Positions 1 to 64,000 of a stretch of 64,000 nucleotides of DNA are shown piece by piece. The position numbers and the translations under genes are program-made. Position 1 is the first letter of the stretch. Every line of letters starts with the position of its first letter. Source of the stretch: Halobacterium noricense (GTDB taxonomy: Archaea; Halobacteriota; Halobacteria; Halobacteriales; Halobacteriaceae); the NCBI RefSeq assembly GCF_021233435.1, contig NZ_CP089468.1, positions 248,001 through 312,000 on the forward strand, in the 5' to 3' direction. Under the pieces are notes generated by a model. The model was not told the DNA's origin. It did no database searches and worked only from the letters and a program-made list of their open reading frames with translations.

Positions 1-178
1 CCTGTAGCTCGACAACGGGGGGGATAGTATACTTTTGAGTCTCCTCATTAGTGGTAGTATTCTTTTGCTCAGGGTTGTCTGTATCAGAATCGTCTGAATC
101 GCTTGAACAGCCAGCTAAAACTGAAGCAATCGACGCACCTCCTACCTGTAACAACCTACGCCGAGAGTGACCCGACAT
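1..178 (-). CDS. Putative Tat-exported lipoprotein, 5' part only
   Basis: The reading frame starts at 178 on the minus strand and runs off the left edge of the window. The first 20 or so residues form a twin-arginine signal (SRRRLLQVGG) followed by a lipobox-like LAGC. A Ser/Asp/Thr-rich linker follows, as is usual in haloarchaeal lipoproteins. This predicts export in folded form and lipid anchoring outside the membrane. The mature domain lies outside the window, so the function cannot be read. It is transcribed away from the gene at 270-626. Codon use and GC are lower than in the core DNA beyond 3 kb, in line with an integrated element. Confidence 0.7.
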   Translation of the reverse strand, partial: MSGHSRRRLLQVGGASIASVLAGCSSDSDDSDTDNPEQKNTTTNEETQKYTIPPVVELQ

Positions 179-269
179 CTATTACCAAATTATAGTAGAG
201 AAACCATTTACCTTCTGGTTGATTTTGGAGAACACCTTTGCCCTGTTCCACTCTATTAACAGACAGATT

Positions 270-626
270 ATGACTGATAGCGATAGCGTAGAGAATTCAT
301 CAGAAGTGTACTGGCGCATAGAATCGGATGACGAATATATTGAAACATGGGCGGAAGACGATCAAGTAGTTGCTCTCGATACTCGTCACGAATTATCTTC
401 TTATGGCGATTCTGAAGAAGATGCAATAACGAACCTGCAGGAGGCAGTCAAGGAATATCTTGTTCTGAAATACATTCGGAAGAATGAGCCTGTCGCTGTA
501 CAAGAAATTGAGGAGTCGTTGAATATGGGGATGAGAGATCTTGTCGGAACGCTTGATCCACTATTCAAGAAGGGCGAACTCTTCGAGCCTCGTAGAGATA
601 AACTCAGATACGTTCCCGACGAATAG
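270..626 (+). CDS. HicB-like domain protein with C-terminal winged-helix-like segment
   Basis: 118 residues from the ATG at 270; an upstream in-frame ATG at 219 exists, but the stretch between looks non-coding. The N-terminal half has the alternating strand pattern and the YGDSEEDAITNLQEAVKEYL helix typical of HicB-type antitoxins. The C-terminal 50 residues look like a small winged helix ending in a basic strand. HicB proteins usually pair with a HicA toxin, but no HicA gene is visible beside it, so it may be an orphan regulator. It faces the end of the leftward operon at 628 with only 1 bp between stop codons. The family call is inference from pattern only. Confidence 0.5.
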   Translation: MTDSDSVENSSEVYWRIESDDEYIETWAEDDQVVALDTRHELSSYGDSEEDAITNLQEAVKEYLVLKYIRKNEPVAVQEIEESLNMGMRDLVGTLDPLFKKGELFEPRRDKLRYVPDE

Positions 627-627
627 C

Positions 628-1128
628 TTATTCTCGTTCTGCGTCAATCAACTGGTCCTGAATGTCCCGAATCATCTCGTTGTAATCATCTGCTCCGAAT
701 TCTCCCTCAACCTCCGCCGTGCGAATGTAATATCGATATTCCGACTCAGAATATTTTCCTCGCCGGGCTCGAACTTCAGCACTATTTCCTTTAAGAATCG
801 AATGGAAATACGGCGGGTCGATGTAGATATCTTCCAGATCTACTCTCAGCCCGCCCGCTACGTATTTACATTCATATATAGAGCGAGCTGTCCACCGAAC
901 AGCCGAATGCCAGTCGTTGTAGTCCTCATATTCCCACTCATACTCTATCTCTCCGTTTTTAACCAAGATCAGATAGCCAATATCCTCTACCCAAGCAGAC
1001 ATCTTCCATTGGTCATCTTCACCGTGGGTGAGAGCGTCTTGTTTGGATTCGTTTTCGCTAAAATCAACCGAAGGGAGAGAGATAGCAGGAGTAGAGACAA
1101 CCGATTGAATGAACGTTCTCCTGTCCAT
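628..1128 (-). CDS. Exported protein of a paralogous pair, function unknown
   Basis: 166 residues. The start is taken at 1128 because it forms TGATG with the stop of the upstream gene; a start ten codons earlier would lie inside that gene. The N-terminus MDRRTFIQSVVSTPA resembles a short Tat-type signal. The mature part shares the frame W...G.L.I....IE.E.E.YNDW with the next gene upstream (1128-1616), so the two look like tandem duplicates. I do not recognise the family. Last gene of a five-gene overlapping operon (2547 down to 628). Confidence 0.6.
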   Translation of the reverse strand: MDRRTFIQSVVSTPAISLPSVDFSENESKQDALTHGEDDQWKMSAWVEDIGYLILVKNGEIEYEWEYEDYNDWHSAVRWTARSIYECKYVAGGLRVDLEDIYIDPPYFHSILKGNSAEVRARRGKYSESEYRYYIRTAEVEGEFGADDYNEMIRDIQDQLIDAERE

Positions 1129-1616
1129 CACAGATACTCCTCCAGCTCCTGCTTGCATTTGCTCGCTATAGCAATCTGCGCCGAAGAGGAGTACATCCTA
1201 CGTTCATCCCACGACTCTCCAACGTGCCTAACGACCGCTGTATACTCTTCTTCCTCCGTAGGGTCTCGTTTGATAGTCACTTCAAGTCCACACTCGTGAG
1301 AAAAATGGGAGCGAGAGTAACTACCGTTGTACAATGAAACAAGAGAGAAATCAAATAGATCCACGGTATGGGGCAAGTCAGATTTCTCACTGGATTCCTG
1401 AATAGTCTCAGTGACCCAATCGTTGTAGGTCTCAAACTCCTTCTCTATATGATCATCATCGAGCCTGATGGCGAGATGTCCTGTATCGTCTTCCCGCCTC
1501 CAAACGCCACGCACGCTCCAATTCTCCCTCTCCGACTCAGTATCTCCAAATTCGGGGATGACGGACGGAGTGAGCGGTACAACTGCCATCGACTTGACGA
1601 AGTTTCTACGGTTCAT
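1128..1616 (-). CDS. Exported protein of a paralogous pair, function unknown
   Basis: 162 residues, starting MNRRNFVKSMAVVPL, a short twin-arginine-like signal. The middle carries the same YNDW-containing region as its downstream neighbour, in a context of charged residues. It overlaps the upstream gene by 4 bp (ATGA) and the downstream gene by 1 bp, so translation is probably coupled. No catalytic motif is visible. The pair could be secreted or membrane-bound components of a mobile element, but nothing in the sequence fixes a role. Confidence 0.6.
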   Translation of the reverse strand: MNRRNFVKSMAVVPLTPSVIPEFGDTESERENWSVRGVWRREDDTGHLAIRLDDDHIEKEFETYNDWVTETIQESSEKSDLPHTVDLFDFSLVSLYNGSYSRSHFSHECGLEVTIKRDPTEEEEYTAVVRHVGESWDERRMYSSSAQIAIASKCKQELEEYL

Positions 1617-1846
1617 TTTTGAGCCTCGTAATTGATTTCCAAGAGGTAATTTCGAAGGCGATTCAGTTTCTGGACTCGTTCGGGATGGTGAACGTTCTTT
1701 TTCGCCTGTTCAATCTGATCCATTCGCTTCTCGATCTCGTTCGTCGTAGGGTTATTCAGCGGGTTGATGTGGATGCCCGCACTGTGCAAGATATTTTCAT
1801 AGCAAGCGATTCCGTCGTTGAAATTCTTGATAGCGTCAGACTGCAT
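1613..1846 (-). CDS. Small hypothetical protein, helical
   Basis: 77 residues, predicted almost entirely helical, with a heptad-like stretch in the C-terminal half (EIEKRMDQIEQAKKN). It overlaps its upstream neighbour by 11 bp and its downstream neighbour by 4 bp, which supports it being a real gene in a tightly packed operon. No known domain recognised. Confidence 0.55.
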   Translation of the reverse strand: MQSDAIKNFNDGIACYENILHSAGIHINPLNNPTTNEIEKRMDQIEQAKKNVHHPERVQKLNRLRNYLLEINYEAQK

Positions 1847-2270
1847 TCGTTACACCTCCATTCCTTCCATCATCCTCACCAGAATCAACCGAAGACGGTT
1901 CAGCGGGCTTCGAAATCTGTTCGAAGAAACGGTAGAAATCAATCAGTTCTTGAACCGACTGGCGGGCACGGATAATCCGACGACGTTCAGTAGTGTCCAA
2001 CGGTCGCTCTTCAGAGACTTTGTTATACAGCCGACGAAGGTCCTCGTCAATTTCTCGCAACTGGCTCAGCGTTGGAACCTGATCTTCCCCCGGTACAGGG
2101 AGCTTGTAAATCTGCCAGTCGTACTCGTGATTGAGGATATCGATGTTATCGTTAGCCTCTCGAACCACTTTCTCGATCATCAGAGTAGTCACCTGAATAG
2201 GCAAGTTAAGACTATTCTCGCCTTCGTCTTCGTCGTTCGAATTCTTACCAAACAGTCCCAATTCACTCAC
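1836..2270 (-). CDS. Hypothetical protein
   Basis: 144 residues, acidic N- and C-terminal tails around a helical centre (LREIDEDLRRLYNKVSEERP). No signal peptide or membrane segment. It overlaps the upstream gene by 8 bp and the downstream gene by 11 bp. No recognised family; its support comes from operon packing and haloarchaeal codon use. Confidence 0.55.
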   Translation of the reverse strand: MSELGLFGKNSNDEDEGENSLNLPIQVTTLMIEKVVREANDNIDILNHEYDWQIYKLPVPGEDQVPTLSQLREIDEDLRRLYNKVSEERPLDTTERRRIIRARQSVQELIDFYRFFEQISKPAEPSSVDSGEDDGRNGGVTNAV

Positions 2271-2547
2271 CTCCGAACATCATCGAGAACAAGTCTTCCT
2301 GCTCCAATTCTTGATATTCTCCGATGAGAGCCTGCGTCATCATCGAATCCATCTCACAGGAAACCATCTGCAACAGCTCCCGCATTCCCGTTTCCTCACT
2401 CTTAGCGTCTATCGAAAGGTCATACGCCTGAATCCGAATCTGATTCTTCCCTTGCGCCTGTTCATCCAACCGCTCAACTTTGTTTTCCAGTTTTTCGACC
2501 TTCTCGTGCAACTCAGAGTTGTCACTATCTGTGGTAGTATCGGGCAT
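2263..2547 (-). CDS. Coiled-coil hypothetical protein, first gene of the small-gene operon
   Basis: 94 residues. Residues 12-35 form a clear coiled coil (LHEKVEKLENKVERLDEQ); the rest is helical with several Met. It is the promoter-proximal gene of the leftward operon. A TATA-like CTATAAG (minus strand, about 2587-2593) lies inside the palindromic operator at 2578-2601, roughly 40 bases upstream of this start, so the operon is probably repressed by a protein binding there. Confidence 0.55.
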   Translation of the reverse strand: MPDTTTDSDNSELHEKVEKLENKVERLDEQAQGKNQIRIQAYDLSIDAKSEETGMRELLQMVSCEMDSMMTQALIGEYQELEQEDLFSMMFGGE

Positions 2548-2577
2548 TAGGACGACCTCTACCCTACAATAGGAACG

Positions 2578-2601
2578 TAGACAACTTATAGATTTTGTCT
2601 A
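2578..2601. promoter_or_regulatory. Palindromic operator over the promoter of the leftward operon
   Basis: TAGACAA at 2578-2584 and its reverse complement TTGTCTA at 2595-2601 are separated by 10 bp. The site overlaps the likely TATA box of the leftward operon and lies 62 bp upstream of the divergent ribbon-helix-helix gene. Ribbon-helix-helix repressors usually bind such inverted repeats and control their own gene, so this is the natural candidate site; binding itself is inference. Confidence 0.55.
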
Positions 2602-2662
2602 TACATTACCTGCGCAGTGAATAGACCCAAGATATACAATCACAGTAAATAAAGCGCCCACG

Positions 2663-2815
2663 ATGACCGGGAAACGAACTCAAATCAATCTCCGTCTATC
2701 TGAAGAGCAAAAGGAACGGTGGGAACAGCACGTTGAGGACGATCCTCGATTCAATTCACTTTCCGACTTCATTCGATACTCCGTAGAGGAAGAAATCCAG
2801 CAGTCAAACAGATGA
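2663..2815 (+). CDS. Ribbon-helix-helix (CopG/Arc-type) DNA-binding protein
   Basis: 50 residues starting MTGKRTQINLRLSEEQK. The N-terminal strand (TQINLRLS) followed by two helices, the second ending SLSDFIRYSVEEE, is the typical ribbon-helix-helix layout. Such proteins bind DNA as dimers through the paired N-terminal strands. It is divergent from the five-gene operon, with a TATA-like GATATACAAT about 30 bases upstream of the ATG. Likely the transcriptional switch of the element. Confidence 0.75.
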   Translation: MTGKRTQINLRLSEEQKERWEQHVEDDPRFNSLSDFIRYSVEEEIQQSNR

Positions 2816-2828
2816 ATCGCACAACCAC

Positions 2829-2840
2829 TGTATAGACAAA
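2829..2840 (+). repeat. Second copy of the operator half-site, inverted
   Basis: TGTATAGACAAA at 2829-2840 is the exact reverse complement of TTTGTCTATACA at 2594-2605, so 12-bp inverted copies flank the ribbon-helix-helix gene. The copy lies just after that gene's stop codon and before an AT-rich TTATATA. It may be a second binding site of the same regulator. No gene is visible between here and the tRNA. Confidence 0.6.
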
Positions 2841-2989
2841 TTATATACGGTTGGCGTGCGTCGTATCTGGTAGAATCGCAGGACGGAATAGATGGGCAAC
2901 AACAGGGTAGTTCGACTCTCCCGATTCCCGCTCCCAAAACGATCCTAATCCCCGTCCCTTCGTTCGATTCCAAGACCACAGAAAGTGAG

Positions 2990-3063
2990 TGGGTTCGGGC
3001 GGATTCGAACCACCGACCTCGGCCTTGTAAAGGCCGCGTCATAACCAACTAGACCACGAACCC
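2990..3063 (-). tRNA. tRNA-Val(TAC)
   Basis: Folds as a complete cloverleaf on the minus strand: acceptor GGGTTCG/CGAACCC with discriminator A at 2990, anticodon stem CGGCC/GGCCG with loop TTTACAA (anticodon TAC), T loop TTCGAAT. CCA is not encoded. Its 3' end points at the accessory DNA to the left, the usual geometry for an element integrated by a tyrosine recombinase in the 3' part of a tRNA gene. Confidence 0.93.
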
Positions 3064-3145
3064 GCGTTTCGAGGGAGTCGCGCCGCGACCTAAACGGTTT
3101 CCTTTCGGCGGAACGTCCAAACCGACGGCGGTCGTAGCCGTGGGC

Positions 3146-3628
3146 ATGCTCGGACGTACGCTCGCGGTCGTCTGTCTGCTCGTCGTCGCCGGTTGCGCGG
3201 GGCTCCCCGGTGGCGGCACGTCGACGCCGGGAGCCACTACTGCCGCACAGGACGGGACGCAGGTGTTCGTCGAGAACGAGAACGGCACCGAACTCGGGAA
3301 CGTTACTGTCGAAGTCGCGGACACCCAGAGCGAGCGCTACACTGGCTTGAGCGAGCACGAGTCGCTCGGCCCGAACGAGGGGATGCTGTTCGTCTACGAC
3401 AGCGAGGGCAGCCACACGTACGTGATGCGCTCGATGTCGTTCCCCATCGACATCGTCTACATCGGGGCGAACGGCCGCATCACGTCGATTCACCACGCGC
3501 CCGTCGAGGAGGATAACGAGAACCTCACGGGCTACGACGGCGTCGGGAAGTGGGTGCTGGAGGTGCCGTACAACTGGACGACCGAGCACGGCGTCGAGGT
3601 CGGCGACCGCGTCCGCATCGAGGACTGA
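3146..3628 (+). CDS. DUF192 family lipoprotein
   Basis: 160 residues. The ATG at 3146 is preferred over the GTG at 3140. A lipoprotein signal ends in VVAGC near residue 17, followed by a Gly/Ser/Thr linker. The rest matches the DUF192 pattern: V.VADT..ER..GL, GMLFVYD, a central RSMSFPIDIVYI and a hydrophobic VLEVPYNW near the end. DUF192 is a widespread small secreted or cytosolic beta domain of unknown activity. It stands alone between tRNA-Val and an ABC exporter gene. Confidence 0.8.
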   Translation: MLGRTLAVVCLLVVAGCAGLPGGGTSTPGATTAAQDGTQVFVENENGTELGNVTVEVADTQSERYTGLSEHESLGPNEGMLFVYDSEGSHTYVMRSMSFPIDIVYIGANGRITSIHHAPVEEDNENLTGYDGVGKWVLEVPYNWTTEHGVEVGDRVRIED

Positions 3629-3712
3629 GCAGACTGCGGTCGTGAGCGCGCGAGCGGGTGTTTCGATTCGTAGGGAAGTGCTTTTGTTGGGTCGTCACTT
3701 CTGCCAACGGGA

Positions 3713-5629
3713 ATGAGTACAGCGACAGAAGACGACGACCCCTTCGAGGAGCAACGCGAAGAGGTCGACGACGCGATGTACCGCCTGTTCGACGAGTACG
3801 GGCGGGACAACTGGGTGGCGGCGCTGGTCGGCGTCGTCGCCAGCATCTTCGCGCGCGTGCTCGACCTCGTCCCCGCCATCATGCTGGGGTACGCCGTCGA
3901 CGCGTTGACCGAGGGGCAGTCGTTCCTCCCGTTCCTGCCGGCATCGATGCGGCCCGCGACGCGGACGCAGGAGCTCTACACCGCGGTCGCGGCCATCGCG
4001 GGCGCGTTCCTCCTCGGCGCGGCGTTCCACTGGCTGCGCAACTGGGGCTGGAACTCCTTCTCCCAGCACATCCAGCACGCGGTCCGCACGGACACCTACG
4101 ACAAGATGCAGCGCCTGAACATGGACTTCTTCGCCACCAAGCAGACTGGCGAGATGATGTCCATCCTGTCGAACGACGTCAACCGCCTCGAACGGTTCCT
4201 CAACGACGGGATGAACTCCGTGTTCCGGCTCTCCGTGATGGTCGTCGCCATCGGCGTCGTCCTGTTCACGTACAACTGGCAGCTCGCGCTCATCACGATG
4301 CTGCCGGTGCCCATCATCGCGTGGTTCACCTACCGGTTCGTCAAGGCGATTCAGCCGAAGTACGCCGACGTGCGCTCCTCCGTCGGCCACCTGAACTCGC
4401 GGCTGGAGAACAATCTCGGCGGCATCCAGGTCATCAAGACGTCGAACACGGAGTCCTACGAGTCCGAGCGCGTCGAGGGCGTCTCCCAGGAGTACTTCGA
4501 CGCGAACTGGGGCGCTATCACCATCCGCATCAAGTTCTTCCCGGCGCTGCGCATCATCTCCGGCACCGGCTTCGTGTTGACGTTCCTCGCGGGCGGCTAC
4601 TGGGTGCTCGTCGGCCCGCCGCCGCTGATGTCCGGGTCGCTGTCGGCTGGGGAGTTCGTCGTGTTCATCCAGCTCAGCCAGCAGTTCGTCTGGCCGATGG
4701 CGCAGTTCGGGCAGATCATCAACATGTACCAGCGCGCCCGCGCATCCAGTGAGCGCATCTTCGGGCTGATGGACGAGCCCGCGCGCATCGAGGAGAACCC
4801 CGACGCCGCCGAACTCGGCGTCGACGAGGGCGAGGTCGTCTACGACGACGTCACCTTCGGCTACGACGACGAGCCCATCGTCCAGAACATCGACTTCGAG
4901 GTCGAGGGCGGGAACACGCTCGCGCTCGTCGGCCCGACGGGCGCCGGCAAATCCACGGTCCTCAAGCTCCTGTTGCGGATGTACGACGTCGACGAGGGCG
5001 AAATCCGCATCGATGGCCAGGACATCTCCGAGGTGACGCTGCCGAGCCTGCGCCGCCACATCGGCTACGTCAGCCAGGACACGTTCCTGTTCTACGGCAC
5101 CGTCATGGAGAACATCGAGTACGGCACCTTCGACGCCGACCGCGAGGAAGTCGTCGAGGCCGCGAAGGCCGCCGAAGCCCACGAGTTCATCACGAATCTC
5201 CCCGAGGGCTACGACACGAAGGTCGGGGAGCGCGGCGTGAAACTCTCGGGTGGCCAACGCCAGCGCATCGACATCGCTCGCGCCATCCTCAAAGACCCCG
5301 AGATTCTGATTCTCGACGAGGCCACCAGCGACGTCGACACCGAGACGGAGATGCTGATTCAGCGCAGCCTCGACCGCCTCACCGAGGACCGCACCACGTT
5401 CTCCATCGCGCACCGCCTCTCCACCATCAAGGACGCCGACAAGATCGTCGTCCTCGAAGACGGCGAAATCGTCGAGCGCGGCACCCACGACGAGCTGCTC
5501 GCCGAGGATGGCCTCTACGCGAATCTCTGGGGCGTGCAGGCCGGCGAAATCGACGAACTCCCCGACGAGTTCGTCGAGCGCGCCGCCGAACGCACCGCCG
5601 ACGTGGACATCGACGAGACCGAGGACTGA
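3713..5629 (+). CDS. ABC-type exporter, fused membrane and ATPase domains
   Basis: 638 residues. The N-terminal 340 residues form the six-helix transmembrane domain of type IV ABC exporters (MsbA/MdlB/LmrA class). The ATPase domain begins near 370 with Walker A GPTGAGKS near 406, signature LSGGQRQR near 512, Walker B ILILDEATS near 531 and the switch histidine in SIAHRLSTI. Such half-transporters dimerise and export lipids, peptides or drugs; the substrate cannot be read. No partner half-transporter is adjacent, so a homodimer is likely. The acidic tail past residue 610 is typical of haloarchaea. Confidence 0.9.
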   Translation: MSTATEDDDPFEEQREEVDDAMYRLFDEYGRDNWVAALVGVVASIFARVLDLVPAIMLGYAVDALTEGQSFLPFLPASMRPATRTQELYTAVAAIAGAFLLGAAFHWLRNWGWNSFSQHIQHAVRTDTYDKMQRLNMDFFATKQTGEMMSILSNDVNRLERFLNDGMNSVFRLSVMVVAIGVVLFTYNWQLALITMLPVPIIAWFTYRFVKAIQPKYADVRSSVGHLNSRLENNLGGIQVIKTSNTESYESERVEGVSQEYFDANWGAITIRIKFFPALRIISGTGFVLTFLAGGYWVLVGPPPLMSGSLSAGEFVVFIQLSQQFVWPMAQFGQIINMYQRARASSERIFGLMDEPARIEENPDAAELGVDEGEVVYDDVTFGYDDEPIVQNIDFEVEGGNTLALVGPTGAGKSTVLKLLLRMYDVDEGEIRIDGQDISEVTLPSLRRHIGYVSQDTFLFYGTVMENIEYGTFDADREEVVEAAKAAEAHEFITNLPEGYDTKVGERGVKLSGGQRQRIDIARAILKDPEILILDEATSDVDTETEMLIQRSLDRLTEDRTTFSIAHRLSTIKDADKIVVLEDGEIVERGTHDELLAEDGLYANLWGVQAGEIDELPDEFVERAAERTADVDIDETED

Positions 5630-5674
5630 CGCGACACCTGCGGTCGCGCTTTACCGCTCCGCTTCTCGCTGCCT

Positions 5675-5962
5675 TCAGAAGCTCTCGCGGTCGCCTTCGC
5701 CGGCTGACCCGCCGCGGTCCGTGTAGTTTCGGCGGCCGACGGCTTCGCCGCCGACGCCGTCCTCGATGGTCGCGACGAGGTCCGCGTGGCTCTCGAAGTG
5801 GTCGTCGTCGACGCGCCCGAGTGCATCCTCGACGGACTCCTCGCCGCCCGCGAGGTCGAGGTCGTAGTCGCCGTACGACTCGACGACGTACTCCCGGTCG
5901 AGCGGGTACGTTTCGTCCTGCAGTTCGGCTTCCAGTTCGCCGAGTCTGACAGTCTTCCCCAT
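5675..5962 (-). CDS. Small conserved haloarchaeal protein (DUF5789-like)
   Basis: 95 residues, highly acidic, with YPLDREYVVESYGDYDLDL near residue 19 and a helical domain after it, matching small haloarchaeal proteins that I associate with DUF5789. The C-terminal tail is Gly/Arg-rich and disordered. No catalytic residues. Convergent with the ABC exporter gene. The function of the family is unknown. Confidence 0.6.
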   Translation of the reverse strand: MGKTVRLGELEAELQDETYPLDREYVVESYGDYDLDLAGGEESVEDALGRVDDDHFESHADLVATIEDGVGGEAVGRRNYTDRGGSAGEGDRESF

Positions 5963-6020
5963 ACGCCCGCGTGGGCGGCCGCCGCCAAGCCCGTTGTGGC
6001 GGCCCCGGCTCGCTCGCCGG

Positions 6021-6248
6021 GGCAGTGTTCAGATAAGCAGACGAAAGTAGCGGAGACGACGTTGCCTTTTGAAAGCCCTCGGCAGTCTCGACTCCCGCGG
6101 CTCGCTGCGCGCGTTCGCTCCCGTTGGTCGCTCACGTGCTTACTTCGCCGGGGTTCGTCGAGACCACCTCGCCCTTTCAATCCACCAGGGAACCGGCTGA
6201 TTCGCCGGCTGAAGCTGCAGTCAGACCAATCCTTATCTGAACACCACC
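6021..6248. mobile_element. MITE, 228 bp, with 17-bp inverted ends and 8-bp target duplication
   Basis: The left end reads GGCAGTGTTCAGATAAG and the right end, read inward, GGTGGTGTTCAGATAAG: 15 of 17 match, with a perfect 13-bp core at 6025-6037 and 6232-6244. The element is flanked by direct repeats CTCGCCGG at 6013-6020 and 6249-6256, an 8-bp target duplication. There is no coding capacity; the inside is GC-rich with short palindromes. The ends and the 8-bp duplication resemble those of haloarchaeal IS1595/ISH4-type elements, which could mobilise it in trans; that parentage is inferred. It fills almost the whole gap upstream of the creatininase-like gene. Confidence 0.82.
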
Positions 6249-6296
6249 CTCGCCGGAGGGGCAGGCTACAAAACCGGGGCGTGCGTTCGGTCGTAT

Positions 6297-7034
6297 ATGC
6301 GACTCGCGGACGCGACCTGGACGGACGCTGACGCGCTCGACACGAACCTCGCCGTGCTCCCCGTCGGCAGCACGGAACAGCACGGCCCGCACGCGCCGCT
6401 CGGTACCGACCACGTCACCGCCGAAACCGTCGCCGAGACCGCGGCGTCGAACTACGACCGCGAGGTCGTGGTCGCGCCACCCTTGACCGTCGGCGTCTCC
6501 GAGGAACACCGCCAGTTCACGGGGACGCTGTGGGTCTCCCCGGAAACGTTCCGCGCGAACGTCCGCGAAGTGACCGAGAGCCTCGCGAGCCACGGCTGGG
6601 ACCGCGTCGTCGTCGTGAACGGCCACGGCGGCAACGTCCCCGCGCTCGGCGAAGTCTGCCAGCGCGTCACCCGCGACGGCGACGCGTACGCGGTGCCGTT
6701 CACGTGGTTCGACGCCGTCGGCGACCACAGCGACGACATGGGTCACGCCGGCCCCCTGGAGACCGCGTTCCTCAGACACACCCACCCGAAGCTCGTTCGC
6801 GAGGACCGGCTGGACGACGCCCGCGAGGGCGCCAGCGACCACTGGGGGGACTGGCAGTCACACACGAACCTCGCCGTCGATAGCGCCGAGTTCAGCGAGA
6901 ACGGCGTCGTCGGCGACCCGACGGAGGGCGACGCCGACCGCGGGGAGGAACTGCTGTCGCTGGCCGCGGACGCGCTCTGCGACCTACTGGACGCAGTCGG
7001 GGACCGCGACCCGAGCCGGCCGCCGCACAAGTAG
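6297..7034 (+). CDS. Creatininase family amidohydrolase
   Basis: 245 residues with the family hallmarks: GSTEQHGPHAPLGTD near residue 22 (metal-binding Glu and His), NGHGGN near 108 and GHAG near 148. Members include creatinine amidohydrolase and ArfB, the archaeal formamide hydrolase of the flavin/F420 pathway, so the substrate here is open. It lies directly behind the MITE, which ends 48 bp before the ATG, so its promoter was brought in or altered by that insertion. The MptD-like gene at 7541-7867 is another pterin/flavin-type candidate nearby. Confidence 0.82.
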   Translation: MRLADATWTDADALDTNLAVLPVGSTEQHGPHAPLGTDHVTAETVAETAASNYDREVVVAPPLTVGVSEEHRQFTGTLWVSPETFRANVREVTESLASHGWDRVVVVNGHGGNVPALGEVCQRVTRDGDAYAVPFTWFDAVGDHSDDMGHAGPLETAFLRHTHPKLVREDRLDDAREGASDHWGDWQSHTNLAVDSAEFSENGVVGDPTEGDADRGEELLSLAADALCDLLDAVGDRDPSRPPHK

Positions 7035-7036
7035 CG

Positions 7037-7480
7037 CTACTCTTCGGCTTCTTCGTCGCTCTCCTCGTCATCCTCGCCGCCCTCACTCCCTTCGTGGGCC
7101 TCTTCGAGCGCGGAGCGCAGCGCCGGCACCGTGGACGCGAGCTCACCGACCTGCTCGCGGGCGGTCTCGATGTCGCCGAGCACGTCCTCGACGGCGTCGA
7201 TTTCGGCCTTCAGGTCGTCGGCGTCCTCGAAGGCGTCCGCGCGCTCGCCCACGACGAACGCCTTCTTCGCGTCCCGGAGGTGGGATTCGACGTCCTCGAC
7301 GTCCAGCGCGGAGCGGAGCGCGTTCAGCACGCCGAGCGTGTTGTCCGCCTCGACGTCCCAGACGTCGTCGGCCGCGGGCAGTTCCGCGCGAGCGGCGTCG
7401 AGGTGCTCCTCGACGTCCGCGCGCATCTCCTCGGCGGCCTCGCCGAACAGTTCCTCGTCGTCCAGGGATGACTGACTCAT
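7037..7480 (-). CDS. Conserved haloarchaeal protein (DUF5790-like)
   Basis: 147 residues, very acidic and helical. The start MSQSSLDDEELFGEAAEEM and the segment DNTLGVLNALRSALD are features I associate with haloarchaeal DUF5790. The last 25 residues are almost all Glu/Asp/Ser/Gly. No enzymatic motif, signal or membrane segment. Convergent with the creatininase-like gene, 2 bp apart. Confidence 0.65.
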   Translation of the reverse strand: MSQSSLDDEELFGEAAEEMRADVEEHLDAARAELPAADDVWDVEADNTLGVLNALRSALDVEDVESHLRDAKKAFVVGERADAFEDADDLKAEIDAVEDVLGDIETAREQVGELASTVPALRSALEEAHEGSEGGEDDEESDEEAEE

Positions 7481-7540
7481 GTCCCGTGATTCGCCCGCAT
7501 CTGGTTTAAAAGCACGCCTCGTGGTGGACGTGAACGCGGC

Positions 7541-7867
7541 TTACTCGACGCTCGCCAACTCCATCAGCGGGTAGCCGTCCTGCATCGCCATCTCCGCGAC
7601 GACCTCGCGGCCCTCGTAGTCGACGACGATTTCGACTTCCATGTACTCGCCCGTGAGTTCCGTGTAGCCGTGGTCCGTGTCCAGTTTCTCGGTGAGCACG
7701 TCCACCGTCACGGACTCGCAGAACGGCTGGTTCTCGATGGACTCCTCGATGGCGGTCTCGAGGCTGTCCGCGCTCTCCGGGCTCACGGGCGTGCCCGCGA
7801 ACTGGTGGTAGAGCGCGCCGAATTTGATGCCCGCCTCGAAACACGCCTGCTGGGCGTCGGATGCCAT
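7541..7867 (-). CDS. mptD: Archaeal dihydroneopterin aldolase-like protein (MptD family)
   Basis: 108 residues from the ATG at 7867. The sequence resembles the archaeal MptD/DUF381 family: CFEAGIKFGALYHQFAGTPV at the N-terminus, a central ESIENQPFCESV and a C-terminal strand-rich EYMEVEIVVDYEG. In methanogens MptD cleaves dihydroneopterin during pterin cofactor synthesis; in haloarchaea it would serve tetrahydrofolate-type cofactor synthesis. The length fits the family (about 110-120). The gene stands alone, divergent from the sugar dehydrogenase-like gene. Confidence 0.65.
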   Translation of the reverse strand: MASDAQQACFEAGIKFGALYHQFAGTPVSPESADSLETAIEESIENQPFCESVTVDVLTEKLDTDHGYTELTGEYMEVEIVVDYEGREVVAEMAMQDGYPLMELASVE

Positions 7868-16315: not shown

Positions 16316-16415
16316 GCGGCCGAATTCACGCGGCCGCGCCTAAGCCGTGTCGATGCCCGAGCCTGCTGGCGAAACGAAAGCCATTTCAAAACGCACCGGG
16401 TAGAAACGGGTGCGA

Positions 16416-16488
16416 GCCGCCATAGCTCAGTTGGTAGAGCACCTGGTTGTTACCCAGGTTGTCCCAGGTTCGAGCCCTGGTGGTGGCG
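16416..16488 (+). tRNA. tRNA-Asn(GTT)
   Basis: Complete cloverleaf: acceptor GCCGCCA/TGGTGGC, anticodon stem CCTGG/CCAGG with loop TTGTTAC (anticodon GTT), T loop TTCGAGC, discriminator G at 16488. CCA is not encoded. The first hairpin of the downstream cluster begins at the discriminator base, so the hairpin lies in the 3' trailer. Confidence 0.94.
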
Positions 16489-16834
16489 TGAATTTCTGCG
16501 AAATTCACGGCCCGAGAGACGTAGTCTCTCGACGGCGTACTTCTCTCACCGGCTGCTCGCGCAGCGACGGCTGCGCGACAGCCGTAATCGTAGTCGCTGA
16601 AAGGGCTCGTGCCCGAGAGTCGCAGCCCGCGTGGTTCGAAAGGCGTTTCGCGCCTTTCGTCATCACGAGAGAGCTTTGCTCTCTCGAACGACAGCCGGGC
16701 GACGCGAGGCGAGCAGGAACGTCTCTCGACGTTGCCAGACTACGTCTGGCGGGCCGAGGAACTTCGTTCCTCGACGGCGCTTCTTCCACACTCACTCGCG
16801 CCGCGCCGACTGCGCTGTCGTGGAATCCCGACAG
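16488..16834. repeat. Cluster of about nine short hairpins between two tRNA genes
   Basis: The gap between tRNA-Asn and tRNA-Met is almost entirely built of small perfect or near-perfect stem-loops, several with 3-base loops: 16488-16508 (stem GTGAATTTC, loop TGC), 16513-16531 (CGAGAGAC, GTA), 16551-16583 (GGCTG..CGCGCAGC), 16603-16614, 16637-16659 (CGAAAGGCG), 16666-16686 (CGAGAGAGC, TTT), 16718-16733, 16734-16750 (GCCAGAC, TAC), 16755-16773 (CGAGGAAC, TTC) and 16815-16834. No open frame in it looks coding. The stems differ in sequence, so this is not a simple repeat array or CRISPR. Confidence 0.8.
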
Positions 16835-16867
16835 GCTAAAGGTTCGGCCACGGGAAGCGGTGTGCGA

Positions 16868-16976
16868 GGGGCCTTAGCTTAGTCTGGTTCAAAGCCCCCG
16901 GCTCATATCGGCGCTCGTCTCTAAGCGGGTGTCGTGGGACACCGGGTGAGCGGTGGTTCAAATCCGCCAGGCCCCA
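16868..16976 (+). tRNA. Elongator tRNA-Met(CAT) with intron
   Basis: Exons 16868-16907 and 16941-16976 give a 76-base cloverleaf: acceptor GGGGCCT/AGGCCCC, anticodon stem CCCGG/CCGGG, loop CTCATAA with anticodon CAT, T stem GGTGG/CCGCC. The intron after position 37 is the usual place in archaeal elongator tRNA-Met, which argues against tRNA-Ile2(CAT). Short copies of its 3' end lie downstream at 17015-17030 (inverted) and 17079-17099. Confidence 0.88.
16908..16940 (+). other. 33-base tRNA-Met intron with bulge-helix-bulge
   Basis: The exon CTCA pairs with TGGG near the 3' splice site to give the 4-bp central helix. It is flanked by 3-base bulges TAT (16906-16908) and ACA (16939-16941), and closed by CCCGG/CCGGG on the exon side and CGGC/GTCG on the intron side. 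Splicing endonuclease cuts after the second base of each bulge, giving exactly this intron. Confidence 0.85.
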
Positions 16977-16983
16977 TGCAGGT

Positions 16984-17099
16984 GTCGCTCGCTACGGCGA
17001 GCGACGACGAACCGGTTGGCGGATTTGGACCCTGGAAGTCGCGCGCAGCGAACGGAGTGAGCGAGCACGTCTTCCTCTGGTTCACAATCCGCCAGGCCC
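16984..17099. repeat. Hairpin and two partial copies of the tRNA-Met 3' end
   Basis: Right after tRNA-Met comes a 9-bp stem GTCGCTCGC/GCGAGCGAC with loop TACG (16984-17005). An inverted partial copy of the T arm follows (17015-17030, TTGGCGGATTTGGACC), then a direct copy (17079-17099, TTCACAATCCGCCAGGCCC) that differs from the tRNA by one extra base. Direct copies of a tRNA 3' end are what integration at the tRNA leaves behind, so this reads as a decayed attachment region. Confidence 0.6.
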
Positions 17100-17100
17100 T

Positions 17101-17475
17101 CCTCTCGCTGTGCGTCAGCTTCGACGAACTCGAAGCGCGCGCCGCCGCTCGCGCTGTCGGTCACGACGACGTCCCAGCCGTGGGCGTGCGCGACTTCCGC
17201 GACGATGGCGAGCTCGAACCCCGTTCCCTCGGGGGTCGTCGAGTAGCCCCGCTCGAAGACGGGCTGCCGTTCCTCCTCGGGGATTCCGGGGCCGTCGTCC
17301 TCGACGTAGAAGCCGTCGTCGAGGTTGCCGACCGTCGCCGCCGCCAACTCGGCGTCGGTGTAGCCGGTCACGTTCCCGGCGGCCCGGTTCCCCACCACGA
17401 CGGCTCCGTCCTCTCGAACTCCAGAAACACGTCGTCGAGCGCGTCCAGAAACGGGGACTCCGGCGCGTCACTCAT
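17101..17475 (-). pseudogene. Histidine kinase remnant, frameshifted and internally deleted
   Basis: From the ATG at 17475 the sequence starts like a haloarchaeal sensor kinase ([21 protein letters not shown]). It shifts frame near 17405, continues as the start of a PAS domain ([15 protein letters not shown]), then jumps straight into the ATP-binding domain ([30 protein letters not shown]), ending near 17100. The phosphoacceptor His box and N box are absent. A 14-codon frame, 17468-17512, ends in an ATGA overlap with the kinase start and may be the tail of a lost upstream gene. It abuts the tRNA-Met copies, so the deletion may belong to the same rearrangement. Confidence 0.75.
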
Positions 17476-17642
17476 CGGCAATCACGTACTCGGCACCGCG
17501 TCGCGCGTTCATCTCTACTTCGCTACTGACGACGCGGCCACCTGAACGCACCGGCCGAACTCGGTCCCGGGTGGGGACGGGCACCGAGACCAATATAGTA
17601 CTCCTAGCAGGCTTCTATACGAGCGCTGTCGAAGCCACGGCT

Positions 17643-18488
17643 ATGCCACAGTCTGCCACTCGGGGGGACGGGACCGCCGCGACCGCGAGCTTCGGGGAGT
17701 GGATTCTCGACGCGCGCCGCGCGCTCCGCCGCGAGCGCCACATCCTCCAGACGGAAGCAAACGCGTTCGGGCGGTTCTGTCGGCGCGTCCAGTCGGTCGA
17801 CGCCGACGCCGGGGCGGCCGACTCGGTGCCCGCTCGGTCGGCGACGACCACGCTCGCCGCTCGAAGCGACCACGCCGACAGCACCGCGAGCGCCGCGATT
17901 CGGGAGGCGTACGTCGAGACGGTCATGGACACCCCGCATTACGCGGCCGAGTACGGCGACACCTACTGGGAGAGCGTGGCCTCGGAGTTCGGTGCGGAGT
18001 TGGCGATGGTGCTCCGGCAGGCCGCTCGCGTGACGCCGCTCCTGCGCGACCAACTGCTCGCCGCGGGCCGCGAGTCCAAACGCAGCCGCAAGCGACTCCG
18101 CTCGGACCTCGACGACGAGGCGAGCGCGCTCGACGACGCCGAGCGGACGCTTCACGCGGTCCACGAGGACCTGGTGGCGATTCGCTCGCGGCCGTTCTAC
18201 GGCTGTCCGCCGCACGAACTCCGGCAGCTCCTCGCGGACCTCGATGCCCTCGAAGCCGACTGCCAGGACCTCGCCGTCCGCCGCCAGGCGGGCGACCTCG
18301 AACCGAAGACCGTCCACGTGCCGTCGGCGGCGGCGCGCCCGCTCAACGAGTATCTCTACCAGTCGCTGTCGTCCTCGCATCCGCTGTTGAGTGCAATCGG
18401 GCGCGCGAGCGACGAGGTCGTCACTACAGCCCGACGAGTCCGTCGCGCGCTCCCGCCCGAATCAGAAACCGCCGAATACGGCGGATAG
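17643..18488 (+). CDS. Conserved haloarchaeal protein (DUF7260-like)
   Basis: 281 residues from the ATG at 17643; a longer frame begins at 17571, but the added part looks like promoter. It is helical, with an N-terminal EWILDARRALRRERHILQ block, a middle region with paired helices and Arg-rich turns, and no membrane segment. It resembles haloarchaeal DUF7260 proteins in the R.AL..ER and F..F.RRV spacing, but I am not certain. No catalytic motif. Flanked by the kinase remnant and ubaA. Confidence 0.5.
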   Translation: MPQSATRGDGTAATASFGEWILDARRALRRERHILQTEANAFGRFCRRVQSVDADAGAADSVPARSATTTLAARSDHADSTASAAIREAYVETVMDTPHYAAEYGDTYWESVASEFGAELAMVLRQAARVTPLLRDQLLAAGRESKRSRKRLRSDLDDEASALDDAERTLHAVHEDLVAIRSRPFYGCPPHELRQLLADLDALEADCQDLAVRRQAGDLEPKTVHVPSAAARPLNEYLYQSLSSSHPLLSAIGRASDEVVTTARRVRRALPPESETAEYGG

Positions 18489-18687
18489 AGGGCTTCTTCT
18501 GGGAATTAGTCTACCGCAGCAAGCAGCGATTCGACCTGACAAGACATTTACCGGGGGAGTCGGTATGAGCCACTGCCGGGTAGGGGTACCCGTAGTTCTT
18601 TCGTCGCTGCACCCGCCAGCGGCAGCCTCGTCGACGCGTACTGCCCGACGGGAAACGCTTACCCGCGCCCGCGCCGTCTCCCCGGGT

Positions 18688-19503
18688 ATGTCCGGGCTGA
18701 ATCTCGACCCGGTGCAGCTCGACCGCTACTCGCGACACATCATCATGGACGACGTCGGTGCCGAGGGGCAGAAACGCCTGCTCGACGGCGACGTGCTCGT
18801 GGTGGGCGCGGGCGGTCTGGGCGCGCCGGTCATCCAGTACCTCGCGGCCGCGGGCGTCGGCCGGCTCCGCATCGTCGACCACGACGACGTCGAGCGCTCG
18901 AACCTCCAGCGCCAAATCATCCACGCAGACGCCGACATCGGCCGCCCGAAGGCCGAGAGCGCTCGCGAGTACGTCGAGGACCTCAACCCCGACGTGGACG
19001 TCGACGCGCACGTCACGCGCCTCGACCAGTCGAACGTCGGCGAGTTCCTCGACGGCGTCGACTACGTGGTGGACTGTTCGGACAACTTCGCGACGCGCTA
19101 CCTCGTCAACGACGCGTGTGTGCTCCGCGACATCCCGTTCAGCCACGCCGCCATCTACCGCTTCGAGGGCCAGGCCATCACGTACGAACCCGGGAACGCC
19201 TGCTACCGCTGCCTGTTCCCGGAGGCACCACCCGAGGGGACGATTCCGGACTGCGCGACCGCGGGCGTCCTCGGCATCCTCCCCGGGACGATGGGCTGCA
19301 TTCAGGCCACCGAGTGCGTGAAGGGATTGCTCGACTACGGCGAGCGCCTCACCGGCCGCCTCCTCTTCTACGACGCCGGCGACATGTCCTTCGAGACCGT
19401 GCCAGTCGCGAAGAACCCCGACTGTCCAGTCTGTGGCGACGACCCCGCCATCGACTCCGTCGCGGACGTCGAGTACGTCGAAGGCTGCACCGTCCCATCG
19501 TAA
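18688..19503 (+). CDS. ubaA: Ubiquitin-like protein activating enzyme E1 (SAMP activator)
   Basis: 271 residues. ThiF/MoeB fold: adenylation motif VVGAGGLGAP near 39, RQIIH, the catalytic Cys region PDCATAGVLGILPG near 190, and zinc ligands CYRC near 171 and CPVC near 250. In haloarchaea UbaA activates SAMPs both for protein conjugation and for sulfur transfer to tRNA and molybdopterin. The ATG at 18688 is supported by the family start and a TTACC box about 30 bases upstream; an in-frame ATG at 18565 would add 41 unlikely residues. Confidence 0.9.
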   Translation: MSGLNLDPVQLDRYSRHIIMDDVGAEGQKRLLDGDVLVVGAGGLGAPVIQYLAAAGVGRLRIVDHDDVERSNLQRQIIHADADIGRPKAESAREYVEDLNPDVDVDAHVTRLDQSNVGEFLDGVDYVVDCSDNFATRYLVNDACVLRDIPFSHAAIYRFEGQAITYEPGNACYRCLFPEAPPEGTIPDCATAGVLGILPGTMGCIQATECVKGLLDYGERLTGRLLFYDAGDMSFETVPVAKNPDCPVCGDDPAIDSVADVEYVEGCTVPS

Positions 19504-19506
19504 CGC

Positions 19507-20400
19507 CTACCCGCCGCTCGCGCTCTCCTCGTGCCCGACCGCCCAGCCGAAGACGTCGCGCGCCTCCTCGACGATTGGCCGGAAGTGGCCCGCGGCCTCG
19601 TAGACCGTGAGGTCGGCGTCCGGCACCGCGCTGGCGACGCGTTCGCCCGCCGCGACCGGGACGTTGGTATCGACTTTCCCGTGGAACACGCGCGTCGGCA
19701 CCGTGACGTCCGCGAGGTCGAAGTCCCACGCGCCGTAGAGCACGCTGTAGTCGGTTGCTAGCGGTGTCGTCCCCTGACGCAGTCCCTCGCGGAAGTCAGC
19801 TAGGAGCACGCGCCCGCTCTCGCCGCGCCGCGGGTCCGCGAGGTCCGTGTCGGGTTCGCCGACCACGTCCGTGAACGAGTCCGCGCTCGCGACGGTGCGC
19901 GCCATCAGCCAGACGAGCGGCCGGCCGAACTGCGGCGACACCCGCGACGCGGACGCCAGCGCACGCTCGAACCCTAGGTCGCCGCGCGCAGAGCCGGGCG
20001 GCCCGATGCCAGAGACGACGGCACAGCCCGTCACACGCTCGGGATTGTGCGCGGCGCACGCCAGCGCGTACGGCCCACCCCCGGAGAAGCCGACGACGGC
20101 GTACTCCTCGATGTCGAGGTCGTCGGCGAGCGCCGCCACGTCGGCGGCCCAGTCCGCGAACCCCCGACCGGGCTGGCGGTCGGACGCGCCGAATCCCGGG
20201 CGGTCGGGCGCGATTACTCGCGCGCCGACGTCGGCTTTCGCGTCGCGGCCGAGCTGTCCGGAGATTCGGGACCCCGGCGTGCCGTGACAGAAGAACACGG
20301 GCGTGTCGTCGGGGTCGCCGTACTCCACGTAGGCCAGCGTGCGGCCGTCGGGCAACTGTACCTCCTCGGTCGGAACGTCGTCGCGCAGGTCGGGGACCAT
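19507..20400 (-). CDS. Alpha/beta hydrolase
   Basis: 297 residues from the ATG at 20400. Oxyanion region FFCHGTPGSR near 32, nucleophile elbow GFSGGG near 101, and a C-terminal Asp (GKVDTNVP) and His (AAGHF) completing a Ser-Asp-His triad. Substrate unknown: esterases, epoxide hydrolases and haloperoxidase-like enzymes share this pattern. Convergent with ubaA, with 3 bp between stops. Upstream, 20440-20500 on the same strand reads as a short open stretch without a start (HRIADRLVELNEY), possibly a gene scrap. Confidence 0.82.
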   Translation of the reverse strand: MVPDLRDDVPTEEVQLPDGRTLAYVEYGDPDDTPVFFCHGTPGSRISGQLGRDAKADVGARVIAPDRPGFGASDRQPGRGFADWAADVAALADDLDIEEYAVVGFSGGGPYALACAAHNPERVTGCAVVSGIGPPGSARGDLGFERALASASRVSPQFGRPLVWLMARTVASADSFTDVVGEPDTDLADPRRGESGRVLLADFREGLRQGTTPLATDYSVLYGAWDFDLADVTVPTRVFHGKVDTNVPVAAGERVASAVPDADLTVYEAAGHFRPIVEEARDVFGWAVGHEESASGG

Positions 20401-20556
20401 CCCGTTCGGGTGGTTCTCGGCCGCCGAGAAAAACGTTGTCCGGCTCAGTACTCGTTCAGCTCGACGAGCCGGTCGGCGATGCGGTGGGCGCCGCGCACTT
20501 CCCGGTTCGTCGTAGCTCACCCGTGATTTTTTACTGGCCCTCTCCGCAGACCCAGT

Positions 20557-20961
20557 ATGGGAAACGATAGCAACCTCGACGAGGAGTTCGCGGACGAACT
20601 CGTCAGCGTCTGCCGAACCACGGTCGGCGACCGCCTCCGGAGCGTCACGTACTTCGACACCACCCACGAGCAGCAGATCTACCTCCGCGACGACCTCGAA
20701 TCCGGCGCGAACATCGTCGGATTCGCGAACGAGGAGCGCAGCGGCTTCAAGTCCAAGCGCATCTACGAGGACACCGAACTCGGCGACTACCAGTTCACCA
20801 TCCGCGCGTTCGAGCACGGCTACCTCACGCGCGTCATCCACGGCTACCACGGCGCGTTCGTCACCACCGACCGCCTGCCGACGGACCGCTTCGAGGAACT
20901 CGCCAGCGCCGTCGACAGCGTGCTCGGCGAGTACGACACCGCGTGGCTGCGCCCGGACTGA
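20557..20961 (+). CDS. Conserved haloarchaeal protein (DUF7522-like)
   Basis: 134 residues, alpha/beta, with DRLRSVTYFDTTHEQQIYLRDD and a FTIRAFEHGYLTRVI strand pair. Widespread in haloarchaea in my recollection, no known activity. A T-rich box (TTTTTTACT) lies about 30 bases upstream. The family name is a guess; the protein's reality is supported by codon use and a clear promoter. Confidence 0.6.
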   Translation: MGNDSNLDEEFADELVSVCRTTVGDRLRSVTYFDTTHEQQIYLRDDLESGANIVGFANEERSGFKSKRIYEDTELGDYQFTIRAFEHGYLTRVIHGYHGAFVTTDRLPTDRFEELASAVDSVLGEYDTAWLRPD

Positions 20962-20976
20962 CGACGCCAGCGCTCC

Positions 20977-22365
20977 CTACAACTGCGCGGCGGTCTCGCG
21001 GAACAGCCCGTCCAGAATCTCGGGCGTCGTCGGGTGGTACGCGCGGTCCGGGAGCTCCCGGACGTCCATCGCTCCCTCCAGAATCACCTGCATCGTCTTC
21101 GCCATCGCGTCCGCGTCGTAGTGGAGGCCGTGGTAGCCGAGCACGGTGCCGTCGTCGGCGTCCACGACCAGCCGCGCCGTCCCTCGCGAGGCGACCTTCG
21201 CTTTGAACACGCCGTCGTCGCTGGCGTCGCGTTGCGCGGTCACGACTTCGTGGCCTTCCGCGCGCGCCTGCTCGGCCGTCAGCCCGAGTGACGCGAACGG
21301 GTAGACGCCCGCGCCCGAGAACATCACCTTGTGCGGGAGCGGGTCGTACTCTTCTAGGGGTTCACCAGCCTCGCGGTGGGCGACGTTCCGGCCCGCGAGG
21401 TACCCCTCCTCTTTGGCCGTGTGCAGGAGCATGCGGTCGCCGACGGCGTCACCGACGACGAACACGCGGTCGTCGTCCGTGGCCTGCATCGTGTCCCCGA
21501 CCCAGCCTGAATCCGGGGAGAGCGCGGTTCTCTGTATTCCGTCCGGGAACGACGGTTTGCGGCCCGTGAACAGGAACAACTGGTCGCCCGCGGCGACGGA
21601 GCCGTCGTCGAGGTGGACGCGTGCGCCGCCATCCGCCGTCGCCTCGACGCGCTCCTCGCGGACCTCCGTGCGAATCTCGACGCCGAACTCCTCGCGGTAC
21701 ATCTCCAGCAGTTCCTCGCCGAACGACGGATGGTAGTCGTCCAGCGGCCGGTCGTCGTGCTCGATGACGGTGATGTCCATCCCCGCCGCTTCCGTGAGGT
21801 ACGGGACGAGTTCGAGGCCGACGTAGCCGAACCCCATCACGACCCCGGAGTCCGGGAACTCCGTCGCGTCGAGCACGTCCCGGCTCCCCATCCAGTCCAC
21901 GTCGTCGATGCCCGGGAGGCCGGGGACATTCAGCGTCGACCCGGTCGCGAGCACGACGTAGTCCGCTTCGACGCGCTCGCCGCCCACGTCCAGCGTGCGG
22001 TCGTCGACGAACTCGACGGTTTCGTGGTGGAACGCGACGTTGTCGCGGTCCGCGAGATCGTGGACCGCGCTCCGGCGGTGCTCGGCGTATCCGAGCACGT
22101 TGTCGTCCTTCCGCTCGACGACCGCGTTCAGGTCGACGTCCGGCACGCTCCCGACCAGCCGGTCGTCGTGGCGCGCCTGATAGCGGTGCGCGACCGCCGA
22201 TAGCACCTCCTTCGAGGGCATGCACCCGCGGAGGATGCAGAGCCCGCCACCGGGCTCGCCGTCGTCGACGAGTGTCAGTTCCACGTCCGCCTCGGCCAAC
22301 GCTTCGGCGGCCGCGACGCCCGCGCTCCCGTACGCTCCGACGACGACTACGTGCGGTCGCGTCAT
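20977..22365 (-). CDS. FAD-dependent pyridine nucleotide-disulfide oxidoreductase
   Basis: 462 residues, class I disulfide reductase fold. FAD-binding VVGAYGSAGVAAAEALA at the N-terminus, redox-active GGLCILRGCMPSK near 41 (C-x4-C), NAD-binding GFGYVGLEL near 177, second FAD motif VFVVGDAVG near 297, and C-terminal HPTTPE near 446 giving the catalytic His-Glu. This fits dihydrolipoamide dehydrogenase or mercuric reductase relatives; no 2-oxoacid dehydrogenase genes are adjacent, so a stand-alone disulfide or metal reductase role is possible. Convergent with the DUF7522-like gene. Confidence 0.85.
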   Translation of the reverse strand: MTRPHVVVVGAYGSAGVAAAEALAEADVELTLVDDGEPGGGLCILRGCMPSKEVLSAVAHRYQARHDDRLVGSVPDVDLNAVVERKDDNVLGYAEHRRSAVHDLADRDNVAFHHETVEFVDDRTLDVGGERVEADYVVLATGSTLNVPGLPGIDDVDWMGSRDVLDATEFPDSGVVMGFGYVGLELVPYLTEAAGMDITVIEHDDRPLDDYHPSFGEELLEMYREEFGVEIRTEVREERVEATADGGARVHLDDGSVAAGDQLFLFTGRKPSFPDGIQRTALSPDSGWVGDTMQATDDDRVFVVGDAVGDRMLLHTAKEEGYLAGRNVAHREAGEPLEEYDPLPHKVMFSGAGVYPFASLGLTAEQARAEGHEVVTAQRDASDDGVFKAKVASRGTARLVVDADDGTVLGYHGLHYDADAMAKTMQVILEGAMDVRELPDRAYHPTTPEILDGLFRETAAQL

Positions 22366-22466
22366 AGTCGACTCGACGAGCGCCCGCGAGAAATGGTTTC
22401 GGCCCGGAGCGACGCGCGCCGGAGTCGGCCGCGCCGAGAGAATGTGCGGAAGTCGGTTCGCAGTCG

Positions 22467-23714
22467 CTACTGCCGGAGCGCGTACAGCGCCGCGCCGAGC
22501 ACCGCGACCAGCGCGGTGCCGAGACCGAATCCGGGCGCGCCGCCGCCGGTCTCGCCGCCGTCGCCACCAGACTCGGTGGTGTCTGCGGCCGTCGTCTCGG
22601 CGGTGGTCGTCGTCTCACTCGTCACCGTGCCCTGCGCCGTCTGCGTCGTTTCGGTGGTTTCGCTCCCCGTCATCTCGATGGTGCGCTTCGAGAAGTGGCT
22701 GAGCGCGACGTACACCTTCGCCTTCGACGACGCGGTCGACGACTGCTTCACCATGTACCGCGAGGCGTCGCCGCCGATTGCGCCCTCCAGTTCGCTGTAC
22801 GCGGACGCTTCGACGGCGGCTTCGCCGTCCACCGCCACGTTGAGGTCGGAGACGGTCCCGACCGCGGCCTCACTGACGCTCGTGACGACGATTTTCCCGC
22901 GCTCGCGGGTGCGGTTGACGGTCACGCGAACGGTGTCCTCGGCGGCCTGCTCGGCCGCGATGGCCGTCTGCTGGCTGTACGTCACCGTGTCAGTCACCAT
23001 CTCGCCGTCCTGCTGTTCGACGTACACCTCGCCGGTCGCCGTCCCGGACGCGATGTACTCCTCGGTCTGGTCGTCCTCGCTGGACTTCTCCTCGGGGTAC
23101 GCGCGGAACACGAGCCGCGAGTTGCTGTCGAGCCGCGCGGAGACGTCGCCGTCCTCGTTGACGGTTACGGAGCCGTTCCCGACGACCACGAACGTCCCCT
23201 GGGTGCCGTTCGCCGTCGTCACCTCGACCTGACTGTCGGACTCGCTCTCGGCCGTCGTTCCCTCGGAGACGTTCGCCACGACCACCTGGCTGTTGCCGCC
23301 CGCCGCCACGACGAGGATGCCGTGGTCGTTGTCGTGGGCGGTCATCGACGCCGACCCTTCGGCGGCGATTTCGGCTCCGGCGTTCGCGCTCGTCCGCATC
23401 GAGAGCGCGCTCCCGGCGATGCTCGTCACCGTCGAGAGGTCGACGCCGACGTCCACGCCGACGCCGCCGTCGGTGGCGGACTCCGACTGGACTTTCACGC
23501 TGTCGAGGGCGGCGTCCCCGCCGACGCTGTAGTTCACCACGGCGTTCTGCCGGACGTCGAACTGCACGTGCGTCCCGGCGTACGCCGACCCACTCTGTGC
23601 CTCTGACACTGCGCCACTGCCCTGCGTACTGGTCGCTGCCGCCGCGGCAGCCGTCGTCCCGGCGCTCGCGACGACCAACACCGTCAGCAGTGCAGCGGTC
23701 GCTGTTCGTTTCAT
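22467..23714 (-). CDS. Surface protein with PGF-CTERM anchor
   Basis: 415 residues from the ATG at 23714. Sec signal (about 1-28), then an Ala/Ser/Val/Glu-rich beta protein with several N-glycosylation sequons, a Thr-rich stretch (ETTTTAETTAADTTESG), and the C-terminal signal GAPGFGLGTALVAVLG with a hydrophobic helix and a final Arg. This is a PGF-CTERM tail processed by archaeosortase A and lipid-anchored on the S-layer side. The ectodomain is not a family I can name. Confidence 0.8.
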   Translation of the reverse strand: MKRTATAALLTVLVVASAGTTAAAAAATSTQGSGAVSEAQSGSAYAGTHVQFDVRQNAVVNYSVGGDAALDSVKVQSESATDGGVGVDVGVDLSTVTSIAGSALSMRTSANAGAEIAAEGSASMTAHDNDHGILVVAAGGNSQVVVANVSEGTTAESESDSQVEVTTANGTQGTFVVVGNGSVTVNEDGDVSARLDSNSRLVFRAYPEEKSSEDDQTEEYIASGTATGEVYVEQQDGEMVTDTVTYSQQTAIAAEQAAEDTVRVTVNRTRERGKIVVTSVSEAAVGTVSDLNVAVDGEAAVEASAYSELEGAIGGDASRYMVKQSSTASSKAKVYVALSHFSKRTIEMTGSETTETTQTAQGTVTSETTTTAETTAADTTESGGDGGETGGGAPGFGLGTALVAVLGAALYALRQ

Positions 23715-23825
23715 CGCGTTCGAACCGGAGTGCACTCGGACAAAAACGCCTTGCGGCCACGTGTTATCCCGCCTACCCGACAAACAGGTAACCGTTTCCG
23801 ACGGGTCGGCTGGCGACCGCGCGCG

Positions 23826-24776
23826 TCAGCGGTTGATTGCCGCGCCCTCGCCCGCCAGCACGCCCTCGACCTCCTCGCGCGTGACCAGCGCGGTGTCGCC
23901 GGGCATCGTGCGCTTCAGCGCCGCGGTCGCCGCGCCCCACTCCAGGGCGTCCCGCACGTCGCCACCCTCGATGCGGCGCGCGAGGAACCCACCGACGAAG
24001 GCGTCGCCCGTGCCGACCGCGTCGTACGTGTCGGCCTCGAACGCTGGCTGCTCGTAGACGTCGCCGTCGTGGACCGCGAGCGCGCCGTCCGCGCCCAGCG
24101 TCACGATTACCGTCTCGAAGCCAAACTCGTCGGCCAGCCCGCGCCCGATTTCGCCGGTGTTCCCCTCGCGGGCGAGCACGTGGCGGGCGTCTCGCTCCGC
24201 GACGACGAGCACGTCCACGTCCGGGAACAGCGTCTCCAGCACCTCGCGGGCTTCCTCGCGCTCCCAGAGCTTCGCGCGGTAGTTCACGTCCAGCGCCGTC
24301 GTCGTCCCCGCGGCCTTCGCGCGCTCCAGCAGCGTGGCGGTGGTCTCCGCGAGCGTCTCCGAGAGTGCGGGCGTGATGCCGCTCGTGTAGAAGTACTGTG
24401 CCGCGTCGACGCGCTCGGTCGCGAGCTCGTCGGGCGTCGCGGTCGTCACCGCGGCGTTCGCGCGGTCGTAGACGACGTTCGTCCCGCGGGGCTCGCCCGC
24501 CTGTTCGAGGTAGTACGTGCCCTGCCGCCCGGTCTCGCTCCACGCCACGTCGGGCTCGGTGCCCTGCGCACGCAGCGTCGCCGTCACCTTCCGGCCCAGC
24601 GGCGAGTCCGGGAGCTTCGACAGCCACGCGGTGTCCGCGCCGAGCCGGCCGGCGTTCACCGCGACGTTGCTCTCCGCGCCCGCCGCGCGGAACTGTAGTT
24701 CGGTCGCGCGCTCCAGTCGCTCCTGTCCGGGTGGCGAGAGCCGGAGCAGGGTCTCGCCGAACGTCACGAGGTCCAT
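23826..24776 (-). CDS. kdgK: 2-keto-3-deoxygluconate kinase (PfkB family)
   Basis: 316 residues. PfkB sugar kinase: N-terminal MDLVTFGETLLRLSPPG, sugar-binding GAESNVAVNAGRLG near 33, and the C-terminal anion-hole motif AVGTGDAFVGGF near 257 with the catalytic Asp. It resembles haloarchaeal KdgK, which phosphorylates KDG in the semi-phosphorylated Entner-Doudoroff route for glucose breakdown. It shares sugar metabolism with the azf-like gene at 7988 but is not in an operon with it. The next gene upstream, mutL, ends 24 bp away on the same strand. Confidence 0.85.
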   Translation of the reverse strand: MDLVTFGETLLRLSPPGQERLERATELQFRAAGAESNVAVNAGRLGADTAWLSKLPDSPLGRKVTATLRAQGTEPDVAWSETGRQGTYYLEQAGEPRGTNVVYDRANAAVTTATPDELATERVDAAQYFYTSGITPALSETLAETTATLLERAKAAGTTTALDVNYRAKLWEREEAREVLETLFPDVDVLVVAERDARHVLAREGNTGEIGRGLADEFGFETVIVTLGADGALAVHDGDVYEQPAFEADTYDAVGTGDAFVGGFLARRIEGGDVRDALEWGAATAALKRTMPGDTALVTREEVEGVLAGEGAAINR

Positions 24777-24800
24777 ACCCCGCGGTACGGCGGCCGGGGT

Positions 24801-26813
24801 TTAGTTCCCGCCGTCTTCGCGTCGCCGCCCGCCGTGCCCGGGGTAGTCGCGCTCGAAGCGCTCGGCGAGTTCGTCGGCGTCCACGCGAATCAGCGTCGGC
24901 CGGCCGTGCGGGCACGCGTACGGGTTCTCGCAGCCGGCCAGTCGCTCCAGCAGCGCCACGACCGACCCTTCTGTCAGCGACGTGTTCCCGGTCACGGCGG
25001 GCCGACACGCGAGGTCCGCGAGCAGGTCGTCCGCGGCGTCCGCGACCGGGTCACCGCCCGCGTCCGCCACGAAGTCCGCGAGCACGTCCCGCGCCAACTC
25101 GGGGTCGAGTACGTCCGCCAGCACCGCCGGCACCGCCGTTACGCGTGCTGTCCGCCCCGACAACTCCGCATCGAATCCGAGCGAGCGCAGGTCCTCGATT
25201 GCCGCGTCGAAGACCGCCGCCTCCCCCGCCGTCAACTCCAGTTCGACCGGCGAAACGAGCGCCTGCGACGCGCCGCCGACTTGCTCGCGCAGCCGCTCGT
25301 AGTGGACGCGCTCGTCGGCCGCGTGCTGGTCGACGAGCACGAGTCCGTCGTCGGTCTCCGCGACGACGTACGTCTCCGCCAACTGGCCGAGCACGCGCAA
25401 CTCCGGCAGCGAATCGAAGTCGTCCGCTGCGTCCTCGTCGTCCGCCCCGTCGGACTGCTCCGTGAGTCGCGCGTTCTCCGTCGGCGCGTCGAACGACGAA
25501 CGAGTGCTCGCGCGCTCGCTGGATTCGCTATCGCTCGTCGTCGCGTCTCCCGTCGACTCGCTCGTGTTCGACTCCCGTTCAGTCCCGCTCGGCTTCCGCT
25601 CGGTCGACTCGGGCTCGCTGTTCGACAGCGAGTCCGTCACGCGGCTCTGGTGTTCCGCGCTCTCGACGGCGACGTCCGCGGGCGCGCTGGACGTGTCGGC
25701 CTCGCGCGTCGCCCCTTCCGCAGAATTCTCGCTCTCGTCGCGGTCGTTCGCGGGCGAAATCGTCGCGTCTCCTGGTTTCGACGCACCCCGCGGTGCCTGC
25801 GAGCGCACGATGCCGGCGTCCAGCAGCGCGTCACGTACCGCGTCCTCGACGGCTGCCTGCACGCCATCTTCTTGCTCGAACCGGACCTCCATCTTTCGCG
25901 GGTGAACGTTCGCGTCCACACCGTCTGTCTCCACGAACAGCACCGTGAACGGGTAGCGGTCCGCGGCGAGTTGGCCGCCGTAGGCGTCGAGGACGGCTTC
26001 GCGGAGCACCGAGTCGCGGACCGAGCGGCCGTTCACGTACGTCGCGAGGTACTCGCGGGTCGAACGCGTCGTCTCCGGCTCCGAGACGTAGCCGTGCACG
26101 CGCTCGACTGGGCCCTCGGGTGTCGCGTCCACCGGAACGAGCGATTGGGCGACCTCACGGCCGTACACCGACAGCGCCGCGTCCCGTACGTCCCCGCTGC
26201 CGGTCGTCGCGAACACCTCGCGGCCGTCGTGGGTCAGCGACACCGCTACGTCCGGGTTCGCGAGCGCGTATCGCGTCACCGCGCGGTTGACGTGCGCGAA
26301 CTCCGTCGCCGGCCGCTTGAGGTACTTCCGGCGCGCCGGCGTCTCCGCGAACAGGTCCGCGACCTCCACCGTGGTCCCGGCCGGCCGCCCAGCCGGCTGT
26401 ACGTCCCCGACGCCGCCGTGTTCGACGGCGAGCGTCGACCCGGAGTCGCCCGCGTCCCGGGCGCGCGTCGTCACCGTCATCCGGGAGACCGAGCCGATGG
26501 TGTAGAGGGCTTCACCCCGGAAGCCAAGCGTCGCCACGGCGTCCAGCTCGCTGGCGTCGCTGAGCTTGCTCGTCGTATGCTGGTGGACCGCCGCGCGAAG
26601 GTCCTCGCCGGTCATCCCGTGGCCGTCGTCGGCGACGACGATTCGGTCGCGGCCGCCGCTGGCCACGGTGACGTCGATGCTCGTGGCGTCCGCGTCGAGG
26701 CTGTTCTCCACGAGCTCCTTCACCACGCTCGCGGGTCGCTCGACGACCTCGCCCGCCGCAATCTGGGCTACGGTCGCGTCGTCCAGCTCCCGGATGCGGT
26801 CGCCGTCAGTCAT
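24801..26813 (-). CDS. mutL: DNA mismatch repair protein MutL
   Basis: 670 residues from the ATG at 26813. N-terminal GHKL ATPase: ELVENSLDADA, DDGHGM, TLGFRGEAL. The C-terminal dimerisation domain carries the endonuclease motif DQHAADERVHYER near 505 plus ACRPAV and CPHGRP near its end, so it is a nicking MutL. A long Ser/Glu/Thr linker (about 350-480) separates the domains. It follows mutS (26854-29490) by 40 bp on the same strand, probably one transcript. Confidence 0.94.
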   Translation of the reverse strand: MTDGDRIRELDDATVAQIAAGEVVERPASVVKELVENSLDADATSIDVTVASGGRDRIVVADDGHGMTGEDLRAAVHQHTTSKLSDASELDAVATLGFRGEALYTIGSVSRMTVTTRARDAGDSGSTLAVEHGGVGDVQPAGRPAGTTVEVADLFAETPARRKYLKRPATEFAHVNRAVTRYALANPDVAVSLTHDGREVFATTGSGDVRDAALSVYGREVAQSLVPVDATPEGPVERVHGYVSEPETTRSTREYLATYVNGRSVRDSVLREAVLDAYGGQLAADRYPFTVLFVETDGVDANVHPRKMEVRFEQEDGVQAAVEDAVRDALLDAGIVRSQAPRGASKPGDATISPANDRDESENSAEGATREADTSSAPADVAVESAEHQSRVTDSLSNSEPESTERKPSGTERESNTSESTGDATTSDSESSERASTRSSFDAPTENARLTEQSDGADDEDAADDFDSLPELRVLGQLAETYVVAETDDGLVLVDQHAADERVHYERLREQVGGASQALVSPVELELTAGEAAVFDAAIEDLRSLGFDAELSGRTARVTAVPAVLADVLDPELARDVLADFVADAGGDPVADAADDLLADLACRPAVTGNTSLTEGSVVALLERLAGCENPYACPHGRPTLIRVDADELAERFERDYPGHGGRRREDGGN

Positions 26814-26853
26814 ACTCGCCGGCAGGCGGCCCGCGCGTATCAATCCCGCGCTG

Positions 26854-29490
26854 CTACTCCTCCAGCCGCCGCTGCCACTCCTGCACGCGCGAGAGCAGTT
26901 CCACGGGCGGCGTCTCGTCCACGTCCACGTCACGGAGGTTGTCGAGGACTTCACGCGCCTCGGGGTCGAGTTCCGTTGCCTCGCCGCCGTCCGCCGCGCT
27001 CTCTGCCTCTGCTGCCGGCTCACTCGCGCTGCCCGCGTCGAACTCGCCGGAGTCGAGGTCGAACACCGCCTGCACGGGTTCGCTCGCGGAGCCGCGTGCT
27101 TCGACGGCTTTCTCCTCGCGGAGGCGGTCCAGTACCTCCCGCGAGCGGTCCACGACCGGGTCGGGAACGCCTGCGAGATCCGCAACGTGGACGCCGTACG
27201 AGCGGTCGGTCGCGCCGTCCCGGACTGTCCGCAGGAACGTCACGTCACCGTCGCGCTCCTCGGCGGCGACGTGGACGTTCGCGACGTCCGCGAGGTGATC
27301 GGCGAGCGCCGTCAGCTCGTGGTAGTGCGTCGCGAACAGGGTTTTCGCCCTGACTTCGTTGTGCAGATACTCCGTGGCTGCCCACGCAATCGAGATGCCG
27401 TCATAGGTCGCCGTCCCCCGCCCGACCTCGTCCAGAATCACGAGCGAGCGCTCGGTCGCGGCGTGGAGGATGCGGCTCAGCTCCTGCATCTCCACCATGA
27501 ACGTCGAGCGGCCCTGCGCGAGTTCGTCCAGCGCGCCGACCCGCGTGTAGATGCCATCCACGAGCCCGATGCGGGCGCTGTCCGCGGGGACGTAGCTGCC
27601 GACTTGCGCGAGCAGGACGATGAGCGCGACCTGCCGCATGTACGTCGACTTCCCGCTCATGTTCGGGCCAGTGACGACGAGGAACCGTCTCCCTTCGCCG
27701 AATCGGGCGTCGTTCGGCACGAACTCGGTGGTCTGCTCGACGACGGGGTGGCGGCCGCCCTCGATTGCGAGGTCGTCGCCGTCCACGAGGTCGGGGCTCA
27801 CCCAGCGGTTCGCGGCGGCGTGCTCGGCGAGGCTGGCGAGCGCGTCCAGTTCGGCGAGCGCGCGGCCGACGCGCTGGAGCGCTTCGGCGTGCCCGCCGAC
27901 CCATTCGCGCAGGTCGTCGAACAGCTCGTACTCGAGGTCGCCGCGCTCCTCCTCGACGCGCAGAATCCGGCGCTCGCGCTCTTCGAGCTCCTCGGTGGTG
28001 TACCGCGTGGAGTTCTTCAGCGACTTCACCTCGCGGTACGCCTCGGGCACCGCGTCGGTCTCGGACTTGCCGACCTGGATGTAGTAGCCGTCGGTCTTGT
28101 TCCGGTCGACCTGCAAGTGCGTGATGCCCAGCCGGTCTTTCTCGCGGGTAGCGAGCCCGTCCAGCCACTCCTCGTGCTCGCGGGCTTCTTGCAGCAGTTC
28201 GTCGAGTTCGTCGTCGTAGCCCTCCCGCAGCAGCCCGCCCTCGCGGAGCGTCTTCGGTGGGTCGTCGGCGAGCGCGGCGTCCAGTTCGGCGCGCACGCCT
28301 GCGGCCGCCTCGCGGTCCACGCCGTCGAGAACCTCCGTCACGGGCGAGTCCGCGAGGTCGGGGTCGGATTCGAGTGCGTCCGCGGCCTCGGGGAGCGCCG
28401 CCAGCGTCTCCCGGATTCGGAGCAGGTCCGTCGCGTCGGCGCGCCCGCCAGCCGCCCGGCTCGCGAGGCGTTCGAGGTCGTAGACGTCGCCGAGCACGTC
28501 CCGGAGCGCGTCACGCGCGAGCGGCGCGTCCGCGAGCGCGCCGACCGCGGCCTGCCGGCGCGCCAGTTCCGCACGGTCCCGGAGCGGACGGGTCAGCCAC
28601 GCCTGGAGGCGTCGGCCGCCCGCCGCCGACACCGTGTGGTCGAGGGTAGCGAACAGTGACCCGTCGCCGTCCCCGCCCATCGTCGCGGTGAGTTCGAGGT
28701 TGCGCTGGGTCGTCGCGTCCAGTTCCACGTGGTCGTCCGCGCGGTACGGCTGGAGGCGGGTCAGCGACGCCAGCACGCCCGCGTCCGTCGCCGCCACGTA
28801 GTCGATGGCCGCACCCGCCGCCCGCGCTGCCGGACTGTCGCTGTCGACGCCGAGGCTGTCGAGCGCGCCGTCGCCGAACTGCTCGCGCACGCTGTGGGCG
28901 GCCTTCCCGGGCGCGAACGCCGACGCCTCGTGCAGCGTCAGCGTCGCGTCCGCGCGCTCCCGGAGCGCGCCGAGGAAGTCGTCGTCGCTGCGCAACTCCG
29001 GACCGGGCAGCACCTCCTCGGGGCTGAAGCGGTGGAGTTCCGTCAGCACGTCCGTCTCCGTCTCGGCGTCCGCGACGTGGAACTGGCCCGTCGTCACGTC
29101 CACGAACGCCAGCCCCCACGCGTCGCCGCGGACGACCGCCGCGAGGTAGCGGGTGTCCGCGCCGGTCACATCCACGAACGTCCCCGGCGTGGCGATTCGG
29201 GTGATTTCGCGTTCGATGTCGTCGGCGCCATCCTCGACTTGGTCGGCGATGGCGACCCGGTAGCCGCGCTCGACGAGCGTCGCGACGTACGGCGTCAGAT
29301 CGTCGACGGGCACGCCCGCCATCGGGTACGACGACCCGTGCGCGGACTTCTCGGAGACCTGCAGGTCGAGGACGTCCGCGACCGTGCGCGCGTCCGCCGC
29401 GAAGAATTCGTAAAAATCCCCGACCTGCATCGCGAGCAGGTCGGCGTCGGTCTCGTCTTTCAGGTCGAGGAACTCCTCGACTATGCCCAT
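26854..29490 (-). CDS. mutS: DNA mismatch recognition protein MutS
   Basis: 878 residues; start at 29490 because the family start MGIVEEFLDLKDETDADLLAM fits and the frame before it is not coding-like. Mismatch-binding GDFYEFF near 23, connector, lever and clamp domains, Walker [12 protein letters not shown] near 607, STFMVEM, Walker [17 protein letters not shown], then THYHEL. It recognises mispairs and recruits MutL. It forms a unit with mutL downstream. A second, divergent MutS lies at 36016-38733. Confidence 0.94.
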   Translation of the reverse strand: MGIVEEFLDLKDETDADLLAMQVGDFYEFFAADARTVADVLDLQVSEKSAHGSSYPMAGVPVDDLTPYVATLVERGYRVAIADQVEDGADDIEREITRIATPGTFVDVTGADTRYLAAVVRGDAWGLAFVDVTTGQFHVADAETETDVLTELHRFSPEEVLPGPELRSDDDFLGALRERADATLTLHEASAFAPGKAAHSVREQFGDGALDSLGVDSDSPAARAAGAAIDYVAATDAGVLASLTRLQPYRADDHVELDATTQRNLELTATMGGDGDGSLFATLDHTVSAAGGRRLQAWLTRPLRDRAELARRQAAVGALADAPLARDALRDVLGDVYDLERLASRAAGGRADATDLLRIRETLAALPEAADALESDPDLADSPVTEVLDGVDREAAAGVRAELDAALADDPPKTLREGGLLREGYDDELDELLQEAREHEEWLDGLATREKDRLGITHLQVDRNKTDGYYIQVGKSETDAVPEAYREVKSLKNSTRYTTEELEERERRILRVEEERGDLEYELFDDLREWVGGHAEALQRVGRALAELDALASLAEHAAANRWVSPDLVDGDDLAIEGGRHPVVEQTTEFVPNDARFGEGRRFLVVTGPNMSGKSTYMRQVALIVLLAQVGSYVPADSARIGLVDGIYTRVGALDELAQGRSTFMVEMQELSRILHAATERSLVILDEVGRGTATYDGISIAWAATEYLHNEVRAKTLFATHYHELTALADHLADVANVHVAAEERDGDVTFLRTVRDGATDRSYGVHVADLAGVPDPVVDRSREVLDRLREEKAVEARGSASEPVQAVFDLDSGEFDAGSASEPAAEAESAADGGEATELDPEAREVLDNLRDVDVDETPPVELLSRVQEWQRRLEE

Positions 29491-29572
29491 GGCTGGTTCC
29501 TCGCTCGCATCGTCGGAACGCTGGCCGCGCGTCGCAAAGAACCCTCCGGACGCCGCCCGACACTCGGCACCC

Positions 29573-30601
29573 TCACTCGCTCCGGAACCGCTCGCGTCCG
29601 GTCTCGTAGGCACCCCACAGCGGGTCGGATTCGGGTTCCGGGAGCGGAACGCCGTCTACAGTGACGCGCTCGCCGTCCGGGGTTCGCTCCCCAACTGACC
29701 CGACTTCCGCGGCCGGAATGCCCTCGCTGTCGAGCGCCGCTAGCACCGCGTCTACGTCTCCGGGAGCGACAGTCGAAACTACGGTCCCTTCGCTGGAGGT
29801 CGTCCACGGGTCGATGTCGAAGTACTCGCAGACCTCGCGCACGCCCGGGAGCACGGGGACGCGGTCGCGCTCGACTGCGAGCGAGACGCCGCTGGCAGCC
29901 GCGAGTTCGTGGAACGCGTTCGCGAGCCCGCGCTCGGTCGCGTCGTGCATCGCGGTCACGTTCCCGGCGGCCGCCGCGGTGAGCGCGTCCCGGACGGGGC
30001 TGACGTCGTCGAAGCGCTCGCGGGCCGCCTCGACCGTGGCTTCGGGGAGCGGGAGGTCGTCCCCGAACAGCACGCCGAGCACGCCCGTCGTCTCGATTGC
30101 CGGGCCTTTCGTGACGACGACGCGGTCACCCGGCCGCGCGCCCGTCGGCACCACGAGGTCGTCGGGGCCGCCAATCGAGAGCGCGGTCGCGCCGCCGACC
30201 GTCGGGAACGCACACCCCTCGTAGGTGCCCGTATGGCCGGTCGTCAGGCTCGTGCCCAGTTTCTCGGCTTCCCGGTCGAAGACGTCCCAGATTGCGTCGA
30301 ACGTCTCCGTGCTCGTGCCCGGCGGGAGGTTGAAGTCCACCGCGAGATGCGCGGGCGGGAGGCCCGACAGCGCGGCGTCGCTGACGCAGATGTGGAACGC
30401 GAACCACGCCGCCCGCTCGATGCCGAGGTCACGGAGCACGAACACGGGGTCGGTCGCCATCGCCACGACGCGGTCGCCGACGTCTACGACGCCGAAGTCC
30501 GCGCCGTACGTCGGGCCCAGTCGGACGTCCTCGCGGTCCGCGCCCGTCCGCTCGGCGACGTGCTCCTCGAAGAACCGACGGCTCGCCTTCCCGGAGTCCA
30601 T
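29573..30601 (-). CDS. AIR synthase-related protein (PurM/HypE/ThiL superfamily)
   Basis: 342 residues from the ATG at 30601. PurM-like N-terminal domain with DPVFV near 52, and C-terminal domain with MHDATERGLANAFHE near 212, as in HypE and ThiL. The superfamily makes ATP-dependent acyl-phosphate or phospho-intermediates (AIR synthase, thiamine phosphate kinase, hydrogenase maturation). No Hyp genes are nearby, so HypE in the strict sense is unlikely. Divergent from psmA. Confidence 0.72.
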   Translation of the reverse strand: MDSGKASRRFFEEHVAERTGADREDVRLGPTYGADFGVVDVGDRVVAMATDPVFVLRDLGIERAAWFAFHICVSDAALSGLPPAHLAVDFNLPPGTSTETFDAIWDVFDREAEKLGTSLTTGHTGTYEGCAFPTVGGATALSIGGPDDLVVPTGARPGDRVVVTKGPAIETTGVLGVLFGDDLPLPEATVEAARERFDDVSPVRDALTAAAAGNVTAMHDATERGLANAFHELAAASGVSLAVERDRVPVLPGVREVCEYFDIDPWTTSSEGTVVSTVAPGDVDAVLAALDSEGIPAAEVGSVGERTPDGERVTVDGVPLPEPESDPLWGAYETGRERFRSE

Positions 30602-30718
30602 ACTCGGTGCTCGCCGCCCCGCCACAAGTACCCCGGCGGTTTTGCCGCTGCTCGGCACCCCCTGCCGAAAGTCAAAGCCCTTTACGTGAGCGCGGCTTAC
30701 ATTTGGTCAACGAAGACA

Positions 30719-31441
30719 ATGCAGGGTCAGAACCAACAGCAGGCCTACGACCGCGGTATCACGATTTTCTCGCCGGACGGCCGCCTCTATCAGGTGGAGT
30801 ACGCGCGGGAAGCCGTCAAACGAGGCACCGCGAGCATCGGCGTCCGCACCGAGGACGGCGTCGTCCTCGTCGTGGACAAGCGCACCCGCTCGCCGCTCCT
30901 GGAGGGCTCCAGCGTCGAGAAGCTCCACAAGGTCGACGACCACGTCGGCGCTGCCAGCGCCGGCCACGTCGCCGACGCGCGCAAACTCGTCGACCACGCG
31001 CGCCAGCAGTCCCAGGTCGAGCGCGTGCGCTACGACGAACCCATCGGCGTCCGTACCCTGACGAAGGAAGTCACCGACCACATCCAGCAGTACACGCAGG
31101 TCGGTGGCGCACGCCCGTTCGGCGTCGCGCTCCTCGTCGCGGGCATCTCCGACGGCGAACCCCGTCTCTTCGAGACGGACCCATCCGGGACCTCCAACGA
31201 GTGGAAGGCCGTCGCCATCGGCTCGGACCGCTCGGTCATCCAGGAGTACCTCGAAGACGAGTACGAGACCGACCTCTCCCTCGACGAGGGCGTCGACCTC
31301 GCGCTCCGCGCGCTCAACGAGGGCCGCGACGACGAACTCTCCGCGGAGGGCGTCGGCGTCGCCACCGTGGACGCCGACTCCGAGCTGTTCCGCGAACTCC
31401 AGACCGAGGAGACTGCGGAGTACCTCGAAGACCTCGAATAA
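30719..31441 (+). CDS. psmA: 20S proteasome alpha subunit
   Basis: 240 residues. N-terminal H0 helix and gate sequence (QAYDRGITIFSPDGRLYQVEYA), GTASIGV, then VDDHVGAASAGHVADARKL as in archaeal alpha subunits. It forms the outer rings of the 20S proteasome and controls entry of substrates. No catalytic Thr, as expected for alpha. A CTTTACG box lies 33-40 bases upstream. The beta subunit gene is not in this window. Confidence 0.95.
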   Translation: MQGQNQQQAYDRGITIFSPDGRLYQVEYAREAVKRGTASIGVRTEDGVVLVVDKRTRSPLLEGSSVEKLHKVDDHVGAASAGHVADARKLVDHARQQSQVERVRYDEPIGVRTLTKEVTDHIQQYTQVGGARPFGVALLVAGISDGEPRLFETDPSGTSNEWKAVAIGSDRSVIQEYLEDEYETDLSLDEGVDLALRALNEGRDDELSAEGVGVATVDADSELFRELQTEETAEYLEDLE

Positions 31442-31513
31442 GCTGTTCCGTGGGCGGCGGCAGCACGCGCCCCCGCAGCAGTCCTTTTCCGCGCTCGCAC
31501 CCTACATTTCTAC

Positions 31514-31906
31514 ATGAGCACGGAGTCACAACAGAACGCACAGAAACCGATTCGCGTCGCGGACGGCGACGAACTCCGCGACGTCCTCGCCAGCCACGAC
31601 CGCGTACTCGTGGACTTCTACACGAAGGGCTGCTCGCTCTGTCAGGCAATCGAGCCCGTACTCGGAAATGTAGCCAAAGCCACGGGTATCACGGTCGCGA
31701 TGGTCAACCCCGGCGACGACATCTCGCTGGTCGACGAGTGGGACGTGCGGAGCGCGCCGACGCTGGTGCTCGTCGAAGACAGAGAGGCGTCGAAGACGCC
31801 TCAGGCAGACGGCGAAGCCGTCGACTACGAAGAAGTCGCGCGGCTCGCCGAGGGATTCCAGGGCGGCGACGACATCGAGGCGTTCCTCGACGAACACCTC
31901 GACTGA
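31514..31906 (+). CDS. Thioredoxin family protein with CSLC active site
   Basis: 130 residues. The fold is thioredoxin: VLVDFYTKGCSLCQAIEPVL near 31, AMVNPGDDISLVDEW, and cis-Pro region VRSAPTLVLVED near 79. The active site is Cys-Ser-Leu-Cys rather than Cys-Gly-Pro-Cys, which should change its redox potential. It probably reduces disulfides in the cytoplasm. Convergent with the RNA polymerase epsilon-like gene, one base apart. Confidence 0.85.
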   Translation: MSTESQQNAQKPIRVADGDELRDVLASHDRVLVDFYTKGCSLCQAIEPVLGNVAKATGITVAMVNPGDDISLVDEWDVRSAPTLVLVEDREASKTPQADGEAVDYEEVARLAEGFQGGDDIEAFLDEHLD

Positions 31907-31907
31907 G

Positions 31908-32627
31908 CTAGTCGTCGCTGGGCACTTCGTCGGGGACGTCGCGTTCGGTGACGTCGGGGAGGTGGGGGTCGCGGTTCGGGTTCCGGCCGAACGCCGGCAG
32001 CCCGTCGGGTAACTGTGCTTTGAGCACGCGACGCAGCCGGTTCAGGCTCGTCTTGTCGAGGCCGTAGCGTTCGGCGAGCTCCGCGAACGCGGGCTCGTCG
32101 GTGATGTCGTGGCTGCGGTAGCGCTCGTAGAGGTCGTTCATGCGCTCCTGCGAGAGGTCGTCCGCGTCGAGGTCGTCGAGCCCGAAGTACTGGCGGCGGT
32201 CGACGTCGACGACGTGGCGGACGACCACGAGCGCGACCTTCTCGATGGCGCGCTGGCTGCCGAACTCCGTGAGGTCGATGTCGCTCATCACGCCGAGCGC
32301 GACGTCGCGCTGCCACGGCGTCACGTCGATGGCGTTGCAGAGCGCTTGCGTCGTCCGCAGGCGGTCGAGATGGTGGGTGCGGCGGCTGTGTCCCTCGGTC
32401 GCGGTGTGGCGCTCCTCGTGGAGCCGCCGGATGCTCTCCGAGAGGTCCGCTTCGGGGGACTCGGCGCGCCCGATGACGGTCGCGCTCGGGGAGACGACGC
32501 CCCACTTGCGGACCGTGGTGTCGCGCTGGGCTTCCGCCCGCGAGAGCGCGCCCGAGCCCGGCCGGTGTTCGACGCGGCGCTCGTCGCGCGTCTCCCAGCG
32601 AATCCGGTCGCCGCCGTCAGCACTCAT
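31908..32627 (-). CDS. Haloarchaeal RNA polymerase subunit epsilon-like protein
   Basis: 239 residues. The central block GTLSRAEAQ-like (here GALSRAEAQRDTTV), WGVVSPSATVIGRAESPEADL and RTTQALCNAIDVTPWQRD matches the protein annotated as DNA-directed RNA polymerase subunit epsilon in haloarchaea, from memory. C-terminal helices (FAELAERYGLDKTSLNRLRRVLK) look like a helix-turn-helix. Its true role in transcription is little characterised. TTTAAA at 32653-32658 lies 28 bases from the start, predicting a leaderless mRNA. Confidence 0.6.
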   Translation of the reverse strand: MSADGGDRIRWETRDERRVEHRPGSGALSRAEAQRDTTVRKWGVVSPSATVIGRAESPEADLSESIRRLHEERHTATEGHSRRTHHLDRLRTTQALCNAIDVTPWQRDVALGVMSDIDLTEFGSQRAIEKVALVVVRHVVDVDRRQYFGLDDLDADDLSQERMNDLYERYRSHDITDEPAFAELAERYGLDKTSLNRLRRVLKAQLPDGLPAFGRNPNRDPHLPDVTERDVPDEVPSDD

Positions 32628-32699
32628 TACCGGTACCTGTGGCCTCGCACGGTTTAAACTCTCGGCTGGCGGCGCTGTCGCTGTGGAACGGAACTCCCC

Positions 32700-32744
32700 G
32701 AGAAGTCCTTCGTATCTATCCCTTGTCGCCAGAGATACTTAAAC
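32700..32744 (+). repeat. 46-bp interspersed repeat, copy a
   Basis: First of three direct copies of a sequence whose core is CTTCGTATCTATCCCTTGTC, continuing GCCAGAGATACTTAAA. Similarity starts at GAGAAG and stops just after the TTAAA, so the conserved block ends in a TATA-like word. Lies between the epsilon-like gene and dsbA. Confidence 0.85.
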
Positions 32745-32817
32745 CGGAACCGCACTTCGAACGACGCTCGGCGGTTGCTCGCTATCGACAGCGCCGCGGC
32801 TACGAGGCGTAGCACGC

Positions 32818-32863
32818 TGAGAAGCTCTTCGTATCTATCCCTTGTCGCCAGAAGCACTTAAAG
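32818..32863 (+). repeat. 46-bp interspersed repeat, copy b
   Basis: Second copy, 118 bp from the first, same orientation. It differs at a few positions (GCTC for GTCC/GCCC, GAAGCACTTAAAG for GAGATACTTAAA). A transcript started from its CTTAAAG would run antisense into the end of dsbA. Confidence 0.85.
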
Positions 32864-32904
32864 AAAAATCGCGTGTCGGCCGACCGTGGACCGCCGGCCC
32901 GTGC

Positions 32905-33531
32905 TTACGTCCCTTCGACGAGGCGGCGGAGCTGAGACGGCGGGACGGCACCGCGCGCGCCGTAGCCATCGTACGCGAACGTCGGGACGCCGGTGACGCC
33001 GTGCTCTTGGGCCTCGCGGAACTTCGCGCGGAGTTCGTCGTGGTACTGTTCGCTCTCGACGACTTCCCGAATCTCCTCGGGGTCGAGGCCGACGTCTTCG
33101 GCGATGTCCGCGAGCACGTCGAGGTCGCCGATGTCGCGGCCCTCCTCCCAGAGCGCCTCGAAGATGGCGACGTCGAAGTCCAGCCACTGCTCGGGGTGCT
33201 CCTCGCTGACGTACAGCGACGCGGCTTGGGCGTCCAGCGAGTCCACCTCGCGGGAGAAGTCCATCTCCATCTCGTCGGCACCGTACTCCTCTTTGAGGCG
33301 CTGGACGTTCTCGCGGGCCTTCTCGAAGTACTCGTCGTCCTTGCCGTCGTCGACGTCGTGGTCTATTTCGCCGTCCGGCCCGCGCTTCTGCGCGCGCAGG
33401 TCGAAGGGCTGCCAGTCGATGTCGAGGGGGTCCTCGCGCTCTGCCTGGTACTCCGACAGCGACTGCCGCCCGAGGTAACAGAACGGGCAGACGTAGTCCG
33501 AGTACACCGTGATTTCGTCGGCGTCGCTCAT
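32905..33531 (-). CDS. DsbA-family (FrnE-like) disulfide oxidoreductase
   Basis: 208 residues from the ATG at 33531. Active site VYSDYVCPFCYLG near 9 (CPFC), large helical insert (about 70-150), then cis-Pro motif GVTGVPTFAYDG near 180. No signal peptide, so it is cytoplasmic and of the FrnE/DsbA-like type acting on thiols or glutathione-like conjugates. The gene is bracketed by repeat copies b (downstream) and c (upstream), which may carry its expression signals. Confidence 0.85.
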   Translation of the reverse strand: MSDADEITVYSDYVCPFCYLGRQSLSEYQAEREDPLDIDWQPFDLRAQKRGPDGEIDHDVDDGKDDEYFEKARENVQRLKEEYGADEMEMDFSREVDSLDAQAASLYVSEEHPEQWLDFDVAIFEALWEEGRDIGDLDVLADIAEDVGLDPEEIREVVESEQYHDELRAKFREAQEHGVTGVPTFAYDGYGARGAVPPSQLRRLVEGT

Positions 33532-33633
33532 CGCTACTCGGTACGACGCGCACGCCGAAAAGGTCCCTGCTGGCGGGGGTTCCCGCTGGAGCCGCGACGA
33601 CCGACGAGCCACCGGCTTCGCACTCGATATCTC

Positions 33634-33679
33634 TGAGAAGCCCTTCGTATCTATCCCTTGTCGCCAGAGATACTTAAAG
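33634..33679 (+). repeat. 46-bp interspersed repeat, copy c
   Basis: Third copy, same orientation, about 100 bp upstream of the dsbA start and 255 bp before nadM. The CTTAAAG at its right end is followed by unique sequence, and a hairpin with a T run lies 175 bases further (33853-33884). Confidence 0.85.
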
Positions 33680-33852
33680 CGAGAGCGGCTGTCGGCACGC
33701 ACCCCTACGGAGAAGATGTTCGGCGCAACGCCTTCTCCCGTCCGCCAGCACCGTCCACGTGCGAGGCTGGTGTCCCCTCGTGGCGGGTCCGCCGCGACGA
33801 CCAGCCCGCAGTGGTCTGACGTAACCGATGGCGAGTGCTCCACGCTCTCGCT

Positions 33853-33884
33853 GCTGGCCGGGGCCGCCGGCCAGCGTGGTTTTT
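33853..33884 (+). terminator. Possible terminator hairpin
   Basis: 9-bp stem GCTGGCCGG/CCGGCCAGC with 5-base loop (33853-33875), followed four bases later by TTTTT (33880-33884). No protein gene precedes it on this strand, so it would end a short RNA started near repeat copy c, or act as a leader structure before nadM. Confidence 0.4.
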
Positions 33885-33934
33885 CGACGCGTCCAGCCCA
33901 AGCATCCAAGTCGCCGCCGTCGGTAGCGCTGCTC

Positions 33935-34438
33935 GTGCCCGAGCGCGCAGCGTTTCCCGGCCGCTTCCAGCCGTTCCACGTCGGCCACTACCGGACGGTC
34001 CGCCGGTACCGCCGCGAGTACGACCTCGTCCTCGCCATCGGCAGCCCGCAGAAAGCCCGGACGCCGCGCAACCCGCTCACCGCTGCCGAACGCGAACACG
34101 TAATTCGCGAGTGCTTCCCGGACCTCGACCTCGTGCGCGTCCGCGACGAGGACCGCGGGGAAGCCGGCTACCCAGACTGGGGCCAGCGCCTCGTCGCGCG
34201 CACGGACGCGGACGTCGTCGTCACGGGCAACGAGACGGTCGCCGACATCGTCCGCGAGTACACCGACGCGCGCGTCGAAGCCCAGCGCATGCACGAGCCC
34301 GGCCGCTACTCCGGCACCGAAATCCGCCGTCGCATCCGCGAGGGCGAGCCGTGGCGCGACCTCGTACCGGACTGCTGCGAGGACCGCGTCGCGACGTACG
34401 CGCCCGTTATCGCCGAGGCGGGCGAGAACGCCGAGTAG
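33935..34438 (+). CDS. nadM: Nicotinamide-nucleotide adenylyltransferase-like protein
   Basis: 167 residues from a GTG at 33935; the frame is open further left but the added sequence is not protein-like and no ATG fits. Nucleotidyltransferase motif PGRFQPFHVGHY at the N-terminus and GRYSGTEIRRRI near 130, the (H/T)xGH and ISSTxxR-type sites. It joins NMN and ATP to make NAD. NAD synthetase follows 38 bp downstream, so the two make a NAD-forming pair. The related cytidylyltransferases cannot be fully excluded. Confidence 0.75.
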   Translation: MPERAAFPGRFQPFHVGHYRTVRRYRREYDLVLAIGSPQKARTPRNPLTAAEREHVIRECFPDLDLVRVRDEDRGEAGYPDWGQRLVARTDADVVVTGNETVADIVREYTDARVEAQRMHEPGRYSGTEIRRRIREGEPWRDLVPDCCEDRVATYAPVIAEAGENAE

Positions 34439-34476
34439 CCACGTGCTTTTTGCCGGTGGCGGCCGCGCGTTCGTCC

Positions 34477-35253
34477 GTGACCGACTTCGACCTCGACCTC
34501 GCGGACGCCGCCGACGAGATTCGGTCGTTCCTCGCGAACTACCTCGACGCCGCGCCCGCGGACGGCTACGTCGTCGGCGTCAGCGGCGGCCTCGACTCCG
34601 TGCTCGCCACGCACCTCCTCACGGACGCCGTCGGCCCCGAGCGCGTCACCGGCCTCCTGCTGCCCGCCGACCCCAGCGACCCCGAGAACGTCGAGGACGC
34701 GCGCGACGTCTGCGAACGCCTCGGCGTCGACCACCGCGAGACCGACATCCAGCCCATCGTCGACGACGTCACCGCCGCCCGCGAGGACCTCTCGAAGACT
34801 ACTGTGGGTAACGTCCAGGCGCGCGTCCGGATGGTCCTGCTCTACCAAGCCGCCAACGACGAGGGCACGCTCGTCGTCGGCCCGAACAACCGCTCGGAAC
34901 TCCTCCTGGGCTACTTCACGAAGTACGGCGACGGCGCTGCCGACGTCGCGCCCCTCGCGGACGTCTACAAGACCGAGGCATACGACCTCGCCCGGGAGGT
35001 CGGCGTCAGCGAAGACATCGTCGCGAAGACGCCGACTGCCGAACTCTGGGAGGGCCAGACCGACCCCGGCGAGCTCGGCGAACCCTACGAGGTCATCGAC
35101 CCGATTCTGCACGCGTACGTCGACGAGGATCGCAACGTCGAGGAGACCGTCGAGGCCACCGGCGAGGACCGCGAGACGGTCGCGGAGTTCGTCGAACGGT
35201 ACGAGTCCTCGACGCACAAGCGCGAGCGCCCGCCCTCTCCGGGCATCCGGTAG
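34477..35253 (+). CDS. nadE: NAD synthetase (ammonia-dependent type)
   Basis: 258 residues from a GTG at 34477. ATP-pyrophosphatase P-loop VGVSGGLDSVLATHL near 30, KTTVGNVQARVRM near 108, GNNRSELLLGYFTKYGDGAADVAPL-type substrate site, and a C-terminal SSTHKR loop. No glutaminase domain, so it uses free ammonia or an unlinked partner. It catalyses the last step of NAD synthesis, consistent with nadM just upstream. Confidence 0.92.
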   Translation: MTDFDLDLADAADEIRSFLANYLDAAPADGYVVGVSGGLDSVLATHLLTDAVGPERVTGLLLPADPSDPENVEDARDVCERLGVDHRETDIQPIVDDVTAAREDLSKTTVGNVQARVRMVLLYQAANDEGTLVVGPNNRSELLLGYFTKYGDGAADVAPLADVYKTEAYDLAREVGVSEDIVAKTPTAELWEGQTDPGELGEPYEVIDPILHAYVDEDRNVEETVEATGEDRETVAEFVERYESSTHKRERPPSPGIR

Positions 35254-35307
35254 CCCGCCGGCTGCCCCATCCGCGCGCTTTTTCCCGTCGACCGCGTACC
35301 TGTCGCC

Positions 35308-36015
35308 GTGACCCGCGCGCTCTCGACCCCCGACGCCGACCGCGCCGCCGCCTTCGCCGCGGACGCTCGTAGCGACGGCCTCGCGGTGTCGCTCGTCGGC
35401 GAGTGCGCGACGGAATTCGAGGGACGCGCCGAGCGCAGCCTCCCCGCAGGCGTCCGGAGCGTCCTCTGGAAGCCCGACGACACCGTGCTCGTCCACGGCG
35501 CGACCGGCCGCGACCCCGACGCGTGGGCAACCGGCGGCAGCGTTGCCGTCGAAGCAAATCAGGGAACGCTCGAACTTCGCTGTGGGGACGGCGACGCCGC
35601 GGACGCGCTCACCGTCCGGTTCGAGTCGGTCCACCACGCTGCCGCGTTCGACCCCGCGGACGCCGACGCCGACGCCGAGGTCTCCGGCACCGAGTCCGAC
35701 CTCAAGGAGCGCGTGCTCGCCAACCCCGACCTCGTCGAACCCGGGTTTCAGCCGCGCAGCACGGAACGCGAGACGCCCGCCGGCCCCGTGGACGTCTACG
35801 GTCGCGGCCGCGACGGAGCCGTGGTCGTCGTCGAACTCAAAGCCCGCCGCGTCGGGCCGTCGGCCGCGTCGCAACTGGAACGCTACGTGAACGCGCTCCG
35901 CCGCGACCTCCACGCCGACGCCGACGTCCGCGGTGTGCTCGTCGCCCCAGAAATCACCGAGAAGACTCGCTACCTGCTCGCGGAGAACGGGCTCTCGTTC
36001 TCGCCCGTCGAGTAG
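35308..36015 (+). CDS. nucS: Mismatch-specific endonuclease NucS (EndoMS)
   Basis: 235 residues from a GTG at 35308. N-terminal DNA-binding beta domain, then a RecB-like nuclease domain: VDVYGRGRDGAVVVVELKARR near 162 supplies the Asp and Glu-x-Lys catalytic residues, and QLERYVNAL follows. NucS cuts both strands at mismatches and serves as a MutS-independent repair route in many archaea and actinobacteria. Its stop codon touches the stop of the convergent mutS gene with no base between. Confidence 0.9.
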   Translation: MTRALSTPDADRAAAFAADARSDGLAVSLVGECATEFEGRAERSLPAGVRSVLWKPDDTVLVHGATGRDPDAWATGGSVAVEANQGTLELRCGDGDAADALTVRFESVHHAAAFDPADADADAEVSGTESDLKERVLANPDLVEPGFQPRSTERETPAGPVDVYGRGRDGAVVVVELKARRVGPSAASQLERYVNALRRDLHADADVRGVLVAPEITEKTRYLLAENGLSFSPVE

Positions 36016-38733
36016 TCAGTCGAGGTCTCGTTTGAGGTCGTTCAGCACGTTCAACGCCTCCACGGGCGTGAGTTCCGCGACGTTCACGTCCCGGAGCGAA
36101 GACTCGACGGCCGACTCGTTGGCCTCGGCGTCCACTTCTGTCGCGCTCGTCTCAGTCTCCTCGTTCACGTCCGCGTCCCGTTCCGCGTGCTGCTCGTCCA
36201 CGTCTACCGCGTCGAGGAACTCGCGAGCGCGCTCGACGACCGTTTCCGGCACGCCCGCGGTCTGTGCGACCTCGATGCCGTACGAGGCCGTCGCGGGACC
36301 GTCCCGAACTTCGTGCTGGAACGTAATGCCGTCGTACTCGCGGCGCTCGCACGACGAACCCCCGCTCGTTTCACTCGCGGGGACCCCGTCCCCCGCGCGC
36401 GTCGCGCCGAAGTGGAGGTTCACGGCGTCCGCGAGGCGGTCGGCGTCCGCCGTGAGTTCGTGGTGGTGCGTCGCGAACAGCGTCGTCGCGCCGAGTTCGT
36501 CGTGGACGTACTCGGTGACGGCGCGCGCGATGGCGAGGCCGTCCGTCGTCGAGGTGCCGCGGCCGACCTCGTCCAGCAGGACGAGCGAGTTTTCGGTGGC
36601 CGCGCGCAGAATCGAGGAGAGCTCGGTCATCTCGACCATGAACGTCGAGCGCCCGCCCGCGATGTCGTCGCTCGCGCCCACGCGGGTGAAGATGCGGTCG
36701 ACGACGCGGAGTCGCGCGCTCGCCGCGGGAACGAAGCTCCCGGCCTGCGCGAGCAGCGAGACGAGCGCGACCTGGCGCATGTACGTCGACTTCCCGCTCA
36801 TGTTCGGCCCCGTGATGACCGCGACCCGCCGCTCGGGCGTGAGGTCCGTGTCGTTGGGCACGAACCCGGCTTCCGTGCGCTCCACGACCGGGTGACGGCC
36901 GCCCTCGATGTGGATGCCATCGCCGCCCATCTCGGGGCGCGCGTAGTCGTGGCTCGCGGCGACCGTTGCGAACGACGCGAGCGCGTCCACGGACGCGACC
37001 GCCGCTGCCGTCGCCTGCACGCGCTCGGCCTCCTCGGCGACCCGGCTCCGCACCTCGCGGAACAGGTCGTATTCGAGGTCCTGAGAGCGCTGCTCGGCGC
37101 GCACGATGTCGTCCTCGCGCTCCTTGAGTTCGGGCGTGACGAACCGCTCGGAGTTCTTCAGCGTCTGGCGGCGCTGGTAGTTGTCGGGGACGGCGTCGAG
37201 ATTCGGATTCGTCACCTCGATGTAGTAGCCGTGGACCGCGTTGTGGCCGACCTTCAGCGAGTCGACGCCCGTGCGCTCGCGCTCCTGTTGCTCCAACTCG
37301 TCTATCCAGCGCTTCCCCGAGCGCTCGGTCTCCCGGAGGCCGTCCAGCGCCTCGTCGTAGTCGTCCCGGATGACGCCGCCCTCCGTGAGTTCCTGGGGCG
37401 GGTCGGGGACGATGGCTCGCGAGAGCAAGTCCCGGATCTCCGGGAGGTCGTCGAGGCTCGCACGGAGCTCCCGGAGCTTCTCGCTATCTGCGTCCGCCAG
37501 CAGCCCGCGAATCTCGGGCACCACGTCGAGGGTGTCCTTCAGCGCGCGGAGGTCCCGGGCGTTCGCACGACCCCGCGACACGCGGGAAATCAGTCGTTCG
37601 ACGTCGTAGACGTCCCGCAGGTGCTCGTGGAGTTCCTCCCGCGTCAGGGGGTCCGCGAGCAGTTCGCCGACCGCCTCGTGGCGCGCCTCGATTTCGTCGG
37701 CGTCGGTCAACGGTCGGCGCAGCCAGTCCGTGAGCGTCCGCCGCCCGAGTGCGCACGCCGTCTCGTCGAGCACGTCCACGAGCGCCGTGCCCGCCGCGCC
37801 GTGGACGCTGCGCTGCTCGAACACTTCGAGGCTGCGCAGCGCCACTGCGTCCATCTGGAGGTGCTCGCGGGGGTCGTACCGCGTCAGGTGGTTCAGGTAG
37901 TCCAGCCGGTCGCCGTCTTCGCTTCCGCCGGACGCATCCGCGTCCGGACGACGTGTCGAGTCGCTACGCGACGCGACACCCCCGCGCGTGTACTCGGCGT
38001 AATCGAGGAGCGCGCCACAGGCTGCGACTTCGGCGTCGCCGGCGAGCGCGTCCACGCTCCCGAAGTACGCCTCCACGGTCGCCTCGGCGCGCTCGTCGTC
38101 GAACGCCGCGTCGTCGTACTCGGCGACGAACGTCCCGTCGTCGAAGCGCTCCGCTGCCACGCCGGGTCCGGTGACGAGTTCGGCGGGTGCGAATCGCCCG
38201 AGTTCGTCCCGCACGCGCGCCGCGTTCGGGAGGCTCGTCGCGTAGAAGTCGCCCGTCGAGACGTCCAGCAGCGCGAGGCCGAACCCACCATTTTCTGCTG
38301 CGGCGACCGTCGCGACGAAGTTGTTGTCGTCGCCCGCGAGCAGTTCGTCTTCGGTCAGCGTCCCCGGCGTCACGACCCGAGTGACCGCGCGCTCGACGAC
38401 CCCCGTGACCTCGTCGGGGTCCTCGACCTGGTCGGCGACCGCGACCCGGTAGCCCGCGTCCAGCAGGTCGTCGATGTACGGCTCCGCGTTGTCGATGGGC
38501 ACGCCCGCCATCGGATACTTGCCGGTCGAGTCCTCGCGTGCGGTCAGCGTAATCTCGCAGATGCGGGCGGCCGCCTCCGCCGCGTCACAGAAGAGTTCGT
38601 AGAAGTCCCCGACCTGGAAGAGCACGAGCGCGTCCTCGTAGCGCCGCGTGAGCTCGAAGTACTGGCTCATCATCGGCGTGAGGTCGCTCTCGTTGGCGGC
38701 CATCTGGTCGGGTGGCCCGAGCGCCGCGTCCAT
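36016..38733 (-). CDS. mutS: Second MutS mismatch recognition protein
   Basis: 905 residues from the ATG at 38733, whose start ([20 protein letters not shown]) fits this haloarchaeal MutS group. Mismatch-binding GDFYELF near 47, Walker [19 protein letters not shown], Walker [24 protein letters not shown]. Compared with the other MutS it has an acidic insert near 270 and an acidic tail. Haloarchaea often carry two MutS1-type genes; the division of labour is not settled. Confidence 0.93.
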
Positions 38734-38791
38734 GCACGAAGGCAACGGGGTGGCGGCTGTTATGCTCGTCGGTCAGTGCCCCTCGCTCGCG

Positions 38792-39223
38792 TCAGAGCAG
38801 GCCGGCGAGCACGAGCAGCGCGACGCTCACGACGGCCGCCGCACCGAACCACGGTGTCGCGCTGTCGGCAGCAGACTCGACGTCGTGGCCGGCAGTGAGG
38901 CGACTCGTCGCGACGTGCGCGAGCCCCGCGAGCACCAGCCAGAGGCCAGTCATCCCCACGACGAGGTGGCCGCGCGAGGAGCCCGCCAACGCCTCGAACG
39001 TGTAGAGGTTGCCGGCGAGGTGGCCGCCGGTCAACAGCATCGCGAGGACGCTGACGACGCTGAGTTTCGTGAAGCGGTCGGCAATCCACTCGACGGGCGC
39101 GGCGTCGAGCACGCCACGGCGGGCGGCGGGGACGACGAACAGCGCGACGGCGAGCGTGCTCCCGGTCCACGCCGCGCCGAAGACGACGTGGACGACTCGA
39201 GCGACGGTGATGTCGAAGCTCAT
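38792..39223 (-). CDS. Four-helix membrane protein (CopD-like)
   Basis: 143 residues from the ATG at 39223. Four hydrophobic helices at about 5-30, 50-70, 78-98 and 120-143; HVVFGAAWTGSTLAVALFVVP in the first and HLVVG further on resemble the CopD/DUF2269-type small membrane proteins. A role in haem or copper handling is possible but unproven. Between mutS and the HhH-MutS gene. Confidence 0.65.
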   Translation of the reverse strand: MSFDITVARVVHVVFGAAWTGSTLAVALFVVPAARRGVLDAAPVEWIADRFTKLSVVSVLAMLLTGGHLAGNLYTFEALAGSSRGHLVVGMTGLWLVLAGLAHVATSRLTAGHDVESAADSATPWFGAAAVVSVALLVLAGLL

Positions 39224-39337
39224 CGCTTCCGGATTCGCAGACTGGCGGGAAATAACGCGTCGGTCTCCGGCCGGCATCGTCCGCTGGGCGTCGGAATCCA
39301 CGTAACGCTTTACCCACGTGGTCGCCCACTCGCAGGT

Positions 39338-41077
39338 ATGCGATTAGAGGAGTACTGGGGGGTCGGCCCGAAGACCGCCGACAAACTGGAGACCGAACTC
39401 GGCGTCCCCAACGCCGTCGACGCCATCGAGTCCGCGAACGTCCGCGCGCTCGTCGATGCCGGCATCTCGCGGGGCCGCGCGACGCGCATCCTGCGGCGCG
39501 CGAACGGCGGCGAGGGGATGGACGCGCTCGCGACCGACGACGCCCGCGCCGTCTATAAGGAACTGGTCGCACTCGCCGCCGACTACGCCGTCACGCCCGG
39601 CGCAGCGGACAGAATCCGCGTACGGACGCCGCTGACCGACCGCGACGAGATGACCTCGCGCCTCGACGACGTGCAGGCCGCCCGCGAGACGTGGGCACGT
39701 CTCGACAGCGAGACCAAGCAAGCCGTCCTCGACACGTTCGACGCGCACGACGACGCAGGGGACACACAACGCGCGGCGGTCGAGACCGCGCTCGCCCTGC
39801 AGGCCGCCGTCAGCGACGACTCCGGCGTATTCGCGGCGGTCACGACGCTCGACCGCGACGCGCTCGAAGACGCTGCCGAAGCGCTCCGCCACCTCACTGG
39901 CGACGGTGTGGCGGCCGGCGCGGACGCGAAACTCGACCGGCTCCGGGAGCGCGCCAGCGACCTCGAACGCCTCGAACGCGACACGTTCGACGTGCTCGAA
40001 GACGTGCGCTCGCAGGGCGTCGAGGGCACCGACGAGTTCCGCGAAGCGTTCGTCCAGTACGTCGGCAGCGAGGCCGGCGTCGAACCGCGCCGCGTGCGGA
40101 ACGCCATGACCGCCGACGCCGCCGACGCCGCGGACTTCGTGAGTACGACGCTGCGCGCGCTCGCCGACGACGTCCGCGAGGACGAACAGGACCGCGAGAA
40201 CGAGGTCGCGGCGGAGCTTCGAGGAGCTATCTCGAACGCGCGCGAGGAGGTCGACGCCGCGGTGACGGCCGTCAGCGACCTCGCGGTCGACGTCTCGCTC
40301 GCCCGGTTCGCGGAAGCTCACGACCTCACGCGCCCCGAGTTCGTGGACGCGGACGCCATCGCCGTCGAGAACGCGCGCAACCTCTCGCTCGCAGCGGACG
40401 GCGGGGACGTCCAGCCGGTGACGTACGCGGTCGGGGACCACTCCCTCGACCCGCCGAACGGCGACCGCGTCACCGTGCTCACGGGCGCGAACTCCGGCGG
40501 GAAGACGACGCTGCTGGAGACGCTCTGTCAGGTCGCCGTGCTCGCCGCGATGGGGCTGCCGGTGCCCGCCGACCGCGCCGAACTCGGCCCCGTCGACGCA
40601 GTCGTCTTCCACCGCCGCCACGCCTCGTTCAACGCCGGCGTGCTGGAGGCGACGCTGAACTCCGTCGTGCCGCCGCTGGCCGAGGGCGACCGCACGCTCA
40701 TGCTCGTCGACGAGTTCGAGGCCATCACCGAACCCGGGAGCGCCGCCGACCTCCTCCACGGCCTCGTCACGCTCACCGTCGACGAGCAGGCGCTGGGGGT
40801 GTTCGTCACGCACCTCGCGGACGACCTCGAACCGCTCCCCGACGTCGCGCGGACCGACGGCATCTTCGCCGAAGGACTCAGTCAGGACCTCGACCTGCTC
40901 GTGGACTACCAGCCCCGCTTCGGCACCGTCGGAAAGTCCACGCCGGAGTTCATCGTCTCTCGGCTCGTCGCCGATGCCGGCGACCGCGCCGAGCGGGCCG
41001 GTTACGAGACGCTCGCTCGCGCCGTCGGCGAGGAAGCCGTCCAGCGCACGCTCGCGGACGCCGAGTGGTCCGAGTAA
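39338..41077 (+). CDS. Archaeal HhH-MutS protein (MutS5-like)
   Basis: 579 residues. It starts with a helix-hairpin-helix (EEYWGVGPKTADKLETELG), followed by coiled helices and a MutS-type ATPase: Walker A LTGANSGGKTTLLE near 388, NSVVPPLAEG, Walker B LMLVDEFEAITEPGS near 450, then FVTHL. It lacks the mismatch-binding GDFYE domain, so it is not a canonical MutS; similar archaeal proteins are thought to act on branched or recombining DNA. Its stop touches that of the next, convergent gene. Confidence 0.82.
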   Translation: MRLEEYWGVGPKTADKLETELGVPNAVDAIESANVRALVDAGISRGRATRILRRANGGEGMDALATDDARAVYKELVALAADYAVTPGAADRIRVRTPLTDRDEMTSRLDDVQAARETWARLDSETKQAVLDTFDAHDDAGDTQRAAVETALALQAAVSDDSGVFAAVTTLDRDALEDAAEALRHLTGDGVAAGADAKLDRLRERASDLERLERDTFDVLEDVRSQGVEGTDEFREAFVQYVGSEAGVEPRRVRNAMTADAADAADFVSTTLRALADDVREDEQDRENEVAAELRGAISNAREEVDAAVTAVSDLAVDVSLARFAEAHDLTRPEFVDADAIAVENARNLSLAADGGDVQPVTYAVGDHSLDPPNGDRVTVLTGANSGGKTTLLETLCQVAVLAAMGLPVPADRAELGPVDAVVFHRRHASFNAGVLEATLNSVVPPLAEGDRTLMLVDEFEAITEPGSAADLLHGLVTLTVDEQALGVFVTHLADDLEPLPDVARTDGIFAEGLSQDLDLLVDYQPRFGTVGKSTPEFIVSRLVADAGDRAERAGYETLARAVGEEAVQRTLADAEWSE

Positions 41078-41734
41078 TCAGATTCTGCCGGCCAGCGGCC
41101 CCACGTCGGCGTACTCGGCCTGCCAGTACCAGATGAGCGGGACGCCGACCGCGGTCGGCCACAGCCACGCGACGACCTCGGGAGCCATCGAGATGTTGAC
41201 GACGGACACCGCGGTGACCGTGGCGATGTACGCGCCGACCATCCGCGAGAGGTGGTCGACCAGCCACGTCCGATTCGTACCCCGCCAGTACGCGCGGAGG
41301 TCACTCGTTCCGAGCACGCCGCCGATGCCGCCGAAGACGACCATCACGACCCCGAACGAGTCCCCGCTAGCGACGACTATGGCCCCCCACGCGCCGAGCG
41401 TGACGCACGCGGCGACGACCGCGACTGCCGCGGCCCAATCCACCGTTTCGGGGCCGTCGCTCGGGTGTTCGCGGGCCAGTACGCGATACCCCGAGAACGC
41501 GAAGTAGCCGCTGAACACCGCGACCAGCAAGAGGAACGTGCGGAAGAACGTCGGATCGAGCGCGAACAGCGGGAGCACCGTCGCGACAACGACGGCCATC
41601 GCCGCGACGTAGACGCGTCCCGCGCGCCGATGGCGGCGACCGCCCTTCTCGGTCGCGAGGGCGACGCCGCCGGCGACCAGCGCGGCGACACCCGCAGCGA
41701 TGTGCGTCCAGAGCGCCGCCGTCTCCACCGTCAT
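41078..41734 (-). CDS. DUF2306-like membrane protein
   Basis: 218 residues from the ATG at 41734. Seven or so hydrophobic helices; LWTHIAAGVAALVAGGVAL near the start and a His/Arg-rich turn GGRRHRRAGRVYVAAM near 32 match DUF2306-type membrane proteins. Function unknown. AT-rich promoter sequence (TGATGAGTTATC) lies just upstream. It is convergent with the HhH-MutS gene. Confidence 0.72.
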   Translation of the reverse strand: MTVETAALWTHIAAGVAALVAGGVALATEKGGRRHRRAGRVYVAAMAVVVATVLPLFALDPTFFRTFLLLVAVFSGYFAFSGYRVLAREHPSDGPETVDWAAAVAVVAACVTLGAWGAIVVASGDSFGVVMVVFGGIGGVLGTSDLRAYWRGTNRTWLVDHLSRMVGAYIATVTAVSVVNISMAPEVVAWLWPTAVGVPLIWYWQAEYADVGPLAGRI

Positions 41735-41865
41735 CGTATCAACTGATGATGAGTTATCAACATAAACGTTCCTGCGGCGGTCCCGACATCGAGCAGGAAC
41801 TGTTAGAGGAGGACTGACGGCGCTGTCGCTGGGCGGCGAGAAAAAACGGGAAAGAAGTTGTCGCG

Positions 41866-42456
41866 TTACGACTTCCGGCGCTTGCCGGCGTTCGTGCTCG
41901 GGCGCAGGTGCTCGGTGCCCTTGCCACGGTTCTGGAGGCCGCGGGCGCGCTGCCCGGCGCTGGTCTTCCCGTGGAAGACGCGACCCTGCTGGCTCTCGTT
42001 GCAGATCCAGTTGAGGTCGTCGTCGTTCTCGATTGCGCCGTGCTCGGGGTCCAGGAGAATCGCTTCGAACCACTTCTGCGAGCCGTCCTCGCCGACCCAG
42101 TAGGAGTTCAGCACGCGGAGGTTGACGTACTTCTTCGACGCACGCTCCTCGGCGATGCTCTGGAGGTTCTTCGCGCGACCGATGCGGTTGACGCCCTGCC
42201 GCTTCGTGCGGCGGCCAGCCTTGAACCGGGACTTCCGGGCGGTACCCTTCCGGACGCTGACGCGCGCCACGACGACGCCCTGCTTGGCCTTGTAGCCGAG
42301 TTCGCGGGCCTTGTCGAGGCGGGTCGGGTGGTCGACGCGGACGATGGCGCCCTGTTTGCGCCAGTCCTGCTTGCGCTGCCACTGGAGCTCGGCGAGCTTC
42401 CCGTCGTCGGGGTCCCGCCAGGCTTCCTTGATGTGGGAGTAGAAGCTTCGTGTCAT
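41866..42456 (-). CDS. rpl15e: Ribosomal protein L15e
   Basis: 196 residues from the ATG at 42456. Typical L15e start MTRSFYSHIKEAWRDP, basic core (VRVDHPTRLDKARELGYKAK), RRTKRQGVNRI and HGKTSAGQRARGLQNRGKG near the end. A large-subunit protein shared by archaea and eukaryotes. Length matches the family. Confidence 0.95.
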   Translation of the reverse strand: MTRSFYSHIKEAWRDPDDGKLAELQWQRKQDWRKQGAIVRVDHPTRLDKARELGYKAKQGVVVARVSVRKGTARKSRFKAGRRTKRQGVNRIGRAKNLQSIAEERASKKYVNLRVLNSYWVGEDGSQKWFEAILLDPEHGAIENDDDLNWICNESQQGRVFHGKTSAGQRARGLQNRGKGTEHLRPSTNAGKRRKS

Positions 42457-42646
42457 GTGTTGTCCGCGGGCGTTGGGTGGTTCAACCGTCGCCTCGCGGC
42501 TGACGCCGCTCGGCCGAAACGAGGTCCGATGGACCTCGCAGGTCACATTCCGTCCTGACTCCCGTCAGGAGCCCGCTGGAGCCCGCTCGCCAGCGAGTTA
42601 CCCGAGTTTCGTCGTGGCGGGGGTTAAGAACTTCGAATCCCCGCGG

Positions 42647-43615
42647 TCACTCGACGTCGGACGCCAGGTCGGCGTGCTCGAAGCGCAGCCCGGGGCCGTC
42701 CGGCCGTTCGACGAGCGTCGCGCCGTCGAAGTCCTCGGGCACCGAGAACACGACGAGCATCCGGCCGGACTCGCCGGGCGCGGCGGTCACCGCCGACAGT
42801 TGCTGCCGGAACTGCTGGCTGGCGTTCTCGAAGCGCTGGTGGCCGTAGTTCGTTCCGTTCACCGACAGTGCGAAGTTCTGGTTCCGCACAACGACCTGCG
42901 AGTCGCCCGCGGTCACGTTCAACTGGACGACGACGAACGTCTCCCCCTCGTTTGGCTGGTAGGTGTTGTTCGCGGTCTGGATCTCGTCCTGTACGCGAGC
43001 GTCCCACTCCGCGGTCGCGGTGGTGTTCTCCCCGGCAGCCATCGAGAACGCCGTGAACGCCGGCCCCGCGTCGCCGCCACCGCCGCCGACGAACGGCACG
43101 AAGCTCAGGACGGTCCCGCCCGCGAACACGGCCGCCAGAATCACCACCACTGCCACTGCGATTGGGACGACCGGGATGCCGCTGGGCACGCCGCCCGGCG
43201 GGCTCGGCACGTTGTCGAGCAGCGACCCGTCGTCGCTCCCAGTGAACTGTTCGACGAGGCCCTCGGCACCCTCGTCGCGGACCGACGACGCGAGCTCGTT
43301 CGGGTCGAGGAGGTGGACGTCGCCCGCGTCCGCGGCACTCCGCGCGCCGGTCGTGAACCGGCCGCGGGTCGCCATCACGCGCACGTCGACGCCCTTCTTG
43401 TCGCAGAACGCCGCGAAGTCCTCGACCTCGGAGGCACCGATTTCCGTGTCGGTGTCCGGTCGGACGCCGATGAGCCCACGTTTGCCGCTGTCCTTGTCGC
43501 CGCCGACGAGGTACGTGCCGTCGTCGTTCTCCGTGACCGACGTCGACCATCCCTTCTCCTCCCAGAACGCTGCGAGGAAGTGCGGGAACTCCGACGCCGC
43601 CATCTCGTCGAACAT
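42647..43615 (-). CDS. Mrr-like domain fused to membrane helix and DUF4352-like ectodomain
   Basis: 322 residues from the ATG at 43615. N-terminal 110 residues resemble the restriction endonuclease-like Mrr fold (FPHFLAAFWEEKGWSTSV, VMATRGRFTTGARSAA, VHLLDPNELA), but where Mrr enzymes have a Q-x-K it reads LIGVRPD, so catalysis is doubtful. A helix (about 150-172) follows, then an extracellular beta domain like DUF4352 (NEGETFVVVQLNVTAGDS). It therefore links a cytoplasmic nuclease-like sensor to an exterior domain. Neighbours are L15e and a surface protein. Confidence 0.7.
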   Translation of the reverse strand: MFDEMAASEFPHFLAAFWEEKGWSTSVTENDDGTYLVGGDKDSGKRGLIGVRPDTDTEIGASEVEDFAAFCDKKGVDVRVMATRGRFTTGARSAADAGDVHLLDPNELASSVRDEGAEGLVEQFTGSDDGSLLDNVPSPPGGVPSGIPVVPIAVAVVVILAAVFAGGTVLSFVPFVGGGGGDAGPAFTAFSMAAGENTTATAEWDARVQDEIQTANNTYQPNEGETFVVVQLNVTAGDSQVVVRNQNFALSVNGTNYGHQRFENASQQFRQQLSAVTAAPGESGRMLVVFSVPEDFDGATLVERPDGPGLRFEHADLASDVE

Positions 43616-43694
43616 CACGCGGCCCTCCCGGCCGGACGCGTACTCTGTCCCGTCATGCAGTCCTCAGGTGTATCGTAATCACCACAGCGCCCCC

Positions 43695-45398
43695 TCATAA
43701 ACGGTCGGGTCCGCGGCGCGCCGCCAACAACAGCGCGGCGATGACCGCGACGAGTGTGGTCACGGGCGACAGCGGCACGAACCCGCCCGACGAGTTGTCG
43801 TTGCTCGCGACTGGCGCGATTGGCTCCGCGTCGTTTACGTGCAGCGTCACCTCCGTCGAGGTCGGCGCTGCGGTCTGCGTCGCGGTCGTGGTGTTGTTCG
43901 GCTTCGACGACGTCGCCGGCTCGATGATTGCGGTTCCAGCGACCGGCGAGCCCGACGCCTCGTACGCGGGGTCGCTAGCGTCTAGCTCCCCGTTCCCGTT
44001 CGCGTCCACGATAGCAGTCGCGGTCACGTTCGTCGGACCGTCCAACGACGCGTTCAACGGAATGTCGACGCTGCCGTTGGTCGTTTGTGGGAGCGACTCC
44101 GAGGTTCCGAGCGTCTCGTTGTCCGCAGTCAGCCGAAGGAACCCGCCGCGGGAGAGCCTCACGCGCTCGACGGTCACCGTGCCGTTCTTGACCACCTGCG
44201 AGGGGAACAGTATCGACGCTCTCGCAGCGGTCAGCCGGACCGTCGTCCGGGTCTCCTCCTCGTAGGTCTGCACCCACAGCGGGAACGTCGCCGGCCGGTC
44301 GGCGTTCGAGAAGTCGAACGTCGTCCCGAACGTTCCGTCCCTCGACACCCCGACGTCGGACTGCCAGAGCCGCGGCGGGTTCCCGTCCTCGTGGAGCGCA
44401 CGCACGTTCAGCGTGGTCCCCGGGAGGAGGTTCGCCTCCCCCGAAATCTGCATCTGGTCGCCATCCCACGGCGCGAGCGTGTAGCCGGGGTCGGCGCTGA
44501 TGCTCACCGACGGCTCTACGAGCGTCACGCGCTCCGTGAGCAGCGTCTGGTTCTTCGAGAACAGGGGGTTCTTCGTCTCGTCGACGGTGAGTTCGAACTC
44601 GTAGGTGTGGTTCGACCCCGTACCGAGGTCGACGCTGCTGGTGTCCCAGAGCGCGGCGAACTGGCCGCCACCGTCACCGAACTGGGCGGCCACGCGCAGG
44701 TCCTCGGCGGTGTACGTCTCGGCTTTCGTGTTCGGCTCCGGGTCGAGTTCCTCGATGCGCATCTCGAAGCCCTCGCTGGCTAACGCTTGCGCGGACACGT
44801 CGCCGTCGAACGGCGCGCCGTAGCCGCTCTCGTTCTCGTCGACCACGAACGCCGCGTAGTCGCCCAGCACGACGTTGTCGTTGCCGCGCCCGATTTCCGC
44901 GTGCGTCTGGACGGCACTGAGCCCGTTCCCGCCGTCATCCTCGAAGAAGCCGCCGCGGAGTGCGCCGGTCTCGCTCACCAGCTCGCCGTTCGGGAGCACC
45001 GTGAGCGTCCCGTACGCTTCCGTCTCTCCGTCGATGGTCACCTCCAGCACGTACTGGCCGGGCTGGATGGCTTCGTCGAGCGGCGGCTCCTGCATGTCCG
45101 CCGCACCGCCCGAGATGAAGTCGCTCGCGTTCTCGTCCGAGCGGTACGTGTCGAACGTGACCGTGTCGGACCCACTCCCCCCGAGCCCGACCAGCACCTC
45201 GAAGCCGCCGCCCGAGATGGTGAGGTTCGCGGGTCCGGAGTGGCCGATGTTGATATTGACCGTTCCGCCCCGCGTCACGGTGTAATCCCCGACGGACGCG
45301 GACGCCTGCGTGCTCGCGGCGACTGGCGCGACACCTGTGAGTACGGCGGCGACCAACACGAGCGCGGCGACGACGGGGACGAATCGGGTGTGTGCCAT
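43695..45398 (-). CDS. Large secreted surface protein (BGTF-type)
   Basis: 567 residues from the ATG at 45398. Sec signal to about 28, long beta-rich ectodomain with many N-x-S/T sequons, one calcium-loop-like DANGNGELDASDPAYE near 470, a Thr/Ala/Pro-rich spacer, then a C-terminal membrane helix (SPVTTLVAVIAALLLAARR). It resembles haloarchaeal BGTF surface-domain proteins; the tail is a PGF-CTERM-like variant without a clear PGF. TATAAATA lies 35-40 bases upstream. Confidence 0.72.
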   Translation of the reverse strand: MAHTRFVPVVAALVLVAAVLTGVAPVAASTQASASVGDYTVTRGGTVNINIGHSGPANLTISGGGFEVLVGLGGSGSDTVTFDTYRSDENASDFISGGAADMQEPPLDEAIQPGQYVLEVTIDGETEAYGTLTVLPNGELVSETGALRGGFFEDDGGNGLSAVQTHAEIGRGNDNVVLGDYAAFVVDENESGYGAPFDGDVSAQALASEGFEMRIEELDPEPNTKAETYTAEDLRVAAQFGDGGGQFAALWDTSSVDLGTGSNHTYEFELTVDETKNPLFSKNQTLLTERVTLVEPSVSISADPGYTLAPWDGDQMQISGEANLLPGTTLNVRALHEDGNPPRLWQSDVGVSRDGTFGTTFDFSNADRPATFPLWVQTYEEETRTTVRLTAARASILFPSQVVKNGTVTVERVRLSRGGFLRLTADNETLGTSESLPQTTNGSVDIPLNASLDGPTNVTATAIVDANGNGELDASDPAYEASGSPVAGTAIIEPATSSKPNNTTTATQTAAPTSTEVTLHVNDAEPIAPVASNDNSSGGFVPLSPVTTLVAVIAALLLAARRGPDRL

Positions 45399-45562
45399 GA
45401 CCGATTGCAGTTCGGCCTTCACTTCCGCGCCGTCGTATAAATACAGCAGGGTGTCGAGTTAGATGCCGGACACGTCTGGCTGGAGCGCCGCTTTTGTCTG
45501 CTCGCTGTTGTAGCGACCGTCGGAACCACATTCGGTCGCGTTCACTTTGTCGTCTATACGTC

Positions 45563-46201
45563 TTAGTAGCCGACGGCGAGCTGTGTGTGAATCGAGTCGC
45601 CGTTTTCGAGTTCGTCGACGAAGGCGATGGCGAAGTCCTCCATCGAGATGTAACTCTCTCCGCCTTCGCCGGCGACGAGCTGTCCTTCCGCCGTTCGGTA
45701 CTCGCCCGTCCGCTCCCCCGGCTCAATCTGTGCCGGCGGCGCGACATACGACCACTGGAGGTCATCAACATCGAGAATGAGTTCAAAGCCGTCGATGTGT
45801 GCCTCCGCGAGCGGCACAAGTTCGTCCGGGAAATCGTCGGTTTCGACGAGCTGTGTGTCCGGCCCGACGTTCAGGCCGCCCGCACCGCCCGTCCAGCCAA
45901 ACCGATCAACGTCTGTCTGTCGGAGGCCCTCGATGAGTGTCTCTGCCATCTCGGGGAGGATTTCGACGCTTTCCTCTCCCGATGGGCCGAGCGCCGATGC
46001 GACGACGTCGTGGCCCTCAGCGAGTTCTGCGATCTCATCGGAGTCGGTTGCGTCACCAGCGACCGCCTCGAAGTCAGGGTCGTCGATTCCGTCGATGTCG
46101 CCGCTTCGGGAGACGCCAGTCACCTCGTGGCCGCGTTCGAGGAGTTCGTTTGTAATTCGTTGGCCGATTCGTCCGCTTGCACCGAGTAGTAGTACGTTCA
46201 T
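45563..46201 (-). CDS. NAD(P)-binding (NmrA/SDR-like) protein
   Basis: 212 residues. Rossmann start MNVLLLGASGRIGQRITNEL (GxxGxxG), GDATDSDEI loop, WTGGAGGL near 103 and SYVAPPAQIEPGERTGEYR near 150, as in NmrA-like and flavin-reductase-like proteins (YwnB type). Likely an NADPH-dependent reductase or redox sensor. It is divergent from an HxlR regulator gene, an arrangement common for quinone- or aldehyde-responsive pairs. Confidence 0.8.
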   Translation of the reverse strand: MNVLLLGASGRIGQRITNELLERGHEVTGVSRSGDIDGIDDPDFEAVAGDATDSDEIAELAEGHDVVASALGPSGEESVEILPEMAETLIEGLRQTDVDRFGWTGGAGGLNVGPDTQLVETDDFPDELVPLAEAHIDGFELILDVDDLQWSYVAPPAQIEPGERTGEYRTAEGQLVAGEGGESYISMEDFAIAFVDELENGDSIHTQLAVGY

Positions 46202-46303
46202 AGTATTGTGTGGGGGTCGTTGGTAGTCGTCTGGCGATGCGTGATGAGGCCCGCAGTTACGGTCATATCTTCACACCTGATATTGGAACGTGACCTTCTT
46301 ATA

Positions 46304-46314
46304 GTTCAGCGAAC
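46304..46314. promoter_or_regulatory. Palindrome in the divergent promoter of the reductase/HxlR pair
   Basis: GTTC-AGC-GAAC lies just after a CTTATAG TATA-like box and 24 bases before the HxlR gene's ATG. A further GGTCA/TGACC inverted pair flanks the centre of the same 136-bp gap (46261-46265 and 46291-46295). HxlR proteins bind inverted repeats near their own promoters, so one of these is a likely operator; not proven. Confidence 0.45.
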
Positions 46315-46337
46315 GTAGGTATGACCAAGTCACATCA

Positions 46338-46676
46338 ATGTCATCGGACGCAGCCCTCGAAGCAAAATACGACAGCTGCCCCGTCCTCAAAACCCTCGAA
46401 GAGGTCGGATCTCGGTGGCAAATGTCCGTCATTCACGTCCTCAGGGAGGGAAATCTCCGGTTTAACGAGATCAAGCGGGCGACGGATGCGAACTCACAGA
46501 CGTTGTCCCGCGTGCTGGATGATCTTGAAGAGAAGGATTACGTCAACCGCCGGGTTGAAGAGGGAAGTCCAGTCGCGGTCTATTATTCGTTGACGCCAAA
46601 GGGTGAAGACCTCATCTCCGCGTTTGACGAAATTTATGAATGGGGCGAAAAATGGCTTGACAGCGAAAACGAATGA
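46338..46676 (+). CDS. HxlR-family winged-helix regulator
   Basis: 112 residues. Typical HxlR layout: CPVLKTLEEVGSRWQMSVIHVL, LRFNEIKRATDANSQTLSRVLDDLEEKDYVNRR (recognition helix) and a wing with PVAVYYSLTPKG. The Cys at residue 14 is at the place where redox-sensing family members (HypR, YodB) carry their sensing thiol. It probably controls the divergent reductase gene. Confidence 0.87.
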   Translation: MSSDAALEAKYDSCPVLKTLEEVGSRWQMSVIHVLREGNLRFNEIKRATDANSQTLSRVLDDLEEKDYVNRRVEEGSPVAVYYSLTPKGEDLISAFDEIYEWGEKWLDSENE

Positions 46677-46726
46677 GTTGGTACAGATTGGTTGATATGC
46701 AGACCTACTGACCAGTTGGTTCAAAC

Positions 46727-47525
46727 GGCACTGTCTAGTTTAGGACCTCGTCAGCTGGCGTTCGATCACCAAGCAATTGATGCGGTCTGAGGCGGTTGTA
46801 GTAATGCGCAAATAACGCAAGCTACTGGCGAACGCTCCGCCGACTGCCCACCCACGAGATATGGAAACGGTCGAGCCGCATTTTCAGTGTGTGAAACCAT
46901 TTTTCGATGAGGTTTCGGTCGGTGTAGTCAACCCGACCGTTCAGTCCTAATCGTCCAAGTGCAGTCCGGTAGCGAACTGATAGACGAGAAACGTGGTGTC
47001 TGAAAGATCGTGTTTCTTCACCAGTCCAGCGAGGAACGCAGCCGCCGGATCGGTGCCATGGCGTCCGAACAACGCAACGTCAAGAATGAGCTTTGTGTCG
47101 AGGTCTATTGCATCGTACAACCAAGACCACTCACCGTTAATTTTGACAGCAGTTTCGTCAACCGCGACCCGCTTCGGCTGCGCCTCAGGCGGGTCGGGAA
47201 CGCTATCAGACAGCCGATGTACCCACTGTCAAACTGCTTGGTGAGAGCGTTCCACGCCCAATTCCGCGAGAATTATTGTTGTCTCCCTGAGCGAACAACC
47301 GGTCGCGTGAAGGCGGACGGCGAACGCCCTGACGGGCGTCCTCAGAACCCAACGGTTCTGATGTGCGAACGAGACGCGGAGCGCCTCGTCACGTCGCCGT
47401 CCGCTCACGCTCCCAAGTTTCTTCTAAATCCGCCCCAGGGCACTCGCTGAGCAGGTCTGCGAGCATCTGAACCAACTCACTCAACGACCTGCTCACTTCT
47501 CAAACTGGCTTAACTAGACAGTGCC
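46727..47525 (-). mobile_element. Degenerate IS6-type insertion sequence (ISH14/ISH15-like)
   Basis: Perfect 14-bp inverted ends GGCACTGTCTAGTT at 46727-46740 and 47512-47525 enclose 799 bp. On the minus strand the DDE transposase is recognisable in pieces: LRETTIILAELGVERSHQAV, VAVDETAVKINGEWSWLYD, DLDTKLILDVALFGR and KWFHTLKMRLDRF. It is broken by TGG-to-stop changes, a frameshift near 46960 and a hairpin insert at 47324-47389. No 8-bp target duplication is seen (flanks GTTCAAAC and TTATCATC), so the locus has probably been rearranged. Dead copy. Confidence 0.85.
47324..47389. repeat. Three adjacent hairpins inserted in the transposase remnant
   Basis: Stems ACGCCC/GGGCGT (47324-47339), CAGAACC/GGTTCTG (47343-47360) and CGAGACGC/GCGCCTCG with one mismatch (47370-47388) follow one another with loops of 3-4 bases. 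They interrupt the transposase between the ERTAT and AFAVRLHATG stretches. The style matches the hairpin cluster at 16.5 kb. Confidence 0.65.
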
Positions 47526-47615
47526 TTATCATCTTCCCCTTCGCATGGAATCAGCTTATCTGAAAACCACCACAGCACCAAAACTTAATATTGAATACCC
47601 AATTATTCTTAATGA

Positions 47616-50600
47616 ATGATTGTGAAGAGATCGACTATCGCGACCGCGATGACGATTGTTCTCATCGTTGCCGTTCTCCCACCATTCTTCGTCAATGGAG
47701 TAGCTGCAGGTGAGTTCACGGCCATCAGTTGTACCCAAGTGGACACGAATAGCGGGGTTTCGGTGGAGATTATCGGAATCGAGGCCAGCGACGGCGACTG
47801 CCAGGTGACCCCCGACGAGACGCTGAACATCACCCTCCAGGACTCGATTGTCGGCACGCTCGGTGCGGACGACATCGTCGTTGTCGACGTGGACACCAAC
47901 ACGACGAACGACGAACTCAACAACTTCGGCTTTCTGGGCCTTGGCTCCGACCGCTACCTCATTAATATCACTCACGCCAAGTTGACCACCCTCAGCGACG
48001 AGCCGAACGACAAACTCATCATCCGGGTGGAGTCGAGGGCGCTAACTCTCCTCGGGACGGGCCACACCGACGCGTACCGTGTGTTCGCGGATTCGGATGG
48101 CGACGGCATCGCCGACAGCACGGAGGTGACCGGTGACGCCGACGGCGACGGCACTCCAAACTACCTCGATACGGACTCGGACGGTGACGGCATCGCTGAC
48201 AGCACGGAGGGGACCGGCGACGCCGACGCCGACGGCACGCCGAACTATCTTGATGCAGATTCCGACGGCGACGGCATCGCCGACGGCACGGAAGGTTCGG
48301 GGGATGCCGACGCCGACGGAATCCCGAACCATCTGGATTCGGACGCGGACGGCGACGGGCTCTCCGACAGCTCCGAAGGGACGACTGATTCCGATGGCGA
48401 CGGGGCACCGGATTATCTCGATGAAGATTCGGACGGTGATGGCATCTCCGACCGCACGGAGGGTGCGGCCGACACTGACGGTGACGGGACACTGAACTAC
48501 CTGGATCCGGATTCAGACGGCGACAGCATCTCCGATGGCACGGAAGGAACCGGGGACGCTGACGGCGACGGTATTCCGAACTACCTCGATACGGATTCGA
48601 GCGGTGACTCCGACGTTGACGGCGACGGCATCTCGGACGTGACTGAGGGCACCGGTGACGCCGACGGTGACGGCACTCCAAACTACCTCGATACGGATTC
48701 GGACGGTGACGGCATCTTGGACGGCACGGAAGGCACCGGCGACGGGGACGGCGACGGTACCTCAAACTACCTAGACACCGACGCCGACGGTGACGGCATC
48801 TCCGACAGTTCCGAAGGGACGACTGATTCCGACGGCGACGGCACGGTCGACTATCTGGATACGGATTCGGACGGCGACGGCGTCTCCGACAGCACGGAAG
48901 GATCGGGGGACACCGACGGCGATGGCACCCCAAACTACCTCGACTCTGACGCGGACGGCGACAGCATCGCCGACGGCACGGAGGGAGCGGGCGACGCGGA
49001 TGGCGATGGCACGGCCGACTATCTGGATACGGATTCTGACGGTGACAGCATCGCCGACGGCACGGAGGGAGCGGGCGACGCGGATGGCGACGGCACCCCG
49101 AACTACCTCGATGCTGACGCGGATGGCGACGGCATCGCCGACAGCACGGAAGGCACCGGCGACGCGGATGGCGATGGCACGCTGAGCTACCTCGACACCG
49201 ACGCCGACGGTGACGGCATCTCGGACGGAACAGAAGGGACCGGTGACATCGACAGTAACGGTATCCCGAACTATCTAGATACTGACTTCGACGGCGACGG
49301 AATCTCGGACGTGACTGAAGGTACCGGCGACGCCGACGGCGACGGCACCTCGAACTACCTCGACACGGATTCTGACGGTGACGGCATCTCGGACTTGACT
49401 GAAGCCACCGGCGACGCCGACGGCGACGGCACCCCGAACTACCTCGATACAGATTCCGACGGCGACGGCATCGCCGACAGCACGGAGGATTCGATCGACG
49501 GGGACGGCGACGGCATCCCGAACTACCTCGATACCGACGCCGACGGTGATGGGACCTCCGACAGGTCGGAAGGCACCGGTGATGCCGACGGTGACGGTAT
49601 CCCGAACTACCTGGACGCCGATGCGACGGATTCGGACGGCGACGGCATCGCCGACAGCACGGAAGGCACCGGCGACGGGGACGGCGACGGCACCCCGAAC
49701 TATCAGGATCTGGACTCTGACGGCGATGGCGTCTCCGACAGCGATGAGGGCTCAATCGACGCGGACGGCGACGGTTCCGGGAACTACCTAGACGAAGATT
49801 CGGACGGCGATGGCTTTTCGGATGGGACTGAAGGCACCGGCGACGGGGACGGCGACGGCATCCCGAACTACCTAGACACCGACGCCGACGGTGATGGGAC
49901 CTCCGACAGGTCGGAAGGCACCGGTGATGCCGACGGTGACGGTATCCCGAACTACCTGGACGCCGACAGCGACGGCGACAGCATCTTAGACAGCATCGAG
50001 GGTGTTAGTGACACCGATGGTGACGGAACGTCAAACTACCTTGACAGCGACGCCGACGGTGACGGAATAACCGATAGTGACGAGGGTACGGATGACGTGG
50101 ACGGCGACAGTACCCCGAACTACTTCGATACAGATTCCGACGGCGACGGCATCGCCGACGGTATAGAAGGGATGATTGATTTTGACGGCGACGGGACGGC
50201 GGATTATCTAGATGGGGACTCGGACGGTGACAGTATCGACGACAGCACAGAGGGCTCGGGAGACACCGACGGTGACGGAACCCCGAACTATCTGGATTCG
50301 GACTCCGACGGCGATGGCATCGCCGACAGCACGGAAGGCACCGGCGACACGGATGGCGATGGCACGCTGAGCTACCTCGACACCGACGCCGACAGTGACG
50401 GCATCTCGGACGGGACGGAGGGGGTCGGTGACGTGGACGGCGACGGCACCCCAAACTACCTCGATACGGATTCCGACGGGGACGGCATCGCGGACAGTGA
50501 CGAGGGTCCGAGCGACGCGGACGGCGACGGCACCCCAAACTACCTCGACACCGACGCCCACGGTGATGGCATCCCAGATAGCACCGAGGGGACGGGCGAC

Positions 50601-51707
50601 GCCGACGGTGACGGTACCCCGAAATACCTGGACGCCGATTCGAGCGGTGACTCCGACGGCGACGGCATCGAGGACCATATCGAAGGTACCGGTGATGTCG
50701 ACGACGATGGGACACCGAACTACCTCGACAGTGACTCCGACGGCGACGGCATCTCTGACGGGATGGAGAGGGTCGGTGACGCGGACGGCGACGGCACGCC
50801 GAACCATCTCGACACGGATGCCGACGGTGACGGCATCTCGGACAACGAGGAAGGGACGACTGATTCCAGCGGCGACGGGACGTCGAACTACCTCGACACG
50901 GATTCAGACGATGACGGCATCACCGACAGCGCAGAAGGCGCCGGTGATGCGGATGGTGATGGGACGCCGAACTACCTCGATACAGATTCGGACGGTGACA
51001 GCAACTTCGACGGCACGGAAGGAACCGGAGACGTGGATGGGGACGGGACACCGAACTATCTCGATACGGATTCGGACGGTGACGGCGTCGCCGACAGCGA
51101 GGAAGGGACCGGCGATGCGGATGGCGACGCGACACCGAACTACCTCGACAGTGATTCCGACGGGGACGGAGTCTCCGACGGTGCAGAAGGTACGACCGAC
51201 GCGGATGGCGACGGCACGCCGAACTACCTTGACGCCGATTCGAGCGGAGACTCCGACGGCGATGGCATCCCGGATGGGTCAGAGGGAACCGGCGACGCCG
51301 ACAGCGACGGCACGCCGAACTATCAGGATATGGACTCTGACGGCGACGGTATCTCGGACGTCAAGGAAGGGGTCAGTGACGCCGACAACGACGGGAGGGC
51401 GAACTATCTGGATGCGGATTTAGATTCAGACGGCGACGGGATCTCCGACGGCACTGAAGGTACCGGTGACGCCGACGGTGATGGCACGCCGAACTATCTG
51501 GATGCCCTCGCAGACGGCGGTACCACCGGAACGACCGATAGCACACCGACCCAGAAGAAGACGGATACTGATGGTTACCGGCAGCCGTTCTTCGAGGACA
51601 CGGGAGAGTCCATCTGGTTCCTGGGCGCAGGCCTCGCCCTGCTGTTGCTCCTTCTCATCTTGGTGTTGGCACGGCGACGGGACGAGGAGGAAGAGGAATC
51701 TCCCTAA
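47616..51707 (+). CDS. Giant calcium-binding-type surface protein with about 40 TSP3-like repeats
   Basis: 1363 residues. Signal peptide (about 1-31), a 120-residue N-terminal beta domain, then about 40 tandem units of 28 residues (84 bp) of the form DSDGDGIADSTEGTGD plus ADGDGTPNYLDT, i.e. two DxDxDG loops per unit as in thrombospondin type-3 repeats. Five or six units carry short extra DSSGDS- or ATDS-type inserts. The C-terminus has a Thr/Lys linker, a membrane helix (SIWFLGAGLALLLLLLI) and a charged RRRDEEEEE stop. It should be a long, Ca-stiffened surface fibre. The gene follows the dead IS with a short AT-rich promoter region. Confidence 0.9.
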   Translation: MIVKRSTIATAMTIVLIVAVLPPFFVNGVAAGEFTAISCTQVDTNSGVSVEIIGIEASDGDCQVTPDETLNITLQDSIVGTLGADDIVVVDVDTNTTNDELNNFGFLGLGSDRYLINITHAKLTTLSDEPNDKLIIRVESRALTLLGTGHTDAYRVFADSDGDGIADSTEVTGDADGDGTPNYLDTDSDGDGIADSTEGTGDADADGTPNYLDADSDGDGIADGTEGSGDADADGIPNHLDSDADGDGLSDSSEGTTDSDGDGAPDYLDEDSDGDGISDRTEGAADTDGDGTLNYLDPDSDGDSISDGTEGTGDADGDGIPNYLDTDSSGDSDVDGDGISDVTEGTGDADGDGTPNYLDTDSDGDGILDGTEGTGDGDGDGTSNYLDTDADGDGISDSSEGTTDSDGDGTVDYLDTDSDGDGVSDSTEGSGDTDGDGTPNYLDSDADGDSIADGTEGAGDADGDGTADYLDTDSDGDSIADGTEGAGDADGDGTPNYLDADADGDGIADSTEGTGDADGDGTLSYLDTDADGDGISDGTEGTGDIDSNGIPNYLDTDFDGDGISDVTEGTGDADGDGTSNYLDTDSDGDGISDLTEATGDADGDGTPNYLDTDSDGDGIADSTEDSIDGDGDGIPNYLDTDADGDGTSDRSEGTGDADGDGIPNYLDADATDSDGDGIADSTEGTGDGDGDGTPNYQDLDSDGDGVSDSDEGSIDADGDGSGNYLDEDSDGDGFSDGTEGTGDGDGDGIPNYLDTDADGDGTSDRSEGTGDADGDGIPNYLDADSDGDSILDSIEGVSDTDGDGTSNYLDSDADGDGITDSDEGTDDVDGDSTPNYFDTDSDGDGIADGIEGMIDFDGDGTADYLDGDSDGDSIDDSTEGSGDTDGDGTPNYLDSDSDGDGIADSTEGTGDTDGDGTLSYLDTDADSDGISDGTEGVGDVDGDGTPNYLDTDSDGDGIADSDEGPSDADGDGTPNYLDTDAHGDGIPDSTEGTGDADGDGTPKYLDADSSGDSDGDGIEDHIEGTGDVDDDGTPNYLDSDSDGDGISDGMERVGDADGDGTPNHLDTDADGDGISDNEEGTTDSSGDGTSNYLDTDSDDDGITDSAEGAGDADGDGTPNYLDTDSDGDSNFDGTEGTGDVDGDGTPNYLDTDSDGDGVADSEEGTGDADGDATPNYLDSDSDGDGVSDGAEGTTDADGDGTPNYLDADSSGDSDGDGIPDGSEGTGDADSDGTPNYQDMDSDGDGISDVKEGVSDADNDGRANYLDADLDSDGDGISDGTEGTGDADGDGTPNYLDALADGGTTGTTDSTPTQKKTDTDGYRQPFFEDTGESIWFLGAGLALLLLLLILVLARRRDEEEEESP

Positions 51708-51720
51708 CGCTGCTGGACGG

Positions 51721-51855
51721 TTAGAACTCGTCTAACCCTGCTTGTTCTGCCACGATTACGTCTTCTACCGTCGACCACGACGCCCGTGCACAGCCCGGTA
51801 GCTCGCTGAGGAATTCGCGGTCGGTCGGATCCGAGGGATAGCCTGAACTTACCAG
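51721..51855 (-). pseudogene. C-terminal scrap of an unknown gene
   Basis: The minus strand reads GYPSDPTDREFLSELPGCAR and on to VAEQAGLDEF with a TAA at 51721-51723. It has the look of a real protein end but no start; upstream the frame decays into AT-rich sequence. Family not recognised. Confidence 0.4.
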
Positions 51856-52078
51856 AATTGAGGCGAGAATGCCCCCTCCTTAAGGAATGAGTGCAAGCGA
51901 ACGAGTAGGGAGGGGATGAATCGCCGTACAGCAATACAAGGCGATCACAGGCGTGCATTCCCCTTAACTTATCACACTCTCTTATTTCAAATATTATATG
52001 AGAACGTATTCGGGATTCACTCGAACTGCTATACTTACCGAGCCAACGTTCAGTTGAAACTAAAGCAGCTAGCTTTAT
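51856..52078. other. AT-rich stretch, no feature seen
   Basis: Between two gene scraps; several stop codons in all frames and no palindromes or repeats that stand out. Confidence 0.5.
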
Positions 52079-52383
52079 TTGTGACAACGACTCGGGCGTC
52101 ACAGCGAGCTGTCTTCCGACAACTCTCTCGGGAACGATATTATGAGTGGCCGGCCTACGATTCGACGCCGCTCTACGATCGGAGTTCGATAGTCAGCACG
52201 TCCTGGAGATGATTATTCGGACTCAGGTTCTTCTACTTCGCGTTTGCGTGCCTCCTGTACTCGGTTTGGCGAGCGGTTGATTTGCTCGTCCAAGTTGAGT
52301 TGACTGGTGGGTACCAGCGCTCACCAATCGTGACTGCCGACAATACGCTCACGCTGCTGAAGGCGGAGACTGGAATTGGGTAG
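52079..52383 (+). pseudogene. 3' remnant of a transposase gene
   Basis: Reads VFRQLSRERYYEWPAYDSTP and, after a frameshift near 52195, LLYSVWRAVDLLVQVEL followed by VTADNTLTLLKAETGIG and a stop at 52381. The ending TADN.LTLLK.E.G.G is one I associate with haloarchaeal plasmid/IS transposases. No inverted ends are visible, and the 5' part is missing. Confidence 0.55.
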
Positions 52384-52666
52384 TGAGGTTCTTAATCTCG
52401 GGACAGCGCAGATTTCTAAGTGGCAACGCTGTCGAGGATTTCGGAAACCTATCGATATAGTTAGCATTCATACAGGAAAGGCGTTTGAGAGGAGATTTGA
52501 AGCATCTCCCAGTCACTGATTCGTCCGAGACCACGCATCACAGGTCCGCTAAACCCGGTGTAATCTCAACGTCCAGTACGGGAATTCTATATCGCAAAAA
52601 GCAATTTATACGAGTGAACCGAGAGTACAGCCACTAAGGAATCTGTGAGCGAGAAACGCGAATGCG
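52384..52666. other. Intergenic stretch, no gene seen
   Basis: About 280 bp between the transposase scrap and the end of rio2. AT content falls toward rio2. No open frame of note, no tRNA-like fold. Confidence 0.5.
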
Positions 52667-53569
52667 TCAGAATTCGGTAACTGAGCCGAACGAACCGCTC
52701 GCGACCGCGTCTGCGATTGCCGACTCGTCGACGTCGGGGACGTCGCTGGGGTACTTCTGCTGGAAGTAGCCGACGACGTTCCCGACGTCGCGGGCCAACA
52801 GCTCGCGGGCGTTCTCGTGGTCGCTCGGCGTGGCCTGCGGCCAGTCGAACAGCGTCACGCCGTCCTCGCTGACGAAGACGTTGTACTCGCTGATGTCGGC
52901 GTGCACGTAGCCCGCGTCGTAGGCGGTCGCCATCTCCCGGAGCACCAAATCGAGGACGCCGCTTGCTTGCTCGGGTTCTAGTTCCGCGCGCGAGAGTTCC
53001 ACGCCGTCGATGCGCTCCATCACGATGGCGTGGCGGTTCTGGTCGACCGGCCGCGGGACGTTCACGTCCGGGTATAGCGTCTCCAGGGCGTCATACTCGC
53101 GCTCGGCGGCCTTCCGCGCGGTGTACTGCCAGGACGTGTGTTCCTTGTCGCTGGTGTAGTCCCGCCCGCGGTGGACCTCCCGAAATTGGGTGTAGCCCTC
53201 GCGGTGGAACTTCAGCGCCATCGGGCGGAACGACTGCACCTCGTAGACGTCGCTCTCCTTGCCGACGCCGAGCGGCGAGCCGAAGCCCTCGACGGTGTCG
53301 CGTTCGGCGAACGCGTGCAGCGCGAGCGCGTCGTAGCCCGCGAACGTGAGCTGGACGCCCTCGTACTGGATGGTCTTCCGTTCGAGGAACTCCAGGTCGA
53401 GCATGCGGTCCAGCCGGTAGTCGACTTCCTCCTGTGTCAGCCGGGAGAATTCCGGGAGCTTCTCGCGGCTGACCCACTCGGAGAACCGCATTCCGTGTTC
53501 GACCCCGGAGAGCAGGTGGAAGTCCTCCGGGTCGAGGTCCGCCATCTCGGCGGCGACGTTCCGAACCAT
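52667..53569 (-). CDS. rio2: RIO2-type serine protein kinase
   Basis: 300 residues. N-terminal winged helix (about 10-85) typical of Rio2, ATP loop LGVGKESDVYEV near 99, VMERIDGVELSRA hinge near 178, catalytic YVHADISEYNVFV near 217 and metal-binding LFDWPQAT near 236. Rio2 acts in small-subunit ribosome maturation. A core gene stranded between accessory segments; its GC content matches the core. Confidence 0.92.
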   Translation of the reverse strand: MVRNVAAEMADLDPEDFHLLSGVEHGMRFSEWVSREKLPEFSRLTQEEVDYRLDRMLDLEFLERKTIQYEGVQLTFAGYDALALHAFAERDTVEGFGSPLGVGKESDVYEVQSFRPMALKFHREGYTQFREVHRGRDYTSDKEHTSWQYTARKAAEREYDALETLYPDVNVPRPVDQNRHAIVMERIDGVELSRAELEPEQASGVLDLVLREMATAYDAGYVHADISEYNVFVSEDGVTLFDWPQATPSDHENARELLARDVGNVVGYFQQKYPSDVPDVDESAIADAVASGSFGSVTEF

Positions 53570-53887
53570 TCACGCGAATCTAGCGGACCGGCAGGTAAAA
53601 GCTACGCGCCGTGCGGCGACGACGCGAACTCCGCGTCGCAGAAGCTATCGTCGGGGTAGCACGGCTTGCCCCACGCGAATATTGATGGAAATCGACGCTT
53701 CGACGGCTCTATGGCCGTCTTTGCCCGGTATTCTATGTTCCGCGAAAATTCGGCCACACGCTCGATAAATTACATACTACGATATAGAATTGTCGTGCAG
53801 TAGTTGCGAATGTGCACGAGAAGCGGTGGAGATCAGTTCGAACTCTGGCCTGAACGAGGACACACCACATTTCCGGAGTCAGAAGGA
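53570..53887. other. Intergenic stretch upstream of rio2
   Basis: GC falls sharply near 53,680, marking the border from core to accessory DNA. No convincing gene; short frames on both strands lack coding character. Confidence 0.5.
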
Positions 53888-55736
53888 GCAGTCAAATTCG
53901 GTGAGACCTGGTTCTAGAGCGCGAGACGGCTGGATTACGAGAAAAATGAGTTCAGTTGTGACTGGCTGCAGAGCGAGCCCGCCGCTGGTGGGAGTGTTAG
54001 CCGTACATATTGAGGACGGTTTCTGCGAGGTTACGGAACCGTTGTGCGGTCAACCGAGGCTTATCGCGGACGTCAGTGTCAAGGCTGATTTGGATGAGGA
54101 AGTCGACTAGTCGCCACATGTTGAACATGAGGACGCCGAAGCCGAAGTGGAACAATCGCACTGAGTAGTCCTTCGACGTCGTCTTCGGTAAGAACTCCTC
54201 AAGAGCGCGGTAGTTTGTCTCGATGCCCCACCGCCGCCGGTAGCGGTTGATCAGATTCTCTGTCTCACGACGATCCAATTCGATTTCGTCGTCGACGTCC
54301 TGGTTCGTCGCGAATACTACCGTTTCGTCGGGGTTCTGGTTTTTCGGTACCCCGACGTGCGTAGTCTCGACACGCTCTCTCGTGCTACCGCCGACAGTCG
54401 GGCCGTAGATGCCGACATCTTCCTCGACCCAGACATCGTGGTTCGCTCGTGCTATCTGGCGCTTCACCCGCTTGTTCGCGGGCACACGAATGAGATAGTT
54501 TGAGCTGGATTCTTCGAGTGTCTGGATGACCTCTGCCGAGTAGAATTCGGCGTCAGCGTAGACGGTCTGGATGCTAACGTGCTCGGCTGCTGCCCAGTAG
54601 ATCTCGCGAACGAGCTCGCCAACCGACTGCCCCTTCGTGTGCGGGCGGACAGCCAACATGAACCGAACGTTGTCGCCGACGATGGAGACGGTCGCGAACT
54701 TATAGCACCAGTCGAAGCCCTTCGAGGGCGGAGCACCCATCACGACGACCTGCTCGTCATTTGGCCCGTAGTTGACCTCTGGACCGTGTTCGCCGTAATA
54801 TCCGACGTAGGTCATGTCGATGCCAATCTCGACGGGACGAGTGAACTCGAGGTGGCGCTTCGCGCTCTTGAGTTGCACCTCAATCGCCTCGTCGAGAATG
54901 TCGTGGATATCAGCCGGATCGAGTTGTTTGATGTAGTGCAGTAGTGTCTCGCCTTCTGGAACATCGACACCCTTCGGAGCGTTGTCTTCGTAGATTTGGC
55001 TGCCTCCGTTAGCAGCACAGGCCTCACTACTCAGGAAACTCTCCAACCCGAGGAGCTCCCCTGTATCGTACTGTGTTCCTGCTTCTGGCCGGTCGAGGTC
55101 AATAGACCCGTATAGCAAGTCGCGGAACTCCTCGGTGACCTCTAGCGTTTTCTCCCGGATGAGTCGGTCCTCAGTTCGGTCTGAGACCTCATCTTTCTCG
55201 TCTGGTTCGAGTGACTTGAGACCGAGTGGATTGCCGTGCTCGTGGGCGTATTCCAGGATGCGATGGGTCGTGTGCTGAATCCGTGTTCGAGTCTGTTCGG
55301 TGATCCGGTTCTGCCACGTCCTGACGAATGTCGTCCGTGATGGGAGCCCTTCGAAGCCGAGCCTACGTGCTTCGTCTGGATTATTACTGAGACGGCGATG
55401 GAGTTCCGTATCAGAATACCCCATCAAGTCCTTGAGGTAGAGCGTTCGAATCATCGCCTCAAACGGATACGAAGCGTGCCACTCGTCGTACGCGTCGCCC
55501 TGAGACCGATAGCTGCTCACGTCTACTCGGGCGACGACGTTGATGGCGTTCGCGCCTTCGTCGATGAGCTCGATTGCTTCCTTTTCTATTTTGGATCGTG
55601 ATTTCGTGTTTCGTGGGTTCTCGTTTGGCATTAGAGCCGGTCGAGACGTCAGTCGACTGGGTGGCAAGGCCAGTCTCGATTGGCGTGGGCGCTACGGTGG
55701 TTAGACACCAGTGAGACCGGTGCTCACCGAGACTGC
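53888..55736 (-). mobile_element. IS4-type insertion sequence, ends tentative
   Basis: The transposase gene is bracketed by a loose inverted pair: GCAGTC...GGTGAG at 53888 and, read inward from 55736, GCAGTC..GGTGAG. The implied length of 1.85 kb suits a 544-residue transposase. The match is imperfect and no target duplication was found, so the borders are provisional. Confidence 0.45.
53997..55631 (-). CDS. DDE transposase, IS4-like
   Basis: 544 residues from the ATG at 55631. N-terminal domain with FEAMIRTLYLKDLMGYSDTE; DDE residues in IGIDMTYVGYYG near 290, TVYADAEFYSAEV near 370, and NRYRRRWGIETNYRALEE near 480, which fits the Y-2-R-3-E part of the IS4 signature. Frame intact, so it may be active. 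The exact IS name is not known to me. Confidence 0.82.
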   Translation of the reverse strand: MPNENPRNTKSRSKIEKEAIELIDEGANAINVVARVDVSSYRSQGDAYDEWHASYPFEAMIRTLYLKDLMGYSDTELHRRLSNNPDEARRLGFEGLPSRTTFVRTWQNRITEQTRTRIQHTTHRILEYAHEHGNPLGLKSLEPDEKDEVSDRTEDRLIREKTLEVTEEFRDLLYGSIDLDRPEAGTQYDTGELLGLESFLSSEACAANGGSQIYEDNAPKGVDVPEGETLLHYIKQLDPADIHDILDEAIEVQLKSAKRHLEFTRPVEIGIDMTYVGYYGEHGPEVNYGPNDEQVVVMGAPPSKGFDWCYKFATVSIVGDNVRFMLAVRPHTKGQSVGELVREIYWAAAEHVSIQTVYADAEFYSAEVIQTLEESSSNYLIRVPANKRVKRQIARANHDVWVEEDVGIYGPTVGGSTRERVETTHVGVPKNQNPDETVVFATNQDVDDEIELDRRETENLINRYRRRWGIETNYRALEEFLPKTTSKDYSVRLFHFGFGVLMFNMWRLVDFLIQISLDTDVRDKPRLTAQRFRNLAETVLNMYG

Positions 55737-56075
55737 CAAGATAGCTGTTGCTAATCGCGCCGCAACAACTATGTCGGAGCAGTCCAAGGAAGCAGATGTC
55801 CACTCCGCTTCCGTTTTTCGTGCGATTGCCTATCTTTCCAGCCGCGAGTTTACGATGCGATTGTAAAAAGATTCCCCGAGAAACCGCCGTTATTCCGGCT
55901 AAACCTAATGTCTATCCGGACTATCTCGGTGAACCTGGCATACGTAGACTTGCTCGAACAGCTGAGACTGTAACGCGCTAGCTATGCTCTAATCTATATT
56001 TAGGGCTTGACCAACCACCTTATCTCAGGATACCAATAGTTAAATTGAAGAACATCGCTACTACGTTACACTCTA
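55737..56075. other. AT-rich intergenic stretch
   Basis: Contains a 31-codon frame starting at 55771 (MSEQSKEADVHSASVFRAIA) with a stop at about 55866, too short to judge and without relatives that I know. AATAGTTAAATTG near 56034 is a plausible TATA region for the ATPase gene. Confidence 0.5.
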
Positions 56076-56699
56076 ATGAAAGAGAAATACGACCTCAGTC
56101 CTAGCAAAGATACCTATCGCTCTTTGAAATCCGACGTTTCACCCGTATCTGCGGTAAAGGAGCTTATCGATAATGTATTAGATAATTGGGTTAGGGTGGA
56201 CCAGAAGAAGCCGGACGTAACAATTGACATCGAATTTGATGCCGAGGAGGGCCATTTTCGTATTCGAGACGACAGCGGTGGTATTGAAGAGGAACATATT
56301 GACAAGATATTCGCCTTAGGTGAGACAACAGTCGGAGAAGTCCCCAAATCGATTGGGGCTTTCGGGATGGGAGCGAAAAAGGCCATCGTACGTATAGGTA
56401 AAACTGCAACAATCAAGAGCCGAACTCAATCTAGCTCCTCCGGATACGGTTTTACTGTTGATGAAGAGTGGCTGAACGAGCCAAATAACTGGATGGTAGA
56501 GAGCGAAGAATTCCCGGAGATGGAGCTAGGAACTACAGTAATATCTATAGAAGATCTCCAGCTGTCTTTTGCTAACAGTGATGATGAGGAGGAGAGGGAG
56601 GTCAGGTTTACTGATCCGGAGCAGTTTTTGGATGAATTAGTTGACGAGCTTAGCCAAACATCAGTACCTCACAAAGCATCGCCAGTTAGCCTGACCTGA
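56076..56699 (+). pseudogene. GHKL ATPase (MORC/MutL-like), 5' half, interrupted by an IS
   Basis: 207 codons. Full GHKL ATP-binding site: N box KELIDNVLDNW at residues 28-38, DDSGGI at 65-70, GAFGMGAKKA at 94-103. The frame runs into the ISH3-type element near residue 203 and stops there. The 3' half resumes in an open frame at 58070. Such ATPases next to DNA methyltransferases are known from MORC-like restriction-modification loci described by Aravind and colleagues. The fragment may still fold as a nucleotide-binding domain, but the intact protein cannot be made. Confidence 0.8.
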
Positions 56700-56760
56700 G
56701 CCATCTGTTCTGTTGTGATGAGTCGTCAGTAACGGTCGAGCAACGCTGATCGAAGAGGGA

Positions 56761-56800
56761 GCTGTCGCTGTCGGCGGCAGTCAGCCGCCGACGCGACAGC
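56761..56800. terminator. Strong hairpin downstream of the ISH3-type transposase
   Basis: A 17-bp stem with a single bulged T: GCTGTCGC and GTCGGCGGC pair with GCCGCCGAC and GCGACAGC around a 5-base loop. It lies 36 bp after the transposase stop, so it may end its transcript or block read-through. Confidence 0.55.
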
Positions 56801-56836
56801 GTTGCCACTCCTGAAGGGAGCTTGCTCGGTCGGTGA

Positions 56837-58003
56837 CTACCGGTGGAACCGGTCGTCAGGTGGCCGATTCGCGGGGACGGCCCGACGCACCGCGAGGGCC
56901 GTCCACGCAGCCCGCCGAACCATATTCACGAACTCCTTGTACGGCCACCACCAGAGGCGACGCCCGCCTCGGCGCGGCGTCGCCACGTATTCGTAGTGCA
57001 GATACCGCCACGCATTCTGCAAGAGCAGACTCACCACAACGTACAGAAGTCTCACCGTCGCGTTTCGCGTCGTTGTCGTCGCTATCGCTTGCTCGGACAA
57101 GCGATAGCTTGACTCGATACCGAAGCGTTTCGAGTAATGGTATCGAGCCTGGCGTGGTGTCTCGATAAACGGCGCGTCAGCGGCGTAGCCGTGACGCGCC
57201 ACACCGTGGTCGTCGTACCGTCCGTTCAGGTACGTACAGTCGATGTAGACGGGAAACTCGACGGTCCAGCTGTGACCGTCGAGTTTCCCCGTCAGATCGT
57301 GTTGAATGACGCGACTCCACCCTTCCGCAAGTTCCTGCTGAATCGTCTTCCCCCACTGAATGATCGGGACCACGTAGGCGTAGTTGTGCGCCTGCAACAG
57401 CGTGAGACACTTGCTGTCGTAGAATCCGCGATCAAGGTAGACGGCCTTGACATCGGCGTCAAGGCCGTCGAGTACACCAAGAAACTCAGCGAGGACACTG
57501 CTGGCGGTGTCGCCGTCTTCGAGACGGCGCACCGCCAGCGTATATCGTTTGTTCTTCACACGCGCGTAGAGTGTGGCGTAGGCGTGGAATGCGGTGGTTC
57601 CACGCTTGGCTTCCGAGTGATAGAGGTTCTCCGTGTCGTCTTCATCACCGTAGTAGGGCCGCAGGTGGAGGTCTGCGCAGACCTCCACCTGCTCAGGAAG
57701 CAGTTCGACGATATCTCGTCGAAGAAGCGTGTTAGCGACTCGTTCGAGCCGTTTGGGCTCGAACTTCGTCCGGAGATGGTAGAGGATCGTGTTGGCAGCG
57801 GGGCCGTTCTGACTCGACGCACAGAGCGTAGAGACAGAGGTCCCGTCGGCGCAAGCGCCGACGAGGACCTCATAGATGCCCTCAGTAGTGATTTCAGCGT
57901 TATTGGCTAAGGAAAGCGGAACTTCCTCCTCAAGGGTGTTGACGAGAAAGTTAAGAAGCTGGTCCTCGTGAATCTCACTGTCTGCTTGCTGGGTCGTAGA
58001 CAC
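56837..58003 (-). CDS. ISH3-family transposase
   Basis: 388 residues. N-terminal helical domain (LLNFLVNTLEEEVPLSLANN), DDE core: VCADLHLRPYYG near 108, VKAVYLDRGFYDSKCL near 190, and KRFGIESSYRLSEQAIA near 293 carrying the Glu. The sequence matches what I recall of ISH3. The frame is intact, so the element could move. Confidence 0.9.
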   Translation of the reverse strand: MSTTQQADSEIHEDQLLNFLVNTLEEEVPLSLANNAEITTEGIYEVLVGACADGTSVSTLCASSQNGPAANTILYHLRTKFEPKRLERVANTLLRRDIVELLPEQVEVCADLHLRPYYGDEDDTENLYHSEAKRGTTAFHAYATLYARVKNKRYTLAVRRLEDGDTASSVLAEFLGVLDGLDADVKAVYLDRGFYDSKCLTLLQAHNYAYVVPIIQWGKTIQQELAEGWSRVIQHDLTGKLDGHSWTVEFPVYIDCTYLNGRYDDHGVARHGYAADAPFIETPRQARYHYSKRFGIESSYRLSEQAIATTTTRNATVRLLYVVVSLLLQNAWRYLHYEYVATPRRGGRRLWWWPYKEFVNMVRRAAWTALAVRRAVPANRPPDDRFHR

Positions 58004-58069
58004 ACCTTCAGCAAGCAGACGTTCTAACTAAGCGGCTTTGTGATGTACTGAACATACGAGGAATTTCTA

Positions 58070-59551
58070 ACTGGAAGGGCAGGGCCCAACGAAGGCGAAC
58101 TGTCCATCCTCGTTAATGGTACTAAAGTTGAAGCGCCGGCACAACCGAGCTGGTCATACACTCCTTACGACGATTACCACGTACGAGAGTTTGAGAATAT
58201 TGAACTGGATGTACCAAAACGAGAGGAGCCAGTTTATATGGACCTGACCACGGGATTGCTTTCTTCAGGGGGGCAAGAAGATGCTGGCACCGATATCTAC
58301 ATACAAAATAGGAAAATTGTCTCGAGGAGTACTGAGGAAGATGGAGGCTGGGGAACTGAATTTCTCCCGAATTACCAGCCAGGTTTAGGGCGAACTCGAT
58401 TCCAAATCCGACTATATACCGATGGAGAAACAGACAGCCTCCCGTGGGACACTCAAAAAAGCAATATTGACCCATATCACCCTATCATGCGGGAGGCTTT
58501 CAATTGGGTCAAGCGAGCGGGAGAGAAGTTCACTATCACATATGAGCGTTTCCCGGGTAAGTTCACGGAGCCGTATGTAGATTCAAACTCACACTCTTTA
58601 GAGAGGGAACCGTATGATTACTCTCGTCGAAAGCATGTGAGCCATCAGAAGGGACATACACCAGATGAAGAAGTGCCGCAATCTACGGAGGTGGATGACG
58701 CAGTTCAGGCTCATATAAGCGAATATTCGGTTTACGCCCCAAGCCTGGTTAAGGAGGAACTCCGGCCAGGGTATGAAGCGCAATATGACTACCATAGCGA
58801 TCAGATATCGTGGGAAGTTCCGGAAGAGAAAGTATCGGAACTTGAGGAGGCGACACTATACGGTTGGTTGGAAGAGATCGACAAAGTAGCCCGAAATGAT
58901 GCTAGTAACGCTCAAAGGATAGAATTTGGGGAAGAAGAGCCTTGGTGGGTACCCTATTACGACCAACAACTTTCCCAATATTCCGACGCAGGGTCTTTCG
59001 AATCCTCTAGGGAAGAGCCTCAGATAGAAGAGAAAGTCGAAGAAAGAAGGTCCACGGATAGCCTTCCGGAAGCAATTCTTTCAGAATTAACGCGATCTAC
59101 CGTCGAGGAATCTGACGGTGAAGAAAGCACGTCTGGTAGTTCTAGCGGTGGAGCGGAGGATGAGTCTGGGGATAAATCAACAAAGAGTGAGGGAACGGAA
59201 AACCAAGATTCGAAGACAGAAGAGGAGCAAGATGACGAAGAACTAGAAGAGGAGGAGGGCGATGATGACGAGGAACTGGAAGAGGAGAAGAAGGACCAAA
59301 ATGGCGATTCTGGAGACACAACGGAAGAATCTGGCCAAGGGCGAACAGAATCCCGTTCAGGCACTCGAAAGGCAGATGAAGACACGGAGTTAATCATAAT
59401 AGAAGCAGAGGAGGAAACGTACGAACTACTCTGTGATGAATTAGACGTCTCAGAGGATGCACCACCAGAAAAAGTAGGCAACGAGCTGCTCTTGGAGTTT
59501 ATTGACTTACTCCAAACAGCCGATGATACCGAGCTCGAATCTAGCGAGTAG
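58070..59551 (+). pseudogene. GHKL ATPase, 3' half after the IS
   Basis: Open from 58070 with no start codon before 58238; it continues the ATPase protein (GPNEGELSILVNGTKVEAPA, YTPYDDYHVREFENIELDVP). About 490 residues: an alpha/beta middle domain, then an acidic low-complexity tail (Glu/Asp/Ser/Lys, about 340-430) and a short helical end (YELLCDELDVSEDAPPEKV). An internal ATG at 58238 could give a 437-residue product. The middle domain is not one I can name. Confidence 0.7.
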
Positions 59552-59593
59552 ACGATATCAAGATTTTTACTTAGTACCTTTGTAACCCCTTCC

Positions 59594-60697
59594 ATGTCGA
59601 AATCAATTGGAATTGAGACGAGGAAAAACCCTACTAACTCTGAGGACGGTCAAAAGAGAGATACACAGTTTCCATCAACAAGATACCAAGGTTGTAAGAG
59701 GCAAATTATCGACGAGCTGTGGGATATTATTAGTGATATCGAACATGACTCCCTTTTAGATCTATTTGGTGGGACAGGCGTAGTCTCGTATAAGGCCAAA
59801 TCTGCCGGGAAGAGGGTCTTGTACAACGATGTTCTATCATTTAATGGACGGGTTGGGAAAGCACTTATTGAGAATTCGAAAATACGTCTTACTCCTCAAG
59901 ACGTGGATAATCTTCTCACTTTTGACCTAGATTCTTATCCATCCTTCATAGAGGACGAATTTGAAGGGATATACTTCACCGATGAGGAGAATCGGTGGTT
60001 GGATCGAATGCGGAAGAATATAACAGTAAAGCTGGATAATCGATATAAGAAGGCGATTGCGTTTGCTGCGGTAGGGCAGGCGTGTCTTACAAAACGCCCT
60101 TATGCGTTATTTCACCGCGCGAATCTGTATATGCGCCAAAACGATGTTGAGCGGTCATTTGGTAATAAAACTACTTGGGAGAGGCCATTTGAGCACTACT
60201 TTCGGAAGTTTGTAATCGAATATAATCGTGGAATTTTCAATAACTACCGTGAGAATAGAGCCTTCTCAAGGGACGCTACTTCATGGGATTATCCACAGAC
60301 TGACCTTGTTTATTTAGACCCTCCATATTATGCGAAGGACAAGTCGAATCCAGTTTCAGATTATCATCTATACTATCACTTCTTAGAGGGGTACATTAAG
60401 TACGCCGAATGGCCGAGTATGATTGATCGGTCAGTTAAAACAAAGAAGATTGAGTATGATAGGTCACCCTGGAATGATCCGGATTTGATTTATGACGTCT
60501 TTGAACGGATTTTTAGAGAATGTTCCGACCGGAAAATCGTTCTTTCTTATAACACGGAATCCGCACCAACCCCGGATGAGATCCAAACGCTACTCTCGAA
60601 GTATAAAGAGCAAGTGAAAGTAGTGGATATTCAACACAAATATTCGCTTAATGCAAGTGACTCAATCCAAGAGCTTGTGTTTGTTGGGTATGACTAA
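59594..60697 (+). CDS. D12-class N6-adenine DNA methyltransferase
   Basis: 367 residues. Motif X STRYQGCKRQI at 28-38, AdoMet-binding DLFGGTG at 56-62, catalytic DPPY at 242-245. Dam/D12-type enzymes methylate adenine N6 in a short site. It has its own T-rich promoter-like box (TTTTTACTTAG) 25-30 bases upstream and is followed 23 bp later by the cyclase gene on the same strand. No separate restriction nuclease gene is visible; the GHKL ATPase upstream is the natural partner, now broken. Alternatively the gene is an orphan modification enzyme. Confidence 0.88.
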   Translation: MSKSIGIETRKNPTNSEDGQKRDTQFPSTRYQGCKRQIIDELWDIISDIEHDSLLDLFGGTGVVSYKAKSAGKRVLYNDVLSFNGRVGKALIENSKIRLTPQDVDNLLTFDLDSYPSFIEDEFEGIYFTDEENRWLDRMRKNITVKLDNRYKKAIAFAAVGQACLTKRPYALFHRANLYMRQNDVERSFGNKTTWERPFEHYFRKFVIEYNRGIFNNYRENRAFSRDATSWDYPQTDLVYLDPPYYAKDKSNPVSDYHLYYHFLEGYIKYAEWPSMIDRSVKTKKIEYDRSPWNDPDLIYDVFERIFRECSDRKIVLSYNTESAPTPDEIQTLLSKYKEQVKVVDIQHKYSLNASDSIQELVFVGYD

Positions 60698-60720
60698 GTG
60701 AATAGAATAGATTCCTAGTA

Positions 60721-61497
60721 ATGTCTGGGCAATTGACTCCACCGAGAAAACGCAAAATCAGAAATCGAGTCGAAGACCGTCTGTCCAAGGTTGAGGACCG
60801 ACTGGAGAGTATCTCTTCGGGACGAACTCAACCGAGGATGGAGTATCTCCGCCTTAATGAGTCTAAAGAATACCGGTTGGGTATGGTATTCCTCGACATA
60901 AACTCGTTTTCTGACTATCTCTTTGATAATTCGGAAGATGAGGCACTTCGAATGTTGAATATATTTATTCCGGAGGTATTAGATATAATTCGCGATTATG
61001 GTGGTGTATTTGAGAAGAACACTGGGGATGGAGTTCTGGCGTATTTTGGTGCCGGCAAATCCGATACCGTCGCTGTCCGAACAATCTTGGATTTCTTGGC
61101 TACTGTAAAGTGGGCGCTAGCAAACGTCATTAACCCACAACTTCAGGAGAAAGGTATCGCACCGATCTCAATTAGTTGCGGTGCAACTTATGGCACAACT
61201 TACTTATCCAGGATTGGAGTAAAGAGTGGAAATCAGCAGATGAATCGCTTAACCGCTGTTTCTAAAATCGCGAATACCGCCTCTCGTCTTGAAGAAAAAG
61301 CAGGAATGAATGAATATCTTGTAGGCCCCCGTATTGAGTACTATTCTCAAGAAACCTCATGGGATTCTTGGATGGAATTTCGAGAAGTGTTGGAATATAG
61401 GTGGAGCCCGAAATCGGATTCGGACGAGCGTCTCTTTCGAATCTATGACTTCGTTGGCGAATGGAATAGTACCAAAACAGAGAACCTTGAACCATAA
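60721..61497 (+). CDS. Class III nucleotide cyclase, probable Pycsar cyclase (PycC)
   Basis: 258 residues. After a short charged N-terminal helix, the catalytic domain opens with LGMVFLDINSFSDYL (metal Asp59). GVFEKNTGDGVLAYFG follows with the second metal Asp103. Later, ISISCGATYGTTYLSRIGV and NRLTAVSKIANTASRLEEKA match the class III fold. It has no membrane, HAMP or receiver domain; the closest architecture I know is the stand-alone PycC of bacterial Pycsar systems, which make cCMP or cUMP after phage infection. Two bases separate it from a small membrane-protein gene of the Pycsar effector type. Substrate (A, G, C or U) cannot be told from sequence by eye. Confidence 0.75.
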   Translation: MSGQLTPPRKRKIRNRVEDRLSKVEDRLESISSGRTQPRMEYLRLNESKEYRLGMVFLDINSFSDYLFDNSEDEALRMLNIFIPEVLDIIRDYGGVFEKNTGDGVLAYFGAGKSDTVAVRTILDFLATVKWALANVINPQLQEKGIAPISISCGATYGTTYLSRIGVKSGNQQMNRLTAVSKIANTASRLEEKAGMNEYLVGPRIEYYSQETSWDSWMEFREVLEYRWSPKSDSDERLFRIYDFVGEWNSTKTENLEP

Positions 61498-61499
61498 TC

Positions 61500-61991
61500 A
61501 TGGACGAAAAATTAGACCAAGCTGAATTTTCCAAGCTCACTAAAGACCATTTAAACTCTTATATAAAGTTAGCCAATCAGAAGGCCTCCATTCTGCTGAC
61601 CGCGCAACTAGCCTTTTTAGGGATTTTTATAAATGGCCTGCGTCAACCGACGCTCAAGGAAGATCAGCTTCTATTGGTAGTAACGACACTTACGGCTATT
61701 TCCGCAGTGATTGCAGCATTCTATGCGGCTAGAACAATCTATCCAAATACTCCCGAAACTACCCAGGGGCTTCTATTATGGGATTCCATAGTTGAGAAGG
61801 GGTTAGACAAGTACAAGGAAGAGATCGTCAGTGCTGACGAGGATGCCTATATAGATGAGCTAATAGAAGAGAATTATCAGCTAGCGCGTGTCTCCAAGAA
61901 GAAATATCAGAATTTGAGGTTCTCCATTATTTCAACGGGGATGATGGTTTTGTTCTCCTTGTTCGTTGGAAGTATCCTCCTATTGCGATGA
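61500..61991 (+). CDS. Probable Pycsar membrane effector (PycTM / DUF5706-like)
   Basis: 163 residues with three hydrophobic helices (about 29-47, 57-76 and 141-162). The N-terminal YIKLANQKASILLTAQLAF and the AARTIYP after helix 2 are the features I associate with Pycsar_TM/DUF5706 effectors. A soluble helical part (85-140) lies between helices 2 and 3. In bacteria the cyclic nucleotide triggers such proteins to damage the cell membrane and stop the virus. Start ATG two bases after the cyclase stop, clearly one operon. Confidence 0.72.
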   Translation: MDEKLDQAEFSKLTKDHLNSYIKLANQKASILLTAQLAFLGIFINGLRQPTLKEDQLLLVVTTLTAISAVIAAFYAARTIYPNTPETTQGLLLWDSIVEKGLDKYKEEIVSADEDAYIDELIEENYQLARVSKKKYQNLRFSIISTGMMVLFSLFVGSILLLR

Positions 61992-62149
61992 GCCGAGATT
62001 GCACAGATTTTGTTGGACCACCTACGACGTAGGAATTCTCGAGGTGCGCTCGAAAGCGTGTTAGAATATAACCTAGGCCAGATTCGGCCCGCATACTGAT
62101 AGACTGTCAATCGCTGGCTTAACGGCCCAAGCTCGTGAATCCACCTGGC

Positions 62150-62683
62150 ATGCCGCGTCCGAAGAAGTATAGCGACGAGGAACTTCTCGACAACCTCCGC
62201 GAACTCGCTGAGCGAGTGTCGGAGGCACCACCGACAAAGGCTCAAATGAACGACCGTGGGCCGCACGGCGCACGCACCTATCAAGACCGATGGGGCAGTT
62301 GGTCGGCAGCTGTCGAAGCAGCTGGCTTTGAACCACGCGAGGTACCTGACCACTTCGAAGAACGACCGGACGCATGCCCACTCTGCGGCTCCGAGGAGAC
62401 CGGCTTGGACTTCCACCACTGGAAGTACGCAGACGGTCCAGGCGACGATGAGGAAGTCGGCTGCTACTTCTGTCGCGACTGCCACGACCGGATCCACGAG
62501 GGCAAAGCGAAGACCGCAAACACAAACTGGTTGGTACACTGCGTCGCGAATCTCGTCGCCGTACACATCGAAAACCACCCAAAAGAGACTGATGTCGAAG
62601 CCATCATCGACCGCTACAGCATGACGGACGTCCATCCTCTCGTTAAGCGCGAGCTCCAGAAGCACATCGACACGTCGACGTAG
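62150..62683 (+). CDS. HNH-type nuclease with homing-endonuclease-associated repeat
   Basis: 177 residues from the ATG at 62150. N-terminal repeat: DEELLDNLRELAERVSEAPP, then RTYQDRWGSWSAAVEAAGFEP, the helix-turn-helix repeat found with halobacterial homing-type nucleases. C-terminal domain: CPLCGSEETGLDFHHWKYAD and CYFCRDCHDRIHEG, with four Cys for zinc and the HNH-like His residues. It may cut DNA or be a DNA-binding relative. GC is higher than in the flanking sequence, a sign of separate arrival. Confidence 0.78.
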   Translation: MPRPKKYSDEELLDNLRELAERVSEAPPTKAQMNDRGPHGARTYQDRWGSWSAAVEAAGFEPREVPDHFEERPDACPLCGSEETGLDFHHWKYADGPGDDEEVGCYFCRDCHDRIHEGKAKTANTNWLVHCVANLVAVHIENHPKETDVEAIIDRYSMTDVHPLVKRELQKHIDTST

Positions 62684-63093
62684 GCTAATGCCCTGAATTC
62701 AGAACACTCTCTTAGCGCGATCCATATAGGATTCAGGTATAAACACGGCTATCAGCCGCTAAACTCCCTGCTAAGTCCGAGGGATTTAACAACCCGTACG
62801 ACACTATGGTTAATTGCACTCGACGAAATCGGGGGGCGGATTTTGATGTCCCTCCGTACTTTTCACCCGACAGTCTTGCCTATAGACCTCTGTCAGTAGT
62901 CTCGATAACCTATCTCTTCTTCCGCAAGAATCCCCCTCAAATATAGCAGTTTTTCAGCCCTCTTGACGGCAAGTATCATCGACTTCGGAGTACTCCTCTT
63001 CGAGGGGGTGAATTTAGCCCGGATAATGTGCTTGAACTCCCGGAGCTTGAAGGAATATTCACCGCATTTTCTACCCCTCTTTCTCTTATACAC
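62684..63093. other. AT-rich intergenic stretch
   Basis: No convincing gene. A GTG-started 66-codon frame on the minus strand (62893-63093, basic, YKRKRGRKCGEYSFKLREF) has no promoter or relatives that I know; it may be a gene scrap. Confidence 0.5.
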
Positions 63094-63096
63094 ACA

Positions 63097-63220
63097 ATCA
63101 CCCCACGTCAGACAATAGTAGGGGTGATGATACGGGGTCTAAACGGCGTATATTAGCCAATATCGGTGCTTGAGTAATTGTGTGGTTAATTATTAACCTG
63201 CGTAAGTCTTATAAGTCGCA
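63097..63220. promoter_or_regulatory. Promoter region with nested palindromes
   Basis: Inverted repeats follow one another: ATCACCCC (63097) with GGGGTGAT (63121), ATATT/AATAT around 63150-63163, the perfect GGTTAAT-T-ATTAACC at 63184-63198, and TGCG..CGCA (63199-63220) enclosing CTTATAAG at 63208-63215, a likely TATA box. This suggests tight control of the gene starting at 63471 by one or more dimeric repressors. Confidence 0.6.
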
Positions 63221-63234
63221 GGCGTTGAGATTAA

Positions 63235-63467
63235 GGCGCCGGAGCGCCCCCGATTTCGTCGAGTGCCAGTCGGTTCTCCCGACTGCGACGAGAGTGGGTT
63301 TCTCCGCGCCTACGCCCGCAACGTGCGGGCCGGCTGAGTGAGCCTACTCTCTGGCGTGGCGCCAGGCACATAGCGATGTCCATGTCGCTATTCTCCACCC
63401 TGAACCACCCAGATAGCGGCTACTGTAGCCAGAGCGCGGACACCTCATCGGGGCTTCTGGCACCCCG
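63235..63467 (+). ncRNA. Hairpin-rich leader or small RNA
   Basis: From about 25 bases after the CTTATAAG box, eight stems follow up to the next ATG: 63235-63248 (GGCGC), 63267-63285 (CAGTCGG, with TCGTCG/CGACGA outside), 63314-63330 (GCCCGCA, loop ACG), 63332-63344 (GGCT), 63351-63365 (CTGGCG, loop TGG), 63370-63391 (ATAGCGA), 63418-63430 (GGCTAC) and 63449-63467 (CGGGG). No reading frame is apparent. Either a structured 5' leader of about 235 nt or an independent RNA. Long leaders are unusual in haloarchaea. Confidence 0.5.
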
Positions 63468-63470
63468 AAT

Positions 63471-64000
63471 ATGACGTCTGACCAAACCCCCGCCGATGAA
63501 GGCGGGAACGACACGCAGGAAGCATCGCAGTCCAAAGAGACTACTCTCGGCAACATCGCCGGCAAAGCCCAGACGGTTCAAGCCGCCATCGAGTCCGTCG
63601 AGGACGACGTCCCCACCGAGGTCTTCCGACGGCTGACCCACATGAAGACGGCTATCAAGGCCATCCAGGACTGGGCCAAAGACGCGGACCCCCACGACAC
63701 CGACGCGGTCGTAGGCGCTTCCACCATCGTTGACGCCGAGCGCACGCGCGCAGGCGACATCCGCCAGGAGGTACCCGACGGCAACACCACCCTCCTACAG
63801 AAGTTCGACACTCTCGAGAACCGCCTCGAGGACCTCGCTAACGCCGTCGACGCGCGGAAGTTCAGCACTACCCAGTATGTCGTCTACGTCAACAAACAGT
63901 TCGTCAAGCGGTACGCCGACCGCTCGGTAACCGTGGAGACAATCTTGGTGGACGCCGGCAAGAAGGACCCCGACGAACTCGGACTTTTCCCGCTGGACGG
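63471..64000 (+). CDS. Unknown protein with possible ubiquitin-like (multiubiquitin-type) segment, 3' end outside window
   Basis: At least 176 residues, incomplete. The acidic N-terminus (about 1-25) is disordered, then helical segments (VQAAIESVEDDVPTEVFRRL, TLLQKFDTLENRLEDLANAV) suggest a coiled coil. From about 137 the sequence YVVYVNKQFVKRYADRSVTV leads into ETILVDAGKKDPDELGLFPL. That pattern (strand, turn, strand, helix, acidic turn) recalls the multiubiquitin/E2-linked beta-grasp domains of bacterial ubiquitin-like loci, but the match is by eye only. GC is high again here. Confidence 0.5.
   Translation, partial: MTSDQTPADEGGNDTQEASQSKETTLGNIAGKAQTVQAAIESVEDDVPTEVFRRLTHMKTAIKAIQDWAKDADPHDTDAVVGASTIVDAERTRAGDIRQEVPDGNTTLLQKFDTLENRLEDLANAVDARKFSTTQYVVYVNKQFVKRYADRSVTVETILVDAGKKDPDELGLFPLD

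What the first reader, a model, noticed from the sequence alone, without database searches (positions are those of the whole stretch)
59594..61991. Pycsar-type antiviral operon in an archaeon, led by a DNA methyltransferase
A stand-alone class III cyclase (Asp59 and Asp103 in the metal positions) is followed after 2 bp by a three-helix protein with Pycsar_TM/DUF5706-like features. This is the two-gene layout of bacterial Pycsar. In addition, a D12 adenine methyltransferase sits 23 bp upstream on the same strand, making a three-gene operon. Pycsar is described from bacteria; I know of no characterised archaeal example, and the methyltransferase link would be new. Family calls are by eye.
Basis: partly seen in the sequence, partly recalled or inferred. 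Interest (0 to 1): 0.88.

Follow-up and report, generated by a model that had tools for sequence, protein, structure and literature searches.

The report
Haloarchaeal Pycsar joined to methylase–ATPase module
A salt-loving archaeon carries a predicted virus-triggered suicide alarm (a Pycsar cyclase and membrane protein) that in a few related species travels together with a DNA-marking enzyme and a DNA-clamp-like ATPase, hinting that DNA marks may tell this alarm what is foreign; in this genome the ATPase gene is broken by a transposon.

Summary
In detail: MTase 59594-60697, cyclase 60721-61497, PycTM 61500-61991, one strand, gaps 23 and 2 bp. PycTM passes Pfam PF18967's cut-off; the cyclase matches 13 PADLOC PycC models. 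Archaeal Pycsar is not new as a prediction; my searches found none characterised. The same four families sit together in three other haloarchaea, twice as MTase-ATPase-PycC-PycTM with ATPase and PycC 2 bp apart or overlapping by 4 bp. The linked ATPases form one clade (100/99), three of the four linked PycCs another (96/94), although the MTase was exchanged. Best reading: a Pycsar variant triggered by an R-M-like MTase plus ATPase sensor. Linkage is shown by comparison; sensing, antiviral role and the nucleotide made are inferred. By single sequence and by fold the cyclase is no closer to PycC than to adenylate cyclases, and Lys99 leaves pyrimidine use open. The copy here is probably disabled.

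The parts
56076..56660 (+). GHKL (MORC/Hsp90-like) ATPase, N-terminal part, open up to the insertion sequence
   Evidence: HATPase_c_3 PF13589 E 3.2e-12; 52-54% identical to the three other Pycsar-linked ATPases; GHKL motif residues E32, N36, D68, G71, G100, G102 (L092 numbering) invariant in the 8 aligned rows, window included
56661..58051 (.). insertion sequence splitting the ATPase gene; transposase ORF 56837-58003 on the - strand
   Evidence: 17-bp terminal inverted repeats 56661-56677 / 58035-58051, 94% complementary; ACA on both sides, a short possible target duplication; 388-aa ORF matches a DDE transposase only weakly in Pfam (E 0.016); 90% identical to an ORF beside a truncated PycC in L031
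58052..59551 (+). GHKL ATPase, C-terminal part, open reading frame up to the stop
   Evidence: open from the end of the insertion sequence to 59551; aligned by the genome search to residues 201-720 of the L026 ATPase
59594..60697 (+). D12-class N6-adenine DNA methyltransferase, motifs DLFGGTG and DPPY
   Evidence: PF02086 4.6e-20; PADLOC MTase_II 1.8e-65; DPPY at residue 242; 58% identical to the MTase of L029
60721..61497 (+). PycC-like stand-alone class III nucleotide cyclase (D59, D103)
   Evidence: PADLOC PycC 1.4e-16 and 12 further PycC models; profile best PDB match 8jsf EaPycC 1.2e-11, next 2w01 adenylate cyclase 2.5e-11; model pLDDT 80
61500..61991 (+). PycTM-like membrane effector with three hydrophobic segments
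   Evidence: PF18967 2.1e-12 over cut-off; PADLOC PycTM 2.2e-28; hydropathy

Best explanation
A four-gene variant of Pycsar found in haloarchaea. The D12 methyltransferase marks host DNA. The MORC/Hsp90-like GHKL ATPase clamps on DNA and acts as sensor, responding to DNA that lacks the mark or is otherwise foreign. ATP-driven closure of the ATPase switches on the neighbouring PycC, which makes a cyclic mononucleotide. That messenger opens or oligomerises PycTM in the membrane, and the infected cell stops before virus release. It is thus R-M-like recognition with a second-messenger membrane effector in place of a nuclease. Shown here: gene content, conserved linkage, co-inheritance of ATPase and PycC, kept catalytic motifs. 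Inferred from the named families: MTase, cyclase and effector roles. Inferred only: the ATPase as the PycC trigger and methylation as the self mark. In this genome the ATPase gene is split by an insertion sequence, so the pathway is probably untriggerable here although the other three genes are open.
For: Same four families together in 4 of 12 haloarchaeal genomes with a strong cyclase match: MTase-ATPase-PycC-PycTM in L026 (Halarchaeum nitratireducens, L092) and L028 (Natronomonas sp. LN261, L094), with ATPase-PycC spacing of 2 bp and a 4-bp overlap; convergent pairs in L029; the window. Co-occurrence of the ATPase (14 of 391 genomes at E<=1e-45) with PycC (12 of 391 at E<=1e-30) in 4 genomes has hypergeometric P 4e-4 before adjacency is counted. 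Linked ATPases form one clade, 100/99 on the N part; window+L026+L028 PycCs 96/94. Window and L026 MTases belong to different D12 subfamilies (BLAST E 0.048 only), so the MTase was exchanged while the link was kept, as R-M specificities are. The ATPase pairs with a D12-type MTase in 7 of 20 neighbourhoods that lack PycC. Fold: SMCHD1, MORC3/4 and Hsp90 relatives; MORC-family GHKLs in R-M operons are known (PMC2292703, passages).
Against: 8 of the 12 strong-match genomes show no such ATPase-MTase pair beside PycC, so Pycsar evidently exists without it; in one of these (L027) the contig begins 587 bp before PycC, but its genome gave no ATPase match. All four linked PycCs as one clade have 94/94 in one tree but only 79/80 in another. 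On the C part of the ATPase L029 is not placed with the other three. In L029 the two pairs are convergent, not one transcript. In 18 more distant PycTM loci my HMMs found one GHKL and no D12 MTase nearby, and Pfam showed one N6_N4 and one Eco57I DNA methylase among 66 neighbours, in the 25 of 93 families displayed. Nothing here tests protein contact, DNA sensing or infection. The co-occurrence thresholds were chosen after seeing the hits, and the ATPase query was a linked one. Single-sequence and fold searches put class III adenylate or guanylate cyclases ahead of PycC, and Lys99 is what I recall of adenylate cyclases.
Confidence: 0.42

Rival explanations
1. Guarded R-M: MTase plus ATPase is a self-sufficient restriction or DNA-silencing module, and Pycsar is a back-up that fires when a virus disables that module, as the PrrC nuclease guards a type I R-M system (PrrC recalled).
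For: ATPase-MTase pairs stand without PycC in 7 of 20 neighbourhoods. L097 carries PycC-PycTM directly after a type I operon with HsdM, HsdS and HsdR. L168 has an N6/N4 MTase overlapping PycTM by 4 bp. L115 has a C5 MTase and another GHKL ATPase 1.3 kb past PycTM.
Against: No nuclease among the four genes of the window operon; the 2-bp and overlapping ATPase-PycC joins and the shared clade suggest a tighter link than a back-up needs.
Confidence: 0.25
2. Two independent defence modules that merely share a low-GC mobile island; the MTase and ATPase have nothing to do with the cyclase.
For: Plain two-gene Pycsar is the commoner form: 8 of 12 genomes show no such pair beside PycC. The genes of the island are 42-48% GC against 66.9% for 1-50000. 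L029 has the pairs convergent. Distant PycTM loci seldom have either gene.
Against: The same pair kept in four genomes, clade structure of ATPase and PycC, and 2 bp / -4 bp spacing.
Confidence: 0.25
3. Ordinary cAMP signalling: an adenylate cyclase with a membrane partner, not antiviral.
For: K99 and T101 differ from both solved pyrimidine cyclases discussed in PMC11224242. Single-sequence PDB search: 2w01 2e-8 and CyaB 4.1e-8 ahead of BcPycC 3.8e-6 and EaPycC 3.8e-5. Foldseek ranks CyaC first, EaPycC sixth, BcPycC 29th; VIA Z 22.2 for CyaB and CyaC, 21.4 for EaPycC.
Against: PycTM at the effector position over the curated cut-off; cyclase matched by 13 PycC models; profile best PDB hit is EaPycC, narrowly; adjoining PycTM in 11 of 12 genomes; sporadic distribution.
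Confidence: 0.05
4. The ATPase is a CapK-like kinase that only controls transcription of the operon.
For: CapK is a GHKL protein encoded upstream of immune operons (PMC13373217, passages).
Against: In the ATPases only HATPase domains reach Pfam's cut-offs, no STAS or HTH; none of the four linked genes is a CapS-like STAS protein.
Confidence: 0.03

Closest known systems
Pycsar (PycC + PycTM), bacterial
   Same: stand-alone class III cyclase next to a PycTM effector; both match curated Pycsar models
   Different: extra MTase and GHKL ATPase; base-recognition positions F57/K99/T101 differ from EaPycC F100/R142/Q144 and BcPycC Y50/D94/R97; host is a haloarchaeon
MORC / paraMORC GHKL ATPases in R-M operons (PMC2292703, passages)
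   Same: GHKL ATPase gene beside a DNA methylase gene; model of the L092 ATPase close to MORC3/4 and SMCHD1, tied with Hsp90
   Different: partner is a cyclase plus membrane effector; no helicase or nuclease among the four genes; adenine methylases are said to be rare in the published set
Haloarchaeal two-gene Pycsar, e.g. Haloterrigena salifodinae pHTS138 (L114)
   Same: same cyclase family and PycTM
   Different: no such ATPase or MTase in the 14.7 kb looked at
Type I R-M operon with PycC-PycTM in Syntrophaceae UBA6255 (L097)
   Same: R-M genes directly upstream of Pycsar
   Different: HsdM/S/R instead of D12 MTase + GHKL ATPase; bacterial PycC 27% identical
Haloarchaeal ATPase-MTase pair without Pycsar, e.g. 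Halorhabdus tiamatea plasmid pHTIA (L116)
   Same: GHKL ATPase followed by a Dam-family MTase
   Different: no cyclase or PycTM annotated in the 11.5 kb shown; the seven such ATPases placed in the tree form a separate clade

Membership tests
Pycsar | class III cyclase with two metal-binding Asp | tested here: met
   D59 and D103 invariant in 15 aligned sequences; PF00211 over its cut-off
Pycsar | PycC-family profile match | tested here: met
   13 PADLOC PycC models, best 1.4e-16; but by single sequence ordinary class III cyclases of the PDB score better than PycC structures
Pycsar | effector PycTM (or PycTIR) encoded next to the cyclase | tested here: met
   PF18967 47.8 bits vs cut-off 27.2; adjacent in 11 of 12 haloarchaeal genomes
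Pycsar | pyrimidine (UTP/CTP) base-recognition residues | tested here: inconclusive
   F57 as in EaPycC; K99/T101 unlike EaPycC or BcPycC, but shared with five bacterial relatives, four of which have a PycTM match next door
Pycsar | N-terminal helix said to be a PycC hallmark (PMC11224242) | tested here: inconclusive
   helix 7-27 in the model, aligned in 8jsf (from residue 5) and 6yii (from residue 3); residues 26-45 have low confidence, and the CyaB and CyaC rows were aligned with low-confidence stretches left out, so their later start is no clean contrast
Pycsar | cUMP/cCMP production and virus-triggered cell death | not testable with these tools
   needs biochemistry and infection
Type II R-M | DNA methyltransferase with AdoMet and DPPY motifs | tested here: met
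   PF02086; DLFGGTG and DPPY
Type II R-M | cognate restriction endonuclease encoded next door | tested here: inconclusive
   no nuclease among the four genes; an HNH_repeat gene 143 bp downstream (62135-62683) differs in GC (59%)
MORC/paraMORC ATPase | GHKL motifs plus S5-like domain | tested here: met
   motif residues invariant in 8 aligned rows; model of L092 matches MORC3/4 over about residues 11-370 and SMCHD1 over 12-310, Z 16-17, tied with Hsp90
MORC/paraMORC ATPase | MORC-specific signature beyond GHKL | not tested
   no MORC-specific profile at hand

The most novel reading that the evidence does not exclude
A DNA-modification-gated second-messenger immune system: an R-M-like MTase and MORC-type ATPase read self versus non-self DNA and switch on a cyclic-nucleotide abortive-infection arm. 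This would answer what triggers at least one Pycsar clade and would be a prokaryotic parallel to DNA-sensing, cyclic-nucleotide innate immunity.
Probability: 0.4. Interest if true: 0.88.

Novelty: new variant of a known kind. Interest (0 to 1): 0.7.

Why it matters
As far as I recall, how Pycsar cyclases sense infection is unsettled. A cyclase inherited together with a DNA methyltransferase and a DNA-clamp-like ATPase gives a concrete, testable sensor. It would join restriction-modification and nucleotide signalling, two branches of immunity usually treated apart, in an archaeal setting where Haloferax volcanii is reported to contain cCMP and cUMP although its authors found no pyrimidine cyclase by BLAST (PMC8646023, passages).

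Tried and rejected
MTase as leader of a three-gene operon: rejected; its partner is the ATPase. HNH gene 62135-62683 as the missing nuclease: not adopted, different composition and 143 bp away. Searches to separate PycC from adenylate cyclases: no separation. Single sequence: 2w01 2e-8 ahead of BcPycC 3.8e-6 and EaPycC 3.8e-5; profile: EaPycC 1.2e-11 narrowly first; Foldseek: CyaC first, EaPycC sixth, BcPycC 29th; VIA Z: CyaB and CyaC 22.2, EaPycC 21.4, BcPycC 19.8, 6yii 19.7. ATPase by sequence: PADLOC gave only weak TmtA matches and the PDB nothing significant (best E 0.097, topoisomerase VI B). Virus-borne copies: one distant cyclase contig (L101), no phage record at E 1e-5, 12 distant GHKL relatives in viral contigs, 24-33% identical. 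Pycsar-wide MTase link: not supported. My HMMs found one GHKL (L166) and no D12 MTase within 5 kb of PycTM in 18 other loci; of 66 neighbours scanned with Pfam, one matched N6_N4 and one Eco57I, but only 25 of 93 families were displayed, so this is a lower bound. Two of the 20 fetched loci (L158, L159) gave no PycTM with my HMM and were left out. ATPase C-terminal half: nothing over a Pfam cut-off and low model confidence beyond about residue 365. Rows dropped: five weak cyclase matches (G217, G295, G332, G333, G348; E 4e-5 to 3e-8, in frames of 534-575 codons) from the count of 12; L024b, L099bac, L031_frag and L101vir from the tree. The AU test was set up after seeing the first tree.

Literature: (held library only). 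Judging from listings, abstract starts and the passages opened, none describes a Pycsar with an ATPase-MTase pair or a characterised haloarchaeal Pycsar; one search listed 30 of 64 papers. Tal et al. 2021 was not read; it is cited through PMC8646023.
Full report
CHECK OF THE OBSERVATION. Pfam: D12 methyltransferase PF02086 E 4.6e-20; Guanylate_cyc PF00211 2.4e-5, 24.4 bits against a cut-off of 21.9; PycTM PF18967 2.1e-12, 47.8 bits against 27.2. PADLOC: 13 PycC models match the cyclase (best 1.4e-16) and the membrane protein matches PycTM at 2.2e-28. NCBIfam gave nothing over its cut-offs. The membrane protein has three hydrophobic segments. This is the only PF18967 match at E<=0.001 in the genome.

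Upstream, ORF 56076-56699 matches HATPase_c_3 (3.2e-12) and HATPase_c, and the frame resumes at 58052 and runs open to 59551. Between them is an insertion sequence with 17-bp terminal inverted repeats at 56661-56677 and 58035-58051, a 388-aa transposase-like ORF on the - strand, and ACA on both sides. The genome search aligned the two pieces to residues 6-203 and 201-720 of the ATPase of L026, the one stop in the second piece lying at the end of the insertion sequence. So the element interrupts one ATPase gene, whose stop is 42 bp upstream of the MTase. The genes of the stretch are 42-48% GC against 66.9% for window 1-50000, as expected of acquired DNA. The host is in the same family as Halarchaeum nitratireducens, a haloarchaeon.

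COMPARATIVE EVIDENCE. In 391 genomes drawn from the class, 17 matched the cyclase, 12 of them strongly (E<=1e-30; the other five, E 4e-5 to 3e-8, lie in much longer frames and were not counted). Of the 12, 11 have PycTM next to the cyclase. Four of the 12 also have the ATPase and a D12 MTase: the window; L026/L092 (Halarchaeum nitratireducens; MTase-ATPase-PycC-PycTM, ATPase-PycC gap 2 bp); L028/L094 (Natronomonas sp. LN261; same order, 4-bp overlap); L029 (PycC-PycTM convergent with ATPase-MTase, one base between the PycTM and MTase stops). Spacings use the first start codon of each ORF. The other eight show no such pair within the stretches fetched; in L027 the contig begins 587 bp before PycC, but its genome had no ATPase match. 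A second draw of 392 genomes of the order, in which the strong matches were all genomes already seen, added no further strong cyclase match. Further haloarchaeal cyclases came from genome contigs (Halorarius halobius, Halorubrum sp. CBA1125) and plasmids (Haloterrigena salifodinae, Haloplanus sp. GX21). None of these four has this ATPase family beside the cyclase, but the Haloplanus plasmid has a C5 MTase overlapping a GHKL ATPase without BLAST similarity to ours, 1.3 kb downstream. The genomes of Halorarius and Halorubrum CBA1125 gave only weak GHKL matches (E 2e-8).

The ATPase family reached E<=1e-45 in 14 of the 391 genomes (70 at E<=0.001, many of them weak). Its overlap with the 12 cyclase genomes is 4, hypergeometric P 4e-4; the thresholds were set after seeing the lists and the query was a linked ATPase, so this is a guide. 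Of 20 ATPase neighbourhoods that lack PycC, 7 have a D12-type MTase beside the ATPase, so ATPase-MTase is a module of its own; one is annotated on a Halorhabdus tiamatea plasmid. On the N-terminal piece the four Pycsar-linked ATPases form a clade (100/99) apart from that seven-member group (100/98); on the C-terminal piece window+L026+L028 have 95/82 and L029 is unresolved. In the PycC tree the four linked cyclases group at 94/94, or 79/80 with other rows, window+L026+L028 then having 96/94; an AU test, set up after the first tree, rejects the window cyclase grouping with L022, L023 and L025, p 0.025. The window MTase is 58% identical to that of L029 but has no meaningful BLAST similarity to that of L026 (E 0.048). 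So the MTase subfamily was exchanged while the four-gene set persisted.

THE PROTEINS. By single sequence the cyclase's best PDB matches are ordinary class III cyclases (2w01 2e-8, CyaB 4.1e-8), ahead of BcPycC 7r65 (3.8e-6) and EaPycC 8jsf (3.8e-5); with a profile of ten haloarchaeal cyclases EaPycC comes first by a little (1.2e-11 against 2.5e-11). The model (pLDDT 80) is ranked by Foldseek with CyaC first (7.6e-16), EaPycC sixth and BcPycC 29th; VIA-align gives CyaB and CyaC Z 22.2, EaPycC 21.4, BcPycC 19.8 and 6yii, the clade A PycC of PMC11224242, 19.7. The alignments to 8jsf and 6yii begin at model residues 5 and 3 and take in the N-terminal helix; those to CyaB and CyaC begin at 43, but were made with low-confidence stretches left out. 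PMC11224242 (sections 4 and 6 read, other passages) gives specificity residues F100/R142/Q144 for the CTP enzyme and Y50/D94/R97 for the UTP enzyme. By spacing from the metal Asp residues the window has F57, K99, T101, invariant in 15 sequences including five bacterial ones, four of which have a PycTM match next door. A Lys there is what I recall of adenylate cyclases, so the nucleotide is open. The ATPase model (of L092; pLDDT 56, useful to about residue 365) matches SMCHD1 (Z 16.8), MORC3 (16.3), TRAP1 (16.2) and MORC4 (16.0), ties on this scale; by plain Foldseek E-value Hsp90 TRAP1 chains come first and MORC4 26th. GHKL motif residues are conserved, in the window's N part too. The MTase keeps DLFGGTG and DPPY.

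BEYOND HALOARCHAEA. R-M links to Pycsar recur but are not the rule. L097 (Syntrophaceae) has HsdM, HsdS and HsdR before PycC-PycTM, with a PIN protein and a 310-aa protein between them; L168 an N6/N4 MTase overlapping PycTM; L166 a 717-aa protein upstream of PycTM-PycC that my GHKL HMM finds at 3.7e-7 and Pfam does not. In 18 other PycTM loci, L166 and L168 among them, that was the only GHKL and no D12 MTase was found; among 66 neighbours Pfam showed N6_N4 and Eco57I methylases once each in the 25 of 93 families displayed. PF18967 matched 12 of 392 genomes of the window's phylum (9 over the cut-off) and 14 of 395 of a bacterial phylum (13 over).

MECHANISM. Shown: gene content, linkage, co-inheritance, motifs. 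From family knowledge: the MTase marks adenine, PycC makes a cyclic mononucleotide, PycTM damages the membrane. Inferred: the ATPase detects foreign or unmarked DNA and activates PycC. MORC-type ATPases in R-M operons were proposed to loop DNA between recognition and cleavage sites (PMC2292703, passages). Main rivals are a guard arrangement and mere island neighbourhood. The insertion in the ATPase suggests the window's copy cannot be triggered; loss of the ATPase rather than the MTase is what the model would tolerate, but that is one case.

NOVELTY. Archaeal Pycsar is already predicted: PMC8646023 (passage) cites Tal 2021 for pyrimidine cyclases in a few euryarchaea; PMC11291487 (passage) lists Pycsar among systems more frequent in Asgards; plasmid annotation names the effector. 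The four-gene set was not found in the searches listed under Tried and rejected. I call it a new variant of a known kind.

Noticed in passing
L031 9533-11362 (Halorubrum lacusprofundi plasmid region) and window 56661-58051: An ORF 90% identical to the transposase splitting the window ATPase lies just after a truncated PycC with no PycTM found; L032's PycC carries a stop. So 3 of the 12 haloarchaeal loci look damaged.
   Followed up: partly
L097 1711-11377: Type I R-M genes (HsdM, PIN protein, HsdS, 310-aa protein, HsdR) running straight into PycC-PycTM, then a KAP NTPase, in a Syntrophaceae MAG.
   Followed up: partly
L115 6962-12623: Haloplanus plasmid: PycC-PycTM, a HhH-GPD glycosylase, then a C5 MTase overlapping a different GHKL ATPase.
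   Followed up: partly
L024 10378-11355; L114 5947-6924: A second, divergent class III cyclase (325 aa) head-to-head with PycC in Natrialba and Haloterrigena.
   Followed up: no
L123 5887-9219: Viral contig (IMG/VR) with a distant GHKL ATPase and a D12 MTase two genes downstream.
   Followed up: no
L073, L075 downstream of ATPase-MTase: Genes with weak STAND-NTPase matches, under the cut-off, follow the ATPase-MTase pair; possibly another effector arm.
   Followed up: no
window 47616-51707: 1363-aa acidic protein made of DSDGDGIxDxTEG-like repeats (calcium-binding look) with a C-terminal hydrophobic segment.
   Followed up: no
window 62135-62683: HNH_repeat (PF18780) gene 143 bp after PycTM on the same strand, of different GC content.
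   Followed up: no
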